A stretch of DNA of 64,000 bases from Sandaracinaceae bacterium (GTDB lineage Bacteria > Myxococcota_A > Polyangia > Polyangiales > Sandaracinaceae). The DNA lies in contig JAHBWG010000048.1 of assembly GCA_019637095.1 (NCBI GenBank), positions 1-64,000 on the forward strand, read 5' to 3'. Under the pieces are notes generated by a model. It was not told where the DNA came from. It made no database searches and saw only the letters and a list, made by a program, of their open reading frames with translations. The position numbers and the translations under genes were made by a program. Positions 1 through 64,000 of this stretch are shown one piece after another; position 1 is the first letter of the stretch, and every line of letters begins with the position of its first letter.

Positions 1-1
1 G

Positions 2-100
2 CGGCTGCGAGTGCGCGGCACCGCCTCGCACCTCGAGTGGTGGATCGGGCGCACGCCGGTGCTGCAGGTCGAGGGCCGCGAGGTCACGCGGCGGAGGTGA
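2..100 (+). CDS. 3' end of an unidentified gene (partial)
   Basis: The last 32 codons of a reading frame enter from the left edge and end at TGA (98-100). The visible tail is basic and ends in three arginines. It converges on the GMC oxidoreductase gene with only 19 nt between the stops. The fragment is too short to assign a family, and reality rests on an open frame and sensible composition only. Confidence 0.45.
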   Translation, partial: RLRVRGTASHLEWWIGRTPVLQVEGREVTRRR

Positions 101-119
101 CGGATCTTCTCGGCGCCGG

Positions 120-1712
120 TCAGCTCGCGTGCGCCTCGCGCGCGAAGCGGGCCGCGCGGTAGCCGACGAGCATCGAGGGGGCGTTGAGCGCGCTGACCGG
201 GGTGACGGGGATCGCCGAGGCGTCGGCGACGCGCAGGCCCGGCACGCCGCGGACGGCGAGGCGTGCGTCGGCGACCGACTCGCGGTCCTCGCCCATCGCG
301 CAGGTGCCGGCGTAGTGGTACGTCGTCATCACGTTTTGCTTGATCCAGCGCTCGAGCGCGGGCCGGTCCTTGCCGAGCGGGCCCGGGAAGAGCTCGCGGT
401 TGCCCCAGGCGGACAGCGCGGGCGCGGCGGCGATGCGGCGCGCGCGGGCGACGCCGGCGACCATCGTGTCGAGGTCGTCGGGTTCGGCGAAGTAGCCGGG
501 GTCGATGCGCGCGGGCGCGCGCGGGTCGTCGGTGGCGAGCTCGATCCGCCCGCGGCTCTTGGGCTTGCCGAGGATGACGACGATCCCGTAGACGCGCTTC
601 ACTTGCTCGCGCAGCTGCGCCGAGCGGAAGGCGAGCCCGACGCCCGAGCGGATCATCTTCGGGAGGGTGCCCGTCTCGTAGAGGGGCTCCGGCAGGACGA
701 GGCCGGGCAGGATGCGGATCATCGCCTCGCGGAGCGAGCTGCGCGCGGGGTAGAAGACGTAGCAGGTGTCGCTCATGCCGGGGGGCAAGGCGCTCTCCGT
801 GTTCGCGCGATGGAACCCGTAGAGCTGGGGGTGCGCGCAGTCGACCTCTCGGCCGCCGCGGAAGAAGACGCAGACGTTGGGGTGGTCGTGGAGGTTCTCA
901 CCGACCCGCGGCGCCTCGACGAGCGCGGGCAGGCCCGCGCGGCGCAAGCGCTCGGAGGCGCCGATGCCGGAGAGCATCAGCACGCGCGGCGTCTCGAGGG
1001 CGCCCGCGCACATGAGCACCTCGCGGCGCACGGCGACCTCGCGCAGCGCGCCGCCCTCTTCGAAGCGCACGGCGGTGACGCCGCGCTCGCCCAGGACGAG
1101 CCGGTGGACGCGCGCGCCGGTGACGACCACGAGGTTGTCGCGCGCCATCGCGGGGCGCAGGAACCCGACGTACGAGTTGCGGCGGTCGTTCTCCTCGTAG
1201 TTCATCGGCTCGTAGCCGAGGACGCCGCCGAGGTCGCCGTCGTTGAGCGCGTCGCTCCGCCGGAAGCCGGCGGCCTGGGCGGCGTCGAGGCACGCCTCGG
1301 TGAACTCGGTCGGCGGGCGCGGGCGCGGGCGCAGGCGCGCCTCGATCGCCGCGAAGTCCGGCGTCACGTCGGGCCAGCGCCAGCCGCGCGGCCACTCGTC
1401 GTAGTCGAGCGCGCTGCCGCGCGTGTAGACCATCGCGTTGATCGCGCCCGAGCCGCCGATGCCGCGCCCCGAGCCCATGAAGAGGCGGCGGTCGCCCCAG
1501 CGCGGGTCGACCACGCTGAAGCGCTCCGCGACGAGCGCGTCGTTCGCGAACGCGTCCTTGTACCCGTCGGCGCGCAGCGTCTCGGGGTGGTCCTCCGCGC
1601 GCGCGCCCATCTCGAGCAACAGGACACGCGCGCGCGGGTCCTCGGAGAGCTCCGCCGCCGCGACGCAGCCGGCGCTGCCGCCGCCCACCACCACGTAGTC
1701 GAACGCGTCCAT
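120..1712 (-). CDS. GMC-family FAD-dependent oxidoreductase (choline dehydrogenase/alcohol oxidase type)
   Basis: This 530-residue flavoprotein has an N-terminal FAD-binding GGGSAG (about residues 10-15) followed by a Glu-ended second strand (LLLEMGAR). The GMC signature GSGRGIGGSGAINAMVYTRG follows the Rossmann region. The C-terminal catalytic part has TYHYAGTCAMG, holding the active His, and VSALNAPSMLVG, holding the usual second His/Asn position (Asn here). GMC enzymes oxidise alcohols to aldehydes or ketones with FAD; cholesterol oxidases are members. It is the last gene of the leftward sterol unit, 6 nt after the aldehyde dehydrogenase. By inference it oxidises a sterol hydroxyl or hydroxymethyl group; the substrate cannot be read from the sequence. 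No signal peptide is visible. Confidence 0.9.
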   Translation of the reverse strand: MDAFDYVVVGGGSAGCVAAAELSEDPRARVLLLEMGARAEDHPETLRADGYKDAFANDALVAERFSVVDPRWGDRRLFMGSGRGIGGSGAINAMVYTRGSALDYDEWPRGWRWPDVTPDFAAIEARLRPRPRPPTEFTEACLDAAQAAGFRRSDALNDGDLGGVLGYEPMNYEENDRRNSYVGFLRPAMARDNLVVVTGARVHRLVLGERGVTAVRFEEGGALREVAVRREVLMCAGALETPRVLMLSGIGASERLRRAGLPALVEAPRVGENLHDHPNVCVFFRGGREVDCAHPQLYGFHRANTESALPPGMSDTCYVFYPARSSLREAMIRILPGLVLPEPLYETGTLPKMIRSGVGLAFRSAQLREQVKRVYGIVVILGKPKSRGRIELATDDPRAPARIDPGYFAEPDDLDTMVAGVARARRIAAAPALSAWGNRELFPGPLGKDRPALERWIKQNVMTTYHYAGTCAMGEDRESVADARLAVRGVPGLRVADASAIPVTPVSALNAPSMLVGYRAARFAREAHAS

Positions 1713-1718
1713 GGTGGC

Positions 1719-3302
1719 TCAGGAGCGGAGCGCGCGCGCGAGCTCGAGGGCCGCCTTGGCCTTGCCGCTCAGGGACGGCTGGTAGAGCAGGCGCAGCGCG
1801 CCGCGCACGAGCGGGTAGGTCTTCGGATCGCTCGGGTAGATCTTCGCCGGCATGTGCAGCGGGAACCGATCTTCGAGGATCGCCTTGACGTTGGTGCACG
1901 CGCGCAGCCCCTCGCGGCCGTTGAGGCGCCCGAAGCCGGACGCGTCGACGCCGCCGAACGGGAGGTCCTGCGCCATGTACGTGAAGCCGAAGTCGTTGAT
2001 GGTGCACGAGCCGACGCGCAGCGCCTCGGCGATCTTGCGCGCGCGCGCGGGGCTCCGGCTCATCACCGTGGAGCCCAGGCCGAAGCGGGTGCGGTTCGCG
2101 AGCGCGATGGCTTCGTCGTCGTCACGCACGCGCATGACCACCATCACGGGGCCGAAGAGCTCTTCGTTCGCGATGGGCATGTCGGGCGTGACGCCGACGA
2201 GGACGGTCGGCTCGTAGAAGCGCCCGCGCGCGCGATCCGCGCGCCCGCCGCACAGCGCGCGCGCGCCGCGCGACACGGCGTCGGACACGAGCCGCTCGAT
2301 CAGCGCGAGCTGCTCGTCGCTGACGATGGCGCCGACGTCGGCCGGCGCCTCGAGCGCGGCGCCGATGCGCATCGCCGAGGCGTGATCCGTCACGCGCGCG
2401 ACGAACTCGTCGTAGAGACGCTCGTGCACGAGCACGCGCTCGGCGGCCATGCAGCTCTGGCCCGCGGAGATGAACACGCCCGCGAGCGCGGCGTGGACCG
2501 CCTGCTCGAGGTGGGCGTCCTCGCAGACGATGAACGCGTCCTTGCCGCCGAGCTCGAGGACGACCGGCGTGAGGTGCTCGACGCTGCCCTCGAGGATGCG
2601 GCGGCCGTTCTCGACCGAGCCGGTGAACACGACCTTGTCGACGCCCGAGCGCACGAGCGCGGCGCCGGTCGCGCCGAAGCCGTTGACGATGCGGACGGTG
2701 TCGCGCGGGTAGCCGAGCGCGTCGAAGGCCTCGTCGAGGATGCGCTGGAAGCGCGCCGCCGACCACGCGACCTGCTCGGAGACCTTCACGACGACCGCGT
2801 TGCCCGCGAAGAGCGCCGGGATCGTCGGGCCGAGCACGTTCTGGAGCGGGTAGTTCCACGGGCAGATCACGCCGATCACGCCGAGCGGCTGGTAGAGCAC
2901 CGTCGCGCGCTTGTGCAGGAACAGACCCGAGGACATGCGCTCGGGCGCGAGGTGCTTCTCGCCGTGCGCGATCGTCCAGCGGAGCTTCTCGCACACCGGC
3001 CAGATCTCGCCCATGAGCGCGTTGTCGAGCGTCTTGCCCGAGTCGCGCACGACGATCCGCGCGAGCTCGTCCGCGTGATCGAGCAGGTGGGCCATGACGT
3101 GGGCGCAGAGCGCGCGGCGGGTCTCGAAGCTCGAGGCGCCCCAGCGCGCCTGCGCGACGCGCGCGCGGGCGACCGCGTCGCGCACCGCGTCGGGGCCGTC
3201 GACCGGCACGCGGCCGAGCGGGGCGAGGGTGGCGGGCTCGACGCACTCGATGACGTCGGGCGAGGCGGGCGGCGTGGCGAGGTGGGCGGCGGTCGTGGGC
3301 AT
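1719..3302 (-). CDS. NAD(P)-dependent aldehyde dehydrogenase
   Basis: This 527-residue ALDH superfamily enzyme has the usual order: PWNYPLQN (about 148-155), the nucleotide-binding GFGATG...VVFTGS region (about 208-229), the catalytic base in VLELGGKDAF (Glu250) and the nucleophile in SAGQSCMAAERV (Cys284). A C-terminal extension of about 45 residues beyond the usual end carries a hydrophobic, basic stretch. This recalls the tail of the ALDH22/Msc7-like branch, so membrane association is possible. The ATG lies 8 nt after the CYP51-ferredoxin stop and the stop lies 6 nt before the GMC start, so co-transcription is likely. Together the GMC enzyme and this ALDH could take an alcohol to a carboxylate; a sterol methyl group is an inferred substrate. 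Confidence 0.9.
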   Translation of the reverse strand: MPTTAAHLATPPASPDVIECVEPATLAPLGRVPVDGPDAVRDAVARARVAQARWGASSFETRRALCAHVMAHLLDHADELARIVVRDSGKTLDNALMGEIWPVCEKLRWTIAHGEKHLAPERMSSGLFLHKRATVLYQPLGVIGVICPWNYPLQNVLGPTIPALFAGNAVVVKVSEQVAWSAARFQRILDEAFDALGYPRDTVRIVNGFGATGAALVRSGVDKVVFTGSVENGRRILEGSVEHLTPVVLELGGKDAFIVCEDAHLEQAVHAALAGVFISAGQSCMAAERVLVHERLYDEFVARVTDHASAMRIGAALEAPADVGAIVSDEQLALIERLVSDAVSRGARALCGGRADRARGRFYEPTVLVGVTPDMPIANEELFGPVMVVMRVRDDDEAIALANRTRFGLGSTVMSRSPARARKIAEALRVGSCTINDFGFTYMAQDLPFGGVDASGFGRLNGREGLRACTNVKAILEDRFPLHMPAKIYPSDPKTYPLVRGALRLLYQPSLSGKAKAALELARALRS

Positions 3303-3310
3303 GGGCGGTC

Positions 3311-4993
3311 TCAGTGGAAGGGGCACGCGCTCGCCGCGGCCGGGGCCTCGTGGAGCACGATGGTGCGCTGCGGGCAGTAGCGCGCCGCGGCGCGGACCGC
3401 GGCGTGGTGCTGCGGGTCGGGGCGGTCGGTGAGGAGCGCGACCTTGCCGTCGTCGCCGAGGGTGAACACCTCGGGCGCCTCGCCGACGCAGACGGCGTGT
3501 CCCTGGCAAAGGTCCTTGTCGAGCGTGATGCGCAACGAGGCCTGCGGCGCCGCCGGCTCCGGCGACGGATCGGGGAGCGTCTGGGGCGTCGGCGTGAGCG
3601 CCTGAGGGACCGTCACCGACGCGCGCGCGAGCGCGCGGCGGCGGTAACGCAGCCTGCACGGCTCCGACGGACCGATCACGAGCCCGTGGAAGTCGGGCCG
3701 CACGTCCTCGGTCACGAGCTCGAGCTCGTAGCGGCGCAGCAGCGTCGCGAGGATGGCCTTGACCTGCAGGAGCGCGAACGCGTTGCCCATGCACTTGTGG
3801 CGGCCGCCGCCGAACGCGATGAACGCCCACGCGTTCGCGTCCTCGCTGCGCGGCGGCGCGAAGCGGTCCGGGTCGAACGCGAGCGGGTGCGCGAAGTGCT
3901 CCGGCATGCGGTGCGCGACCGTCGGCGACACGAGCAGCCAGGTGCCCTTCGGCAGGTGGTGGCCGCCGTAGGAGAAGTCCTGCATCGCCACGCGGATGAG
4001 CATGAAGAGCGGCGGGTAGAGGCGCAGCGCCTCCTTCACCGCGTTCTCGGTCACCGGGATCGAGCGCAGCGTCGCGTAGCTCGTCGTGCCGTCCTCGCCG
4101 TAGGTCCCGTCGAGCTCTTCGATCACGCGGCGCAGGTACGCGGGGTGGCGGCACAGCTCGACGAGCGTCCACGCGGTGGTCACCGAGCTCGTGTGGTGGC
4201 CCGCGAACATCGCCGCGAGCAGCATCCCGGTGATCTCGTCGTGGGTGAGCGCGCGCCCGTTGGAGTAGCGCGCCTCCATCAGCGTCTGCAGGAAGTCCTC
4301 GCCGGTCCGGCCCGAGGCGACGCGCGCGTCGATGATGCCGCCGATGAGCTCGACGAGCCGCGCGCGCGCCCGGTCGCGCTGGCGGAACGCCGGGATCGGC
4401 AGGTGCGCGTTGATGTAGGCGAGGGGCGTCACGCCGCGCTCGAGGTCGTGGTAGATGCGCGCGAACTCGTCGGTCATCCCCTTGCGGAACTCGGCGCCGA
4501 GCAGGCAGTGGCTCGACGTGAAGTTCGTCAGCACGCGGCAGTAGTCGACGACGTCGAGCTCTCCCTCGTCGCCCCAGCCCGCGATGCTCTCCTGCACCTC
4601 CTCGAGGATCGTCTCGCCGTAGGTGCGCATCCGCGCGTCCTTGAGCGCCGGCAGGAGCATCTTGAACTGCTCCGCCATGACGTCGTGCGGTGCGTCGTAG
4701 ACCATCCCCTCGCCGAACACGGGGGTCATGATCTTGTACGCCTCGCGCGGATCGAGGACCGCGTCCTTCGCGCGGAAGACGGCCTCGTGCGCCGTGGGGC
4801 CGAAGAGCGCGACCATGCGGCGCCCGGCGACGTCGATCGCGGCGACCTCCCCGTGCTCGCGGTGCGCGCGCTCGAGCAGGCCGATGGTCGAGCGCACGAA
4901 CTCGACGGTGTGGCCGACGAGCGGCAGGCCGCCCGAGAGGAGCGGCGCCTCGGTGAGGCCGGGCGGCGTGGGCTTGGCTTGGCGGAGCAGCAT
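3311..4993 (-). CDS. cyp51: Sterol 14-alpha-demethylase (CYP51) fused to a [3Fe-4S]-type ferredoxin
   Basis: Residues 1 to about 452 are a CYP51: the I-helix has AGHHTSS (264-270), the CYP51 hallmark, with ExxR at EALR (321-324) and the haem ligand in FGGGRHKCMG (Cys401). The B' region reads PVFGEGMVYDAP, as in bacterial CYP51s. A Pro/Ala linker (about 454-485) leads to a ferredoxin domain with CQGHAVC (Cys496, Cys502) and a final Cys-Pro (Cys540), the pattern of P450-partner ferredoxins. CYP51 removes the 14-alpha methyl of lanosterol-type sterols in three oxidations; the fused ferredoxin presumably delivers electrons. A CYP51-ferredoxin fusion is known from Methylococcus capsulatus. The ATG overlaps the upstream stop by one base (TGATG), indicating translational coupling. 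Confidence 0.96.
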   Translation of the reverse strand: MLLRQAKPTPPGLTEAPLLSGGLPLVGHTVEFVRSTIGLLERAHREHGEVAAIDVAGRRMVALFGPTAHEAVFRAKDAVLDPREAYKIMTPVFGEGMVYDAPHDVMAEQFKMLLPALKDARMRTYGETILEEVQESIAGWGDEGELDVVDYCRVLTNFTSSHCLLGAEFRKGMTDEFARIYHDLERGVTPLAYINAHLPIPAFRQRDRARARLVELIGGIIDARVASGRTGEDFLQTLMEARYSNGRALTHDEITGMLLAAMFAGHHTSSVTTAWTLVELCRHPAYLRRVIEELDGTYGEDGTTSYATLRSIPVTENAVKEALRLYPPLFMLIRVAMQDFSYGGHHLPKGTWLLVSPTVAHRMPEHFAHPLAFDPDRFAPPRSEDANAWAFIAFGGGRHKCMGNAFALLQVKAILATLLRRYELELVTEDVRPDFHGLVIGPSEPCRLRYRRRALARASVTVPQALTPTPQTLPDPSPEPAAPQASLRITLDKDLCQGHAVCVGEAPEVFTLGDDGKVALLTDRPDPQHHAAVRAAARYCPQRTIVLHEAPAAASACPFH

Positions 4994-5703
4994 CAGATGG
5001 ACGTCCGAAAGACGATGTCGGGGAGGGGGGTCACGGACGCGTAGTTGTGGCCGTGCTTGTTGAGGTGGTGCTTGTGGTGCTTGAGCGTGAGGTAGTTGAT
5101 GACGCCGAAGCCCGGGTACGGGAAGCGCATCCCCGAGTGGATGATGATGTGGAGCGTCGAGTAGACGAAGAACACGACCGCGAAGGCGGTCCAGTGGATC
5201 GGCCCGACGAGCGCGGTGACCGCCATCAGGAGGCCGAGCCCGGCGAGCATCTCGATCGGCGACAGGTACAGGCTCTCGAGCGCGCTCGGGAAGCGCACGC
5301 GGTGATGCACCTCGTGCACGAGCGGCATCAGCGCGCGGACGTGCAGGAGCCGGTGCATGAAGTAGTAGGCGAAGTCGTAGACGAAGAGGATGCCCAGGCC
5401 CTGGAGCACCGGCACCCACCACGCCGTCGGCGCGGTGCTCACCGTCCACGGCGCGAGCCCGTACACGAGCGCCACCGTCGCGAGCGACGAGAGCAGCCCC
5501 GTCGTCGCCACCGTCCAGCGGTAGTTCGCCTGGCTCACCTTCATCTTCATCGGCGCGCGCAAGAGGTATTGCGCGAAGCGCGGCGAGCGGTACGCCCAGG
5601 AGAGCCCCGCGAGCAGCACCGCGTCGAGCAGGAGCGTCACGCCGATCGCGACGTGGAACGGCACGTGATCGAGCAGGTGCGCCGAGATCGTGGCCGGGTC
5701 CAT
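4993..5703 (-). CDS. Sterol desaturase / C4-methyl oxidase family di-iron membrane enzyme
   Basis: This 236-residue protein of the fatty-acid-hydroxylase superfamily has about four hydrophobic segments and three His clusters: HRLLH (117-121), HEVHH (130-134) and KHHKHH (208-213). These bind the di-iron centre used for O2-dependent hydroxylation or desaturation. By eye the distal part (HSGMRFPY, then HNYASVTPLPDIVF) resembles the HSG...NYAS...D.IFGT region of ERG25-type C4-methyl oxidases more than ERG3 C5-desaturases, but the short length leaves this open. It overlaps both neighbours by one base (TGATG at each end), between the ERG2-like isomerase and CYP51. A sterol substrate is very likely from context; the position attacked is not determined. 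Confidence 0.85.
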   Translation of the reverse strand: MDPATISAHLLDHVPFHVAIGVTLLLDAVLLAGLSWAYRSPRFAQYLLRAPMKMKVSQANYRWTVATTGLLSSLATVALVYGLAPWTVSTAPTAWWVPVLQGLGILFVYDFAYYFMHRLLHVRALMPLVHEVHHRVRFPSALESLYLSPIEMLAGLGLLMAVTALVGPIHWTAFAVVFFVYSTLHIIIHSGMRFPYPGFGVINYLTLKHHKHHLNKHGHNYASVTPLPDIVFRTSI

Positions 5704-6260
5704 CAGACCTTCCCCCGCAGGAGGTTCTTGACGACCGCCTCGGTGTAGACTCCGACCGTGCGGCCGAGCGCGCTGACGTCGAGCGTGGAGAAGAGGCCGT
5801 CCGCGAAGCCGAAGGGGAGCATCGCGGGGATGATGCCGCGCGCGTACTCGAGCGCGAAGCAGCCCTCGGGCATCTTGTAGCCCTCGGCGGTGCCCGGCTC
5901 GAGCACGTGCAGGTCGCCGGGCCGGTAGACGCGCTTCTCGAGCTCGCCCTCGGCGTACGCCCACTGCTCGCCCTCGAGGATGAAGAAGAAGTCCTTGGCG
6001 TAGAAGCGGCCCGAGTGCCCCTCGGTGCCGATCGGGCTGCCGAAGATCATCACGTACTCGGTGATCGACGCGTGCAGCACGAGCATCTGCCCCATCGCGC
6101 CGCCGGCGTTGTTGAAGATCCAGCGGTCGTGCTCGAGGATGTGGCCGGGGTAGCGCGCCGCGAGCGCGGCGCGGATGTCGGCGATCATCTTCGGCACCGG
6201 CTGGCCGATCGCCTCGCGCACGATGCCGTGCAGGACGTCCGGGTCGAACAGATGGCTCAC
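5703..6260 (-). CDS. ERG2/sigma-1-receptor family sterol Delta8-Delta7 isomerase
   Basis: This 185-residue protein matches the cupin-like ERG2/sigma-1 receptor fold along its length: FNNAGGAMGQMLVLHASITE (49-68), then YVMIFGS, GTEGHSGRFYAKD, YRPGDLHVLEPG and LEYARGIIPAMLPFGFADG. The two acidic residues essential in this family (Asp126 and Glu172 of human sigma-1) align with Asp90 and Glu138. ERG2 moves the C8 double bond to C7 during ergosterol synthesis. The eukaryotic N-terminal membrane helix is absent. The start is GTG: its GTGA overlaps the upstream TGA by 4 nt, with GGAAGTGAG as ribosome site inside the previous gene. The stop overlaps the next start by one base. Bacterial members are unusual to my knowledge. 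Confidence 0.9.
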   Translation of the reverse strand: MSHLFDPDVLHGIVREAIGQPVPKMIADIRAALAARYPGHILEHDRWIFNNAGGAMGQMLVLHASITEYVMIFGSPIGTEGHSGRFYAKDFFFILEGEQWAYAEGELEKRVYRPGDLHVLEPGTAEGYKMPEGCFALEYARGIIPAMLPFGFADGLFSTLDVSALGRTVGVYTEAVVKNLLRGKV

Positions 6261-9200
6261 GACAAGCTCACTTCCCTGCGCGCCGGGCGCGCCCTCTCGA
6301 AGAGGCGCGCGTAGCGCGCGCGCAGCGCGGCGTCGTCCTCGGCGAGCGTCATGCACTCGGCGATGATCGCCTCGACCTCCTCGCGCGCGATCTTCACCGG
6401 CGCGCCCGGGACGAACATCGCGTCGTTGCCCTCCGCGAGCGCCAGCGTGCGCGCCGCCATGAACAGCGGGAGCAGACAGAACAGGCGGATCGCGCGCTCG
6501 GACGCGGGGACGAGCAGCGTGTACTCGAGCGCCGAGTCGAGCCGCGCGCGCGCGAGGCCGAACACCGGGCGCACCGCGGCGTGCGCGCGGCGGCGGTGCC
6601 GCGGGTCGGCGAGCTGCGCGGGCGCGAGGCCCTGGCGCGCGCACTCGACGCGCGGGACGAACGTCACGCCGCGGGCGAGGTCGTCCGTCACGTCCTTGAG
6701 GATGTTCGTGAGCTGCAGGCCCGTCGCGAAGCCCTCGGCGTGATCGCGCAGCGCGATCGCGACCTCGCCGTCCGGGTCCTCGCCGAGGTGCGCGACGAAC
6801 AGATCGGTGAGCAGGTGCCCGACCGTGCCGGCGACGTAGTAGCAGTAGCGCTCGAGGTCCCCGACCGTGTCGAGCGCCGCGACGCCGTCGGCGGCGGGCC
6901 GGCGGTGGGTGTAGAGGCACATCCCGCGCGCCATCTCGCCGATCCAGCGCGTCGAGCTCGCGCGGGTCGCCTCGTCCTGCGACGCGTAGACGCGCATCAC
7001 CCGGCCGAGCTCGCGCGCGAGCGAGAGCTCCGCGTCGTCGCCGTCGATCGCGCGGAGCGCGCGCGCGAAGGGCTCCGGGTCCGCGCCGTCCTCGAGCACC
7101 GCACAGAACTGGGCGAAGAGCGCGTCCTTGTCCGCGGCCGGCACCGCGACGTGATCCTCGACCGTGTCGGCGATGCGGCAGAGGAGGTAGCCGAGCGTCA
7201 CCGCCACCTCGAGCTTGGGCGGCAAGAGCTCGATCGGCCTCGCGAAGGTGCGCGAGACCTCGCCGAGCGCCCTCTTGCAGAAGACCCAGTCCGCGCGCAG
7301 CGCGTCGTCGATCGGCGCGCGCGCGTCCGGCCTCTTGCGCCGGGCGCGGCGCCGCGGCGCGTCGGCCCGCCGCGCGTCGTACGCCGCGAGCGCCTCCACG
7401 ATCTCGCGGGTCAGGCGCCAGTCGTCGTCGCGGCGCGCGGCGAGCGCGCGGGCGGCGCCGGCGATCGCGTCCTGCGAGGCGGCGCCGGCGATCGAGAGCG
7501 CCCGCAGCCCGCGCGCGGTCTCGATCGGGTGCTCGCTCGGGTCGAGCGCGTCGAGCAGCCAGCGCACCGCGCGGCGCGGCGTCGGGTCGCCCGGGTGCAC
7601 GCCCGCCGCGAGGAGCGCCTCGAGCGCCCACGCGGTGCGCGAGAGGTCGCCGAAGCTGCCGTCCTCGCGCGCGGCGCCCTCCACCCACGCGGCGGCGCGC
7701 GCGAGCGCGTGCTCCACGTGCGCGTAGGGCGCGCCGCGCCGCGCCACCGCGTCGAGCGCGCGGCACGCGAGCGAGGTCAGCTCGAGCTCGGCCGCCGCGT
7801 CGGGCGACGCCGCGACCTCGCGGTTGCGCGCGAAGCCGCCGCTCGCGCTCTGGCAGTCGAGCAGCGCGCGGACCCCCTCGGCGTGCGCGGCGATCGGGAC
7901 CTCGTCCCAGGACGCGCCGTCGAGCAGCACCAGGTGCAGCTCGGCGAGGTGGCGGCACGCGGGCTCGCCCGCGAGCAGGCGCGGGAAGCCGTCCGTCGCG
8001 AGGCGGCGGCGGCCGAGCGTCATGCGCGCCGCCATGCCGACCCGCATCGGCGCCGCGAGGATCGCGCGCATGCACGAGAGCGCGGGGCCCGCGAGCGCGG
8101 CGTCGGGGACCTCGCCGATCTGCGTCGCGATGCGCTCGAGCTCGCGCAAGAGGACCTTCGCGCCGTCGTCGATCGCCGCGCCGAGCGAGACCTCGGCGGC
8201 GGGCGCCGCGCGCTCGGGCCGCTCGCGCTCGACCGGCGCGACGACCGGCGCCGCCGTCGGCACGAGCGCCGCGAGCTGCGGGATGGGGTGCGTCGTGGAG
8301 CTCCTCGCGCGCACCGCGGCGTCGAGCCGCGACGGAACGACGAGCGCGGCGGGCCACTGCATCCACTCGCCGAAGCCGGCGAGGCGCGAGAGGCTGCGCT
8401 CGCCCGAGAGCGCGCCGCCGACCGCCTGCGCGGCGATCTTGAGGAACGCGGAGCCGAAGCTCCAGCGGCTCGGGTCGGCGCCGGCGAGGATGTCCATCGT
8501 GCGGCGGCGCTCGTGCGGCTCGGCGCGCAGCGTGCGGAACATCGCGCGGCGGATCGCGGTCGCGCTCGGATCGTCGCGGCGGAAGCAGTGGTAGAGCGCG
8601 TTCGAGAGCAGCTCGGGCACGTAGCTGCGCCGCGCCGCCGCGTACGCCGCGAGGTCCTCGCACTCGGCGCTCGCGCGCGCGTCGCCGAGGCCGAGCGTCA
8701 TCCCCATCGCGGTCATCGGGTGCACGTGCCCGACCGCGTCGCCGAGCAGCCACGCGTCGCCCTCGCCGAAGGTCGTGCGCGGGCGGAAGCGGTTGATCGC
8801 CCAGCCGCTCGGGCCGCGCTCGAGCGCCGTCCGCAGCGGGCCGCGCAGCGCCTCCGGCACGACGGGCGCGAAGCCCGCCCACAGCGCCTCGAGCGAGCGC
8901 GCGCGCGGGCCGAGCGCGATCGGCACGTCGAGGCAGCCGCGGATCGTGGTGTCGCTCACCCGGTAGAAGAGCGCGGGGCCGGGGCCGCCGAGCACGAGGT
9001 GCCCGAAGCCCTCGAACGGCAGCTCCACGTCGCGCAGCTCGACCGCGGCCATGTACGACAGCGGCGCGCTCTCGCCCTCGTCGCGCCCGAGGCTCTTGCG
9101 CACCGTCGAGCGCCGCCCGTCCGCGCCGAGCACGCGCCCGGCGCGCACCTCGCGGGCGCTCGCGCGCCGTCGATCCTCGACCGAGACGAGCGCGCCCTCG

Positions 9201-9583
9201 ATCCGCGCCGCGCGCGCGCCGAACGCGAGCTCGACGCCGTCGGTCGCGCGGGCCACCTCGCGCAGCGCCTCGACGATGGCGTGGTGCTCGGCGCTGAGCG
9301 CGACGCCGCTCCCGTAGGGCATCTCGATCGGCGCGCTGCCGTCGTCGGGGAAGATCACGAAGCCGTAGCCCGACAGCGCGCGCGCGCGCTCGAGCCGGCC
9401 GATGCGCAGCGCGTCGAGCACCTCGACGCCCGTCGGGTGGAGCCACTCGCCGGCGAAGCGCGTCGCCGCGCGCGGGTCCGCCTCGAGCACGAGCACCGAG
9501 GCGCCGCGCCGCGCGTGCGCGATCGCCGCCGTGCACCCCGCCGGGCCGGCGCCCACCACCACTACGTCGTAGCTGTCACGCAT
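6257..9583 (-). CDS. Three-domain fusion: squalene epoxidase, cyclase-like domain, squalene synthase
   Basis: This is a 1108-residue protein. Residues 1 to about 430 are an FAD monooxygenase of the squalene epoxidase type with all three signatures: GAGPAG (11-16), GADGRRSTVR (153-162) and GDAVGHVHPMTAMGMT (281-296). After a Pro/Ala linker (about 430-465), residues about 465-760 look like a reduced alpha-alpha toroid of the terpene cyclase type, with QW-like segments (LLDCQSASGGF; AREDGSFGDLSRTAWALEAL) but no DxDD or DCTAE motif. Residues about 765-1108 are a head-to-head prenyl synthase with DTVED (806-810) and NILKDVTDD (960-968). One polypeptide could therefore make squalene from farnesyl diphosphate and epoxidise it. 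ATG follows a GAGAGAGAGAC ribosome site; the end overlaps the isomerase start by 4 nt. Confidence 0.92.
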   Translation of the reverse strand: MRDSYDVVVVGAGPAGCTAAIAHARRGASVLVLEADPRAATRFAGEWLHPTGVEVLDALRIGRLERARALSGYGFVIFPDDGSAPIEMPYGSGVALSAEHHAIVEALREVARATDGVELAFGARAARIEGALVSVEDRRRASAREVRAGRVLGADGRRSTVRKSLGRDEGESAPLSYMAAVELRDVELPFEGFGHLVLGGPGPALFYRVSDTTIRGCLDVPIALGPRARSLEALWAGFAPVVPEALRGPLRTALERGPSGWAINRFRPRTTFGEGDAWLLGDAVGHVHPMTAMGMTLGLGDARASAECEDLAAYAAARRSYVPELLSNALYHCFRRDDPSATAIRRAMFRTLRAEPHERRRTMDILAGADPSRWSFGSAFLKIAAQAVGGALSGERSLSRLAGFGEWMQWPAALVVPSRLDAAVRARSSTTHPIPQLAALVPTAAPVVAPVERERPERAAPAAEVSLGAAIDDGAKVLLRELERIATQIGEVPDAALAGPALSCMRAILAAPMRVGMAARMTLGRRRLATDGFPRLLAGEPACRHLAELHLVLLDGASWDEVPIAAHAEGVRALLDCQSASGGFARNREVAASPDAAAELELTSLACRALDAVARRGAPYAHVEHALARAAAWVEGAAREDGSFGDLSRTAWALEALLAAGVHPGDPTPRRAVRWLLDALDPSEHPIETARGLRALSIAGAASQDAIAGAARALAARRDDDWRLTREIVEALAAYDARRADAPRRRARRKRPDARAPIDDALRADWVFCKRALGEVSRTFARPIELLPPKLEVAVTLGYLLCRIADTVEDHVAVPAADKDALFAQFCAVLEDGADPEPFARALRAIDGDDAELSLARELGRVMRVYASQDEATRASSTRWIGEMARGMCLYTHRRPAADGVAALDTVGDLERYCYYVAGTVGHLLTDLFVAHLGEDPDGEVAIALRDHAEGFATGLQLTNILKDVTDDLARGVTFVPRVECARQGLAPAQLADPRHRRRAHAAVRPVFGLARARLDSALEYTLLVPASERAIRLFCLLPLFMAARTLALAEGNDAMFVPGAPVKIAREEVEAIIAECMTLAEDDAALRARYARLFERARPARREVSLS

Positions 9584-9597
9584 CGTTCGTCTCTCTC

Positions 9598-10683
9598 TCA
9601 ATAGAGGAAGGGGATCATCCGGAAGCGCGCGCGCTGGCAGTAGCGCTCCCACAGCTCTCCGTACTTCGCGCGGCACTTCTTGTCGTCGCGCCACGCGCGG
9701 TGGACCAAGAGGGCGATGAGCCAGGTCGGGAGCAGGTACGGGACGAAGGACGCGTCGCCCGCGAGCAGGGTGAACGACCAATAGAGCATGATCTCACCCG
9801 TGTAGTTGAGCTTGCGCCCGATGCCCCAGAACCCGCTGACGAGGATCTTTCCGTCGAGCGTCTCGGCCGGCTTGCCCCAGATCCGCGCGTTGCGGTCGCG
9901 CTTGAACTCGTGCTTCTGCTGGTTCGACCCCCGAAAAATCCAGAGCCCGGTGAGGAACATCAGCGTGAGCCCGGCCGCCATCCAGATCGGGAGCGGCGCG
10001 GTGTGGTCGACGAGATACCAGCCGACGATGGAGTACGCGAACGGGACGAAGGCGTAGTCACCCCACACGAGCATGAAGCCGAACTTCTCCGCCACGATGT
10101 CCCACGTGTGGAGCATCCCGTACTCGAACTGGAAGTAGTTGAAGACGTAGACGAAGGTGAACGCCTGATAGAGCATCATCTGCGTCGTGAGCTCGCCGCG
10201 CTCCTGCCATTGAACGACCGCGAACGACGCGTTGAGGATCGCGAGGCCGATGAGCGACGGCCGGTACGCGAACATCTTGATGTCGACCCCGAGCCAACGC
10301 GGGTTGAGCTCCACGCCGTACCAGAGGTCCGAGACGAGCCCGCGCAGCCCGCGCGAGCGCTCCGCCTTCGGCGAGAGGTAGAGCGCCACGGTGTGCGCGA
10401 CGCTGAAGAGGTTGGCCGCGACGAAGAGCCCCCAGAAGTGCTCGTGCACGAACGCGAGATCGACGAGGCCGAGCCACGTCCCGCCGCCGAGCAGCGCCGC
10501 GGTGAGGAGGAAGAGCGCGAGGCCGTTGAGGCGGTAGGGGAGCCGCGTTCCGTCGGCGAGCTTCGCGCCCTTCTCCTCCTTGCCGGGGACGAGCAGGGAG
10601 CCGACGAACAGGTACGCGACGAAGCCGAGCGCGAGCGCGAGGCCGTAGGCGAGGGTGACCGGATCGGTGACGGGGCGAGGCAT
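9598..10683 (-). CDS. Sterol C14 reductase (ERG24/DHCR family)
   Basis: This 361-residue multi-pass membrane protein of the ERG4/ERG24/DHCR7 family shows YGVELNPR (122-129), RGSNQQKHEFKRD (251-263), the signature ILVSGFWGIGRKLNYTGE (280-297) and the C-terminal KYGELWERYCQRARFRMIPF (340-359). Members use NADPH to reduce sterol double bonds. C14 reduction fits best because the gene sits with CYP51, whose product carries the Delta14 bond. Delta7 (DHCR7) or C24(28) reduction cannot be excluded by motif alone. It lies 14 nt before the epoxidase/squalene synthase fusion and 8 nt after the cyclase fusion, so it belongs to the same transcript. Confidence 0.92.
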   Translation of the reverse strand: MPRPVTDPVTLAYGLALALGFVAYLFVGSLLVPGKEEKGAKLADGTRLPYRLNGLALFLLTAALLGGGTWLGLVDLAFVHEHFWGLFVAANLFSVAHTVALYLSPKAERSRGLRGLVSDLWYGVELNPRWLGVDIKMFAYRPSLIGLAILNASFAVVQWQERGELTTQMMLYQAFTFVYVFNYFQFEYGMLHTWDIVAEKFGFMLVWGDYAFVPFAYSIVGWYLVDHTAPLPIWMAAGLTLMFLTGLWIFRGSNQQKHEFKRDRNARIWGKPAETLDGKILVSGFWGIGRKLNYTGEIMLYWSFTLLAGDASFVPYLLPTWLIALLVHRAWRDDKKCRAKYGELWERYCQRARFRMIPFLY

Positions 10684-10691
10684 GGTGCGTG

Positions 10692-13600
10692 TCAGCCCGC
10701 GAGCGGGCGCTGCTCCCTCGAGCGTTCGTGCCAGGCGCCGCGCTCGGCGGCGCGGCGCGCGTAGAGCCCGAGCGCCCACGGCGGGAAGTAGGCGCGATAG
10801 AGGCGGTACTCGAGCAGGGCGGTGTGGAAGAAGATCCCCTCCGGGTCCTGCTTGGGCCAGGTGCCGTCGGGGCGCTGCGCGCGCGCGAGGAAGCGCGCCG
10901 CGCGCTCGAGCGCGTCGAAGTCCGGCTCGCGCGCCTCGCACAGCGCGGTGAGCGCCCACGCGGTCTGCACGACCTGGCCCTCCGGGTGCTCGACGTAGCG
11001 GCCCTCGAGGACCGAGTCCGCGTGCTCGCCCCAGCCGCCGTCGGGGCGCTGGCGCTCGAGCAGCCACTGCCGCGCGCGGCGGATCCGGGGGTCGGTGACC
11101 GGCACGCCGGCGGCGAGCAGGCCGCGGATGCCGAACATCGTGCCGTACACGAAGTGCACGCCCCACATGCCCTCGAACGATCCGTCGGGCCGCTGCAGCG
11201 CCGAGAGCCGCGCCCGCGCGCGCTCGATCGCCGCGTCGAGCGCGGGGCGCAGCCGGTCCGGGTGGTGGTGCCGGAACGCGGCGAGCGCGGTGGTGCAAGA
11301 CGCCGTGCACTCGACATACGAGCGCTCCGTCATGCACGCGCCGAACATCTCCGACGGGTTGAGCCAGTCGATGCCCTCCGCGCGCCGCGCCTCGTAGGAG
11401 CCGAAGCCGCCGTCGGGGTTCTGGCACGAGAGCACGAAGCGCGCGGCCGCCTCCATCGCCTCCGCGCTCGGCTGCGCGACCGGCGACTCGAGCCGCGCGA
11501 GCATCGCCTCGGCGGTGCAGTCGCTCACCGGCCAGCCGTGCCACACCCCGGCGAAGCAGTAGCCGCCGGTCGGGTCGAGCCGATCGTGCCGCGCCTCCTC
11601 GCCGGTGCCTCGCTGGATCTGCTGCGTCACGAGGAACGCGTCGGCGCGCCGGAGCGCGTCGCTCACGTCGGTGAACGGCGCGAGCGCGCTCAGCGCCTGC
11701 GCCGCGAACGCGGTGTCCCACGTCGCGCTGCGCGCGCCAGAGACGCGCGCGCCCTCCGCCTCGTCCTCCCAGATCCAGCCCTCGAACCCCTCGAGGCCCT
11801 TGGCGAGGTCCGGGTCGTCCGGGTCGTGCGCGTAGAGCGCGATCATCCCGAGCAGGCCGCTGACCGGCGAGATGCAGGTGTACGAGGTCGAGCGCAGCTC
11901 GTAGCGGATCGCCTCGCGCAGGCGCGCGAGGAGCGGCTCGCGCGCCTCGGGCGAGCGCAGCCGATCGAAGCGGACGAGCGCGCGGTACCCGGCGCGCAAC
12001 AGCGCCCCCGGCGCCTCGTGCACGTCGCCCGGGTCGAGCGCCTCGCGGGCCGCCGCCCAGTCGATCGTGTCGTAGGGCGTGACGAACAGCTCGTCGCGCA
12101 GGCAGCGGATCGTCGCGTCCGGCGGCGGCGTCGGGCGCGCGCCGTAGACGGCCGCCATCCCCATGTAGATCAGGCGCGTGTGGCAGTAGTAGCGGGACGG
12201 ATGGAGCGGCAGCCAGCGCGGGGCGGCCCAGAGCTCGGGGACGACCGGGTTGACGCCCTCCCACGCGTACAGCCCGGCGAGCGCGAGCCAGAGCTTGCCC
12301 CAGCTCGGGATCGCGACCGCGCCGCCGCGGGCGCGCAGGAACGCGCGCGCGCCGGTGAGGAGCGGATCGCTCGCCGCGACGCCGAGCAGGCGCGCCGCGA
12401 CGTACACCAGCGTCGTCACGTAGAGGTAGGGCTCGCTCTTGGGCGAGAGCCCCCAGGTCCCGTCGGCGAGCCGCGTCGTCTCGAAGTGACGCAAGATCCC
12501 TTGCGATCGCGCGGCGGTGATCGGGCGGCCCATCACGTGGCTCGCGATCACGTACTGCGCGGCGAGCATCGGGCACCACACCACCTCGCCCTCGAACGAG
12601 CCGTCCTCGGCCTGCTCGCGCGCGAGGGCCGCCGCGCCGCGCGCGAGGGCGTCGGTGATCGACGGGCCGGCGACGCGCCGCGTGGGCAGCCCGACCACCT
12701 CGGCCTCCTCGCCGCTGCGCAGCGCCGCGCCGAAGCGCGTCGCGCCGCGCGCCTCGAGGCGCTCGGCGAGCCGCGACGGCAGGAGCGCCGTCCAGCCGAG
12801 GCTCCCGCCGACCATCCACCCGATGCGCGTCAGCATCGCGGTGCCGGTGCGGTGCGCGTCGGCCGCGTCGACGGGCGCGCGCCGCGCGACCGCGGCGGCG
12901 CCGGAGATCGCGACGCGCAGGCAGGAGCCGGCGAGGTGCGCGACGCCGCCGTCCTCGCCCGCGAGGTAGCCCATGCTGCGCAGGCGCTCGCTCGCGTCCT
13001 CGCGCCAGGTGCGGTAGGTCGCCTGGCGCAGCGCGATCGACTCGGGCGCGTCGTCGGCGAACAGCTCGGCGAGCCCGATCGCGACCGCCTCGGGCACGCG
13101 CGCGCGGCGGCGGCACGCGCGCCGGTAGGCGCCGAGCCCGCGGCCGGCGCCGAGGTGCGTCTCGGCGAACGCGAGCGCGTCGCCGACCGCGAACGTCGGC
13201 CCCGCCTCGGTCAGCGGGTGCAGGTCGCCGACCGCGTCGCCCGCGCGCGCGAGCCCGCCCTCGGCCGCGTCGCCGCGCGGCGTGACGCGGCCCCCGCTCC
13301 ACACCGGCGCGCCGCGCCGCAGCGCGTCCGCGAACGCGCCGGCCAGGCTCGGGGGCAGCGCCGGCGCGTACGCTTCGAAGAGCGCGAGCCCGCCCTCGCG
13401 GGGCATCCGCGCGCCGAGCGGCACGTCGAGGGTCAGCCGGATCACCGACGGCCCGATCCGATACGCTATCGCCGGCCCGGGCCCGCCCGCGAAGAGGTGG
13501 CGGAAGCCTTCGAACGGCAGCTCGGCGCCGACCAGCTCGAGGCTCGCGAGGCGGTAGGTCGGCTGGCGGTGCACGGCGCCGAAGCTCCACGAGCCCTCGC

Positions 13601-14093
13601 CGCGCGCCGCGGCGTGCGTCGGCGCGCCGGCCGCGAGCAGGATCCGCTCCGCGCTCGCGCAACGCGCCTTGCCCGCTTGCTCCCACGCGAGGGTCCCCGC
13701 GCTCGCGCGCGTCGCGCGCGCGGGCATCACGAGGTCGACGCCGTCCTGCGCCGCGCAGTGCGCGCGCAGCGTCTCGACGAGCAGGCCGCGCGGGAGCGCG
13801 AGGCCGAAGCGCTCCGCGCGGTACGGCAGCGCGATCGGCGTCGAGCCGTCCTCCGGGAAGAGCACGAAGCCTCGCCCCGTCGGGTAGCCGACCGGCGGGA
13901 CGAGGTCGACGCCGAGCGCCTCGAGCGCGTCGACCGCCGGCGGGTGCAGCCACTCGCCGACCGCCTCGGCCGCCGCGGCGTGCGGGTCGGCCTCGAGCAA
14001 CAGCACGCGCGCGCCGCGCGCATGGCAGGCCAGCGCGGCGGTGCAGCCGGCGATCGAGGCGCCGACGACGGCGACGTCGTAGCGACAGGTCAC
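10692..14093 (-). CDS. osc: Epoxidase-like FAD domain fused to oxidosqualene cyclase
   Basis: This is a 1133-residue protein. Residues 480 to about 1115 are an oxidosqualene cyclase: HPSRYYCHTRLIYMGMAAVY (631-650), ELFVTPYDTIDWAAAR (668-683) and the catalytic WPVSDCTAEA (854-863; Asp858), the DCTAE form rather than the DxDD of squalene-hopene cyclases. Several QW motifs follow (QNPDGGFGSY; QRPDGSFEGMWG; QRPDGGWGEH). Positions matching plant cycloartenol synthase 477 and 481 are His852 and Val856, so lanosterol, parkeol or a mixture is possible. Residues 1 to about 450 resemble the epoxidase of the neighbouring fusion but look worn: GASIAG for GAGPAG, no DGRxS motif, EAGPT for MGMT. Start is GTG in a GTGA overlap with the upstream stop. 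Confidence 0.95.
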   Translation of the reverse strand: MTCRYDVAVVGASIAGCTAALACHARGARVLLLEADPHAAAAEAVGEWLHPPAVDALEALGVDLVPPVGYPTGRGFVLFPEDGSTPIALPYRAERFGLALPRGLLVETLRAHCAAQDGVDLVMPARATRASAGTLAWEQAGKARCASAERILLAAGAPTHAAARGEGSWSFGAVHRQPTYRLASLELVGAELPFEGFRHLFAGGPGPAIAYRIGPSVIRLTLDVPLGARMPREGGLALFEAYAPALPPSLAGAFADALRRGAPVWSGGRVTPRGDAAEGGLARAGDAVGDLHPLTEAGPTFAVGDALAFAETHLGAGRGLGAYRRACRRRARVPEAVAIGLAELFADDAPESIALRQATYRTWREDASERLRSMGYLAGEDGGVAHLAGSCLRVAISGAAAVARRAPVDAADAHRTGTAMLTRIGWMVGGSLGWTALLPSRLAERLEARGATRFGAALRSGEEAEVVGLPTRRVAGPSITDALARGAAALAREQAEDGSFEGEVVWCPMLAAQYVIASHVMGRPITAARSQGILRHFETTRLADGTWGLSPKSEPYLYVTTLVYVAARLLGVAASDPLLTGARAFLRARGGAVAIPSWGKLWLALAGLYAWEGVNPVVPELWAAPRWLPLHPSRYYCHTRLIYMGMAAVYGARPTPPPDATIRCLRDELFVTPYDTIDWAAAREALDPGDVHEAPGALLRAGYRALVRFDRLRSPEAREPLLARLREAIRYELRSTSYTCISPVSGLLGMIALYAHDPDDPDLAKGLEGFEGWIWEDEAEGARVSGARSATWDTAFAAQALSALAPFTDVSDALRRADAFLVTQQIQRGTGEEARHDRLDPTGGYCFAGVWHGWPVSDCTAEAMLARLESPVAQPSAEAMEAAARFVLSCQNPDGGFGSYEARRAEGIDWLNPSEMFGACMTERSYVECTASCTTALAAFRHHHPDRLRPALDAAIERARARLSALQRPDGSFEGMWGVHFVYGTMFGIRGLLAAGVPVTDPRIRRARQWLLERQRPDGGWGEHADSVLEGRYVEHPEGQVVQTAWALTALCEAREPDFDALERAARFLARAQRPDGTWPKQDPEGIFFHTALLEYRLYRAYFPPWALGLYARRAAERGAWHERSREQRPLAG

Positions 14094-15208
14094 ATCGACG
14101 CCATCAGCCGCGCGGTGATCGTGCGGACCGCGGGCTGCTGCGAGAGGCCGACGACGAAGTCGAGGCCGCCGTTGCGCACGAGCCCGCGGAACACGCCGCC
14201 GCCCCAGAAGGAGAGCTGGAACGCGCGCTTGCACTCGCGCTCGTAGCGGGCGAGCGCGGCCGCCTCGTCGGCGCGACCCGAGAGGATCGACGCGACCGCC
14301 TCGGCGCCGAGCATCCCGGAGCGCATGCCCTGGTAGATGCCCTCGGCCGTCGCGGGGTGGGTCATCAGGCCCGACTCGCCGATCGCGATGCGCCCCGGCG
14401 CGGTGAGCTGCTCGATCGCGTAGCTCCACACGATCGGGTGGCCGCGCCAGCCGCCGACCTGCGTCGCGTTCGCGAGCGCGCCCGCGTAGTGCTTGTCGAG
14501 GAACGCGCGGAAGAGCTCGCGCGCGTTCTTCTTCCCGTCGGGCGGGTCCTCGTAGGTGATGCCGATGTTGACGCGCGTCTCGGTCTCCGGGAACAGCCAC
14601 CCGTAGTAGGGGTCGAGCATCCGATCGAAGATCATCTCGACGTGGTGCGGGCGGAACTCTGCGTGATCCCACCACCCCATGATCGCCTGGATCACGCGGC
14701 GCGGGCGCAGCGCGGGCAAGCCCACGCGGCAGTGGCTGCCGCCCGCGACGAGCGTGTGGCGGGCGCGCACCTCGTCGCCCGCGCGGCTCTTGAAGCCGAC
14801 CATGCGGCCGCCCTCCTCGATCGCCTCGGCCGCGTCGAAGTCGGCGACGAAGCGCGTGCCCGAGGCGAGCGCCTTCTTCAGGAGCACGTGGTCGAGGATG
14901 CGGCGGTAGCAGACGACCGCCTCGGCGGCCTCGCCGCCCGACTGCCAGCTCTCGAGCCCGCCCGGCGTCACGAGCCGCAGGCCGCGGATCGGGTACGCGT
15001 GCGGCGCGACCTCGTCCCACACGCCGAGCTTCTGGAGCGTCTTGATCCCCTTGGGCGAGATGCCGCTGCCGCAGGTCTTGTCGCGCGGGAAGTCGTGGCG
15101 GTCGACGAGCACCACCCGCTCCACGCCGAGCGCTCCGAGGTGCGCCGCCGCCGCGGTGCCCGCGGGGCCGGCGCCGATGATCGCGACGTCTGCTTCGTAT
15201 CGTTCCAT
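14090..15208 (-). CDS. Geranylgeranyl reductase-family FAD oxidoreductase
   Basis: This 372-residue flavoprotein has GAGPAG (12-17), the family signature PRDKTCGSGISPKG (about 41-54) and a second FAD motif IAIGESGLMTHPATAEGI. Geranylgeranyl reductases of this type saturate isoprenoid double bonds in chlorophyll side chains, archaeal lipids and quinones. Placement between the SDR and the cyclase fusion points to an isoprenoid or sterol substrate. A Delta24 side-chain reductase is an attractive inference, since no DHCR24-like gene is visible here, but a polyprenyl chain reductase is equally compatible. ATG has GAGAAG as ribosome site. The stop overlaps the GTG of the cyclase fusion by 4 nt, so the two are translationally coupled. 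Confidence 0.88.
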   Translation of the reverse strand: MERYEADVAIIGAGPAGTAAAAHLGALGVERVVLVDRHDFPRDKTCGSGISPKGIKTLQKLGVWDEVAPHAYPIRGLRLVTPGGLESWQSGGEAAEAVVCYRRILDHVLLKKALASGTRFVADFDAAEAIEEGGRMVGFKSRAGDEVRARHTLVAGGSHCRVGLPALRPRRVIQAIMGWWDHAEFRPHHVEMIFDRMLDPYYGWLFPETETRVNIGITYEDPPDGKKNARELFRAFLDKHYAGALANATQVGGWRGHPIVWSYAIEQLTAPGRIAIGESGLMTHPATAEGIYQGMRSGMLGAEAVASILSGRADEAAALARYERECKRAFQLSFWGGGVFRGLVRNGGLDFVVGLSQQPAVRTITARLMASM

Positions 15209-15220
15209 GGCGCTTCTCTA

Positions 15221-16045
15221 TCAGGTGCCGGTCGCGGCGTGGGGCGCCGCGCTCGGGCGCCGCTCGACGAGCGGCGGCTCGGTCGTCCCCGCGCGCGCCG
15301 GCACCCGGCGGCGCCGCGCGAGGTCGGCGTAGGCTTCGTGGATCGCGCGGCGCACGTCGGCGGGCGCGTGCCCGAGCGAGGCGCCGCGCGGCGCGTCGAG
15401 CGGGAGCGGCCTCGAGAGCAGCCCCCCGAGGACCGCGCGGAGCGGGCGGCGCGGGCGCGGGCGGCCGGTCACCTCTTCGAACAGGTCGAGCAGCGCGCTC
15501 GCGTCGAGCACGGCGCGCGGCGCCGCGTAGACCTCGCCCGCGCGGCCGCGGGTGAGCGCGAGGGCGATCGCGTCGGCCACCTCGCTCGCGCCGGCGAGCG
15601 CGACGCGCTCGAACGGCAGCGCGCGGAGCCGGCCGTGCGCGTGCTCGACGAGCGCGCGCGCGAGCGGCGCCTCGTCGTCGCGGGGCCCGACGATCGCCGG
15701 CACGCGGACCAGGACGACCTCGGGCGCGCGCGTGTCGCGCGCCCACTCGTCGAGGGCGGGCGGCGCGTCCTCGCCGACGACGAGCACCACGCGACCGACG
15801 CCAGCGTCCGCCGCCGCGGCGAGGGCGCGGCGCGCGCCCGCCGGATCGGCCGCCTCCACGATCGCGGCGCGGCAGCCGGCGAGGCGTCCGTCGAGCTCGA
15901 TCGCGTGGCCCGCCGCGTCGAGCCGCTCCGCCGCGCGCACGATCACGCCGGGCGTCGCGCAGAGCCGCTGCGCGAGGTGCGCGCCGAGGGCGCCCCTCAC
16001 GCCCACGAACACGCGCCCCGGCCGCGCCTCGGGCGCGGCGCTCAC
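15221..16045 (-). CDS. Degenerate NAD(P)-binding SDR / epimerase-like protein
   Basis: This 274-residue protein starts with a short leader, then a Rossmann-like RVFVGVRGALGAHLAQRL (about 11-28). Later segments (GVGRVVLVVG; VVLVRVPAIVGPRDDE) match the strands of extended SDRs such as 3-beta-hydroxysteroid dehydrogenase/C4-decarboxylases. The catalytic Tyr-x3-Lys is missing: the expected place reads EWARDTR. It may be a non-catalytic or atypical SDR. In a sterol operon the tempting role is sterol C3/C4 processing, but the missing residues argue against ordinary dehydrogenation. GTG start, 84 nt after the HMG-CoA reductase stop in repeat-rich DNA, and 12 nt before the reductase downstream. The exact start is uncertain. 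Confidence 0.7.
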   Translation of the reverse strand: MSAAPEARPGRVFVGVRGALGAHLAQRLCATPGVIVRAAERLDAAGHAIELDGRLAGCRAAIVEAADPAGARRALAAAADAGVGRVVLVVGEDAPPALDEWARDTRAPEVVLVRVPAIVGPRDDEAPLARALVEHAHGRLRALPFERVALAGASEVADAIALALTRGRAGEVYAAPRAVLDASALLDLFEEVTGRPRPRRPLRAVLGGLLSRPLPLDAPRGASLGHAPADVRRAIHEAYADLARRRRVPARAGTTEPPLVERRPSAAPHAATGT

Positions 16046-16084
16046 CTCGTCGAGGCGCTCGAGCCGCCGCGGCTTCCTGGCGGC

Positions 16085-16294
16085 GTGCTCGGGCGCCGCG
16101 CGCTCGGCGCGCTCGCGACGCTGGCGCGCTCACGCGACGCCCGGCGTGCTCGCGACGCTCGGCGTGCCCGCGACGCCCGGTGCGCTCGCGACGCTCGGTG
16201 CGCTCGCGACGCTCGGTGCGCCCGCGACGCTCGGTGCGCTCGCGACGCTCGGTGCGCTCGCGACGCTCGGTGCGCTCGCGACGCTCGGCGCCCC
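16085..16294 (-). repeat. 18-bp minisatellite crossing the HMG-CoA reductase stop codon
   Basis: About nine imperfect copies of an 18-bp unit (minus-strand sense GTCGCGAGCGCACCGAGC) encode the Ala-Pro-Ser-Val-Ala-Ser tail of the HMG-CoA reductase. Related sequence continues past the stop (16130-16132) toward the SDR start. The unit is a multiple of three, so copy changes would keep frame. Confidence 0.85.
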
Positions 16295-17644
16295 CTCCGG
16301 CGCCGGGCTCGCGTCGCCACGCGCCGCCTCGGGCGACGGCGCGCTCGCCCGGGCGCGCAGCTCGCGGATCACCTCCGCGGCGGCCCGCGCGTTGACCTCG
16401 CCCGCGTCGGCGATCCGGCGCGCGACCTCGAGCACCTCGTGCTCGGCGGCGCCCGCCTCGACCGCGACGTTGCGCGCGTGCAGGCGCATGTGGCCCTTCT
16501 GGATGCCCTCCGCCGCGAGCGCGCGCAGGGCGCCGAGGTTCTGCGCGAGCCCGACCGCCGCGCAGAGCCGCGCCACGTCGTCGGCGTGCTCGACGCGCGC
16601 GATGCGGCACGCCACCTCGACGACCGGGTGCGAGCGCACCACGCCGCCGACGACGCCGACCGCGAGCGGGATCGTCATGCGGCCCACGAGGTGCCCGTCC
16701 TCGACGCGCCAGCGCGCCATCGCGGTGTAGCGGCCGCCGCGGGCCGCGTGCGCGTGCGCGCCCGCCTCGACCGCGCGCCAGTCCTGGCCGAGCGCGATCA
16801 GCGCGGCGTCGACGCCGTTCATGATCCCCTTGTTGTGCGTCGCGGCGCGGTAGGGATCGCGCTCGGCGAACACGCTTGCCTCCTCGATGCGCCGCGCGAG
16901 CTCCTCGCCGCTGCCCGCGCCCTTGCCCTCGAGCTCCGCGAACGGCACGCGGCCCACGACGGTCACCGTGCGCTCGTCGGTGAGGTTCGAGAGGATCCGC
17001 AGCGCCACGCGGCCGCCCGTCAGCTCGCCGACGTGGGGCGCGAGTCGCTCGCACATCGAGTTGACGGCGTTCGCGCCCATCGCGTCGCGCACGTCGACCG
17101 CGAGGTGCACGACGAGCATGTCGCCGCAGGGATCGTCGGGCTCGAGCCGCGGCAGGCGCCGCACGCGGATCGAGCGCGCGCCGCCGCCCGCCTCGACGAG
17201 GCGCGGGTGCCCCGCGCTCGCGATCGCGAGCAGCTCCGGCTCCGCCGCGAGGAGCGCGCGCTCCGCCGCGTCCGGGTCGGGCACCTCGAGCACCTGGATC
17301 TGCCCGATCACGATCGGCGCGCTGCACGTCGCCTCGACGCCGCCGCCGCCGCGCAGGAGCTTGGCCGCGAAGCTGCACGCCGCGATCACGCTCGGCTCCT
17401 CGACGACCATCGGCGCGAGCACGTCGGCGCCGTTGATGCGGAGGTTCATGCAGAGCCCGAACGGCAGCCCGAACACCCCGAGGGCGTTCTCGACCATCCG
17501 CTCGGCGTGGTGCTCCTCGAGCCCGGCCGCCGGCACGAGCCGCGCGAGCTCGTCGTCGGCGAGGCCGCACACCTCCCCCACGCGAGCGCGCCGTTCGGGC
17601 ATGCTCAGCCGGTAGAAGCGGGAGATGCAGCTACAGCTCGTCAA
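16130..17644 (-). CDS. mvaA: Class II HMG-CoA reductase with a hexapeptide-repeat tail
   Basis: This 504-residue protein carries the reductase core in residues 1 to about 430. Visible catalytic features are Glu83 in VVEEPSVIAAC, Lys272 in THNKGIMNG, Asp288 in ALGQDWRAVEAGAH and His385 in IQKGHMRLHARN, with DAMGANAVNSMCE as substrate loop. This is the class II (MvaA) type. It converts HMG-CoA to mevalonate or the reverse; beside a polyprenyl synthase and squalene synthase the biosynthetic direction is likely. The TTG start is supported by GGAGG 7 nt upstream and by the N-terminal SRFYRLS, which matches the family start. Residues 451-504 are nine near-copies of SAPSVA, an unusual low-complexity tail. 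It heads the sterol operon. Confidence 0.93.
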   Translation of the reverse strand: MTSCSCISRFYRLSMPERRARVGEVCGLADDELARLVPAAGLEEHHAERMVENALGVFGLPFGLCMNLRINGADVLAPMVVEEPSVIAACSFAAKLLRGGGGVEATCSAPIVIGQIQVLEVPDPDAAERALLAAEPELLAIASAGHPRLVEAGGGARSIRVRRLPRLEPDDPCGDMLVVHLAVDVRDAMGANAVNSMCERLAPHVGELTGGRVALRILSNLTDERTVTVVGRVPFAELEGKGAGSGEELARRIEEASVFAERDPYRAATHNKGIMNGVDAALIALGQDWRAVEAGAHAHAARGGRYTAMARWRVEDGHLVGRMTIPLAVGVVGGVVRSHPVVEVACRIARVEHADDVARLCAAVGLAQNLGALRALAAEGIQKGHMRLHARNVAVEAGAAEHEVLEVARRIADAGEVNARAAAEVIRELRARASAPSPEAARGDASPAPEGAPSVASAPSVASAPSVASAPSVAGAPSVASAPSVASAPGVAGTPSVASTPGVA

Positions 17645-17704
17645 GGTCCGGCCTCCGGTCGGCGCGTCGAGGGCGCACTCGTGCCCACCGCTCGCGCGGC
17701 GGCG

Positions 17705-17733
17705 ACGCTAGCCCAGGCCCCGGGCGTGGTCCA
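17705..17733 (-). promoter_or_regulatory. Candidate promoter of the sterol operon
   Basis: On the minus strand TGGACC (17728-17733) is followed after 17 bp by TAGCGT (17705-17710). Transcription would start near 17698, giving a leader of about 54 nt that carries GGAGG (17652-17656) 7 nt before the TTG start. The match to the sigma-70 consensus is partial, so this is a prediction. Confidence 0.45.
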
Positions 17734-17749
17734 GACGATTTCCGCTCTG

Positions 17750-17806
17750 TGAACTGGGTTCATGAACCGGGTTCATCCCTGATTCCAAGGGTGAACCGTG
17801 TTTCAC
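17750..17806. promoter_or_regulatory. Three palindromic operator-like sites between divergent isoprenoid genes
   Basis: Two abutting 13-bp palindromes, TGAACTGGGTTCA (17750-17762) and TGAACCGGGTTCA (17763-17775), create a perfect 12-bp palindrome GGTTCATGAACC at their junction. A third, GTGAACCGTGTTTCAC (17791-17806), ends 6 bp before the -35 of the polyprenyl synthase. Tandem TGAAC/GTTCA inverted repeats in a divergent promoter region are typical operators for dimeric repressors such as TetR or MarR types. No regulator gene is adjacent, so the protein is unknown. Confidence 0.65.
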
Positions 17807-17812
17807 GGCGCG

Positions 17813-17841
17813 TTGACTTCGCGCCCGCGGCGCGTCAGCGT
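17813..17841 (+). promoter_or_regulatory. Candidate promoter of the polyprenyl diphosphate synthase
   Basis: TTGACT (17813-17818), a 17-bp spacer and CAGCGT (17836-17841) precede the GTG start by 8 nt, which would give a leaderless or nearly leaderless mRNA. The -10 is weak, but spacing is ideal and the third palindrome lies just upstream. Confidence 0.45.
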
Positions 17842-17849
17842 GCGCGCCC

Positions 17850-18842
17850 GTGGAAGGCTGGACCAGCGAGGTGTCGGCGGGCGTCGAGCGCCGCCTGAGC
17901 GCGTTCTTCGACGAGGAGCGCGCGCGCGTCACGCAGCTCGCGCCACAGGCCGAGGTGCTCCACGGCGCGATCGCGGCGCTGACGATGCGCGGCGGCAAGC
18001 GGCTGCGCCCGGCGGTGCTCTACGCCGCGTACCGCGCGGTGCGGCCGGACGGCGGCTTCGGCGAGGTCGCCGACGCGTGCGCGGGGCTCGAGGTGCTGCA
18101 GACGTACCTCCTCATCCACGACGACTGGATGGACGGCGACGAGACGCGGCGCGGCGGCCCATCCGTGCACGCGGCGCTGCGCGACAGGTTCGATCCCGCG
18201 CTCGCGGATCGGCTCGCCATCCTCGCCGGCAACCTCGCGTGCGCGTGGAGCTGGCGGCTGTTCGGCGCGGGCGAGGCGGTCCGCGACGTGGTGCTGCGCA
18301 TGCACGAGGAGGTCCTCGTCGGCCAGCAGCTCGACCTGATGGCGGTCGAGGACGTCTCGCGCATGCACCGGCTCAAGACGGGCAGCTACACGCTGCGCGG
18401 GCCGATCGCGCTCGGCGCGGTGCTCGGCGGCGCGAGCGCGGCGCAGCGCGAGGCGCTCGACGCGTTCGCCGCGCCGCTCGGCGAGGCGTTCCAGCTCCGC
18501 GACGACCTGCTCGGCACGTTCGGCGACCCGCGCGACACCGGCAAGTCCGCGGGCAACGATCTCTGCGCCGGCAAGCGCACCGCCCTCGTGCTCGCCGCGG
18601 AGCGCTCGGGCGCGGACCTGCGCGAGCTGCGCGCCGTCTTCGGCGTGCTCGACGCGCCCGCGCCCGCGATCGCTGCCGCGCGCGCGCTGCTCGAGCGCTC
18701 GGGCGCGCGGCGCGCGGTCGAGACGCGCCTCGACGCGCTGCTCGCCGAGGCCGACGCCGCGCTCGCGCGCGCGCCGCTCGCCGAGTCGGGCCGCGCGATG
18801 CTCGCCGAGCTCGCCGCCCGCCTCGCCCACCGCGCGCACTGA
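17850..18842 (+). CDS. Polyprenyl diphosphate synthase (FPP/GGPP synthase type)
   Basis: This 330-residue trans-prenyltransferase has GGKRLRP (48-54), the first Asp-rich motif in LIHDDWMDGDETRRGG (DDWMD 91-95) and the second in DDLLGTFGD (218-226). It joins IPP to allylic diphosphates. The residue five before the first motif is Tyr, with no FARM insertion, a pattern seen in archaeal-type GGPP synthases, so chain length is not settled; FPP is expected as the feed for the squalene synthase fusion on the opposite strand. Start GTG follows a plausible promoter by 8 nt with no Shine-Dalgarno. It diverges from HMG-CoA reductase over three shared palindromes, suggesting common control. Its TGA lies within a hairpin repeat element. 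Confidence 0.93.
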   Translation: MEGWTSEVSAGVERRLSAFFDEERARVTQLAPQAEVLHGAIAALTMRGGKRLRPAVLYAAYRAVRPDGGFGEVADACAGLEVLQTYLLIHDDWMDGDETRRGGPSVHAALRDRFDPALADRLAILAGNLACAWSWRLFGAGEAVRDVVLRMHEEVLVGQQLDLMAVEDVSRMHRLKTGSYTLRGPIALGAVLGGASAAQREALDAFAAPLGEAFQLRDDLLGTFGDPRDTGKSAGNDLCAGKRTALVLAAERSGADLRELRAVFGVLDAPAPAIAAARALLERSGARRAVETRLDALLAEADAALARAPLAESGRAMLAELAARLAHRAH

Positions 18843-18990
18843 GTCTTCGGAGGGGCTGTTCCAGCCCCTCCCCCCATGCGGCAAAGCCGCATGGGGCCCC
18901 CCGCCCGAGACGAACGCGGCGGAGCCGCGTTCGACCCCATCGCGGGGCGATGGGGCCCCCTCGACCGACGCCCGTCGCTTCGCGACGGGC
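18838..18990. repeat. Array of five perfect hairpins in a convergent gap (copy 1 of a dispersed element)
   Basis: Starting with CTGAGTCTTCGGAG, which supplies the TGA of the preceding gene, five perfect stems follow with 3-nt loops: 18849-18871 (10 bp, TTC), 18872-18896 (11 bp, AAA), 18911-18933 (10 bp, GGA), 18935-18955 (9 bp, GGG) and 18970-18990 (9 bp, TTC). There is no T-run. The position between two 3' ends suggests a bidirectional terminator or RNA-stabilising element. The rest of the 322-nt gap (18991-19164) shows no gene. Confidence 0.85.
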
Positions 18991-19164
18991 TGGTCTCGAT
19001 GGGACGCCGACGACGCCGGCGAGTGCGCTCGACCGCGCGGTCGCTGATGCGTCGACCGTCTCCGACTGACCCGCCGCGATCGCCGGTTGCCACGCGCTCC
19101 TCCCGCGGCCTCGCGTCTCTGTTCACTTTTGGCGTTTGGCGCGGACCCTCCCGCCCGGCCGGCG

Positions 19165-22100
19165 CTACCCGCCCGTGAGCTCGCGTCGGGGGCGCCGGCG
19201 GCGCGCGCCGAGGGCGAGGACGGCGAGCCACGCGAGCGTCGCCCAGCCCGCGGCGCGGGTCGGCGCCGCGCGGCAGGTGCAGCCGCCGCCGCCCGGCGCG
19301 AGCGGGCCGGCGTCGGGATCGAAGGGCGCGCCGCCGTCCGCGGCTTCCGCCGCTCCGTCGCGGCGCGCGCCCGCGTCGGGCGGCGCGCCCGGCGCGCCGG
19401 GCGTCACCGTGATCGTCACGTCGTCGCTCGCGCTGCCGCCGTGGCCGTCGCTCACGTGCAGCCGGAAGCGCAGCGCCAAGGGGCGCGTGATCGCGGGCGG
19501 CGTCGCGAACGAGGGCCGGGCGGAGGTGGGCTCCGAGAGCGCGACGAGCGGCGTCGCGTCGAGCAGCTCCCAACGGAACGTCAGCGGGTCGCCGTCCGGG
19601 TCGGCGCTGCGGCTCCCGTCGAGCGTCACCTCGTCGCCCGCGCGCACCGTGCGATCGTCGCCCGCGTCGGCCGTCGGCGCGTGCGCGCAGCGCGCCGTGT
19701 TCTCGACGTGCCCGGGGAAGGGCGGCGGCTCGGTGCCGGTGATCACGAGGTCGTCGATCTCCCAGCCCGCCGAGCCGACGGCCGCGTCGGTCGCGATCCG
19801 CAGGCGCAGCCGCACGCGCTCGCCCGCGAGCGCGGTGCCGAAGTCGAGGCGCACGGTGTCGGCGCGCGGGTACGACGGGTTCCGGCGCGAGTACGCGGGG
19901 CGCAGCGCCAGCGTGCTCATCGCCTCGTCGGTGAGCGGCCCCGTGTACCCGGGATCGACGAGCTCCGCGACGTCGCGCCAGCTCGCGCCGCCGTCGGTCG
20001 ACAGCTCGATCACCGCCCCGTCCCACAGCCGCGTCTCGTCGGCCTCGAAGTCGAAGCGGTGCTCGAAGCGCACGACGAAGGGCACGCCGGGCGCCACCCG
20101 CAGCTCCGGCAGCTCCATCGCGGTGTCGGTCGGGATGGCGCTACCCGCGCCGCGCAGCACCCAGCTCGGGTTCCCGAGCACGGAGGGGCCCACCGTCCAC
20201 ACGCCGCGCGTGCCGCCGTCGAGGCTCACCTCGCGCAGCCAGCGCGGCGGGAGCTCGAACTCCTCGAGCGCGCTCAGCCCCGGATCGCGGTCCACGATCA
20301 CGCGCGCGCTCGCGATCTCCCCGCCGCAGGAGGCGCCGCCGCGCACCGTCGCGCGCACGTCCATCGGGCCGCCCCGCACGTCCGTCGTCCCCGCGACGAG
20401 CGTCGCCCACACCTCGCGCGACGCGCCCGGCGCGAGCGTCGGGAGCGGGCGCTCCCCGCCGTCGCCGATGGTCACGCCGAGGTCGTTCGGCTCGAGCGCG
20501 AGCGTCGCGCCCTCGAGCGCGACCACGCCCTCGTTCGCGACGACCACGCGCACCCAGCCCGTCTCGCCCGGGTCGAGGTACGCGTCGTCGTCGCAGAGGC
20601 GGCGCCCGCCCTCGAGGATCACCTCCATCGCGGTGACGCGCGGGCGCGGGCCCACCGCGAAGTCCTCGATCACGCCGCGCAGATCCTCCGAGTAACGGCC
20701 GGGCGAGCGCGCGCACGTCCCCGCGCCGCGGCCCGCGAACGCCGCCGCGATGCGCCGCGCGTCCTCGACGTCGCGCTCGAGCGCGGCCGCGACGAGCGCG
20801 TCGCGTTGCTCGGTGAACGTCGGCGCGCGCGGCGCGAGCTGCATGCCGGTCACCACGTAGCGCGCGAAACGCCGCCGCGCGCCCTCGAAGTCGTACGGCG
20901 CGCCCGGCGTCGCGCTGCGCCGGATCAGCGAGGTGAGCGCGTCGAACAGCATCGACGCCCACACCTCGCCCGCGTTGTGGACCTCCGAGTTCACGCTGCC
21001 ACCCGGCTCGATCGGGTGCGTCGTCGGCAGCGGCTCGTCGTTCGCGATGTGGCGGAACGACAGGTCGTCGTACGCGCGGTTCGACGAAAAGGGCATGCGC
21101 CGGATCCCGTAGTACGTCCGCCGGCGCCCGTGGTTGGCGAAGCTGCCCATCGGGAAGGGGCCGTCGAGATCGTCCTCGGGCCCCAGGAGCATCATGAGCG
21201 CGAGGAAGTCCGCCCAGCCCTCGCTCTGCGCGCCGCACTGGTGCGAGCCGCACGCGAGGAGGCGGTGGTGCAGGAAGTGCCCCCACTCGTGCACGACGAC
21301 CTGCGTGTCGAGCGCGCTGTCGATGTCGGGCTGCAGCTCGCGGTGCACGCGCGTCGGGCTCCCGGCGCGCGCGCGCAGCGCCGCGCCGTCCTCGAGGCTC
21401 ACCATCACCGTCGGGATCGCGACCGTGCCCGTGCCGGTCATGTTGATGCGCGCGTCGCCGGGCTGGTCGTTGACGATGATCAGCGCGAGCGCGCCCGCCG
21501 CCTCGGCCTGCTGCGCCTTGGCGACGAAGCTGCAGCCGCCGCGATCCACGAGCGCGACGGTCCCCGCGAGCGCGTCGCCCAACGCCGTGCAGCCGTTGGT
21601 GTCGCCGGGCGCGAGCGGCCCCGTGACGTCGTAGGTGGTCGGGCCGAACGACGCGACGCCGATCAGGTAGCTCGCGTCTCCCGTGGCGACGCCGCGCCGC
21701 GCGCGCCCGCTCCACAGGAACATCTGCATGCGCGGCGACACGCCGTCGCGCGGCGTGCTCATGTTCGCGTTGTTGCGCCCGCTGTAGTCCACCGCCTCGG
21801 CCCGCAGCGGGTCGCCCTCGCGCCCACCGCGCCCGTAGTTGTCGCGCTGCGCGTTGCCCGCCACCTCGTCGAACCCGAGCGGGTAGAAGTAGTCGTGCAA
21901 CCAGTTGGTCACGAAGAACAGGTGCGTGATGCCCGCCATCGTCTGCGTCGGGTCGTCGATCGGGCCGCGCGACGGATCGAGCGGGTGCGCGAACACGCCG
22001 GGCGCGGTGACCGACGCGCGGAAGTCGCCCGCGCTCAGGCCGTCCGGCGCGTTGCGGTCCGCGTACGCGTCGACGTTGTTGCCGACCGTCTCGGTCGCGC

Positions 22101-23073
22101 CGGGCGCGAGCCACGGATCGAGCCCGAGGCGCGGGCCGCGGTCGAGCCCCTCGACCATCGCGCGCACCTGCCGCAGGAACGGGGGCGGCTCGTCCACGGG
22201 CATCCGCGCCGGGTAGGGCGTCGTGTCGCCGAACGGGCTGTCGAAGAGCCGGCGCGGGGGATCGGCCGCGTCGGCGTAGACGAGGTACTCGAACGCGTCC
22301 TCGACGGTGAGCCGGCGGCGCAGCAAGAGGCGCCCGTCGCCGGCGTCGATCGCGTACGCGAACAGATCCCCGTCGGCCCACAGCTCGACGTAGTGCGCGG
22401 CGACGAGGCCGCTCGGGAGCGGGTAGAGCACGCGGCCGACCCGCGCGGGCGCGTCGAGCCGCGCGGAGGGCGCGCTCCAGCGCTCGTCTCCGTCCGGGCC
22501 GGTCGCGACGTACCGCAGCCCCGCCGCCGCGCCCGGCCCGAGCCGATCGGCGAGCGCCACGGCGAGCGCGCTCGCCGCGTCCCGCGCGAAGCGCCCGGCG
22601 CGCGCCGGGTACAGCTGGCCGCCCGCCGCGACGAGCGCGCCGTCGACGTCGAGCAGGAGCGAGAGCCGCGTCTCGAGCGCCTCGACGCCGGCGACTCGCT
22701 GGCCGAAGATCACGAGCGCCCCGCCCGACGGCGTCGCGCGCGCCAGCCGCGGCTCGAGCGTCGCGAGGTCCCCCACGCCGTAGAGCGGGGCGAGGGCGCG
22801 GACGTGCGCGCGCGCGCGCTCGAGCGGGCTCGCGCCGACCCCGGCGGGCAGCGCGCGGCGGCCGACGAGGAGCGTGGGCACGTCGCGCTGCGCGTCGCGC
22901 CCGGCGGCGACGAGCCCCGCGGGGATCGGCGGCGCGACCACGGGCGCGCGCGGGCTCGTCGCGTACGCGTCGAACAGCGCCTGCGCGCCGGCGGCGGCGG
23001 GCGCGGCGAGGACGAGCGCGGCGGCGACCCACGCGAGCCCCTGCCGCCCCGCGGCGTCGAGCGAGGGCGTCAT
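19165..23073 (-). CDS. Secreted M36 (fungalysin-type) metalloprotease with PA, PKD-like and MYXO-CTERM parts
   Basis: This 1302-residue exported protease opens with a signal peptide (hydrophobic core about 12-30, ending AAAGAQA) and a propeptide-like region to about 250. The M36 catalytic domain has GITHLFFVTNWLHDYFYPLG (381-400) and the zinc site HEWGH (595-599) with third ligand in SEGWADF (Glu618). A protease-associated domain (about 480-575, NGCTALGD...LVDRGGCSFVAKAQQA) is inserted before it. Beta-rich domains follow, one PKD-like (DGSRSADPDGDPLTFRW). The C-terminus has a Gly-rich GCTC, a hydrophobic span and RRRRPRR, the MYXO-CTERM anchoring signal of myxobacteria. It likely digests external protein. 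ATG is preferred over an upstream TTG. It is convergent with the polyprenyl synthase. Confidence 0.92.
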   Translation of the reverse strand: MTPSLDAAGRQGLAWVAAALVLAAPAAAGAQALFDAYATSPRAPVVAPPIPAGLVAAGRDAQRDVPTLLVGRRALPAGVGASPLERARAHVRALAPLYGVGDLATLEPRLARATPSGGALVIFGQRVAGVEALETRLSLLLDVDGALVAAGGQLYPARAGRFARDAASALAVALADRLGPGAAAGLRYVATGPDGDERWSAPSARLDAPARVGRVLYPLPSGLVAAHYVELWADGDLFAYAIDAGDGRLLLRRRLTVEDAFEYLVYADAADPPRRLFDSPFGDTTPYPARMPVDEPPPFLRQVRAMVEGLDRGPRLGLDPWLAPGATETVGNNVDAYADRNAPDGLSAGDFRASVTAPGVFAHPLDPSRGPIDDPTQTMAGITHLFFVTNWLHDYFYPLGFDEVAGNAQRDNYGRGGREGDPLRAEAVDYSGRNNANMSTPRDGVSPRMQMFLWSGRARRGVATGDASYLIGVASFGPTTYDVTGPLAPGDTNGCTALGDALAGTVALVDRGGCSFVAKAQQAEAAGALALIIVNDQPGDARINMTGTGTVAIPTVMVSLEDGAALRARAGSPTRVHRELQPDIDSALDTQVVVHEWGHFLHHRLLACGSHQCGAQSEGWADFLALMMLLGPEDDLDGPFPMGSFANHGRRRTYYGIRRMPFSSNRAYDDLSFRHIANDEPLPTTHPIEPGGSVNSEVHNAGEVWASMLFDALTSLIRRSATPGAPYDFEGARRRFARYVVTGMQLAPRAPTFTEQRDALVAAALERDVEDARRIAAAFAGRGAGTCARSPGRYSEDLRGVIEDFAVGPRPRVTAMEVILEGGRRLCDDDAYLDPGETGWVRVVVANEGVVALEGATLALEPNDLGVTIGDGGERPLPTLAPGASREVWATLVAGTTDVRGGPMDVRATVRGGASCGGEIASARVIVDRDPGLSALEEFELPPRWLREVSLDGGTRGVWTVGPSVLGNPSWVLRGAGSAIPTDTAMELPELRVAPGVPFVVRFEHRFDFEADETRLWDGAVIELSTDGGASWRDVAELVDPGYTGPLTDEAMSTLALRPAYSRRNPSYPRADTVRLDFGTALAGERVRLRLRIATDAAVGSAGWEIDDLVITGTEPPPFPGHVENTARCAHAPTADAGDDRTVRAGDEVTLDGSRSADPDGDPLTFRWELLDATPLVALSEPTSARPSFATPPAITRPLALRFRLHVSDGHGGSASDDVTITVTPGAPGAPPDAGARRDGAAEAADGGAPFDPDAGPLAPGGGGCTCRAAPTRAAGWATLAWLAVLALGARRRRPRRELTGG

Positions 23074-23144
23074 CGACCTGACTCTGCCCAAGGCCGGCGT
23101 CGCTGTCCACGTGCCAACCCGTCGCGAGCGTGTACCTTCGCCGC

Positions 23145-23993
23145 ATGGCCCTGCGCATCCTCTGCCCGACCGACCTGTCCTCGTCCTCGGACCGCGCGCT
23201 CGCCTACGCGGTGGGCCTCGCGCGCACGCGCCCGGGCACGCGCATCACGCTGCTGCACGTCGACGACCTCCCCAGCTACGGCCTGCCGGAGGGCACCGTG
23301 CGCGAGGAGCCGCTCCGCGCCGCGTGGCGCAGCCGCCTCGACGCGCTCGCGGCGCGCTTCGCCGACGTCCCGATCGAGCCCGAGATCGCGCGCGGCGCGC
23401 CGGCCGAGGAGATCCTCGCGCGCGCCGCGAGCGCCGATCTCGTCGTGATGAGCACCCGCGGCCGCCACGCCCTCGCGCGCGCCGTCCTGGGCGCGGTCGC
23501 CCACAAGGTCGTGCGGGGCTCGCCGGTCCCCGTCCTCGCGCTCGATCCCGAGGCGCCCGCGCGGCCGGTCCGCAAGGTCCTTTGCATGCTCGATCTCTCG
23601 CCGGCCTCCGAGGAGGCGCTCGAGGAGGCGGTGCGCTGGGCCGAGCGGGCGGGCGCCGAGCTCCACGTGCTCCACGCGTTCCAGCTCCCCGTGTACACCC
23701 TGCTCGAGGGCGGCCACTTCTTCGAGCCGGATCTCCCGAGCCGCGTCCAGGCCCTGCGCGCGGAGGCGCTCCGGGCCGTGCTCGCGCGGCGGGCGCCCGG
23801 GGTCGACGCGAAGCTCCACGTCCTCGAGGGCGCGCCGATCGAGGCGCTGTCGCAGCTCGTCGCCGACGAGGCGATCGACCTCGTCGTGGTCGGGACGCAC
23901 GGCCGCTCCGGGGTGCAACGTCTCGTGCTCGGGAGCGTCGCCGAGCAGCTCCTGCGCACCGCGCGCGTCCCGCTCCTCGTCGTCCGCGGGTGA
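23145..23993 (+). CDS. Tandem universal stress protein (UspA family)
   Basis: This 282-residue cytoplasmic protein has two Usp domains. The first is residues 1 to about 145 (ILCPTDLSSSSDRALAYA; VVMSTRGRHALARAVLGAV). The second is about 146-282 (VLCMLDLSPASEEALEEA; VVVGTHGRSGVQRLVLGS). Both keep the G-x2-G-x9-G-S/A-like ATP-binding loop, so ATP binding is plausible. Such proteins support survival under stress; the trigger is not visible. ATG is preceded by TACCTT (23133-23138) only 6 nt away, indicating a leaderless transcript. It diverges from the M36 protease and converges on the Uma2 gene. Confidence 0.92.
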   Translation: MALRILCPTDLSSSSDRALAYAVGLARTRPGTRITLLHVDDLPSYGLPEGTVREEPLRAAWRSRLDALAARFADVPIEPEIARGAPAEEILARAASADLVVMSTRGRHALARAVLGAVAHKVVRGSPVPVLALDPEAPARPVRKVLCMLDLSPASEEALEEAVRWAERAGAELHVLHAFQLPVYTLLEGGHFFEPDLPSRVQALRAEALRAVLARRAPGVDAKLHVLEGAPIEALSQLVADEAIDLVVVGTHGRSGVQRLVLGSVAEQLLRTARVPLLVVRG

Positions 23994-24013
23994 GCTTCCG
24001 CGTCCGAACGCGG
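23991..24013 (+). terminator. Hairpin at the uspA stop, possible degenerate repeat copy
   Basis: From the TGA the sequence runs TGAGCTTCCGCG; CCGCGT-CCGA-ACGCGG (23998-24013) forms a 6-bp stem. The order TGAG-CTTC, GAACGCGGCGG and CCCCATCGC echoes the element at 18838, and the gap is again 3'-to-3'. The relation is weaker than for the other copies. Confidence 0.45.
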
Positions 24014-24051
24014 CGGGCCCCCCATTTCCACCCCATCGCCGGGCGAGCGCC

Positions 24052-24606
24052 CTACCAGAGCGGCGCGAGCGGGAGCTCGATGGCGTCGAACGGCGGCGCG
24101 CGGACCACCGCGTCGTCGCGCCAGACGGCATGCACGCGGTAGCTCTCTCCGTCGAGGCGGAAGACCTCGAGCGTGCGCGGGTCGGGGTCGAGCAACCAGA
24201 TCCAGCCGACGCCCTCGCGGGCGTAGATCGGCACCTTCTCCGCGCGGTCGATCGACTCCGTCGAGGGCGAGACGACCTCGGCGACCCAGTCGGGCGCGAC
24301 GGTGAGGTACGCCGCGTCGGGCAGCGCCGGGAGCGTCTCGCGGCGCCAGCCGGCGAGGTCGGGGACGAGGATGTCGCCGCCCAGATGCAGCTCGGGCTCG
24401 AAGAGGATCGTCCAGCCGCCCGGCCCGTCGCGGCCGTCGTGGTCGAAGCCGTCGAGCCGGCCGCCCAGCCGCGAGCCCGTCTTGGCGTGGCGCAGGCGGG
24501 GGCGCGCCTGTGTGTAGAGCTGGCCGCCGATCAGCTCCGCCACCACGTTCGGCGGCGCGGCGAGCACGTCGGCGTAGCTGGCGCGGCGTCGTGCGGGGTC
24601 GCCCAC
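24052..24606 (-). CDS. Uma2-family PD-(D/E)XK endonuclease-like protein
   Basis: This 184-residue protein of the Uma2 (DUF820) family shows the N-terminal ASYADVLAAPPNVVAELIGG, EPELHLGGDILVPDLAGWRR with the nuclease-fold acidic residues (about 82-101), WVAEVVSPSTESIDRAEKVP and GVGWIWLLDPDPRTLEVFRL. The family is common in multiple copies in cyanobacteria and myxobacteria; its DNA target and biological job are not established. GTG start with TATACT (minus strand, 24613-24618) 6 nt upstream, indicating a leaderless mRNA. It is a single gene convergent with uspA. Confidence 0.85.
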   Translation of the reverse strand: MGDPARRRASYADVLAAPPNVVAELIGGQLYTQARPRLRHAKTGSRLGGRLDGFDHDGRDGPGGWTILFEPELHLGGDILVPDLAGWRRETLPALPDAAYLTVAPDWVAEVVSPSTESIDRAEKVPIYAREGVGWIWLLDPDPRTLEVFRLDGESYRVHAVWRDDAVVRAPPFDAIELPLAPLW

Positions 24607-24715
24607 GCGTCGAGTATACGGCAAGCGCTCCGCCTCGGCCCGCGGCGGCGCGCGCCATGGGCGCGTCACGCGCTCGTGCCTTGCTCGCCGCGCGCGCGTC
24701 CGCCACCGTGCGTGC

Positions 24716-26479
24716 GTGCGCTCGACGCCGCTCGCGCTCTTGGCCCTCTCGCTCGCCGCGTGCGACGGCGGCTCGGGCGGTCCCGACGCGGGCCACGACG
24801 CGGGGACGGACGCGGGCCACGACGCGGGGACGGATGCGGGCACCGACGCGGGCCCCGATCCCGACGTCGTCGTGCGGAGCTGCGAGGAGGTCGTCTTGCC
24901 CGGGGCCGCGAGCGCGCCGCCGCGCGTCGAGGGCTGGCCGCTGCTCTTCGCGGAGCCGCGCGGCGAGGACGCGGTGTTCGTCGCCCCCGCGGTCGCGCGC
25001 CCGACCTTCCTCTACGCGGGCGACACGATCGTCCGCGTCGATCCGCGCGGGCCGTCGGGCTTCGAGGTCCCGGGGCTCGCCCTCGACTGCGGCCCCTTCG
25101 CCCACGGCGTCGCGTCGGGCGATCCGGGCCCGCGCGCGGTGACGCTCTGGACGCGCTGGAGCGCACCGCCGGGTGCTCCCGACCGGGCCGCGCTCGCGTG
25201 GGTCGTCGCGACCGATCCGGCGTTCGCGGACGAGGTCGCGCGCGGCGACGTCGAGGCGCGGGCCGAGGCCGACTTCACCGTGCACGTCGAGGCCGGCGGC
25301 CTCGCGCCCGGCACCACCTACTACTACCGCTTCACCGATCCGAGCGGCGCGCGCAGCGTGGTCGGGCGCACGCGCACCGCGCCCGAGGGGCGCGTCGAGC
25401 GCCTGCGGTTCGCGCTCGCGAGCTGCAGCAGCCTGTTCAGCGGGTACTTCAGCGCGTACCGCCGCATCGCCGAGCGCGACGATCTCGACCTCGTGATCCA
25501 CGTCGGCGACTACATCTACGACTTCGTCGACGAGGACGAGCGCGTGCGCGTGCCTGCGTCGGGCGAGGTCGAGGACCTGGTGGACCTCGCGAGCCACCGG
25601 CGCCGCCACGCGGAGTACCTCGCCGATCCGGATCTCCGGCTCGCGCGCCAGGCGCACCCGTGGTTCTTGCTCTGGGACAACCACGACCTCGAGCGCGGCC
25701 TGCCCGCGTACGGCGGCGGCGTGCAGGCGTTCCGCGAGTGGACGCCGGTGCGGCCGCTCGCGGAGGGCGCGCCCCCGGACGTGCTCTACCGCGCGCTGCG
25801 CTACGGCGAGCTCGTCGAGCTGTTCGCGGTCGACATGTACCTCTTCCAGCGGCGCGACACGCTCTCGGGGAGCGACGCGCCCAGCGTGCTCGGGAGCGCG
25901 CAAGAGGCGTGGCTCGAGGGCGAGCTGCGCGCGAGCGCGGCCACCTGGCGCCTGCTCGGCATGCAGAAGGTCTTCTCGGAGCTCGGGCCGTTCAGCGGCT
26001 GGGTCGACTTCGGCGAGGCGCGCTCGCGCCTGATCGCGCAGCTCGGCAGCGTCGCGGACGTCGTGGTGCTCACGGGGGACTCGCACTTCACCGCGTTCAT
26101 GGACGTCGTCGACGAGCCGACGCGCGAGGGCGCGCGCTACGACCCGGCGACCGGCGCCGGCGCCGTCGCCGCGGAGCTCTTGGGCCCCTCGATCAGCCGC
26201 GGCAACTTCGACGAGCAGCTCGGGCCGGGCAACGAGCGCCTCCTCGAGCGCACGCGCGCCGGCTTCGTGCGCAACTACCCGCACCTCGTCGACGCCGAGC
26301 TCGTCAGCCACGGCTACGGCCTGATCGACGTGACGCCCGAGCGCGTGGTCGCCGAGGTCTGGTACTCGCCCATCCTCGCGCCCGCCGATCACGAGACGTT
26401 CGGCGGCGGCTACGCGATCGCGCGGGGAGGGCGCCGCTACGAGCGCGCCCGCCGCGCGAGCCCGACGTCGTCTCCATGA
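24716..26479 (+). CDS. PhoD-like alkaline phosphatase/phosphodiesterase lipoprotein
   Basis: This 587-residue protein has a lipoprotein signal ending in the lipobox LAAC (Cys16) and a linker of DAGHDAG/DAGTDAG repeats (about 23-47). A PhoD-type N-terminal beta domain follows (FAHGVASGDPGPRAVTLWTR; GLAPGTTYYYRF), then the metallophosphatase domain: FALASCSS, DLVIHVGDYIYDF, LLWDNHDLERG, VDMYLFQRRDT and VVLTGDSHFTAF. These provide the Asp, Asn and His metal ligands. It probably hydrolyses phosphodiesters or phosphomonoesters outside the inner membrane, tethered by lipid. Start is GTG, with no clear ribosome site. The 30-bp-scale repeat in the linker DNA may vary in length. Confidence 0.9.
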   Translation: MRSTPLALLALSLAACDGGSGGPDAGHDAGTDAGHDAGTDAGTDAGPDPDVVVRSCEEVVLPGAASAPPRVEGWPLLFAEPRGEDAVFVAPAVARPTFLYAGDTIVRVDPRGPSGFEVPGLALDCGPFAHGVASGDPGPRAVTLWTRWSAPPGAPDRAALAWVVATDPAFADEVARGDVEARAEADFTVHVEAGGLAPGTTYYYRFTDPSGARSVVGRTRTAPEGRVERLRFALASCSSLFSGYFSAYRRIAERDDLDLVIHVGDYIYDFVDEDERVRVPASGEVEDLVDLASHRRRHAEYLADPDLRLARQAHPWFLLWDNHDLERGLPAYGGGVQAFREWTPVRPLAEGAPPDVLYRALRYGELVELFAVDMYLFQRRDTLSGSDAPSVLGSAQEAWLEGELRASAATWRLLGMQKVFSELGPFSGWVDFGEARSRLIAQLGSVADVVVLTGDSHFTAFMDVVDEPTREGARYDPATGAGAVAAELLGPSISRGNFDEQLGPGNERLLERTRAGFVRNYPHLVDAELVSHGYGLIDVTPERVVAEVWYSPILAPADHETFGGGYAIARGGRRYERARRASPTSSP

Positions 26480-26513
26480 TGCGCGGGGCGCCCGGGCGAG
26501 TACATTCGCGCAC

Positions 26514-28061
26514 GTGAGCGAGCTACGAAGCGATCTCGCGGAGCGCGCCGACCGCGTGTGGCAGACCCACATCAGCTGGGTCTTCGGCATCGGCGACGAG
26601 GTCTTCAAGGTGAAGCGGCCCGTCGAGCTCGGCTTCCTCGACTTCTCCACGCTCGCGCGTCGCCGCGCGGCGTGCGAGGCCGAGGTGGCGCTCAACACGC
26701 GGCTCGCGCCGGACGTGTACCGAGGCCTCGCGCCGATCACCCGCGACGCCGCGGGGCGTCACGCCATCGAGGGCGAGGGCGAGGTCGTCGACTTCGCGGT
26801 GCGCATGCGGCGCCTCTCCGACGAGTCGCGCGCCGACGTGCGGCTCGCGGGCGGCCGGCTCGGGCTCGAGGAGGTCGACCGCATGGCGTGTCGCGTCGCC
26901 GCCTTCCACGCGGCCTGCCGCGTCGACACCGGCACGGCGGCCTTCGGCCGGCCCGACGCGATCCGCCGCAACGTGCGCGAGAACTTCGAGCAGGCGCGCG
27001 GGCGCATCGAGGCGCTGCTCTCGCCGGCCGAGGCGCTCGAGATCGAGCGCACCCAGCTCGCGTTCCTCGACGCCCACGAGGCCGCGCTGCACGCGCGGGC
27101 GGACCGGGGCCGCGTGCGCGACGGCCACGGGGACCTGCGCCTCGAGCACTTCTACCTCGAGGACGACGGCGCGGTGCGCGTGCTCGACTGCATCGAGTTC
27201 AACGAGCGCTTCCGCTACGGCGACGTGTGCGCGGACGTCGCGTTCCTCTCGATGGACCTCGCGTGGCACGGCCGCGTCGATCTCGCGGAGCGCGCCCTCG
27301 CGACCTACGCGCGCGAGTCGAGCGACTACGACCTCTACCCGCTCGTCGACTTCTACGAGAGCTACCGCGCGTACGTGCGCGGCAAGATCGCGGCGATGCT
27401 CGCGACCGACGAGCAGGCGCCCGCCCCCGTGCGCGAGCGCGCGAAGGAAGAGGCGCGCCGCTACTTCCTCCTCGCGCTCGCCGCGGAGCGCCGGCCGCTG
27501 CTCGGGCCGATGGTGGTCGCGATCGGGGGGCCGATCGCGTCGGGCAAGTCCACGCTCGCCGACCGGCTCGGCGCCGCGATGGGCGCGCCCGCGATCAACA
27601 CGGACCGCATCCGCAAGCACATGCTCGGCGCGCGGGCGACGGACCGGCTCTACGACGGCTCGTGGGCGGGCGCGTACGATCCGGAGTTCACCGAGGCGGT
27701 GTACGCGGAGGTCGACCGGCTCGCGCACGCGGTGCTCGCCTCCGGGCGCCCGGTGATCCTCGACGCGTCGTTCCGCTCGCGCGCGATGCGCGAGGGCGCG
27801 CGCCGGCTCGCCGAGCGCGCGGGCGTCGACTTCCGCTTCGTCGAGTGCCGCGTAGACCCCCGGATCGCCAAGGCGCGGCTGCGCGTGCGCGACATGCAGA
27901 CGAGCGTGAGCGACGGTCGCCTCGAGATCTTCGACGAGTTCCTCAGGCGCTGGGAGCCCGTCGAGGAGCTCGGCGCGGACGTGCACCTGATCGTGGACAC
28001 GTCGCGCGAGCTCGACGACGTCGTCGAGCAGCTCCGCGGCGAGCTCCCCCTTTGGCCCTGA
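26514..28061 (+). CDS. Two-domain protein: aminoglycoside-phosphotransferase-like plus AAA/P-loop kinase
   Basis: This 515-residue cytoplasmic protein has an N-terminal half resembling phosphotransferase-fold proteins of the COG2187 type (KVKRPVELGFLDFSTL; DGHGDLRLEHFYLEDDGAV; CIEFNERFRYGDVCADVAFL), with His-Gly-Asp-like catalytic residues in GHGDLRLEH. The C-terminal part is a P-loop kinase (COG0645 type) with Walker A GGPIASGKST, then NTDRIRKHM and ASFRSRAMR. The fusion is widespread in proteobacteria and myxobacteria; the phosphate acceptor is unknown. GTG start, with TACATT (26501-26506) 7 nt upstream. It converges on the dipeptidase gene across a hairpin repeat. Confidence 0.88.
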   Translation: MSELRSDLAERADRVWQTHISWVFGIGDEVFKVKRPVELGFLDFSTLARRRAACEAEVALNTRLAPDVYRGLAPITRDAAGRHAIEGEGEVVDFAVRMRRLSDESRADVRLAGGRLGLEEVDRMACRVAAFHAACRVDTGTAAFGRPDAIRRNVRENFEQARGRIEALLSPAEALEIERTQLAFLDAHEAALHARADRGRVRDGHGDLRLEHFYLEDDGAVRVLDCIEFNERFRYGDVCADVAFLSMDLAWHGRVDLAERALATYARESSDYDLYPLVDFYESYRAYVRGKIAAMLATDEQAPAPVRERAKEEARRYFLLALAAERRPLLGPMVVAIGGPIASGKSTLADRLGAAMGAPAINTDRIRKHMLGARATDRLYDGSWAGAYDPEFTEAVYAEVDRLAHAVLASGRPVILDASFRSRAMREGARRLAERAGVDFRFVECRVDPRIAKARLRVRDMQTSVSDGRLEIFDEFLRRWEPVEELGADVHLIVDTSRELDDVVEQLRGELPLWP

Positions 28062-28064
28062 GCT

Positions 28065-28105
28065 GGGGGGAGGGGTTGGAACGCGCTCCTCCGAAGATTC
28101 AGCGC
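28065..28105 (-). repeat. Dispersed hairpin element, copy 2
   Basis: Read on the minus strand, CGCTGAATCTTCGGAGGAGC is followed by GTTCCAACCCCTCCCCCC. Aligned with copy 1 (CTGAGTCTTCGGAGGGGCTG, then TTCCAGCCCCTCCCCCC) only a few bases differ over about 40. It supplies the TGA (28099-28101) of the dipeptidase gene and forms a GGAGG/CCTCC stem. It fills the convergent gap with the kinase gene. Confidence 0.8.
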
Positions 28106-30351
28106 CGCGTCGCCGCGCGCGCCTCGGCGCGCTCCCACATGCGCAAGTAACCTTCCGCGCTGCGGAAGAGCGGCTCGAGGTCCTCGTCGGTCGAGCCGCC
28201 GCGGCGCGCGTCCTCGACCAGCTCGGGCAACAGCCCGATGTGCGACATGCCCTCGGTGTTGAAGTCGAACACGCGCTCGCCCGCGCGCGGCTCGGTGAAC
28301 GTCACGTCCCCCGCGTACGACGTGAAGGGGTAGGTGATGGGGTTCGTCTGCGGCGTGCTGCACGGGCTGCGATCGCCGAAGCGCGGCCGCGGGCCGCCGG
28401 CGAAGCCGTTGAGGTCGAAGCTGAAGCCCTCCGCCGGGTAGCCGCCGAGCTCGCGGATGCGCTCGACGCGCGCGCGCAGGCCGTCGGTCATCGCGCTCGG
28501 CCGGCTCGGGTCCGCGCAGCGGCCGAGGCCGGTCGACGACACGCCGCCGATCGCGTAGATGCGGCCGGCGTTGTTGTTGCCGTGCGTGCCGACCGCGGGG
28601 TAGTCGGCGGCCTCGAGGATCTCGTACGCGCGCACGAACGCGCGGCGCGGGAGGTGGTCGACCTCGATGAGCATCCCGCGGTCCATCATCTCGTTCAGCA
28701 GCAGCTCGCCCAGCGGCGTCAGCCCGTGGCTCTGGCAGTGATCGCCCTCGAGCGCCGGTGAGAGCACGCGGTCGATGAACGGCGCGACCGTCGAGACGGG
28801 GGCCTCGGGGAACCCGCTCATGTCGTTGGGCGGCGGGGAGAGGTACTCCTCGCGCGGCATGTTGAGCCCGCCGAACTGGACGGGCCCGTGGTCGAACACG
28901 CTGTGCACGTCGGGGCAGTCGTCGGTGAAGCTCGACCAGTGCCCGCTGTTGACGAAGTTGCCGAGCTCGATGAAGGAGCGGTTGCCGTCGCCGGCGGAGA
29001 ACGCGTTGTCGAACTTGTGGACGGGGAACATCACGCGGATGCCGAGCGCGTGGTAGCGATCGAGCTGGCTGCGCACGTAGTCGGCGTCGCAGGTGGGCAT
29101 GCCCGGGCGCGGCACGCTGAAGCAGTCGAAGAGGTTCGAGGTCTCGATCCCGAGGACCACCGCGAGCCGGCCCTCCTCGATCACCGCGCGCGCCTCGGCG
29201 GGCGTGCGGACGATGCGGAAGAAGCCGCGGCCCGGCCCGCCCGCTTGCGCGTCGATGTAGCGCTCGAGGTTCCCCGCCTCCTCGATGATGCGATCGACGG
29301 CCACCATGTCGTTGCACGAGTAGCGCGCGCGCTGGATGTTCTCGCCGGTCAAGAGCTCGCAGATGACCGAGTTGGTCGTCGCGTGGAGCACCACGAGCCG
29401 CAGGCCACCCATCCACGCGCGCTCGATCCAGCGCCAGTACTGCGTCTGGTGCGTCGAGCTGAACGGGGCCGACGGCCACGTGGTGAACACGGGGTAGCCC
29501 GCCGTGTGGTGGTTGAACTCCGAGAGGCGACCCGAGATGAACGCCGGCAACAGCACGTTCACGTCGACGTCGCCCGACTGGTCGTAGCCGTAGCCGAAGA
29601 GATCGCGGCGCCCCTCGGCGCCGTGGAACGGCGCGCAGTCGGGCAGCGCGTGCTCGACCCCGAGCCGGTGGAACGGCGCGCCGTGGAAGATCCCGCCGCC
29701 TCCGAAGCCGAAGTTGCTGAGCACGTGCGAGTGCGTGTCGACCATGCCGAAGACCGATCCGTCGTCGAACGCGCGCGGCGTCACGGTGCCCTCCGCGTCC
29801 ACGGTCAGCTCGGGGTGCGCGGCGCAGCCCTCGGCCGGGTAGAGGGCGACGACCGCCGCGCCCGCCTCGCTCGCCGCGAGCCCCTCGCGCGCGAGGTAGC
29901 GCCCGGTGCGAAGGTTCCGCAGCTGCAGGCGCGCCGGGTCGTGCGCCGAGATCTCGAGCGCCCACTCGGCGCCGGACACGTAGGCGTCGTCGACGAGCAT
30001 CACGTCCGACAGCAACGTGTCTTGACGCGAGAGCGCGCCCTCGTCGTCGGCCACGAGGTAGCGGCGCGCCTCGTCGTAGAAGAGGTACGTGCCCAGATCG
30101 GCGGCCTGCAGGAAGAAGCGCGCGCCGCCCGACGGCGCCCGCGCGCTGAACGCGAAGCCCTCGCCCGACGGAGTCGCGGCGAGCCAGCGCGTGTCGGTGC
30201 TGCCCGGCTCGGTCGCGTCGAGCGTGTAGCACCCGCCGGCGAACGAGTAGACCCCGTCGTGGGGCGGAGGCAGCGGCCGTTCGACCGGGCCTTCGCAGGC
30301 CAGGAGAGAGGACGCGAGCAGGAGGAGGAGGAGCCCAGGCGAGCGCGGCAT
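28099..30351 (-). CDS. Lipoprotein amidohydrolase, divergent M19 dipeptidase-like
   Basis: This 750-residue protein has a lipobox in SSLLAC, then a domain to about residue 180 with fascin/beta-trefoil-like repeats (FFLQAADLGTYLFYDE; LQLRNLRTGRYLARE). The catalytic region has FGMVDTHSHVLSNFG (metal-binding HxH), GLRLVVLHATTN, LAVVLGIETSNLFDC, DRGMLIEVDHLPRRAF and AVGTHGNNN, an order like membrane dipeptidases of the amidohydrolase superfamily. HSH in place of the usual HxD makes it divergent, so the substrate may not be a dipeptide. The ATG has TAGCGT (30363-30368) 11 nt upstream. It follows the trypsin-like gene by 14 nt, and its TGA lies in a dispersed hairpin element. Confidence 0.75.
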   Translation of the reverse strand: MPRSPGLLLLLLASSLLACEGPVERPLPPPHDGVYSFAGGCYTLDATEPGSTDTRWLAATPSGEGFAFSARAPSGGARFFLQAADLGTYLFYDEARRYLVADDEGALSRQDTLLSDVMLVDDAYVSGAEWALEISAHDPARLQLRNLRTGRYLAREGLAASEAGAAVVALYPAEGCAAHPELTVDAEGTVTPRAFDDGSVFGMVDTHSHVLSNFGFGGGGIFHGAPFHRLGVEHALPDCAPFHGAEGRRDLFGYGYDQSGDVDVNVLLPAFISGRLSEFNHHTAGYPVFTTWPSAPFSSTHQTQYWRWIERAWMGGLRLVVLHATTNSVICELLTGENIQRARYSCNDMVAVDRIIEEAGNLERYIDAQAGGPGRGFFRIVRTPAEARAVIEEGRLAVVLGIETSNLFDCFSVPRPGMPTCDADYVRSQLDRYHALGIRVMFPVHKFDNAFSAGDGNRSFIELGNFVNSGHWSSFTDDCPDVHSVFDHGPVQFGGLNMPREEYLSPPPNDMSGFPEAPVSTVAPFIDRVLSPALEGDHCQSHGLTPLGELLLNEMMDRGMLIEVDHLPRRAFVRAYEILEAADYPAVGTHGNNNAGRIYAIGGVSSTGLGRCADPSRPSAMTDGLRARVERIRELGGYPAEGFSFDLNGFAGGPRPRFGDRSPCSTPQTNPITYPFTSYAGDVTFTEPRAGERVFDFNTEGMSHIGLLPELVEDARRGGSTDEDLEPLFRSAEGYLRMWERAEARAATRR

Positions 30352-30365
30352 GCGGTCCGCACACG

Positions 30366-31580
30366 CTACCGACGGCTCGGTCCGCTGTCGAGGGCGCGAC
30401 CGGCGCGTCGTGGTCGCCGGCGGCGGAACGCCACGGCGACGAGCGCGGCGCCCCACGCCGCGGGGCCGGCCGGGCTCGGTCGGGCGCTCGCGCAGGCCTC
30501 GCAGCCGCCGGGCGGCGGCGGCGGCACGCAGTAGAAGTCGATGCCGCCGAGGTGCTCGCAGGCGAAGCCGGTCGGGCAGTCGCCGCGGCCGCTCACGCAC
30601 CGCACGCTGCACGTGCCGCGTCCGTCGAGGCAGTCGCCGCGCGCGCAGTCGTCGCGCGACGCGCACGGCGCGCCGACGGCGCCCGGGCTCGGGGTCGGGT
30701 AGCGGCAGAGCGCCTCCTGGCACGAGAGCGGCGCGTCGCACTCGGCGTCGGCCGCGCAGGGCGCCGCGCAGAAGCGCAGGAGCGGCTCGTCGAGCGCCTC
30801 CGCGCACCGGCCGCTCGCGCAGTGCGCGTCGTAGAGGCACGGATCGCCGAGCGCGAGCGAGCCCGGCGCCCACGCCGCGAGCGCGGGCGTGAGGAAGTCG
30901 TCGAGGTGGGCGTCGACCCGCGTCGCGCGCGCGCGCTCGGTGCACGCCGCGTCGCCGCGGCTGACGACGCCGCCGACGCGCTCGCCCGCCGGCGTCGAGA
31001 CGAGCACGGGCCCGCCCGAGTCGCCCCGGCACGGCAGCGACGGGTCCGCGCCGAGCACGACGTGGAGCGGCGTCACCTCCGTGGTGAGGCTGCGGCCCTC
31101 GCGCTTCACCACGTCGTCGCCCGCGCCCGGCGCGGTGAGCCCGTAGCCGACGAGGCGCACCGAGACGGGCGGCGCCGCCGCGATCGCGTCGTCGCTCGCG
31201 AGCCGCAGCGGGGCGACGCCGGCGGGCTCCGCGAGGAGCACGAGGGCGAGGTCGTGATCCGCGCTCTCGCTCGCGTCCGGGTGCGCGACGGCGGCGATCG
31301 CGGGCACGCGCGTCCCCGCTCTTCGAAGGTCGGATCCGAAGAACACCTCGATCTGGCCCGGGGCGCCGCGCGGCACGCAGTGGGCGGCCGTCAAGACGAC
31401 GTGCTCGCTGATGAGCGTGCCGCTGCAGGCGAGGGTGGGTGGCTCGCCCGGGAGCACGAGCGCGACGACGGCGGGGAAGCCGGCCGTCTCGGTGCCCATG
31501 GTCAGCTCGGCGCGCGCGCCGTCGGGCGGCGCGCAGCCCGCGGCGAGCGCCAACCACCCCGCGAGCGCCGCGCGTCGCAT
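30366..31580 (-). CDS. Secreted trypsin-like (S1) serine protease with Cys-rich tail
   Basis: This 404-residue protein has a lipoprotein signal MRRAALAGWLALAAGC, an S1 domain with the full triad (His in LTAAHC, Asp in DHDLALVLL, Ser in PCRGDSGGPV) and a Cys-rich tail of repeated small modules (GDPCLYDAHCASGRC; GAPCASRDDCARGDC) about residues 240-350. The end, CEACAS, hydrophobic AAWGAALVAVAF and RRRRPRR, looks like MYXO-CTERM anchoring, an odd partner for a lipobox. The ATG at 31580 is preferred because TACCGT (31588-31593) sits 7 nt upstream; a GTG at 31589 would overlap that hexamer. Confidence 0.88.
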   Translation of the reverse strand: MRRAALAGWLALAAGCAPPDGARAELTMGTETAGFPAVVALVLPGEPPTLACSGTLISEHVVLTAAHCVPRGAPGQIEVFFGSDLRRAGTRVPAIAAVAHPDASESADHDLALVLLAEPAGVAPLRLASDDAIAAAPPVSVRLVGYGLTAPGAGDDVVKREGRSLTTEVTPLHVVLGADPSLPCRGDSGGPVLVSTPAGERVGGVVSRGDAACTERARATRVDAHLDDFLTPALAAWAPGSLALGDPCLYDAHCASGRCAEALDEPLLRFCAAPCAADAECDAPLSCQEALCRYPTPSPGAVGAPCASRDDCARGDCLDGRGTCSVRCVSGRGDCPTGFACEHLGGIDFYCVPPPPPGGCEACASARPSPAGPAAWGAALVAVAFRRRRPRRAGRALDSGPSRR

Positions 31581-31623
31581 CCCGCTCACGGTAGCACCGC
31601 GCGCGCGGCGCTCCGAGCGCCCC

Positions 31624-32127
31624 TCACCGATACTGCGCGTTGTTCAGGATCGCGGCGAGCATCTGGCCGCCCGCCCCGAGCACCGTCATGACGATGGTCA
31701 GCACGATCGTGAGCAGGCCCAGCACGATGCCCGCGATCGCGAGCGGCTTGCCGCCGTACTTGTGGGGCTCGCCGTTCTGTCGCACGAGCGAGAACGCCCC
31801 TAGGCCGGCCGCCGCGAGCGAGATCGGGATGCCGAACAGGCCGCAGCAGAAGCACGTGATCAGGCTGAACGCGCCGACGGCGAGCGAGGCCACCGCGAGC
31901 GGATCGGGCGGCGGCGCGCCGCCCATCGGCGGCGGGCCGAACGCGCCGGGCGGGCCGCCCGGAGGCTGGCCGAAGCCGCCGCCTGGGGGCGGACCGAAGC
32001 CGCCGCCCGGGGGCGGACCGAAGCCGCCGCCCGGAGGCTGGCCGAAGCCGCCGCTCGGGGGCGGACCGTAGCCTCCGCCTGGCGGCGGACCGTAGCCTCC
32101 CCCGCCCGGGGGTTGTCCGAAGCTCAT
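31624..32127 (-). CDS. Gly/Pro-rich repeat protein with a two-helix membrane domain (DUF4190-like)
   Basis: This 167-residue protein has residues 1 to about 75 made of GGG(Y/F)GPPP and GGGFGQPP units. The rest has two hydrophobic segments, about 82-110 (LAVASLAVGAFSLITCFCCG) and about 125-155 (PLAIAGIVLGLLTIVLTIVM), separated by a short basic loop. This resembles DUF4190-type proteins, which are of unknown function. ATG is preceded by GGAGG at 6-nt spacing. The repeated codons make a minisatellite in the DNA. Confidence 0.8.
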   Translation of the reverse strand: MSFGQPPGGGGYGPPPGGGYGPPPSGGFGQPPGGGFGPPPGGGFGPPPGGGFGQPPGGPPGAFGPPPMGGAPPPDPLAVASLAVGAFSLITCFCCGLFGIPISLAAAGLGAFSLVRQNGEPHKYGGKPLAIAGIVLGLLTIVLTIVMTVLGAGGQMLAAILNNAQYR

Positions 32128-32170
32128 CGTGGGCCTCCGCTCGCCTCGCACCGTGACACGGAACGCTCCG

Positions 32171-32899
32171 TCACCGGGAGGGCATCATCATCTGCGCGCC
32201 GCCGGCGCCGGGCGGCGGCGCGAGCGGGAGCTGCGCGCTCTGTACCTGGGGCAGCTCGGTGAACCCGATCGCGTACTGCCCCTGCGTGCCGGCTTGGTAG
32301 CCACCGACGAACACCTGGTACTGCCCGGGCGCGAAGGCGCCCTGGACGAGCGGGTTGAGCGTCTCGGCGTGCTCGTCGTCGTTGCAGCGGACGCTGCCGT
32401 CGCCGCCGCGCACGACGAGCACGGTGTCCTGCGGCGAGTTCACGAGGATGCGCAGGTTCGCGAAGCCCGTCGCGAGCGAGAGCACGTGGCTCGGCACCTC
32501 GCCGATGAAGCCGACGCAGCTCGGGTGCAGGTTGGCCGCGTTCACCGGCCCCGCGATGATCACCCCGCCCGCGACGAGCGGCTGCGGCTGGAAGCCCGCC
32601 GCGAGCGGGATCGGCGCCCCCTGCGGCTGCATCCCGCCCGGCGGCATCCCCATCATCCCCGGCGGCATCGGCGGCGGCGGCGCCTCCGGCATCGGGTGGT
32701 GGCCCGGCACCACGAGCGCGGGCGAGAACTCGGAGTTCGGTTGCAGGCCGGGGGGCAGCGTGCCGGGCGCGGGCGGCACCGGGTGCTCCGGCACCTCGTG
32801 CCCGGGCACGCGGAGCGCGGGATCGTCGGGCAGATCCGGGTCGTCGTCGCAGCCGGCGAGCGCGAGCGCGAGGCCGAGAGGGAGGAGTCGTCGCAACAT
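32171..32899 (-). CDS. Pro-rich lipoprotein of unknown function
   Basis: This 242-residue protein opens with a signal and lipobox LALAGC (Cys17) followed by an acidic DDDPDLPDD, then a Pro/Met/Gly-rich stretch (about 30-100). The C-terminal part (PQDTVLVVRGGDGSVRCNDD; GQYQVFVGGYQAGTQGQYAI) resembles bacterial pre-peptidase-type beta domains that accompany secreted proteins. No enzymatic motif is visible. It diverges from the M1 aminopeptidase; TATCCT (minus strand, 32910-32915) lies 10 nt before the ATG. Confidence 0.8.
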   Translation of the reverse strand: MLRRLLPLGLALALAGCDDDPDLPDDPALRVPGHEVPEHPVPPAPGTLPPGLQPNSEFSPALVVPGHHPMPEAPPPPMPPGMMGMPPGGMQPQGAPIPLAAGFQPQPLVAGGVIIAGPVNAANLHPSCVGFIGEVPSHVLSLATGFANLRILVNSPQDTVLVVRGGDGSVRCNDDEHAETLNPLVQGAFAPGQYQVFVGGYQAGTQGQYAIGFTELPQVQSAQLPLAPPPGAGGAQMMMPSR

Positions 32900-32961
32900 G
32901 CTCGCGGCGAGGATACCTCAACTCCCTTGCTCGCTGCGCGCGCTGAGGTAGGCCCTCTCCC

Positions 32962-35700
32962 ATGCCTCGACTCGCCGCGCTCGTCGCGGCCGCGCTCGCC
33001 GCGTCCTGCGGTGGCCCGGCCACCGCCCCCCCGGAGTTCAGCGCCGCCGAGGGGCGCGCCTACGGCGGCGAGGCCGACGCGCCGCCGAGCGAGGCCGGCG
33101 AGCCGATCCCCGTCGGGCGCCTGCCCGAGGGCGTGACGCCGCTGCACTACACCCTCTGGCTCGAGGTCGTGCCGAGCCGCGAGCGCTTCCGTGGCCGCGC
33201 GGACATCCGCGTGCGCCTCGACGCGCCACGCCGCGTGATCTGGCTGCACGGCCACGACCTGAACGTGACCGAGGCGGAGGTGTTGCCGGAGGGCCGCGAG
33301 GCGGTCCTCGCGCGCTACGAGGAGGTGCACGACTCGGGCGTCGCCGCGCTGCACCTCGAGCGCGAGGTCGGCCCCGGCGAGGTGGAGATCTCGCTCGGCT
33401 ACGACGCGCCCTTCGACCGCCAGCTCAAGGGGCTCTACCGCGTCGACACCGGGGGCGAGTCGTACGCGTTCACGCAGTTCGAGGCGACGAGCGCGCGCTA
33501 CGCGTTCCCGTGCTTCGACGAGCCGCGGTTCAAGACGCCGTTCGACCTCACGCTCTCCGTCTCGCCCGCGCACGAGGCGATCGCGAACACGCTCGTGGTG
33601 AGCACGGAGCGCGTCGAGGGGATGAAGGAGGTCCGCTTCGCCGAGACGCTGCCGCTGCCGACCTACCTCGTCGCGATGGCGGTCGGCCCGCTCGACGTCG
33701 TCGAGCACGCGCCGATCCCGCCGTCCTCCGTGCGCTCGCGGCCGCTCCCGTTCCGCGGCGTCGCCGCGCGCGGCCGCGGCCCGCGCCTCGCGTACGCGCT
33801 CGAGCACACCGCCGCGCTGCTCGCGTGGCTCGAGGAGTACTTCGGCATCGAGTACCCCTACGACAAGCTCGACATCATCGCCGTCCCCGACTTCGCGTCG
33901 GGCGCGATGGAGAACGCGGGCGCGATCACCTTCCGCGAGGTGCTGCTCCTGCTCGATCCGGACGAAGCGCCCGAGGATCAGCGGCGCGGCTTCGCGCACG
34001 TGATGGCGCACGAGCTCGCGCACCAGTGGTTCGGCAACCTCGTGACGATGCCGTGGTGGGACGACATCTGGCTGAACGAGGCCTTCGCGACGTGGATGGG
34101 CACCAAGTGCGTCCACGCGGTCCACCCCGCGTACCAGGCCGACGTCGGCATGGTGCGCTCGGTCCACTACGCGATGGGCGCGGACAGCCTCGTCAGCGCG
34201 CGGCGCATCCGCCAGCCGATCGAGACGAACCACGACATCCGCAACGCGTTCGACGCGATCACCTACCGCAAGGGCGGCGGCGTGCTCGAGATGTTCGAGC
34301 GGTGGATGGGGGAGGCGACGTTCCGCGACGGCATCCGCGAGCACCTGCGCCGCCACGCCCACGGGACGGCGACGGCGACGGACCTGCTCGACGCGCTCGG
34401 TCACGTCGCGGAGCGCGACGTGGCGACGCCGTTCGAGACGTTCCTCGAGCAGCCAGGCGTGCCGCTGCTCGAGGCGACGCGCAGCTGCGGCGCGGAGGGC
34501 AACGCGCTCGTCGTGCGGCAGCGCCGCTACCTGCCCGTCGGCTCGGCCGGCGACGCGGACCAGCGCTGGCAGGTGCCGGTGTGCGTGCGCTTCGCCGCGG
34601 GGCGGGACGTGCGCAGCACCTGCGCGCTCGTCACGGAGCCGGAGGCGCGCATCGACCTCGGCCCGCGCTGCCCGGACTGGGTGATGCCCAACGCCGGCGC
34701 CGCCGGCTACTACCGCTGGACGCTGCCGCGCGAGGACGTCGCGCGCCTCACCGGCGCGGGCTGGCGCCACCTCGACGCGCGCGAGCGGCTCAGCGTCGCC
34801 GACGCGCTCAGCGCGGCCTACCACGCGGGCACCCTCGACGCGGCGGCGGTGCTCGGCAGCGCGCCGCGCCTCGCGGCGGACGGCGCGCGCTACGTCGCGC
34901 TCGAGCCGATGGGCCTCTTGTCGTTCGCGCACGACCACGTCGCGCGCGACGAGGCGGAGCGCGCGCGCGTCGAGGCGTTCGCCGAGCGCACCTACCGCGC
35001 CCGCGCCCGCGCGCTGGGGTGGGGCCCACGCGCGGGCCGCGCAGAGGACGGCGAGACCGCGCTCCTGCGCCAGTCGGTCCTCTCGTTCCTCGCGAGCACC
35101 GCGCGCTCCGAGGCGGTGCGGCGCGAGGCCGCGCGCCGGGGCCGCGCCTACCTCGGCGAGGGCGCGCTGCGGCCCGACGCGGTCGAGGCGAGCCTCGTCC
35201 CGCTCGCGCTCTCGGCGGCGGTCGAGGAGGGCGACGAGGCCTTCTTCGACGCGCTCCTCGAGCGCGCGCTCGCGAGCGACGACGCGCTCTTCCGTGGCCA
35301 CGCGCTCGCCGCGCTCGGCGCGACGCGCGATCCGGCGCTCGCGACGCGCGCGCTCCGGATCGCCCTCGACCCGCGCCTGCGCGTGAACGAGCTCACCATC
35401 ACGCTCGAGCGCCAGCTCGCGATGCGCGAGACGCGCGACGCGGCGTGGGTGTGGCTGACCGAGCACTTCGACGAGGTGTTCGCGCGCGCCGCCTCCACGC
35501 GCGCGGGCTACGCGCCGTGGGCGGCCGCCGGGTTCTGCTCCGAGGCGCGCGCCGCCGAGGTCGCCGCGTTCTTCGCGCCGCGGATCGAGGCGCTGCCGGG
35601 CGGCCCGCGTAACCTCGCCGGGGCCCTCGAGGCGATCCGCCTCTGCGCCGCGCGGGTCGAGGCGCAGCGCGAGAGCACGTTGCGCTTCTTCGCGCGGTGA
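32962..35700 (+). CDS. M1-family aminopeptidase, lipoprotein
   Basis: This 912-residue protein has a short signal with lipobox LAASC (about Cys15), then the M1 N-terminal beta domain, the substrate-anchoring GAMEN (314-318), the zinc motif HELAHQWFGN (from His350) with the distal Glu in WLNEAFATWMG, and the catalytic Tyr region (AITYRKGGGVLEMFE). A helical C-terminal domain resembling the ERAP1-C/APN type completes the length. It removes N-terminal residues from peptides, probably at the cell envelope because of the lipid anchor. Together with the nearby M36 and S1 proteases it would let the cell use external protein. ATG start; divergent from a Pro-rich lipoprotein gene 62 nt away. Confidence 0.94.
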   Translation: MPRLAALVAAALAASCGGPATAPPEFSAAEGRAYGGEADAPPSEAGEPIPVGRLPEGVTPLHYTLWLEVVPSRERFRGRADIRVRLDAPRRVIWLHGHDLNVTEAEVLPEGREAVLARYEEVHDSGVAALHLEREVGPGEVEISLGYDAPFDRQLKGLYRVDTGGESYAFTQFEATSARYAFPCFDEPRFKTPFDLTLSVSPAHEAIANTLVVSTERVEGMKEVRFAETLPLPTYLVAMAVGPLDVVEHAPIPPSSVRSRPLPFRGVAARGRGPRLAYALEHTAALLAWLEEYFGIEYPYDKLDIIAVPDFASGAMENAGAITFREVLLLLDPDEAPEDQRRGFAHVMAHELAHQWFGNLVTMPWWDDIWLNEAFATWMGTKCVHAVHPAYQADVGMVRSVHYAMGADSLVSARRIRQPIETNHDIRNAFDAITYRKGGGVLEMFERWMGEATFRDGIREHLRRHAHGTATATDLLDALGHVAERDVATPFETFLEQPGVPLLEATRSCGAEGNALVVRQRRYLPVGSAGDADQRWQVPVCVRFAAGRDVRSTCALVTEPEARIDLGPRCPDWVMPNAGAAGYYRWTLPREDVARLTGAGWRHLDARERLSVADALSAAYHAGTLDAAAVLGSAPRLAADGARYVALEPMGLLSFAHDHVARDEAERARVEAFAERTYRARARALGWGPRAGRAEDGETALLRQSVLSFLASTARSEAVRREAARRGRAYLGEGALRPDAVEASLVPLALSAAVEEGDEAFFDALLERALASDDALFRGHALAALGATRDPALATRALRIALDPRLRVNELTITLERQLAMRETRDAAWVWLTEHFDEVFARAASTRAGYAPWAAAGFCSEARAAEVAAFFAPRIEALPGGPRNLAGALEAIRLCAARVEAQRESTLRFFAR

Positions 35701-35752
35701 CGTACCTGTCCAGACCCACTTCGAGATCCGAACGAACCAAGGGGGAACTGTC

Positions 35753-36136
35753 ATGTCGTTGACCAGCACTCTGCTCAAGGCCGGCGCGCTCTACGCGATC
35801 GGCCGCTACGCCTCTCACATCAAGGCCGAGGACGTCGAGAAGGTGACCGGGATCACCCGCGACGATCTCAAGCGCTACGGCCTCGACCGCGCCGACGCGC
35901 TGCTCGGGCAGATGGGCCTGCAGCGCACCTCGACGGTGCCGAGCTCGACGCTGCTCGTGCTGAGCGGCTTCGCCGCGGGCGCGATCGTCGGCGCCGGCGC
36001 GACGTTCCTGTTCTACTCCGAGCAGGGCAAGGACGTGCGCCGCAAGGTCGCCGAGTACTTCGCGGGCGCCTCCGAGGACGCGCCCGCCGCCGCCAAGCCG
36101 GGCGCCAACGGCGAGTCCGCGACCGCCGGGAGCTGA
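35753..36136 (+). CDS. Small single-helix membrane protein (YtxH-like)
   Basis: This 127-residue protein has an amphipathic N-terminal region (KAEDVEKVTGITRDDLKRYG) and one strong membrane helix (about 65-85, LLVLSGFAAGAIVGAGATFL). A charged segment (EQGKDVRRKVAEYF) and an Ala-rich tail follow. The helix followed by a basic stretch resembles YtxH-domain stress proteins, but similarity is weak. It has a clear ribosome site (AAGGGGGA) and a leader of at least 40 nt after the aminopeptidase gene. The TGA lies in the loop of a hairpin. Confidence 0.8.
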   Translation: MSLTSTLLKAGALYAIGRYASHIKAEDVEKVTGITRDDLKRYGLDRADALLGQMGLQRTSTVPSSTLLVLSGFAAGAIVGAGATFLFYSEQGKDVRRKVAEYFAGASEDAPAAAKPGANGESATAGS

Positions 36137-36143
36137 CGCTCCC
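36128..36143. terminator. Hairpin with the stop codon in its loop
   Basis: GGGAGC-TGAC-GCTCCC forms a 6-bp stem, followed by a second GC palindrome CCGCCGGCCGGCGG. It fills the 20-nt convergent gap with the outer-membrane protein gene and may stop transcription in both directions. Confidence 0.5.
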
Positions 36144-36156
36144 GCCGGCCGGCGGC

Positions 36157-36702
36157 TCAGAAGAAGAACTGGAAGCCGCCCGCGAGGACGTAGCGGATCG
36201 CCTCGCGGCCGTACCAGGGCGAGTCGCCGATGGCGAACTCGAAGTCGACCGGGCGCAGGTACACGCCGACGCGCTCGTTCGCGAACAGCACGCGCAGGAT
36301 CAGGCCGAAGCTCAGGTGGAACCAGGGATCGGGGTCGCGCCGGACGTTGAACGCGTTCGACAGGCCGAACCCCAGCGTCCCGGTCCCGCCGATCTGGAAG
36401 GCGACGTCGCGCCCGCGGAAGAGGTCGAAGATGCCCCCGAGCCGCACCGGGAACACCAGGATCCAGAAGTCGTCGCCCCACGACTGGGAGGGCGCGAACG
36501 CGATGTAGAAGCCCCGGGGCGAGCGGTTGACGAAGAAGCCGATCTCCTGCTCGACCCGGATCTGCGTGGGCCAGTCGTCGATGCGGACGGCGGGACCGAC
36601 GCCGACCCCGACGTACGCGCCCTGCGCGGAGGCGGCGCTCGGGGCGAGGGCGGCGGCGATCACGGCGGCGATCACGGCGCTCGTGGCGATGAGGCGTTGC
36701 AT
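36157..36702 (-). CDS. Predicted outer-membrane beta-barrel protein
   Basis: This 181-residue protein has a Sec signal peptide (about 1-26, ending PSAASA). Alternating hydrophobic strands follow and the protein ends in Phe-Gln-Phe-Phe-Phe, the aromatic C-terminus expected for insertion by the BAM machinery. No family is recognised with confidence; the size fits an 8-strand barrel. TATCCT (minus strand, 36710-36715) lies 7 nt before the ATG. It is a single gene, divergent from recQ. Confidence 0.8.
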   Translation of the reverse strand: MQRLIATSAVIAAVIAAALAPSAASAQGAYVGVGVGPAVRIDDWPTQIRVEQEIGFFVNRSPRGFYIAFAPSQSWGDDFWILVFPVRLGGIFDLFRGRDVAFQIGGTGTLGFGLSNAFNVRRDPDPWFHLSFGLILRVLFANERVGVYLRPVDFEFAIGDSPWYGREAIRYVLAGGFQFFF

Positions 36703-36801
36703 GCGATCGAGGATACCCGAAGGCGCGCAACGCGACCGCGGGGCGCCCGATGACCCGTCCGTGCTGCGAGGATCCCTGGCCCGATGTACAGTGCGCGCCC
36801 G

Positions 36802-38688
<1,887 letters not shown>

Positions 38689-38745
38689 GCGCGTCACGCG
38701 CGCGCCGCTCGCCCCGCCGGCACGCCCTGATAAGCTCTGCGCTCC

Positions 38746-40002
38746 TTGGAGGCGGTGGTCAAGAAGCGCGTCGTGCTCGTCGTCGCCAGCACGCTCACGC
38801 TGGCCAGCGTGGTCCTCGTGTGGCTCGCGCTGCGACCCTCGCGCGGTCCGGACATCGAGCGCCTCTTCCTCGCGGAGAGCGGCGACTGGCCCGAGTGGCC
38901 GCCGCAGTCGAACGCGGACCTCGAGTCCGCGCTCGCGACCACCGCCGCGCGGCGCATCGGCGCGGCCGGCATGCTCCAGGAGTTCGACGCCGGCGCCACG
39001 TCTCCGGTCCCGCCGGGGCTGCTCGTGCGGACCGGCTACGCGGAGGGCCTCTACTACATCGAGGCCGTGATCGGGCGCGACGCCCGCTTCGACGATCGCA
39101 TGCCGATGGCGGTGCTCATCCACGGCCGCGGCGATCGCGCGCGCATCCCGGGCGGTCCGTTCTGGGGGCTGGGCGCGCCGATCCGCGTGATCGTCCCGCA
39201 GGCGCCCGACCCGCTCGGCCAAGGGTTCGAATGGTTGCCGGTGCGCGTCGGCCAGAACCTCGTCGACCGGCTGACCACGTCGCTGCTCGAGCGCGCCGGC
39301 CAGCTCGCCGCGATGCTGAAGGAGCTCACCGAGGCGCTGCCCACCGTGGGGCGCCCGATGATCGTCGGCTTCTCGCAGGGCGGCCTCCTGACGCTCACCC
39401 TCGCGCTGCATCACTCGGACGTCGTGCAGGCGGCGTTCCCGCTCGCGGCGTGGTTGCCGCCGGCGCTCGTGCCGCCGTACTCGCGCGCCGACATCGTCCA
39501 CCCGCGCGTGCGCGGGCTCCACGGCGCCGACGATCGCATCATCGCCGTCGGCCCGACGGCGGAGCTCTTCGGTCGCCTGCGCGCGCGCGGCTTCGACGCG
39601 GACCTCGAGACGTTCGAGGACGCGGGCCACGAGATGACCGACGCGATGAACCGCCGCCTCCACGAGCTGCTCCGCGAGGAGATGGGCCTCGTCGTCGCCG
39701 CGGGCATCCGCGCCGGGATCCTCGACGGCGGCGCGCCGCCGTGCCTGCCGCTCGGCGAGTGGCCGTCGATGGACGCCCCGGACGGCGGCTGGCCCGAGGC
39801 CGGGCCTCCCCTCGGCGGCTGGCTCGCGTCGCAGCGGCCCGAGGCGGGCTGGCCCGAGGGCGGCTGGGCGGAGGCGCTGCGCCCGGAGGCGGGCTGGCCC
39901 GACGACGACGTCCCGCCGTGGACCCCGTGCGAGGAGCCGCGCGACGGCGGCGACGGGCTCGACGACACGCGCGCGGGCCCGCGCGACGCTGGCGTCGAGT
40001 GA
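38746..40002 (+). CDS. Membrane-anchored alpha/beta hydrolase with Trp/Pro-rich tail
   Basis: This 418-residue protein has one N-terminal membrane helix (about 8-28). An alpha/beta-hydrolase domain of the carboxylesterase/phospholipase type follows, with an AVLIHGRGD oxyanion region, nucleophile GFSQGG, Asp in GLHGADDRI and His in DAGHEM. The last 90 residues contain repeated (P)EAGWP and GGW units rich in Trp, Pro, Gly and acid, unlike any catalytic fold. It probably hydrolyses esters on the outer face of the membrane; the substrate is unknown. TTG is used as start: TAAGCT (38731-38736) ends 9 nt before it. A GTG at 38755 is an alternative. Confidence 0.8.
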   Translation: MEAVVKKRVVLVVASTLTLASVVLVWLALRPSRGPDIERLFLAESGDWPEWPPQSNADLESALATTAARRIGAAGMLQEFDAGATSPVPPGLLVRTGYAEGLYYIEAVIGRDARFDDRMPMAVLIHGRGDRARIPGGPFWGLGAPIRVIVPQAPDPLGQGFEWLPVRVGQNLVDRLTTSLLERAGQLAAMLKELTEALPTVGRPMIVGFSQGGLLTLTLALHHSDVVQAAFPLAAWLPPALVPPYSRADIVHPRVRGLHGADDRIIAVGPTAELFGRLRARGFDADLETFEDAGHEMTDAMNRRLHELLREEMGLVVAAGIRAGILDGGAPPCLPLGEWPSMDAPDGGWPEAGPPLGGWLASQRPEAGWPEGGWAEALRPEAGWPDDDVPPWTPCEEPRDGGDGLDDTRAGPRDAGVE

Positions 40003-40034
40003 ACGTCGATGAGCCGAGCGCGCGCGGTCGAGGC

Positions 40035-40418
40035 TCACCCGCGCGTGAGCCACTCGCGCGCGTCCGCGTCCTCGTGGAACACCTCGAGGTCCGCGTCGTC
40101 GCGCTGCGCGAGGCGGCGGATCTGCAGCGCGCCCACGCGCGAGCGCACGAGCACCGCGTTCCGGGCCGCGGCGCGGGTCATCTGCGCGCGGTAGGGCGCG
40201 AAGCGCTCTTCGAACTCGGGGTCGTTGCGCGAGGGCGCCTCGCGCAGGTCCGTCAAGAGCCGCGCGGGCGCGCGCCGCGCGATCTCCGCGAGCACCGGCG
40301 CGCACACGCGGTCGAGCTCGGCCAGCGAGGGGAAGGGCTCGCTCGTGCGCCGCAGCCAGAGGGAGGACGGCGCCGCCTCGTCGAGGTGATACCACGGGCT
40401 TTCGAAGACGCGCCGCAC
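40035..40418 (-). CDS. Small cytoplasmic protein of unknown function (STAS/SpoIIAA-like)
   Basis: This 127-residue protein reads FESPWYHLDEAAPSSLWLRR, then LLTDLREAPSRNDPEFEERF and VFHEDADAREWL. The size and the alternating strand/helix pattern recall STAS-like or SpoIIAA-like small proteins seen in myxobacteria, but I cannot name a function. GTG at 40418 is chosen because a longer form would run through the hairpin at 40471-40504 and add a Pro/Arg-rich leader. It is downstream of the fasciclin gene and convergent with the hydrolase. Confidence 0.65.
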   Translation of the reverse strand: MRRVFESPWYHLDEAAPSSLWLRRTSEPFPSLAELDRVCAPVLAEIARRAPARLLTDLREAPSRNDPEFEERFAPYRAQMTRAAARNAVLVRSRVGALQIRRLAQRDDADLEVFHEDADAREWLTRG

Positions 40419-40470
40419 GGCGACACGATCGCGGCTCCGCGCGCTGGGCGCAACCCGTTCGAAACAGGTG

Positions 40471-40504
40471 GCGGGGACCACCGCCGTGAGGCCGTGGTCC
40501 CCGC
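40471..40504 (-). terminator. Hairpin terminator after the FAS1 gene
   Basis: GCGGGGACCAC and GTGGTCCCCGC form a perfect 11-bp stem around a 12-nt loop, 64 nt beyond the FAS1 gene stop. No T-run follows. The 149-nt gap 40419-40567 has nothing else evident. Confidence 0.6.
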
Positions 40505-40567
40505 CGGGCGGGAGCGTTTGCGGGCGAGGCACGCTCCCTATGGGTGGGTTGTGGGTTGTGGTGGAGG

Positions 40568-42034
40568 TCAGGGGCCCTCGAGGAGGACCCCATCGATGAC
40601 GTGGACGATGCCGTTGGTCGCGCCGATGTCGGTCACGACGACCCCGGCGGTGGTCCCGCCCCCGGTCACGCGGACGGTGGGCGGCGTCGCGGTGGTGTCG
40701 AACGCGAGGTTCGAGCCGGCGAGCGGCGCGACCGGCGTGCTCGGGATGTCCGCCGCCCGGACGGGCAGCGGCAGCGCGAGGACGTGCAGCGCGAGCACGC
40801 CGAGGATGGCTCCGCCGTCGGACGGCAGTCCGCCCGGGAACGCCGCGCCGAACGCCGCGTCGGTCGGCGCGAACACGGTCAGCGGCGCCAAGGTGGGCGC
40901 GGACAGCGCGTCGAGGACCGGCGTCTCGGCCCCCGCGAGCGACGCCGGGATCGGATCGGACGCGGTGACCGCGGCGACGAGCGAGGTGAAGCCGCCCGCG
41001 ATCGCGACCTGCGCGATGCTCAGGGGCAGGAGCACGCGGTCGATCACGTGCACGACGCCGTTGGTCCCCTTCACGTCCGCCACGACCACGTTCGCGCCCA
41101 GGTTGCCGGCGCCGGTGCCGGAGCCGCCGTTGATGCGCACGCCGCTCGTCGTGTCGAACAGGAGCGTGAGCGGGACCGCGCGCGTCGTGCCGCTGCTCGA
41201 GTACTCGACCGTCGCGAGCGCCGGCGCGCGCGCCGGGACCGCGGTCGAGGGCACGCGCCCCGAGACCACGTGGTAGAGCAGGATCTGCGCGAGGTTGGGC
41301 GGCGCGGTGGCCGGGAAGGCCTCGTTCACCGGCGCGAAGACGGTGAAGGGGCCCGCGCCGCTCAGCGCCTCGGCGAGCTCCGCCGCCACGACCGCGTCGA
41401 ACAGCGTGGTGAGCCCCGCGTAGCGCGCGAGATCGGCGACCGTCGGCGGCAGCAGCACGCGATCGATCACGTGGATGACCCCGTTGGACGCCGCGACGTC
41501 GACCGCGATCACGTTCGCGCCGCCGGTGACCGCGTTGCCGCCGTTGAGCGTCACCCCACCGGTCGTGCCGACGATGAGCGACAGGTCCGCCACCGTGTCG
41601 ACCGGCCCGGCCGCGACCGCCGACGACGGCACCCGCGCCGCGATCACGTGGTAGGTGAGGATCTGCGCGAGGTCCGCGATGGGCATCGCGTCGACCATCG
41701 CCCGCGTGATCCCGCTCGCCGCGAACGCCGCGTCGTTCGGCGCGAAGACCGTGAACGGGCCGGCGCCGGACAGCGTCTCGACGAGGCCCGCGCGGGTCAC
41801 CGCCGCGACGAGGAGCGAGAAGTCCGGGTTGCCCACCGCGACGTCCACGATGGTGTTGGACGCGGTCGCCGCGTCGGTGCCGGCGTCCGTGCCCGTCGGG
41901 CCTCCGTCGGTCTCGGTCATCCCGGCGTCGCCCCCGGTCATCCCGGCGTCCGTGCCGGAGTCGCCGTCACAGCCGGCCGCGATCGCGAGCGCGAGCAGGC
42001 CTACGGTCCATTCGAGCTTCGTTCCGTTGCGCAT
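40568..42034 (-). CDS. Lipoprotein with three FAS1 (fasciclin) domains
   Basis: This 488-residue protein has a lipoprotein signal (IAAGC, Cys about 22) and an Asp/Gly/Thr linker (DAGMTGGDAGM). Three FAS1 domains follow, each with the H1 box (GPFTVFAPNDAAF; GPFTVFAPVNEAF; LTVFAPTDAAF) and the H2 box (GVIHVIDRVLLPP; GVVHVIDRVLLPL; GIVHVIDGVLLEG). FAS1 domains mediate adhesion to surfaces, polysaccharide or matrix. ATG is preceded by a good GGAGGGA ribosome site and lies downstream of an unusually AT-richer 260-nt region. Confidence 0.93.
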   Translation of the reverse strand: MRNGTKLEWTVGLLALAIAAGCDGDSGTDAGMTGGDAGMTETDGGPTGTDAGTDAATASNTIVDVAVGNPDFSLLVAAVTRAGLVETLSGAGPFTVFAPNDAAFAASGITRAMVDAMPIADLAQILTYHVIAARVPSSAVAAGPVDTVADLSLIVGTTGGVTLNGGNAVTGGANVIAVDVAASNGVIHVIDRVLLPPTVADLARYAGLTTLFDAVVAAELAEALSGAGPFTVFAPVNEAFPATAPPNLAQILLYHVVSGRVPSTAVPARAPALATVEYSSSGTTRAVPLTLLFDTTSGVRINGGSGTGAGNLGANVVVADVKGTNGVVHVIDRVLLPLSIAQVAIAGGFTSLVAAVTASDPIPASLAGAETPVLDALSAPTLAPLTVFAPTDAAFGAAFPGGLPSDGGAILGVLALHVLALPLPVRAADIPSTPVAPLAGSNLAFDTTATPPTVRVTGGGTTAGVVVTDIGATNGIVHVIDGVLLEGP

Positions 42035-42300
42035 TCGAAGTCCCTCCTCGGTGAAGTGAAGCCAGCCCCGGTTCGGGGGAGCGGGCTCGGGTCCCTGACC
42101 TCGCCTTCGTTCCTAGGTCGGGCCTGAACGACTGCCAAGCGCCAAATCGACTAAAACGTCCGCCTGGCTTCTTGTAATGGGGGAGAAAGGGTCGCCGATG
42201 GTCGGATATTGATCTTTGTGGACGTTTTGCCGCGTAGGCGGATCCATCCCGCCGCGGGTGTCTCCGCGTGGCCGGACGTGTGCGGGCGGCCTCCGCCGGG
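42035..42300. promoter_or_regulatory. Upstream region of the FAS1 gene; no gene seen
   Basis: This 266-nt gap separates the divergently placed 5' end of the FAS1 gene from the 3' end of the GTPase gene. Part of it (about 42110-42240) has lower GC than the surroundings, with AAAACGTCC and TTTTGCCGC tracts, and probably holds the FAS1 promoter. I cannot define exact boxes. Confidence 0.35.
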
Positions 42301-43431
42301 TCAGGCCGGGTTGTCGGCGCGCAGCTCGGGCCGCTCGCCGAGGCGGCCCGGCCCGTCGACGTAGTAGGCGATCGCGCTGCGCCCGATCGCGAGCGTCCCC
42401 GCGCCGGCGACGCTGGCCCCGACCAGGCTCCCCGCGCCCGGGATGAGCTTCACGAGCTGCTGCGCGCCCCAGCGCAGGCCGACGCCGGCCGAGCCGACCG
42501 CGCCGACCGACGCGAGCCACTCGAGCGCGGCGCGCCGATCCCAGCCGCGCCCGCCGACGTAGGCGACCCCCGTCACCATCGCCGCCTGGAGCGGCAGGAG
42601 GATGAACGCGTCGGCGAACGGGATCGGCGCGAGGCCCACGGTGACCGCGATGGCGGCGCAGCTGTTGACGACGCGGCGCGCGATCGCGCGGCGCGCGTCG
42701 CGGCCGACGTCGAGCGCGCGGACGGCCTCGAGCCGCGCCTCGTCGGGGAGCCGCTCGAGGATCGCGCCGGCGAGGGCGCTCAGATCGTCGCGCGGCCGCC
42801 CCTCGGTGGGCCGCGCCGCGACCGCGGCGTAGCGCTCGTCGGCGAGGCCGAGCTCGCTCGTCGCGCGGCGCAGCGCGTCGAGGGCGCTCGCGAGCGCCCG
42901 GGCCGGCTCGTCGAGCGGGTCGAGGGCGTCCGCCTTGGTCAGGACGATCAGGGTCTCGGCGGTCGCGAGTCGGCCGCGCAGCACCCGCAAGGTGGATTGC
43001 AATCGTGCACCTTCGCTCGCCTCCGCGCCGGCGGCCACGACGCCGAGGATCACATCGGGGAGCGCCTCCTCGAACGCCTCGCTCGCCCGCGCGAGCAGGG
43101 CGGCTTCGTCGGCGTCGGAGGGCAGCTCGAGCCAGTCGAGGCGGCGGCCGCCGGCGTCGATCCGCACCCAGCGTCCGGGCGCCGGCCGCGGCGCGCCGCC
43201 GGCGTCCTGTGCGCCCGCCGCGAACACGAGCGCGCCGAGCAGGCCGTCGGCGAGCGTGGTGCGGCCGCTCCCGGCCGCGCCGATCACGGCGAGCCGCGGG
43301 GCGCGCCGGTCGTAGAGGAGGCGGCGCAGCCCGGTGAGCTCGCGCTTGACCGACCCGACGAACGGGATGCGGTCGACGATGCGGAGCCAGTCGTCCAGCT
43401 CGCTCTCGGGGGCGCGTTGGGGCTCGACCAT
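42301..43431 (-). CDS. P-loop GTPase with DUF697-like membrane domain
   Basis: This 376-residue protein has a G domain with Walker A GAAGSGRTT (about residues 51-59) and an NKxD-like LTKAD. The C-terminal part has two hydrophobic stretches, including CAAIAVTVGLAPIPFADAFI and LLPLQAAMVTGVAYVGG, like the DUF697 domain of YcjF-type proteins. The family is thought to act at the membrane, but its role is unclear. ATG at 43431; an upstream GTG at 43479 would add 16 residues. It diverges from the lipoprotein gene at 43615. Confidence 0.75.
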   Translation of the reverse strand: MVEPQRAPESELDDWLRIVDRIPFVGSVKRELTGLRRLLYDRRAPRLAVIGAAGSGRTTLADGLLGALVFAAGAQDAGGAPRPAPGRWVRIDAGGRRLDWLELPSDADEAALLARASEAFEEALPDVILGVVAAGAEASEGARLQSTLRVLRGRLATAETLIVLTKADALDPLDEPARALASALDALRRATSELGLADERYAAVAARPTEGRPRDDLSALAGAILERLPDEARLEAVRALDVGRDARRAIARRVVNSCAAIAVTVGLAPIPFADAFILLPLQAAMVTGVAYVGGRGWDRRAALEWLASVGAVGSAGVGLRWGAQQLVKLIPGAGSLVGASVAGAGTLAIGRSAIAYYVDGPGRLGERPELRADNPA

Positions 43432-43614
43432 CCCCCAGGTTTCGCGCCCCGCGCCCCGGTCGGCAAGCGCGGTGGCCACCCGGGCCGGCGTCCGGCCCTT
43501 CCGGTGGCTGCTCCACAGGCCACCTCTGCTCGCTGTAAGTGTCTGGAATCATTGGCCGCGATCTCGGCACGGCGTTCGCAGAGAGCCGGGTGAGTCACCC
43601 CGGAGGTACCGCCC

Positions 43615-45660
43615 ATGCATCGAGCCACCGCCACCGCCCTCGCGCTCCTCGCCTTCGGCTGCGCCGCCGACCCGCTCGCCGACGCGGTCGAGGAGACCGG
43701 CGTGGACGGCCCCTTCGAGGAGGTCCCCGAGGAGGGCAAGTACGACGGCACCGCGGTCAACGGCCCGCGGATCTCGGCGGGTGCCGCGACGGAGGTCTGG
43801 GCGGTCCGGCACGCGTGGAGCGACGTGACGACCGAGGCGGGCGTCGCGTGGGCGGCGAACAGCGGCCTGACGTTCGAGCAGAAGTTCGAGCGCTGGATCT
43901 CGACGATGGCGACCGAGGCGCGCCACCAGGGCGGCGGCCAGACCTTCGTGATGCGCACGCCGCACGGCGACCGGAGCTTCCACGCGCCGACCCTCGAGTG
44001 CGCGGAGGTCGCCTACTTCCTGCGCGCCGCGTTCGCGAGCTGGTACGGGCTGCCGTTCTTCATCACCGGCTGGGACGCGACCGGCCGCCAGACCATGTAC
44101 GCCGGCCACTTCGGCTTCGTGAACGCGAGCGGCGCGCGCGTCGGCAACTTCCCGAGCTTCCGCACCGCGTACCGCGACCACACGAGCACGTGGCGCGCCG
44201 GTCAGGCGTGGCCGAGCGACTCGCGCCTGCGCGGCCTGCGCCTCGGGACCGACGACACGGTCCACTTCCTCTCGACCGGCGGCGCGAGCGTCGGCGCGGG
44301 CGCGTACTTCGACGAGGTCTTCCTCAACAAGCGCGTCGGCTACTTCCTGCGCCTGCTCCTGCTCTACTTCGGCAGCGCGAACCTCGCCGACGGCGCCAAC
44401 ATGTTCCACGTGCGGCCCGAGGCGGTGCGCCCGGGCGACGTCCTCGTGCACCGCTGGCAGCGCCGCGGCATCGGCCACGTGATGCCGATCTTCCGCGTCA
44501 CGCGGCACTCGGCCGAGGCGCTCGAGGTCGCGATCGCGAGCGGCTCGATGCCGCGCCGCGAGCCGGTGTGGGAGGACCCGAACACCGCGCGCGGTCGCTT
44601 CACGACGAGCTACGCCGGCGGCCCGGGCGAGACGTCCGACGGCGACGCCTACGCGGCGCTCGGCGGCGGCGTCCGTCGCTGGCGTGCCCCGCGCCTCGTG
44701 AGCGGGCGCTGGCGCAACGAGGTGCTCGAGGCGGATCGCGCGGCGTTCATCGCGGACTCGGACCGCGACGCCATCGCCGCGCGCCCGGCGCGCTTCGATC
44801 AGCTCCTGCGCTCCCTCTCGACCGCGGAGCGCCGCGAGGTCGCGCTCGCGCAGATCGAGGCGGCGCGCGAGCACCTGCGCAACTACCCCGCGAGCTGCGC
44901 GGCGCGCGGGCGGCGCGAGGACGCGTTCGAGGCGCTCTACGGCGTGGTCGGCGGCGACCGCGCGAGCTTCGACGCGACCTACCGCACCCTCGAGGACTAC
45001 GTGCTCGCCGCGCTCGTGTACGAGCAGTCGCGCACCTGCTGCTGGAACCGCACGACGCGCGCGATGCACGGGGTGATCATGGACTACGCGCGGCTCGAGC
45101 AGGAGCGCGCGGATCGCGACGGGATGTGCGTGGCGCCGACCGTGTTCCGCGCCGAGACCGACGGCTACGCGCGCTGGGCCGCGCACGCGGCGACGATGGG
45201 CGTCGAGTGGCGCGCGTGGAGCGAGGACGAGGCGTGCTCGCAGCGCAGCGTGCCAGAGGACACCGTGGACGCCGCCCGCGGCGGGGCGGCGTGGTGCACG
45301 CTCGGGGCGCCGAGCACGCCGCCTCCCCCGCCCGCTGCGGGCGCGGGCTGCGACGCGACCGGCGGCGGCAGCCGCGCGACCGCCACGCGCCTCGGGCTCG
45401 CCTCCGCGCGCAACGCCGAGGTTTGCGGCGGCGAGGAGGACTGGTACCGCGTCGAGTCGACCGGCCGCGTCACCGTGCGCATCGACTTCGCGCACGCGGA
45501 CGGCGACCTCGACCTCGAGGCGGTCTCCGACGGCGGCGCGGTGCTCGCGTCGAGCGCGGGCGTGCAGAACCAGGAGACGGTCACCGCCACCGGCCCGTTC
45601 TTCGTGCGCGTCTTCGGCTACCGCGGCGCCGCGAACACCTACACGATCATCGCGCAGTAG
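43615..45660 (+). CDS. Lipoprotein with putative papain-fold domain and C-terminal PPC-like domain
   Basis: This 681-residue protein has a signal ending in LLAFGC (Cys16) and an acidic linker. A central region has APTLECAEVAYFLRAAFASW (a Cys at the head of a helix), AGHFGFVN, then RPGDVLVHRWQRRGIGHVMP with a conserved-looking His. This Cys...His layout and the RPGDVLVH phrase resemble NlpC/P60-like and transglutaminase-like hydrolases, so a cysteine hydrolase is a reasonable but unproven guess. After a Pro linker the last 100 residues match a pre-peptidase C-terminal domain (EVCGGEEDWYRVE; VRIDFAHADGDLDLE). ATG with GGAGG 8 nt upstream. Confidence 0.7.
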   Translation: MHRATATALALLAFGCAADPLADAVEETGVDGPFEEVPEEGKYDGTAVNGPRISAGAATEVWAVRHAWSDVTTEAGVAWAANSGLTFEQKFERWISTMATEARHQGGGQTFVMRTPHGDRSFHAPTLECAEVAYFLRAAFASWYGLPFFITGWDATGRQTMYAGHFGFVNASGARVGNFPSFRTAYRDHTSTWRAGQAWPSDSRLRGLRLGTDDTVHFLSTGGASVGAGAYFDEVFLNKRVGYFLRLLLLYFGSANLADGANMFHVRPEAVRPGDVLVHRWQRRGIGHVMPIFRVTRHSAEALEVAIASGSMPRREPVWEDPNTARGRFTTSYAGGPGETSDGDAYAALGGGVRRWRAPRLVSGRWRNEVLEADRAAFIADSDRDAIAARPARFDQLLRSLSTAERREVALAQIEAAREHLRNYPASCAARGRREDAFEALYGVVGGDRASFDATYRTLEDYVLAALVYEQSRTCCWNRTTRAMHGVIMDYARLEQERADRDGMCVAPTVFRAETDGYARWAAHAATMGVEWRAWSEDEACSQRSVPEDTVDAARGGAAWCTLGAPSTPPPPPAAGAGCDATGGGSRATATRLGLASARNAEVCGGEEDWYRVESTGRVTVRIDFAHADGDLDLEAVSDGGAVLASSAGVQNQETVTATGPFFVRVFGYRGAANTYTIIAQ

Positions 45661-45668
45661 CGGCCGCG

Positions 45669-47225
45669 CTACTCGAGCAGGCGCCGGACGACCTTGCCGC
45701 GGTCGTTGCGCGGGAGCGCGCCGACGAACGCGACCGCGTGCGGGAACTTGTAGCGCGCGAGCCGCTCCTTCGCGTGGACCTGCAGCGCCGCGGCGAGCGC
45801 GTCCGAGGGCGCGTGGCCCTCGCGCAGCACGACGAACGCCTTGGGCACCGTGAGGCCGCTGCCGTCGTCGACGCCGACGACGGCGGCCTCCCGCACCGCC
45901 GGGTGCGTGCCGAGGCAGTCCTCGATCTCGAGGGGGCTCACGAACATCCCGCGCACCTTCAACAGGTCGTCGCCGCGGCCGGCGTAGTAGAACCACTCGC
46001 CCTCGCGACGGAAGAGGTCCGCGCTGATCGTCCACGGCCGCTGGAACACCTCGTCGCTCTTGGCCTCGTCGCGCCAATAGCAAATCGCCTTGCTCCCGCC
46101 GCGGACCCACAGCCGGCCGATGTCTCCGTCGCCGACGTCCTGCCCGTCGGGGCCGACGACGCGCGCGTCGTAGCCGGGCACGAGCTTGCCGAGCGAGCCG
46201 GGTCGCACCTCGCCCGGGTAGTTCGTGATGTAGATGTGGAACATCTCCGCGCTGCCGATCCCGTCGAGGATCTCCGCGTGCGCCCAGCGCTCGGCCCAGC
46301 GCGCGTAGAGCGAGGGCGGCAGCGCCTCGCCGGCGCTCAGGCACATGCGCACCGAGCGCATCTCGGGCGCGTCGGCCTCGTCGACCATCTGCCGGATCAT
46401 CGCCGGCACGTTGGTCAGCACGGTGACCCCGTGCCGCTCGACGTGCTCGAAGATGCGCGCCGGCGTCGGCTTGTCCTCGAAGAGCACCGCGCGCCCGCCG
46501 ACGGCGAACGGGAACATCAGGTTGGTGCCGGTCGCGTAGCCGAAGAAGAGGCGCGAGACGGAGACGAACACGTCGTCCTGACGCAGGCCGAGCACGCGCT
46601 TGGCGTAGCACTCGGTGCTGTAGGGGAAGTGGCGGTGCAGGTGCACGGCGCCCTTGGGCTTGCCGGTCGTGCCGCTCGTGAAGAGCCAGCCCGCGACGTC
46701 GTCCGCGTAGGTGTCGGCGTTGTCGGTCGCGTCCGAGGCGCCGGCGAGCGCGTCCTCGAGGCGCTCGAACCCGTCGGGCAGCGGGCCGTCTGCGCCGGCG
46801 ACGAGGCGCGCGCGGCAGCGCGGGTGCCCGGCGAGCGCGGGCGCGAGCCGGTCGAGCGTGCGCGCGTCGCAGACGACGGCCTCGGCGCGCGTGTACTCGA
46901 GCAGGTAGTCGAAGTCCGCCTCCGTCGCGAGCGGGTTGCCCAGGCAGAACACGCCGCCCGCCTTCAGCGCGCCGAAGAACGCGGTCGCGAAGTCGATCCC
47001 GTCGTAGAGCACGAGCAGCACGCGGTCCTCGAGGTCGACGCCGCGCGCGCGCAGCGCGTGGCCGCAGCGGTCCGCGAGCGCCTGCACCTCGGCGTACGTC
47101 CAGCGCCGCTCGCCGACCTCGATCGCGACGCGATCGCCCATCCCCTCGCGCACGCGCGCGTCGAGGAAGTAGTCGGCCATGTTGAAGCGCTCGGGGAAGA
47201 CGGGCGGGAAGGGCGGTTCGCTCAT
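45669..47225 (-). CDS. Benzoate-CoA ligase-family acyl/aryl-CoA synthetase
   Basis: This 518-residue ANL enzyme has the opening FNMADYFLDARVREGMGDRV, a close match to benzoate-CoA ligases. The P-loop is FTSGTTGKPKGAVH (about residue 190), with SAGEALPPSLYARW and the hinge YAGRGDDLLKVRGMFVS. The C-terminal catalytic Lys lies in PRNDRGKVVRR. It makes acyl-AMP and then the CoA thioester. Aromatic acids are the likely substrates from family resemblance. The ligase, creatininase-family gene and acyl-CoA dehydrogenase pair are close but on mixed strands. ATG with TAGGCT (minus strand, 47234-47239) 8 nt upstream. Confidence 0.88.
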   Translation of the reverse strand: MSEPPFPPVFPERFNMADYFLDARVREGMGDRVAIEVGERRWTYAEVQALADRCGHALRARGVDLEDRVLLVLYDGIDFATAFFGALKAGGVFCLGNPLATEADFDYLLEYTRAEAVVCDARTLDRLAPALAGHPRCRARLVAGADGPLPDGFERLEDALAGASDATDNADTYADDVAGWLFTSGTTGKPKGAVHLHRHFPYSTECYAKRVLGLRQDDVFVSVSRLFFGYATGTNLMFPFAVGGRAVLFEDKPTPARIFEHVERHGVTVLTNVPAMIRQMVDEADAPEMRSVRMCLSAGEALPPSLYARWAERWAHAEILDGIGSAEMFHIYITNYPGEVRPGSLGKLVPGYDARVVGPDGQDVGDGDIGRLWVRGGSKAICYWRDEAKSDEVFQRPWTISADLFRREGEWFYYAGRGDDLLKVRGMFVSPLEIEDCLGTHPAVREAAVVGVDDGSGLTVPKAFVVLREGHAPSDALAAALQVHAKERLARYKFPHAVAFVGALPRNDRGKVVRRLLE

Positions 47226-47287
47226 GGCGCGGGAGCCTACACCGGCGCCCTCGCGCGCGGGTCGCCGAGTCCGCTACGCTGCGCTGC

Positions 47288-48061
47288 GTGAAGCCGAACC
47301 TGCTGCTCGGCGAGCTGACCTACGAGGAGGCCGCGCGCGCGATCGCCCGAGGCGCGGTCGCGTTCCTACCGGCCGGCGCGACGGAGGCGCACGGGCCGCA
47401 CCTGCCGCTCGAGACGGACGTGATCATCGCGCACACGGCCGCGCTGCGCGCCGCGCGCAGGCTCGACGCCGAGGGGCGCCCCGTCGTCGTGCTGCCCCCG
47501 CTCGCGTACGCGGTGACGGAGTTCGCCGCCGACTTCGGCGGCACGATCTCGCTCCCGCTCGAGACGGCGACCGCGCTCGCGCGCGACGTGATCCTCGGCG
47601 CCGTGCGCGCCGGCTTCGCGGGCGTCGTCGTGGTCAACGCGCACCTCGAGCCGGGCAACCTCGAGGCGCTCCGCGGGGCGGTCGCCCAGGCGCGCGAGCG
47701 CGGCGCGCGCGCGGTCTTCCCCGACGTGACGCGCAAGCCGCACGCGCTGCGGCTCGGCGAAGAGTTCAAGAGCGGCGCGTGCCACGCCGGCTCCTACGAG
47801 ACGAGCCTCGTGCTCGCCGCCGAGCCGTTCCTCGTGCGCGACCAGCGCGCGGCCTCGCTCGCGCCCAACCCCGCGTCGCTCTCGGTCGCGATCCGCGAGG
47901 GCAAGCGCTCGTTCCGCGAGGCGGGCGGGCCCGAGGCGTACTTCGGCTACCCCGCGGACGCGAGCGCCTCCGAGGGCGAGGCGCTCTACCGCGAGCTCGC
48001 CGACATCTTCGCGACCGCGGCGCGCGAGCTCCTCGACGAGGCGGCTACAGCCCCGCCGTGA
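47288..48061 (+). CDS. Creatininase-family hydrolase
   Basis: This 257-residue protein has the family signature LPAGATEAHGPHLPLETD (about 28-45) holding Glu, His and Asp metal ligands. It continues with VVVVNAHLEPGNLEAL and SGACHAGSYETSLVL, giving further His and Glu ligands. The family includes creatinine amidohydrolase, MftE of mycofactocin maturation and FAPy-type amidohydrolases, so the substrate is open. No mycofactocin genes are adjacent. GTG start with TACGCT (47275-47280) 7 nt upstream. The 3' end overlaps the convergent acyl-CoA dehydrogenase gene by 17 nt. Confidence 0.88.
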   Translation: MKPNLLLGELTYEEAARAIARGAVAFLPAGATEAHGPHLPLETDVIIAHTAALRAARRLDAEGRPVVVLPPLAYAVTEFAADFGGTISLPLETATALARDVILGAVRAGFAGVVVVNAHLEPGNLEALRGAVAQARERGARAVFPDVTRKPHALRLGEEFKSGACHAGSYETSLVLAAEPFLVRDQRAASLAPNPASLSVAIREGKRSFREAGGPEAYFGYPADASASEGEALYRELADIFATAARELLDEAATAPP

Positions 48062-49169
48062 AGCTCGGCAGCGCCGCGTAGCGCGCGACGTGGTGCTCCT
48101 CGTCGCCGAAGAGCGCCATCAGGACGCGCATGCGCTTGAAATAGAGGCTGATGTCGTGCTCGTCGGTCACGCCGATCCCGCCGTGGAGCTGGGTGCCCTG
48201 CGCGACGACGTAGAAGCCGCCGCTCGAGAGCTGCGCCTTGGCCGCGCTCACCGCGCGCTGCCGCTCGACGACGTCGTCCGAGCCCGCGCGCGCGTTGGCG
48301 AGGATCGACGTGCCCTTGAGCAGCTCGGTCGCGACGAACATGTCGACCGCGCGGTGCTGCAGCGCCTGGAACACGCCGATCGGCACGCCGAACTGCTTGC
48401 GCGTCTTGAGGTACTCGACGGTCATCCAGAGCACGGCCGTCGCGACGCCGACGCCCTCCGCGCACGCCGCCGCCGCCGCGTCGTCGAGCACGCGGGACAG
48501 CGCCGCGCCCGCCGCGCCCGGCTCGCCGAGCAGGCGCGCCTCCGCGCCCTCGAGCCGCACGCGCCCCGCGCGGCCGCCGTCCATCGTCTTGACGGTCTGC
48601 ACGGTCAGCCCGCGCGCGCCCTTCGCGACGTGGAAGAGCGAGATGCCCGCGTCGGCTCGCGCGCTCACGATCAGGTCGTCGGCCGCGTGCGCGCCAAGCG
48701 CCCAGACCTTCTCGCCGGTGATCGCCCAGCCCTCGCCGCGCCGCTCGGCGCGCGCCTCGATCGCCTCGGGGTCGTAGCGCGAGCCGCGCTCGGCCCACGC
48801 GAGCGAGATCACGCGCTCGCCCTCGATCATCGGGCCGAGCAGCTCCGCCTGCTGCGCCGCGGTCGCGCCATGCACGAGCGCGCGGCCGCCGAGCACCACG
48901 CTCGCGAGGTAGGGCTCGGGCACGAGCGTCTTGCCGAACTCCTCGAGCAGGATGGCCGCGTCGACCATCGTGCCGCCGAACCCGCCGGCCGCCTCCGGCA
49001 GCGGCAGGCCGAGCCAGCCGAGCTCGCCCATCTGCCGGTACACCGCGGCGTCCCAGCCCAGGGCCGAGTCGCGCAGCTCGCGCGCGCGCGCGACGGGCGA
49101 GTCCTTCTTCACGAAGGACGCCGCCGTCTCCTTGATCATCTTCTGGTCGTCGGTGAGCGAGAGGTCCAT
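48045..49169 (-). CDS. Acyl-CoA dehydrogenase, small-subunit type
   Basis: This 374-residue FAD enzyme belongs to the acyl-CoA dehydrogenase fold: MDLSLTDDQKMIKETAASFV, LGLPLPEAAGGFGG, YLKTRKQFGVPIGVFQALQH and QLHGGIGVTDEHDISLYFKR. The Q-x-HGG segment is conserved, but the mid-domain AWAERGSRYDPE replaces the usual TEPxxGSD loop, as in the smaller subunits of heteromeric PimC/PimD- or ChsE-type dehydrogenases. It follows the larger subunit by 3 nt, so the pair very likely forms an alpha2-beta2 enzyme introducing an alpha,beta double bond in a CoA ester. Ribosome site AAGGA lies about 9 nt upstream. Confidence 0.88.
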   Translation of the reverse strand: MDLSLTDDQKMIKETAASFVKKDSPVARARELRDSALGWDAAVYRQMGELGWLGLPLPEAAGGFGGTMVDAAILLEEFGKTLVPEPYLASVVLGGRALVHGATAAQQAELLGPMIEGERVISLAWAERGSRYDPEAIEARAERRGEGWAITGEKVWALGAHAADDLIVSARADAGISLFHVAKGARGLTVQTVKTMDGGRAGRVRLEGAEARLLGEPGAAGAALSRVLDDAAAAACAEGVGVATAVLWMTVEYLKTRKQFGVPIGVFQALQHRAVDMFVATELLKGTSILANARAGSDDVVERQRAVSAAKAQLSSGGFYVVAQGTQLHGGIGVTDEHDISLYFKRMRVLMALFGDEEHHVARYAALPSFTAGL

Positions 49170-49172
49170 GGC

Positions 49173-50363
49173 TCAGTCCTTCCCCACCTGCGGCAGCCCC
49201 AGGATGAGCTTCGCGATGATGTTCTTCTGGATCTCGTTGCTGCCGCCGTAGATGGTGGTGGCGCGGTTGTAGTTGAAGACGCTCGGCACCCAGTGCTCGT
49301 CGGGCGGCACGACGTCCGGCTCGTTGAACCAGCTCAAGGCGTTCTGCCCCATCGCGTCCATCGCGAGCTCGTAGGCCTGCTGGAGGATCTCGGAGCCGCG
49401 GAGCTTGAGGATCGAGCTCTCCGGGCCCGGCGCGTGGCCGAGCTGCGCGCCGGCGAGCGCGCGCAGGTTCGCCATGCGGTGCGCCTCGAGCTGGATCTCG
49501 AGCCGGGCGACCTTGGCGCGGAAGAGCGGGTCGTCGAGCAGCGTCGCGTCGCCGCACCGGGTCGCCTGCGCGATGTGCTTCACGCGCTGGATCGCGCGCG
49601 CCGACTGGCCGACCGCGGCGATGAGCGTGCGCTCGTGCCCGAGCAGCGCCTTGGCCATCGTCCAGCCCTGATCGACCTTGCCGACGACGTTCTCCTTCGG
49701 TACCCGCACGTTGTCGAAGAACGTGTCGCAGAACGCCGGCGTGTGACCGCTCGTGAGCATCGGCTTCACGGTCACGCCCTCGGTCTTCATGTCGATGAGC
49801 AGGAACGAGATGCCCGCCTGCTGCTTCACGCTCGGGTTCGTGCGGACCAGACAGAAGATCCAGTCGGCGTACTGTGCGTACGTCGTCCACGTCTTCTGGC
49901 CGTTCACGACGAAGTGATCGCCCTCGTCGCGCGCCTCGGTGCGCAGGGACGCGAGGTCCGAGCCCGAGCCCGGCTCCGAGTAGCCCTGGCACCACACCTC
50001 CTCGCCGCTGAGGATCTTCGGGAGGTAGCGCTCCTTCTGGGCCTTGGTCCCGAACTGGATGAGGAGCGGGCCGACCATCGCCAGGCCGAACGGGCTCAGG
50101 ATCGGCGCGCCCGCCGACTCGAGCTCCTCGGTGAAGATGAAGCGCTGCGCGACGCTCCAGCCGGGCCCGCCCAGCTCCTTCGGCCAGTGCGGCGCCACCC
50201 AGCCCTTCGCGTAGAGGATGCGGTGCCACTCCATCATCTCGTCCATGCCGAAGTGGCCGTCGACGGCCGCCTTCTCGGCGAGGTGGGGGGGCATGGCGGA
50301 GGCGACGAACGCGCGCACTTCCGCGCGGAACGCCTCCTCTTCGGGGGTGAACGACAGATCCAT
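49173..50363 (-). CDS. Acyl-CoA dehydrogenase, large-subunit type
   Basis: This 396-residue protein has APHWPKELGGPGWSVAQRF, the substrate/FAD loop CQGYSEPGSGSDLASLRT, then NGQKTWTTYAQYADW and IYGGSNEIQKNIIAK. Length and motifs fit the large subunit of PimC/PimD-like heteromeric dehydrogenases, which often act on bulky or dicarboxylic CoA esters, including sterol side chains in actinobacteria. ATG start; only 3 nt separate it from the small subunit. Substrate not determined. Confidence 0.92.
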   Translation of the reverse strand: MDLSFTPEEEAFRAEVRAFVASAMPPHLAEKAAVDGHFGMDEMMEWHRILYAKGWVAPHWPKELGGPGWSVAQRFIFTEELESAGAPILSPFGLAMVGPLLIQFGTKAQKERYLPKILSGEEVWCQGYSEPGSGSDLASLRTEARDEGDHFVVNGQKTWTTYAQYADWIFCLVRTNPSVKQQAGISFLLIDMKTEGVTVKPMLTSGHTPAFCDTFFDNVRVPKENVVGKVDQGWTMAKALLGHERTLIAAVGQSARAIQRVKHIAQATRCGDATLLDDPLFRAKVARLEIQLEAHRMANLRALAGAQLGHAPGPESSILKLRGSEILQQAYELAMDAMGQNALSWFNEPDVVPPDEHWVPSVFNYNRATTIYGGSNEIQKNIIAKLILGLPQVGKD

Positions 50364-50464
50364 GGCCGGGATCGATACCACGCCACGGGGGCGGCGCGAG
50401 ACCTCCATCGAATCGCCACATCCGGGCGACGCGGCGGCCTCCGCCGCCTCCCAGGCTGGGGTGC

Positions 50465-51685
50465 GTGGACCGACCGCCCGACGCCCCGCCTTCCCGCCTC
50501 GCGCGCGCCTCGCGCGCGGCCTTGTGCCTCGCCGTCGCGACCCTGCTCTGGGTCCCGGCGGTGCACCTGCTCTTCGAGGGTGACGCCGGCCCCGAGGGGC
50601 GGGCGCGCACGCGCCGCGCGCTCCTCGACGCGCAGCTCGCGCTCGCCGACGACGACGACGCGCGCGCCCGGGCGCTCGCGCGGATGCGCGCGGCCAACGC
50701 CGAGTGGGACTTCATGGGGCGCACGTTCCTCTCGCTCGCGCTCGCCAACCACGCGCTCGACGCTCCCGAGGATCGGGCGCGCGCGCTCGCGGTGATCGAC
50801 GCGCTGCTCGAGGAGACGCTGCGGCTCGAGGCGGCGCACGGCCAGGCGCACTTCCTGATGCCGTACGTGCACGCGGGGACGTTCCGCGACGCGAGCGGTC
50901 GCAGCGTGTTCGTCGACGGCGAGCTCGCGCTCGTGATGGCCGCGCGCCAGCGCGTCGAGCCGAGCGAGCGGTGGAGGGCCCCGCTCGCCGAGCGCGTCGC
51001 GCGGATCGCGGCGCAGCTCGAGCGCGGCCCGGTGCTCTCGGCCGAGAGCTACCCGGACGAGTGCTGGACGTTCTGCAACACCATCGCGCTCGCCGCGCTG
51101 CGCACGAGCGACGCCGTCACCGGCGACGATCACGGGCGGCTGCTCGCGCGCTGGGTCGAGACGGCGCGGGCCGAGCTCGTCGATCCCGCGACCGGCCTGC
51201 TCGTGTCGAGCTACCGGCACGACGGGACGCACCTCGACGGCCCCGAGGGCTCGTCCATCTTCCTCGCGGCCCACATGCTCGAGCTGATCGACCCCGCGTT
51301 CGCGCGCGAGCAGTACGCGCTCGCGCGCGCGCACCTCGGCGTGTCGTTCGCCGGGTTCGGCTGGGCGCGCGAGTGGCCCGCGTCGTGGGCGGGCCCCGCC
51401 GACGTGGACTCGGGCCCGATCGTGCCGCTCGTCGGGGCGAGCGCCGGCGCGAGCGGGATGGCGCTCGTCGGGGCCGCGGCGTTCGGCGACGCGCGGTGGC
51501 AGACCGCGCTCCACGCCTCGCTCGCGCTCGCCGCGTTCCCCGTGCGCGACGGGCGCGGCCTGCGGTACGCGGCGAGCAACCAGGTCGGCGACGCGGTGCT
51601 GCTCTACGCGCTCGCGCTCGGGCCGCTCTGGCGGCGCGTGGGGCCGCCGCCGCCCGCGCCGGTGGCGATGGGAGGTGCGCGGTGA
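50465..51685 (+). CDS. Membrane-anchored alpha/alpha-barrel protein, linalool dehydratase/isomerase-like
   Basis: This 406-residue protein has one N-terminal helix (about 18-36). A helical domain follows with AEWDFMGRTFLSLALANHAL, HFLMPYVHAGTF and ESYPDECWTFCNTIALAALR. The paired Cys and the WDFMGRTF phrase resemble the linalool dehydratase/isomerase family, which hydrates or isomerises monoterpenols, but I cannot confirm the active-site residues. A terpenoid role would fit a strain rich in isoprenoid enzymes, though the sterol locus is 30 kb away. GTG start. The stop overlaps the next gene's GTG by 4 nt. Confidence 0.6.
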   Translation: MDRPPDAPPSRLARASRAALCLAVATLLWVPAVHLLFEGDAGPEGRARTRRALLDAQLALADDDDARARALARMRAANAEWDFMGRTFLSLALANHALDAPEDRARALAVIDALLEETLRLEAAHGQAHFLMPYVHAGTFRDASGRSVFVDGELALVMAARQRVEPSERWRAPLAERVARIAAQLERGPVLSAESYPDECWTFCNTIALAALRTSDAVTGDDHGRLLARWVETARAELVDPATGLLVSSYRHDGTHLDGPEGSSIFLAAHMLELIDPAFAREQYALARAHLGVSFAGFGWAREWPASWAGPADVDSGPIVPLVGASAGASGMALVGAAAFGDARWQTALHASLALAAFPVRDGRGLRYAASNQVGDAVLLYALALGPLWRRVGPPPPAPVAMGGAR

Positions 51686-51981
51686 AGCGCCGAGGTCGGG
51701 CGCGGGTCTCGCGGTTCGCCGTGGCGGCGCTGGCGGTCGCGCTCGCGATCGCGCTCGTCCACGGGGCGAGCGCGCTGTGCGGGCTCGGCGAGTGGGTCGG
51801 CGTGCTCAGCGGCACGCCGGTGCCCGGCGTGTCGCTCGAGGTCGCGGCGCTCGGCGCGGCCGTCCACGTCGCGAGCTGGCTCGCGCTCGTGGTGGTCGCG
51901 CCGGTCCTCGCCCTCGCCGCGGCGCTCGAGAGCGCGTCGCGCGCCGTCCTCGCGCGCGCCTCGCGCACGTCGAGCCCGTGA
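51682..51981 (+). CDS. Small two-helix membrane protein
   Basis: This 99-residue protein has hydrophobic segments at about 12-32 (FAVAALAVALAIALVHGASA) and 55-80 (AALGAAVHVASWLALVVVA). Basic ends suggest both termini are cytoplasmic. It starts at GTG in a GTGA overlap with the linalool-dehydratase-like gene, with GGAGG 7 nt upstream, so the two are translationally coupled. No family is recognised; it is plausibly a partner of the preceding protein. Confidence 0.65.
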   Translation: MKRRGRARVSRFAVAALAVALAIALVHGASALCGLGEWVGVLSGTPVPGVSLEVAALGAAVHVASWLALVVVAPVLALAAALESASRAVLARASRTSSP

Positions 51982-52073
51982 GCGCGCGAAGGACGTCGCG
52001 GCCGCGTCTCCGCGCGCGCTGGCGATAGCCTCGAGGAGCGCGCCGCGGCCGCCCTGACGCGGCCTCTCGCGGC

Positions 52074-52799
52074 TCACACCGGGGGAGCGTCGCGCCAGGC
52101 CTCGGGCGCCCACGCGGCGGGGTCGATCCCCGCGAGCGGCGGCGCGTCACTCGGCTCGAGCGTGGCGTCGAACACCTCGGCGAACACCGCCTCGAGCCGA
52201 TCGATCGCCTCGTCCATCGGCACCGCGCGGTCGAGCTCGCGTGTGAGCGAGGTGACGCCCTTGCCCTGGATCCCGCAAGGGACGATGACGCGGAACTGGT
52301 CGAGGTCCGTCGTCACGTTGAGCGCGAAGCCGTGCATCGTGACCCAGCGGCTGATGCGGACGCCGACCGCGCCGATCTTGCGGTCCTCGATCCAGGTGCC
52401 GTTGAGCCCCTCGATGCGACCCGCGCGCAGGCCATACGCCGCGGCGAGCTGGATCATGGTCTCTTCGAGGTCGCGCACGTAGCGGCGCACGTCCTTGCGG
52501 TCCGGCGCGAGGTCGAGGATCGGGTAGCCGACGAGCTGCCCCGGGCCGTGGTAGGTCACGTCGCCGCCGCGGCCGATCTCGTGCACTTCGAAGCCGAGGG
52601 CCGCGAGCCGCTCCGGCGCGTACAGGAGGTTCTCGCGCTTCGCGCCGCGGCCGAGGGTGATGACCTTCGGGTGCTCGAGCAGCAAGAGCGTGTCGGGCAC
52701 CGCGCCGCGGGTGCGCGCGCGCTGCAGGCGCTCCTGCAGCTCGTGCGCCTCGGCGTAGGGCACGAGCCCGAGGCGGTGGACGCGGATCCGACGCGGCAT
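52074..52799 (-). CDS. lipB: Lipoyl(octanoyl) transferase LipB
   Basis: This 241-residue enzyme moves the octanoyl group from acyl carrier protein to lipoyl domains. Signature RGGDVTYHGPGQLVGYPILD (77-96), Lys141 in DRKIGAVGV and the acyl-accepting Cys175 in VPCGIQGKGVTS are all present. The product modifies E2 subunits, which fits the 2-oxoacid dehydrogenase genes at 60.8-63.4 kb. ATG start with CTATGACT just upstream. It diverges from the MscS gene. Confidence 0.96.
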   Translation of the reverse strand: MPRRIRVHRLGLVPYAEAHELQERLQRARTRGAVPDTLLLLEHPKVITLGRGAKRENLLYAPERLAALGFEVHEIGRGGDVTYHGPGQLVGYPILDLAPDRKDVRRYVRDLEETMIQLAAAYGLRAGRIEGLNGTWIEDRKIGAVGVRISRWVTMHGFALNVTTDLDQFRVIVPCGIQGKGVTSLTRELDRAVPMDEAIDRLEAVFAEVFDATLEPSDAPPLAGIDPAAWAPEAWRDAPPV

Positions 52800-52919
52800 G
52801 CCCGCGAGTCATAGCGCGCCCGCTCGACGCGCGCGACGGCTCCCCTCGGGGAGCGCGACGGCCTCGCGGTCGCGGGTTTCTTGAGCGAGACGTGGACCGC
52901 GTCCGACGATGCACGCACC

Positions 52920-53789
52920 ATGGAGTACTTCGAGGAGTTCGTCGCCCTGCTGCGCGCGGACCTGTTCCGGCTCGGGGAGACGCGGGTGACCTCGCTGTCG
53001 CTGCTGATCCTCGCGGTCGCGATCGGCGCGTCGTTCTACCTCGGGCGCGCGGCGCGGGTGGTCATCAAGCGCGTGCTCATCGCGAAGGCGGGCGTCGCGG
53101 AGGGGACGGCCTACGCGGTCGGCCGGGTCGCGCAGTACGTGATCCTGATCGGCGGGATCGTGTTCGGGCTCGACAACGTCGGGTTCGACATCACCGCGTT
53201 CGCGGCGTTCGGCGCGGTGATCTCGGTCGGGATCGGCTTCGGCCTCCAGAACATCGCGCAGAACTTCATCAGCGGGCTCATCCTCCTGATCGAGCGGCCG
53301 GTCCAGAAGGGCGACTTCATCGAGCTCGGCGGCGTGGCCGGGTTCGTCGCGGAGATCGAGATGCGCGCGACGCGGATCATCACGCGCGACGGAATCTCCG
53401 TGCTGGTCCCGAACAGCGAGCTCATCGCGGGGCGCGTGCACAACGTCACGGCGCCCGACCGCAAGCACCGCATCCGCGTGAGCGTCGGCGTGGCCTACGG
53501 CTCGGACACCGCCGCGGTGCGCGAGGTGCTGCTCGGCGTCGCCGCCGCGCAGGCCGAGGTGCTCGCCGACCCGGCGCCGGCCGTGTTCTTCGTCGACTTC
53601 GGCGACAGCTCGCTCGACTTCCAGCTGTGCGTCTGGCTCGGCGAGCCGGCGCCGGTGCCGCGCGTGGCGAGCGAGCTGCGCTTCGCGATCGACGCGGCGT
53701 TCCGCGAGCGCGGCATCGAGATCCCGTTCCCGCAGCGCGACTTGCACGTGAAGAGCGGCCTCGACGCGCTCACCGGAAGGGCCGCCTGA
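52920..53789 (+). CDS. Small-conductance mechanosensitive channel (MscS family)
   Basis: This 289-residue protein has three membrane helices. The pore-lining third helix continues into FGLQNIAQNFISGLILLIER, the MscS signature, followed by the beta domain (VQKGDFIELGG; GFVAEIEMRATRI; VPNSELIAGRVHNV) and a C-terminal alpha/beta vestibule. It releases solutes on hypo-osmotic shock. The ATG at 52920 fits the start of the first helix region; an in-frame TTG at 52881 would add 13 residues. Confidence 0.94.
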   Translation: MEYFEEFVALLRADLFRLGETRVTSLSLLILAVAIGASFYLGRAARVVIKRVLIAKAGVAEGTAYAVGRVAQYVILIGGIVFGLDNVGFDITAFAAFGAVISVGIGFGLQNIAQNFISGLILLIERPVQKGDFIELGGVAGFVAEIEMRATRIITRDGISVLVPNSELIAGRVHNVTAPDRKHRIRVSVGVAYGSDTAAVREVLLGVAAAQAEVLADPAPAVFFVDFGDSSLDFQLCVWLGEPAPVPRVASELRFAIDAAFRERGIEIPFPQRDLHVKSGLDALTGRAA

Positions 53790-53808
53790 GCCCGCGCGGA
53801 CGCGCGCG

Positions 53809-54594
53809 TCAGGGCCGCGCCCGGCGGACGAGCACGTCGACGGGGCGCGTCTCGTCGAACGCGAGCGGGCCGCGGGTGTCGCGGTAGGCCTCGCCCGCGC
53901 CGAGCGCGCGCACGCTGAAGCCGACGACCTCGACCTCCTCACCGTCGCTCAGGACGAAGCGCTCTCCGTCGTCGGCCACGACGCGCACGAGCGGGCCGAC
54001 GGGGACGCGCACGCACCCGCGGTCGTCCTCGACGTGGACCGCGCCGTCGGCGACGCGGAGGTGCCCGCGCACCCGCACCAGCGCGCGCTCCGGCGCGTCC
54101 GCAGGGGAGACGGCGGGGACCTCGGCGGCGCGCGCCTCGGCGGCGCGCCGGTGCCGCCGCTCCCGCCACCGCTGCCGCCAGCCCGGCCATCGGTTCGCGA
54201 GGATGAGCGGCGTGAGCGCCGCGAGCAGGGCGAGCGCGCCGAGCCCGAGCGCCCAGTCGATCCGGTGGCCGTTCATCGCGGCGACCGCGTAGACCCCGAT
54301 CGCCGGCGTGCAGAGGAGGACGCCGAGCCCGAGCGCGGCGGCGCCGAGCGAGCGGGTGGTCTGATCGGTCGCGTCCGATGCGCGCGGGAGCCGCACGCTC
54401 TTGGCGAGCTCGCGCATCGGCACCTCGCAGCGCAGGCACGAGGTCGGGACGGCGGAGCCGTCGTCGCACACCGGGCACACGAAGGGCAGCGCGCCCTCCT
54501 CGCGGTGGGCCGTGTGCGCCGCGTCGATCCGCAGCCGGCGGACGTTGTGCGCCTGGACCTTGTTCGCGGCCTTGAGGATCGGGGTGTAGCTCAC
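53809..54594 (-). CDS. Zinc-ribbon membrane protein of unknown function
   Basis: This protein of about 261 residues has an N-terminal zinc-ribbon-like FVCPVCDDGSAVPTSCLRCE, with two CxxC pairs. Two membrane helices follow (about 85-110 and 115-135), then an Arg-rich stretch. The C-terminal beta-rich region (GHLRVADGAVHVEDDRG; FVLSDGEEVEVVGFSV) looks like a small soluble domain facing the cytoplasm. I do not recognise the family. GTG at 54594 is preferred because TATTCA sits 5 nt upstream; GTG at 54609 is the alternative. Confidence 0.7.
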   Translation of the reverse strand: MSYTPILKAANKVQAHNVRRLRIDAAHTAHREEGALPFVCPVCDDGSAVPTSCLRCEVPMRELAKSVRLPRASDATDQTTRSLGAAALGLGVLLCTPAIGVYAVAAMNGHRIDWALGLGALALLAALTPLILANRWPGWRQRWRERRHRRAAEARAAEVPAVSPADAPERALVRVRGHLRVADGAVHVEDDRGCVRVPVGPLVRVVADDGERFVLSDGEEVEVVGFSVRALGAGEAYRDTRGPLAFDETRPVDVLVRRARP

Positions 54595-54680
54595 GGGGGT
54601 GAATACCACGGGCGCGGCGGGGACATTTCGCGCTTCGGCCTCCGGTTGCCGCCGTGAATCCGGCGCGTAATCTCGCCCCC

Positions 54681-55403
54681 GTGCCGGCCGTCCTCGAGGG
54701 CAGAGGGGTGACCAAAGTCTACCGCATGGGCGAGGTGGACGTGCACGCCCTGCGCGGCGTGGACTTCGCGCTCGAGGCCGGCGAGCTGGTGGCCCTGTTC
54801 GGCGCGTCGGGCAGCGGCAAGTCGACGCTCCTGAACATCCTGGGCGGGCTCGACACGGCGACGTCCGGCACCGTCGTCTACCGCGACCGCCGGACCGGCG
54901 CGACGCACGATCTCACCGGCGCGCGCGACCACGATCTGACGCGCTTCCGCCGCGAGCGCGTCGGCTTCGTCTTCCAGTTCTACAACCTCGTCCCGAGCCT
55001 GACCGCGCGCGAGAACGTGGAGCTCGTCACCGACATCGCGGAGGCGCCGATGCGGCCCGAGGAGGTGCTCGCGCTCGTGGGCTTGCGCGAGCGGCTCGAC
55101 CACTTCCCCGCGCAGCTCTCGGGCGGCGAGCAGCAGCGCGTCGCCATCGCGCGCGCCGTCGCGAAGCGGCCCGACATCCTGCTCTGCGACGAGCCGACGG
55201 GCGCGCTCGACTTCCGCACCGGGTTGCTCGTGCTCGAGATGATCGAGCGCGTGAACCGCGAGCTCGGCACGGCCACGATCCTGATCACGCACAACGCGCC
55301 GATCGTGGCGATGGCGGATCGCATCGTGACGCTCGCGGACGGCCTCGTGGAGAGCGAGCGCGCGAACGAGGTGCGCAAGCCCGTCTCGGAGATCCGCTGG
55401 TGA
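54681..55403 (+). CDS. ABC transporter ATPase, MacB/LolD type
   Basis: This 240-residue ATPase has Walker [15 protein letters not shown]-loop [18 protein letters not shown], signature [14 protein letters not shown] and Walker [13 protein letters not shown]. The Q-loop and downstream spacing match the MacB/LolD/FtsE branch, whose permeases are mechanotransmitters. It starts a three-gene operon with an FtsX-type permease (10-nt gap) and an HlyD-type adaptor. GTG at 54681 is chosen because TAATCT (54668-54673) lies 7 nt upstream; GTG at 54654 would add nine residues. Confidence 0.93.
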
Positions 55404-55413
55404 GACGCGCCCG

Positions 55414-57810
55414 ATGAAGGCGCTCACCAAGAAGCTCCTGCGCGACCTCGCGCATCAGCGCTGGCAGGCGCTGAGCATCGCGCTCGTCGTCGCCTCGGGC
55501 GTCGCCGCGTACGTGTGCATGCGCGGCGCGTACGACTCGCTGTTGAACGCGCGCGCCCACTACTACGCGCGCACGCGCTTCGGCGACGTGTGGGCGGAGC
55601 TCTCGCGCGCCCCGCTGCGCGTCGCGCGCGAGCTCGAGGCGGTCGAGGGCGTCTCGGTGGTGCACCCGCGCATCTCGCGCGCCGCGCTCATGCCGCTCGA
55701 GGGCTCGCTCGAGCCGGTCGCCGCGCGCGTGATCTCGATCCCGGCGCACGCGGACGCGCCGATCAACGCGCTCGAGCTGATCGAGGGGCGCCTGCCCGAG
55801 CCGGGGCGCGCCGACGAGATCGCGCTGCTCGAGGTGTTCGCGCGCAACCGCCGCATCGCGCCGGGCGACTCGATCCCGCTCGTGCTGAACGGCGTGCGCC
55901 GCGAGCTGCGCGTGGTGGGCCTCGCGGGCTCGCCCGAGTACGTGCTCGCGGCGAGCGAGGGCATGGTGCCCGGCGAGGATCGCTTCGCGGTCGTCTGGAT
56001 GCGCGAGCCCGTGCTCGCGGCGGCGTACGGGCTCGAGCAGGCGTTCGACGAGGCGGTGATCCGGCTCGATCCCGCGTACCGCGAGGATGGCCTCGCGGCG
56101 TTCGGCGAGGAGGGCCGGCACGAGCGCGCGATCCTCGCCGCCATCGACGCGATCCTCGAGCCGTGGGGAGGGCAGGGCGCGACCCCGCGGCGCTTGCAGC
56201 TCTCGCACTACGCGCTCTCGGGGGAGCTCGAGCAGCTCAGCGGCATGGCCAAGACGGTGCCCGCGCTCTTCCTGTTCGTCGCCGCGTTCCTCCTCAACGT
56301 CTCGCTCTCGCGCATGATCGAGCTGCAGCGGCCCGAGATCGCCGTGCTCAAGTGCCTCGGGTACTCGTCGCGCGAGATCGGCCTGCACTTCCTGGTGTTC
56401 GGCGTGCTCATCGCGGCGCTCGGAGGTGCGCTGGGCATCGCGCTCGGCGCGTGGCTCGGCGACATGCTCGTGGACCTCTACCTCGAGTTCTTCCGTCTTC
56501 CGGGCGAGCGGTTCCGGCTGACGCCCGCGCTCGCGCTGACCGGGGTCGCGGTGAGCTTCGCGGCCGCGCTCGCGGGCGGCGTGCTCTCCGTGCGGCGGGT
56601 GACGCGGCTCGCCCCCGCGGACGCCATGCGCCCGCCGACGCCGACGAGCTACCGGCGCCGGCTCTCGGGCGGCCCGTGGATGAAGCTCTTCGAGATGGCC
56701 GGCACGATGGTCCTGCGCGAGGCGGAGCGCAGGCCGCTGCGCGTGATGCTGAGCGCGGTGGGCATCGCGTTCTCGGTCTCGATCCTCGTGGTCGGCCGCT
56801 TCCAAGGCGACGTCCTCGTCACGCTCGTGGAGGAGCTGTTCGAGCACGCGATGCGCGAGGACGTCTCGGTGCAGCTCGCGCGGCCGGCGCCGCGTCGCGC
56901 GCTGCGCGAGCTCGAGCACCTCCCGGGCGTCCTGCGCGTCGAGGGGATGCGGCAGGCGATGGTGCGGATCCGGAGCGACGGACGGCACCGCGACGTACCG
57001 CTCCTGGCCCGCGAGGACGACGTCGAGATGCGCCTGGTCGTCGCACAGGACGGCGGCGTCGTCCGGATCCCGCCCGACGGAGTCGTGCTGACGCGCAAGC
57101 TCGGCGAGGTGCTCGGGCTCGGGCTGGGTGACGAGGCCGACGTCGAGGTGCTCACCGGGGATCGACCCCGCGCCCGCCTTCGCGTGGTCGGGCTCGCCGA
57201 CGAGATGTTCGGCCTCTTCGCGCACGTCTCGGATCGGACGATGCAACGCTTCTTGCGCGAGGAGCCGGCCTTCGACGTGGCGCTCCTGCGCGTCGACGAG
57301 CGCGAGCTCCCGCGGCTGCGGGCCGCGCTCGCGCGCTACCCGGGCATCGCTCAGCTCGTGCGGCGTCGCTCGATCATCGAGACGTTCCACCGCCAGTCCG
57401 GCCGCTCGATGGCGATCATGACCGCGATCATGACGTTCTTCTCCGCGATCATCGCGGTCGGCGTCGTCTACAACAACATGCGCGTCTCGCTCTCGATGCG
57501 GGCACGTGATCTGGCGACGATGCGCGTGCTCGGCTTCCGGCGGCGCGAGGTCGGCGCGGTCCTCTTCGGCGAGATGATGCTGCACCTCGCGGTCGGGGTG
57601 CCCATCGGCCTGTGGCTCGGCACGTACTTCAGCGAGGCCATCATGGCGACCGTCGATCCCGAGCGCTATCGGTGGCCGGTCGTGATCTCGAGCGCGACGT
57701 ACGCGTACGCGGCGCTGACGGTGATCGCCGCGGCCCTCGCCTGCTGGGTGGTCGTGCGGCGGCGGCTCGACCGGCTCGATCTGATCGCCGTCCTCAAGAC
57801 CCGCGAGTGA
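55414..57810 (+). CDS. ABC transporter permease with two FtsX domains
   Basis: This 798-residue protein has an N-terminal helix, a periplasmic domain (about 50-270) and three helices with an FtsX core ([40 protein letters not shown]). A second unit follows, with helix about 445-465, a periplasmic domain and three C-terminal helices ([40 protein letters not shown]). Two FtsX domains in one chain are typical of lipoprotein- or large-substrate-related exporters. It works with the preceding ATPase and the following adaptor; the cargo is unknown. Confidence 0.93.
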
Positions 57811-57830
57811 CCTGCCATGGAGATGCGCGC

Positions 57831-59093
57831 ATGAACGACAAGGACGCCTCCGCCCCCGACGAGACGAAGATCCGCGAGGCGGCCGCGCGCCGCGCGAGCC
57901 TCGCGCGCTGGACGCGCAGGATCGTCAGCGCGCTGGTGGTCGCGGCGCTCGGTGCGGTGTTCGTGGTCGCGCTGTTGCCGCAGCCCGTGCCGGTGGACGT
58001 GACGGAGGTGGATCGCGGGCCCATCGTGGTGACCGTCGAGGAGCCCGGGCGCACGCGCGTCATGGACCGGTACGTCGTCAGCGCGCCGCTCGCGGGGAAC
58101 CTCGCGCGCGTGGAGCTGCGCCCGTCGCAGACGGTCGAGGAGGGACAGATCGTCGCCCGCGTCGTGCCGCTCGCGCCCCCGCTGCTCGACGCGCGCACGC
58201 GCTCGGAGGCGGAGGTGCGGCTCGCGTCGGCGCGCGCGCGGCGCGACCAGGCGCGCTTCGCGATCGGGCAGGCGCGTGATCTGCTCGCGTTCGCCGAGCG
58301 CACGGCGGCGCGCCAGCGCCAGCTCGCGGCGCGGTCGGTCACCTCGCCGGTCGAGCTCGAGCGCGCGGAGGTCGAGGAGCGGACGCGCCGCAACGACGTC
58401 GCGTCGATGCAGTTCGCGCTGCGCGTCGCCGAGCACGACGTGCGCGTCGCCGAGGCGGCGCTCGGGCGGCTCGGGGCCGGGGCGTCCGCGGATCCGGAGT
58501 CGGTGGACGTGAGCTCGCCGGTCGGCGGGGTGGTGCTCCGCGTGCTGCGCGAGAGCGCCGGGGTCGTCGCGCCGGGCGAGCCGATCCTCGAGGTCGGCGA
58601 CGCGGCGGCGCTCGAGATCGTGACGGACGTGCTGACGAGCGACGCGGTGCGCATGCGCCCGAACGCGCGCGTGACCATCGACGGCTGGGGCGGCGACGCG
58701 CTCGAGGGGCGGGTGCGGCTCGTCGAGCCCTCGGCGGTCACGCGCACCTCCGCGCTCGGCGTCTCGGAGCAGCGGGTCGACGTGATCATCGATCTCGTGA
58801 CCGAGCGCGAGCGCTGGGCGGCGCTCGGCGACGGCTACCGCGTCGAGACGCACATCGTGATCGACGAGCGCGCCGAGGCGCTGCGCGTGCCCGGCAGCGC
58901 GGTGTTCCGCTCCGGCGACGGTTGGGCGGCGTACGTCGTCGAGGGCGGCGTCGCGCGGCTGCGCCGCCTCGAGCTCGGGCTGCGCTCGCGCGACGTCGTC
59001 GAGGTGCTCGGCGGGCTGGCCGAAGGCGCGCGCGTCGTCGTCTACCCGGGCGAGCGCGTCACCGACGGCGCCGAGGTCAGCGTCCGACCGTGA
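57831..59093 (+). CDS. Periplasmic adaptor (HlyD/MacA-type membrane fusion protein)
   Basis: This 420-residue protein has a membrane helix at about 33-53, then a split lipoyl domain (VSAPLAGNLARVELRPSQTV; VSSPVGGVVLRVLRESAGVV) flanking a coiled-coil hairpin (about 125-205, rich in Arg, Glu and Ala). Beta-barrel and membrane-proximal domains follow. Such adaptors link an inner-membrane pump to an outer-membrane exit duct; no TolC-like gene is present here. ATG with GGAG upstream, 20 nt after the permease. It ends the operon, facing a hairpin repeat. Confidence 0.93.
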   Translation: MNDKDASAPDETKIREAAARRASLARWTRRIVSALVVAALGAVFVVALLPQPVPVDVTEVDRGPIVVTVEEPGRTRVMDRYVVSAPLAGNLARVELRPSQTVEEGQIVARVVPLAPPLLDARTRSEAEVRLASARARRDQARFAIGQARDLLAFAERTAARQRQLAARSVTSPVELERAEVEERTRRNDVASMQFALRVAEHDVRVAEAALGRLGAGASADPESVDVSSPVGGVVLRVLRESAGVVAPGEPILEVGDAAALEIVTDVLTSDAVRMRPNARVTIDGWGGDALEGRVRLVEPSAVTRTSALGVSEQRVDVIIDLVTERERWAALGDGYRVETHIVIDERAEALRVPGSAVFRSGDGWAAYVVEGGVARLRRLELGLRSRDVVEVLGGLAEGARVVVYPGERVTDGAEVSVRP

Positions 59094-59172
59094 CCGCCGG
59101 CCGCGCGCCGCGGAGCCTGTCGGTCACCCAGCGCCCACGCGGTCGCGCGACCGACGGCGCCATTCGAGGCCA

Positions 59173-59242
59173 GGCCATCGCGCAGCGATGGCCGTGGGCC
59201 GAGGGGCCCCATCGTTGGAGCGACCGCTCCGAAGACTCAGCG
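59173..59242 (-). repeat. Dispersed hairpin element, copy 3
   Basis: Read on the minus strand, GCGCTGAGTCTTCGGAGCGG is followed by TCGCTCCAACGATGGGGCCCC. The first 14 bases after GC match copy 1 exactly. Stems: GGAGCG-AC-CGCTCC (59217-59230) and GGCCATCGC-GCA-GCGATGGCC (59173-59193). It supplies the TGA (59237-59239) of the beta-helix gene and sits in the convergent gap after the adaptor gene. Nothing else is seen in 59094-59236. Confidence 0.8.
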
Positions 59243-60715
59243 CCCGGCGAGCTCGAAGGCGCCGGCGGACGGCGGCGTCCCGTAGCAGCGTCCGTCGTGG
59301 TCCGGCGGCTGTGTGATGCTCAGCGTGCGGCCGATCCCCGCCGCGGGGCTGCCGGACATCGGCCGCCCGTTCGCGTCGAGCAAGGGATCTTGCTGGATGA
59401 CGGAGCCCGTCTCGGCCGGGATCTCGGCCGGGTAGCTCGGGCCGGACCACCCCGCGCCCTGGTTCGTCGCGAACCAGAGGTTGTTGGCGAACGTGAACGT
59501 CTCGGGTGCCGTGTTGCCGCCGACGTTGACGAACGTTCGGATCGCGCTCGTGTCGAGGACGATCACGTTGTTGACGAAGTGGCCGTTGCGGCTCGGGACG
59601 AAGCGGGCGCCGGTCGTCTCCTGCAGGATGCGGGCGACCCATGTGCGCGGCTCGACGATGGTGTTCTGCGCGAACACGCACGCGTCGCAGCCCGTGAACG
59701 CGATGCTCGCGCCGCTCTCCGCGCCGACGCGGCGGAAGAGGTTGGCGACGACGGTGATGCGGGCCGCCTCGTGCGGCGCGTCGATCGGGCGGAAGAACTC
59801 GAGCCCGGTCGAGCCGCCGGCGTTGACGCCGCGCGAGGGGATGTCGGTGAAGCGGTTGCCGTGGACGACGACGTCGGCGCTCCCGCCCTTGGCCTGCACC
59901 GCCGTCCCGACGACGTCGTGGAAGTGGTTGCCCGAGATGAGCCCGCGGTGGCAGCCGACCATGTCGATGCCCTCGCCGCGGTCGCACGCCGCGACGTCCG
60001 AGCCGAGCACCCAGAAGTCGTCGACGCCGCTCATCTTGATGCAATCGTTGTTGCCCCCCGAGCCGGCCGACGGAATCGTCAGGTTCCGCAGGATCAGGTG
60101 GTGCGCGGGCGTCGCGTAGCTGCCGCCGTCGTCGATGTTCATGCCGTGGACGCCCGCGCCGCGCAGCGTGAAGCCCTCGAAGACCAGGTACTCGGGATCG
60201 GTCATCGACACGACGGTGCCGCTGCCGCCCGCGTCGAGGACGACCTCTCCGTCGGCGACGATCGCGATCGGCTGCCCGGGCGCGCCGGCGATCCCGTCGA
60301 GGCGGAAGCCGCCCGGGTAAGTGCCGGCCGCGACGAGCACGCGCGTCCCCGGCGTCGCGCGCGCCGCGGCGCGCGGGATCGTGTCGAGGGGCGAGGCGGC
60401 GGAGCCGTCGCCGCTCGCCGAGCCCGTCGGGCTCACGTGCAACGTGCGCGCGTAGGTCACGCCCTCGTCGAAGGGCGCCGCGAGCGCGCACTCGGCCGGC
60501 GTCGGGCCCGCGTCGCGCGCGCCCGCGTCGGCAGGCGCGCTCGCGTCGTCGAGGCCGCTCGCGTCGCGCGACCCGTCGCCCGCGTCGCGCGGCCCCTCGC
60601 CCGCGTCGCGCGGCCCGTCACCCGCGTCCGCGCGGCCGCCTCCGTCGACCGGCTCGCCTTCGCCGTCGCACCCGAGGATCGAGAAGCAGAGGAAGAGGAC
60701 CGTGAAGCGGCGCAT
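59237..60715 (-). CDS. Lipoprotein with right-handed parallel beta-helix
   Basis: This 492-residue protein has a lipobox ILGC (Cys16) and an acidic linker built on DAGDGPRDAGEG-like repeats. A pectate-lyase-type beta-helix follows: ARTLHVSPTGSASGDGS opening, then rungs such as LVFEGFTLRGAGVHGMNIDD, GLISGNHFHDVVGTAVQAKG and VVHGNRFTDIPSRGVNAGG, the Asn-rich pattern of such folds. It may bind or cleave polysaccharide, but no catalytic Asp/Arg set can be assigned. Its stop codon lies in a dispersed hairpin element. Confidence 0.85.
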   Translation of the reverse strand: MRRFTVLFLCFSILGCDGEGEPVDGGGRADAGDGPRDAGEGPRDAGDGSRDASGLDDASAPADAGARDAGPTPAECALAAPFDEGVTYARTLHVSPTGSASGDGSAASPLDTIPRAAARATPGTRVLVAAGTYPGGFRLDGIAGAPGQPIAIVADGEVVLDAGGSGTVVSMTDPEYLVFEGFTLRGAGVHGMNIDDGGSYATPAHHLILRNLTIPSAGSGGNNDCIKMSGVDDFWVLGSDVAACDRGEGIDMVGCHRGLISGNHFHDVVGTAVQAKGGSADVVVHGNRFTDIPSRGVNAGGSTGLEFFRPIDAPHEAARITVVANLFRRVGAESGASIAFTGCDACVFAQNTIVEPRTWVARILQETTGARFVPSRNGHFVNNVIVLDTSAIRTFVNVGGNTAPETFTFANNLWFATNQGAGWSGPSYPAEIPAETGSVIQQDPLLDANGRPMSGSPAAGIGRTLSITQPPDHDGRCYGTPPSAGAFELAGR

Positions 60716-60782
60716 GGCTCACGATCCGGCCGGTCGCGCGCGAGGTCAAGCGCGAGCGCCTCGAGGCGTATCTCGAGCGCCG

Positions 60783-60816
60783 CCGCCCTCGTCTACTTGC
60801 CGCCCTCGTCTACTTG
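60783..60816 (-). repeat. Perfect 17-bp tandem duplication at the lpdA 3' end
   Basis: CCGCCCTCGTCTACTTG occurs twice in direct succession (60783-60799 and 60800-60816). The second copy contains the lpdA stop codon (60810-60812), so the first is a duplicated 3' end. It looks like a recent slippage event. Confidence 0.85.
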
Positions 60817-62225
60817 TTGAGCACGTGGATCGCTTCGCCGAGCGCGTGCTTGAAGCTCTCCATCACCGCCTCGCCGAGGGTCGGGTGCGGGTGCACCGTC
60901 AGGTGCACGTCCTCGGCGAAGGCACACATCTCGATCGCGAGCGACGCCTCGCTGATCAGATCGCTCGCCTCGGGCCCGACGATGCCGACGCCGAGCACCT
61001 CGTGGGTCTTGGCGTCGACGATGGTCTTCACGAAGCCGTCCGTGTGCCGCACCGCCATCGCGCGACCGCTCGCGGCGAACGGGAACTTGCCGATCTTCAC
61101 CGCGCGTCCGGCCTCCTTCGCGGCGGTCTCGCTCAGGCCGACCGTGGCGATCTCCGGCTCGGTGAAGATCGCCGACGGCATCGCGCGCCAGTCCACCGCC
61201 GCCTTGTGCCCGGCGATCACCTCGGCCACGACCTCGCCCTCCTTCGTCGCCTTGTGCGCGAGGTAGGGCGCCCCGATCACGTCGCCGATCGCGTAGATGC
61301 CGGGGACGCTCGTCTCGAGCCGCTCGTTCACGACGAGGTGGCCGCGCCCGTCGAGCTTCACGCCGACCTCGGCGAGCCCGAGACCCTCACTGTTCGGCTT
61401 GAAGCCGATCGCCATGAGCACCTTGTCCGCGTCGACCGCGAAGGTCTTGCCGTCCTTCGAGGCGACCGTGACCTTCGCGCCGCCGCCCGGGCGCCGCTCG
61501 ATCTTCTCGACCTTGTGCTCGACGTGGACCTGGCCGCCCGTCTTCTCGAACGCCTTCTGGACGACCTTCACCATGTCGGTGTCCACGCCGCTGAGGATCT
61601 GCGGCAAGAGCTCGACGACGATCACCTGCATGCCGAGCTTCTGGTAGACCATCCCGAGCTCCATGCCGATCACGCCGCCGCCGACGACGACCATGGTGCC
61701 CTTCGCCTCGCGCAGGCTCACCGCCTCGCGCGCGCTGATGATCGTCTGACCGTCGATCTCCATCCCGGGGATCTGGATGACGCGGGCGCCCGTCGCGACG
61801 ACGATGCCCTTGGTGGCCTCGACGAGCTCCTTCTTGCCGTCGGGCAGCGTGATCTCCACGCGGTTCTTCGCGACGATCTTCGCGGTGCCGATCACGGAGT
61901 CGGCCTTGTTGGCCTTGATGAGGCCCTTCACGCCGCTCGTGAGCTTCTGGACGATGCCGTCCTTCCAGTCCTGGAGCTTGCCGACGTCGATCGACGCGCC
62001 CTCGACGCGGATGCCCATCGTCTCGAGCTTCGCGAGATCCTGGTAGGTGTTGGCCGCGGCGATGAGCGCCTTGGACGGGATGCAGCCCCAGTTGAGGCAC
62101 ACGCCGCCGTAGTACTCCTTGTCGACCACGAGGGTCTTCACGCCGAGCTGGCCGAGACGGATCCCCGCGGGGTAGCCGCCGGGACCGGCGCCGATGACGA
62201 TGGCTTCGTAGCTCTTGTCGACCAT
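60810..62225 (-). CDS. lpdA: Dihydrolipoyl dehydrogenase (E3)
   Basis: This 471-residue flavoprotein has FAD motif GAGPGG (12-17), redox-active disulfide in CLNWGCIPSK (Cys43, Cys48), NAD motif VVGGGVIGMELG, AIGDVIGAPYLAHKA and the C-terminal base HPHPTLGEAVMESF. It reoxidises the lipoyl arm of 2-oxoacid dehydrogenase E2 with NAD. The gene follows the E1-alpha gene by 22 nt with a GAGGAGAC ribosome site, so they share a transcript. Codon use is less extreme in GC than in the neighbours (more AAG, ATC), as usual for a highly expressed gene. Confidence 0.96.
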   Translation of the reverse strand: MVDKSYEAIVIGAGPGGYPAGIRLGQLGVKTLVVDKEYYGGVCLNWGCIPSKALIAAANTYQDLAKLETMGIRVEGASIDVGKLQDWKDGIVQKLTSGVKGLIKANKADSVIGTAKIVAKNRVEITLPDGKKELVEATKGIVVATGARVIQIPGMEIDGQTIISAREAVSLREAKGTMVVVGGGVIGMELGMVYQKLGMQVIVVELLPQILSGVDTDMVKVVQKAFEKTGGQVHVEHKVEKIERRPGGGAKVTVASKDGKTFAVDADKVLMAIGFKPNSEGLGLAEVGVKLDGRGHLVVNERLETSVPGIYAIGDVIGAPYLAHKATKEGEVVAEVIAGHKAAVDWRAMPSAIFTEPEIATVGLSETAAKEAGRAVKIGKFPFAASGRAMAVRHTDGFVKTIVDAKTHEVLGVGIVGPEASDLISEASLAIEMCAFAEDVHLTVHPHPTLGEAVMESFKHALGEAIHVLNK

Positions 62226-62247
62226 GGACTCGTCTCCTCGGTTGTCT

Positions 62248-63384
62248 TCAGTGCCCGGACGGCGCCGCGGGCAGCGACGCGAGCTCGTCCCTCTGCGCGG
62301 CGAGGTTCGGCGGCAGGGCCGCGTACACGTCGTCGAACATGCTCTCGCGCGGCGGCGGCCCGAGGTCCTCGACCGCCTCGATCGCGGCGGCGATCTCCTC
62401 CTCGAGCGAGGCGAGGATCGCGTCGCGCCGCGCGTCGTCGAGCAGCTCCGCCTTGCGCAGGTAGCGCTCGAAGCGCGCGATCGGGTCCTTGGCCGCCCAC
62501 GCCTCGACCTCTTCGGTCTTGCGGTAGCGCGTCGGGTCGTCGCTGGAGCTGTGCGGCCCGATGCGGTAGGTGAGGCACTCGACGAAGCTCGGCCCGCCGC
62601 CCTCGCGCGCGCGCCGCACCGCCTCGTCGAGCGCGGCGTAGACCGCGAGCACGTCGTTGCCGTCGACGCGGCGGCCGGGCATGCCGTACGCGCGCGCCTT
62701 GATCGCGATGGTGCGCGACGCGGTCTGCTTCTCGGTCGGCACGCTGATCGACCAGTGGTTGTTCTGGCAGACGAGCACCGCCGGCACCTTCCAGCGCGCC
62801 GCGAAGGTCATCGCGTGGTGGAAGTCCGGCTGGCTCGTCGCGCCGTCGCCCATGAAGCCCACGCACACGGTGTCGTCGCCGCGCAGCTTCGCCGCGTACG
62901 CCGCGCCGACCGCCTGCGGGATCTGCGGGCCGATGCAGCTCGACCACGACACGTACTGGACGGAGCGGCCCGACATGTGGCTCGGCATCTGCCGCCCCTT
63001 GAGGAGGTCCGCCGAGTTGCCGTAGGCCTGCGCGAGCCACGTCGAGAGCGGGAAGCCGCGCGCGATCATGATCGCGCTCTCGCGCAGCGCCGGGAACACC
63101 CAGTCGCTCGGGCGCGTCGCGAACGCGGTCGCGATCGGCGTCGCCTCCTGGCCGGTGATCGTGCCGAAGAAGCCGACCTTGCCCTGCCGCTGCTTGCCGA
63201 GCATCCGCACGTCGATGCGCCGGATCTTCGAGAGCTCGCGGTACATCGCGAGGAGGGTCTCGTCCGGCAGGAACGGGTCGGTGTCCGGGTCGGCCGAGCC
63301 GTCGTCGCGGATGACGCGGGACAGGCCGAGGAGCGGGTCGTCGGAGGGGGAGAGCATCGGGTGGGGCGCATCCTGCGAAGCCAC
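62248..63384 (-). CDS. 2-oxoacid dehydrogenase E1 alpha subunit (branched-chain type)
   Basis: This 378-residue subunit binds thiamine diphosphate via GDGATSQPDFHHAM...VCQNNHWSIS, the GDG-x-NN motif. RIGPHSSSDDPTRYR is the phosphorylation-loop-like region typical of the branched-chain (BCKDH) branch. It needs a beta partner and a lipoylated E2, neither of which lies in the visible DNA next to it. Branched-chain oxoacid oxidation makes iso-fatty acid primers important in myxobacteria; this role is inference. Start may be GTG at 63384 or ATG at 63357. Confidence 0.92.
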   Translation of the reverse strand: MASQDAPHPMLSPSDDPLLGLSRVIRDDGSADPDTDPFLPDETLLAMYRELSKIRRIDVRMLGKQRQGKVGFFGTITGQEATPIATAFATRPSDWVFPALRESAIMIARGFPLSTWLAQAYGNSADLLKGRQMPSHMSGRSVQYVSWSSCIGPQIPQAVGAAYAAKLRGDDTVCVGFMGDGATSQPDFHHAMTFAARWKVPAVLVCQNNHWSISVPTEKQTASRTIAIKARAYGMPGRRVDGNDVLAVYAALDEAVRRAREGGGPSFVECLTYRIGPHSSSDDPTRYRKTEEVEAWAAKDPIARFERYLRKAELLDDARRDAILASLEEEIAAAIEAVEDLGPPPRESMFDDVYAALPPNLAAQRDELASLPAAPSGH

Positions 63385-63455
63385 CCTCGGCTCGTCAAGG
63401 CATCAGCGGGCGCGCGCGCACGCGGCGGCGCCTGCGCGCGGGCGCCGGCGCCGCG

Positions 63456-64000
63456 TCAATCGAGGATCGGCTCGCACACGCCGGCGACGTCGACGCTGAA
63501 GACGCGCGGCCGCGCCGTGCGATCCGTGGTGGACAATCGCAACTCGACTTGCAGGTAGCGGCCGTCCGGCACGGGGCCCGGCGGCAGGCGGAAGTCCGCC
63601 GGGTTGCCCGGGAACGGGCCGATCCACGCCTGCGCCTCGAGCCCGGCCCGGGTGTCCGCGGTGCGCGCCCACACCTCGACCGCGGTGCTCGCCGGGATCT
63701 CCGCGCGGTAGCTCACGCCGCGCCACGTCTGGGTGCCGCTCTCGCAGCCCTCGACCACGAACCGGTGGCGCCCGCGCGGCTCGGCGAAGACGTTGAGGCC
63801 GAAGCCGATGAAGTCGCTGTAGGTGTACGGGTTCAGGCCGACCGGGTGCTCGGTCCACGTGCCGGCGCCCGGCTCGAGCCGCGCCGCGGAGTTGCTCTCG
63901 AGGCAGATGGCCCACACCGAGCCGTCGAAGCTCACGCCGATGCCGATGGGCTGGCGGCCCGACGGCATGGTGTGCTCGGCGACGAACGACAGATCGGCGA
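63456..64000 (-). CDS. C-terminal part of a beta-propeller/Vgb-like protein, cut by the window end
   Basis: The frame is open to the window edge, so the 5' end is missing; about 181 codons are visible. The first part (PIGIGVSFDGSVWAICLES, then ARLEPGAGTW) is a repeat of the virginiamycin-B-lyase/NHL propeller type. The rest is a beta-sandwich-like domain (VEVWARTADTRAGLEAQAWI; YLQVELRLSTTDRTARPRVF). Similar proteins in myxobacteria are secreted. An internal ATG at 63968 is not the likely start because coding similarity continues upstream of it. Confidence 0.65.
   Translation of the reverse strand, partial: ADLSFVAEHTMPSGRQPIGIGVSFDGSVWAICLESNSAARLEPGAGTWTEHPVGLNPYTYSDFIGFGLNVFAEPRGRHRFVVEGCESGTQTWRGVSYRAEIPASTAVEVWARTADTRAGLEAQAWIGPFPGNPADFRLPPGPVPDGRYLQVELRLSTTDRTARPRVFSVDVAGVCEPILD

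Follow-up and report, generated by a model that had tools for sequence, protein, structure and literature searches.

In eukaryotes, HMG-CoA reductase (HMGR) and the sterol genes are under the joint control of SREBP. According to a 2025 study on how Myxococcota make cholesterol, bacterial genomes lack SREBP homologues and little is understood of the proteins by which bacteria regulate sterols (PMC12004948); in the open literature, we found no regulator of bacterial sterol synthesis. Among TetR-family proteins, KstR is described as an autorepressing regulator of cholesterol catabolism in Mycobacterium whose AAC..GTT palindrome is found at dispersed lipid genes (PMC1995591). The actinobacterial BioQ boxes are given as TGAAC-N3-GTTCA (PMC3398298), and this was the only paper that we found for the motif string. 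Here, we describe the latter palindrome in a sterol locus of Myxococcota. From sequence comparisons, we think it quite probable that the palindromes in the window are operators of a TetR protein, TetR1, which would control its own operon and scattered lipid genes including the sterol operon.

The window, which is the whole 64,000-nucleotide stretch analysed, lies on contig C141 of a Sandaracinaceae genome (G000; 9.25 Mb in 197 contigs). It carries two divergent arms (Table 1), and a sterol locus of this kind has been described for Sandaracinus amylolyticus (PMC12004948). The Bsr sterol C-24 reductase, for which the left arm holds a candidate, is known from the same study. The palindromes that the initial annotation had placed between the HMGR and polyprenyl-synthase genes are present, as is the 12-bp palindrome at their junction, and sites I and II match TGAAC-N3-GTTCA exactly. 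The single HMGR-epimerase/3beta-HSD-like frame of genome G002 recurs at the same place in G005 and G008 (838 aa). In the window (15221-16320), the frame is interrupted next to 11.3 copies of an 18-bp tandem repeat (16087-16288), and the break at the linker is possibly a frameshift or an assembly error. A second HMGR and a second polyprenyl synthase are encoded in a mevalonate cluster (L092 5898-11087, G000:C176) together with GHMP-kinase-family genes and a diphosphomevalonate decarboxylase gene. No motif site within one mismatch is found in that cluster, so the operator is confined to the pair linked to the sterol genes.

Table 1. Features of the sterol locus and of the region between its two arms (window coordinates; promoter elements are proposed)
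Feature	Position	Strand	Evidence or remark
ERG4/ERG24-family sterol reductase	9598..10683	-	PF01222 4e-79
Squalene-epoxidase-like and oxidosqualene-cyclase-like frame	10692..14093	-	PF08491, PF13243, PF13249; TIGR03463 715 bits, below cut-off of 851
Geranylgeranyl-reductase-family gene, candidate sterol C-24 reductase (Bsr type)	14090..15208	-	TIGR02032 147 bits, slightly below cut-off
Epimerase/3beta-HSD-like fragment	15221..16045	-	In G002, one 857-aa frame fuses HMGR to such a domain
HMG-CoA reductase, first gene of left (sterol) arm	16130..17644	-	PF00368 E=2e-98; TIGR00532 361.8 bits, above cut-off
HMGR promoter, proposed -10, TAGCGT	17705..17710	-	18-bp spacer, conserved in G002; consensus scan negative
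HMGR promoter, proposed -35, CTGGAC	17729..17734	-	Block conserved in G002; consensus scan negative
Operator site I, TGAACTGGGTTCA	17750..17762	.	Exact TGAAC-N3-GTTCA; aligns with one-mismatch site in G002
Junction palindrome, GGTTCATGAACC	17757..17768	.	Perfect, 12/12 positions, 12 bp
Operator site II, TGAACCGGGTTCA	17763..17775	.	Exact TGAAC-N3-GTTCA, abuts site I; missing from G002 alignment
Operator site III, GTGAACCGTGTTTCAC	17791..17806	.	One extra T in right half; 12/16 self-complementary
Polyprenyl-synthase promoter, proposed -35, TTGACT (TTGACA in G002)	17813..17818	+	G002 alignment
Polyprenyl-synthase promoter, proposed -10, CAGCGT	17836..17841	+	17-bp spacer
Polyprenyl diphosphate synthase, right arm	17850..18842	+	PF00348 E=3e-43

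Alignment with G002 pairs sites I and III and leaves site II as an insertion; the G002 counterpart of site III is an exact motif. The distance from site I to the HMGR promoter block is 15 bp in the window and 17 bp in G002, and that from site II to site III is 29 bp versus 30 bp, near-equal spacings that are expected of a 13-bp tandem duplication. Site II is probably such a duplicate of site I, adding a site for one more dimer. Because sites I and II abut, the junction palindrome arises automatically and needs no further explanation; as a by-product of abutment, it does not support the cooperative binding that the initial annotation had read from it. The bases flanking the exact window sites are G..T and A..T, and the imperfect site III has G on its left and C on its right. 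A spacing of about 29-30 bp between paired sites is seen repeatedly, at window sites II and III (17763-17806), at HMGR in G002 (L307) and at cholesterol oxidase 2 in G002 (L073), compared with 18-19 bp at tetR promoters.

Scanning the window with up to two mismatches gave 12 matches against 5.25 ± 2.07 in shuffled sequences, with 0 of 100 shuffles reaching 12; the only exact matches are sites I and II. Genome-wide, there are 12 exact copies, compared to 0 for a reversed-pattern control and to 0.68 expected in 9.25 Mb under a first-order Markov model of 333 kb of own sequence (Poisson P ~1e-11). Random occurrence across the genome, which the initial annotation had named as the outcome that would speak against an operator, is thus not what the scan returned. 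One-mismatch matches number 70, against 11 for the control pattern; 50 of the 70 were listed, and 20 regions with such sites, picked by eye, were fetched. With genes called by a simple codon-usage script trained on seven window genes, 10 of the 12 exact copies lie in noncoding DNA ahead of a called start, with centres 9-101 bp from the nearest one, and the other two fall within called genes; only ∼5% of the window is noncoding. The flanks are R..Y at the window sites and at the other exact own-genome sites, apart from C..C at one site inside a gene and T..A beside a second TetR gene, TetR2.

The genes that follow these sites include several with a link to sterols or other lipids. Exact sites precede two full-length cholesterol-oxidase homologues (matches to PDB sequences at 3.5e-85 and 2.3e-76), which are the only such homologues in the genome at E<=1e-20; on the NCBIfam cholesterol-oxidase model they reach 81 and 101 bits, a long way short of its cut-off of 850. 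Another precedes a 3beta-HSD-family gene whose best solved match is a sterol-4-alpha-carboxylate 3-dehydrogenase (1.9e-45) and whose best NCBIfam model is OleD, below the cut-off. Further exact sites precede a KAS III gene, an mpaB/rubber-oxygenase-domain gene with a thioesterase gene downstream, a pectinacetylesterase-like gene, a kinase gene, a small-protein gene (L085) and the pair formed by TetR2 and a PF10118 gene. We weighed a link to olefin synthesis from the OleD model and the KAS III target and claim no such pathway. A KAS III paralogue (G000:C167:5767-7860), close to another TetR gene, is without a site near its start. Among the 20 fetched regions, one-mismatch sites precede a FadL/TodX-like gene as well as genes for PAS, rhomboid and HNH proteins, the latter three with no evident lipid link.

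The candidate regulator, TetR1, was found among the same 20 regions. Its gene (G000:C124:32030-32773, minus strand) has a one-mismatch site, TGAATCACGTTCA, at its own start, so that the operator lies at the regulator's own promoter as in an autoregulated TetR operon. The statement of the initial annotation that no regulator is encoded nearby holds for the surroundings examined, but the candidate sits on another contig. TetR1 has an N-terminal TetR_N helix-turn-helix (PF00440, 9.7e-16) and is predicted to adopt the all-helical TetR fold (AlphaFold2 pLDDT 88.6, pTM 0.82). The best Foldseek matches to the model are generic TetR proteins, with TM scores by query length of ∼0.4-0.6, and this structure comparison pointed to no ligand. 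In phmmer, the similarity of TetR1 to solved TetR proteins falls mostly within the DNA-binding domain. The gene that follows TetR1 encodes a member of the fatty-acid-hydroxylase superfamily (PF04116, 5e-18).

TetR1 or a relative (E<=1e-15) is present in 14 of 38 genomes, and near the start of the relative an exact site is found in 8 of the 14 and a site within one mismatch in 12; the remaining two have two-mismatch sites. A larger set of 80 loci came from named genomes, of which 78 were scanned for sites (L229 and L250 were left out). The neighbour and site statistics cover 58 of the 80, weaker or partial matches being excluded by choice, and 57 for sites since L194 is short of upstream DNA. 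In these 57, exact sites occur at 12 loci, sites within one mismatch at 28, and sites of a relaxed pattern picked after the sites had been viewed, T[GA]AA[CT]N3[GA]TT[CT]A, at 50. Control stretches of the same length 1 kb upstream gave 0/51 in each class, and other half-site permutations at the named loci averaged 0.00 (exact) and 0.22 (one mismatch). The sites at the named loci are flanked by G..C in 54 of 68 cases, and of the 18 pairs of sites at tetR loci, 16 have a spacing of 18 or 19 bp. Symmetric co-variation of the half-sites is seen at one position pair (P=0.004) and not at the other (P=0.60). The proximal autoregulatory sites share one frame with tetR in 52 of 68 cases; the site may overlap the first tetR codons, and coding constraint may contribute to it, but frame differences and stops in some genomes argue against this being the whole reason for the site. 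An operon of tetR and a same-strand, downstream fatty-acid-hydroxylase-superfamily gene, with the conserved operator, is seen at L163 (2149-3474) and at 43 of the 58 named loci, mostly in records of Myxococcota/Deltaproteobacteria; TetR relatives also occur in some records labelled Planctomycetota, Dadabacteria and Gemmatimonadetes.

Conservation of the sites next to HMGR is narrower. Among the family genomes compared, nine encode HMGR of this type: G000 and G002 have intergenic sites within one mismatch beside HMGR, and the other seven (G001, G003-G008) have none within one mismatch there. G005 and G008 encode a TetR1 that is ∼59% identical and has exact autoregulatory sites, yet both lack an HMGR site within one mismatch. 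Outside the family, two one-mismatch sites separated by 17 bp lie upstream of HMGR in G016, which belongs to another family of the same order. Sites of the window type at HMGR and the synthase therefore recur in a second genus (G002) and a second family (G016), and the proposal of an operator for a dimeric regulator between these genes is borne out by a motif that is non-random genome-wide and kept in another genus.

The other targets give a mixed picture. In G002, two one-mismatch sites with a spacing of 30 bp accompany the orthologue of cholesterol oxidase 2 (73% identical), and the KAS III orthologue (58% identical) has an exact site; the orthologue of the first cholesterol oxidase (64% identical) has none. 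In G005 and G008, no site within one mismatch was found at the KAS III orthologue, and the orthologues of the 3beta-HSD-like target in G002 and G005 have no site (for these two targets, 16 of 27 loci were examined). Exact sites in G002 are also found at P450 and aldehyde dehydrogenase genes. By these comparisons, three target groups and the tetR operon are kept between the two genera, and the rest of the regulon turns over.

The initial annotation had spoken of divergent promoters. These promoters were assumed, and a scan of 17600-17900 for the sigma-70 consensus and terminators found no match. The promoter placement in Table 1 consequently rests on hexamer-like blocks shared with G002, CTGGAC-18-TAGCGT for HMGR and TTGAC(A/T)-17-CAG(C/G)GT for the synthase. 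The proposed synthase -10 ends 8 bp ahead of the first possible start codon, GTG 17850 (window 17836-17850), and given this distance the transcript may be leaderless.

At the level of sequence, the data support three points: the palindrome is an operator, it is conserved and it is linked to TetR1. TetR1 would control its own operon with the downstream fatty-acid-hydroxylase-superfamily gene, and its further set would comprise the HMGR-led sterol operon, the divergent polyprenyl synthase, both cholesterol-oxidase homologues and the sterol-4-alpha-carboxylate-dehydrogenase-like gene; control of both arms by the window sites is plausible. Most likely, a TetR1 dimer would occupy each palindrome and hold transcription down, and a lipid ligand, perhaps a sterol or a sterol precursor, would free TetR1 from the operator. 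The sterol or isoprenoid ligand proposed in the initial annotation is favoured by the targets, but TetR1 is also present in G009, where the search at the cut-off used returned no HMGR of this sterol-operon type, so sterol is not necessarily at the core of what TetR1 does. If sterol supply and 3-hydroxysterol oxidation are controlled together, this would point to one modified sterol as the product rather than to breakdown. A more specific and tentative proposal, which we hold to be somewhat less likely than its negation, is that TetR1 is a sterol-homeostasis regulator that senses a sterol or intermediate and couples the mevalonate/FPP supply for the dedicated sterol operon to 3-hydroxysterol oxidation further down, by the two cholesterol-oxidase homologues and the sterol-4-alpha-carboxylate-dehydrogenase homologue, a one-component repressor in the role that SREBP has in animals.

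Repression is the natural reading because the sites lie after a TTGACA box at tetR1 and within 40 bp of the start codon at most other targets. Between HMGR and the synthase, each proposed -35 element has the sites on its upstream side, with centres at ∼-58 (HMGR) and ∼-50 (synthase) from the putative start points, so activation is possible there. TetR1 might then activate, or dually regulate, HMGR and the synthase by recruiting polymerase upstream of -35 while repressing its own gene. We regard this as unlikely, though the strongest of the alternatives, as it leans on proposed promoters in a region where the consensus scan was negative, and as the site centre at most other targets is 9-39 bp from the start codon, which is a repressor position.

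A different occupant of the sites must also be weighed. The genome has 38 TetR_N matches. TetR2 (HTH at G000:C133:11072-11209) shares the 13-bp core operator, and an exact site lies between it and its divergent PF10118 neighbour. Relatives of TetR2 in G003 and G007 (57-59% identical) adjoin the same kind of site, and at all three loci the site reads TTGAACN3GTTCAA; in the own genome, the divergent pair with this site between its genes spans L088 5097-6708 (G000:C133). The T..A flanks are absent from the window, from G002 and from the TetR1 sites, and this difference makes the window sites fit TetR1. Moreover, although TetR2 is present in G003 and G007, neither genome has a site within one mismatch at HMGR, and occupation of the window sites by TetR2 is accordingly improbable. 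Some sites in G003 and G007 had been candidates for further regulon members and were rejected, as they belong to TetR2.

Still less probable is a BioQ-type biotin repressor, even though this too is a TetR-family protein and its consensus in actinobacteria, as given in PMC3398298, is identical: no biotin gene was found among the scanned neighbours of the exact own-genome sites, and TetR1 resembles solved TetR proteins mainly in the DNA-binding domain. Chance, or a role in DNA or RNA structure only, might be argued from the two exact copies in the window and the imperfect third, but the genome-wide excess, the promoter location and the cross-genus conservation had already disfavoured it, and we give it almost no weight.

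With TetR1 as the probable regulator, these findings name a candidate protein, its putative binding site and a set of candidate targets in a genome that bears a sterol locus, which makes bacterial sterol regulation testable. Since the operon of tetR and the fatty-acid-hydroxylase gene is widespread in Myxococcota, the result would extend past this genome. SREBP is a comparison of function only, as it is unrelated to TetR1. Mce3R of M. tuberculosis is a cholesterol-linked TetR repressor with similarity to TetR1 in the DNA-binding domain, but it is described as a double-TetR protein with a non-palindromic site, whereas TetR1 is single. KstR is also among the solved proteins that match TetR1 in this domain; its reported motif, TnnAACnnGTTnnA, is related but has a 2-base centre rather than the 3-base centre seen here, its regulon is described as catabolic, and TetR1 scores 39.5 bits on the KstR equivalog model against a cut-off of 280. 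BioQ shares with our system the operator consensus and the TetR family, and differs in that it is described for a biotin regulon in actinobacteria, while here the targets are lipid and sterol genes in Myxococcota, with G..C flanks and autoregulatory pairs 18-19 bp apart.
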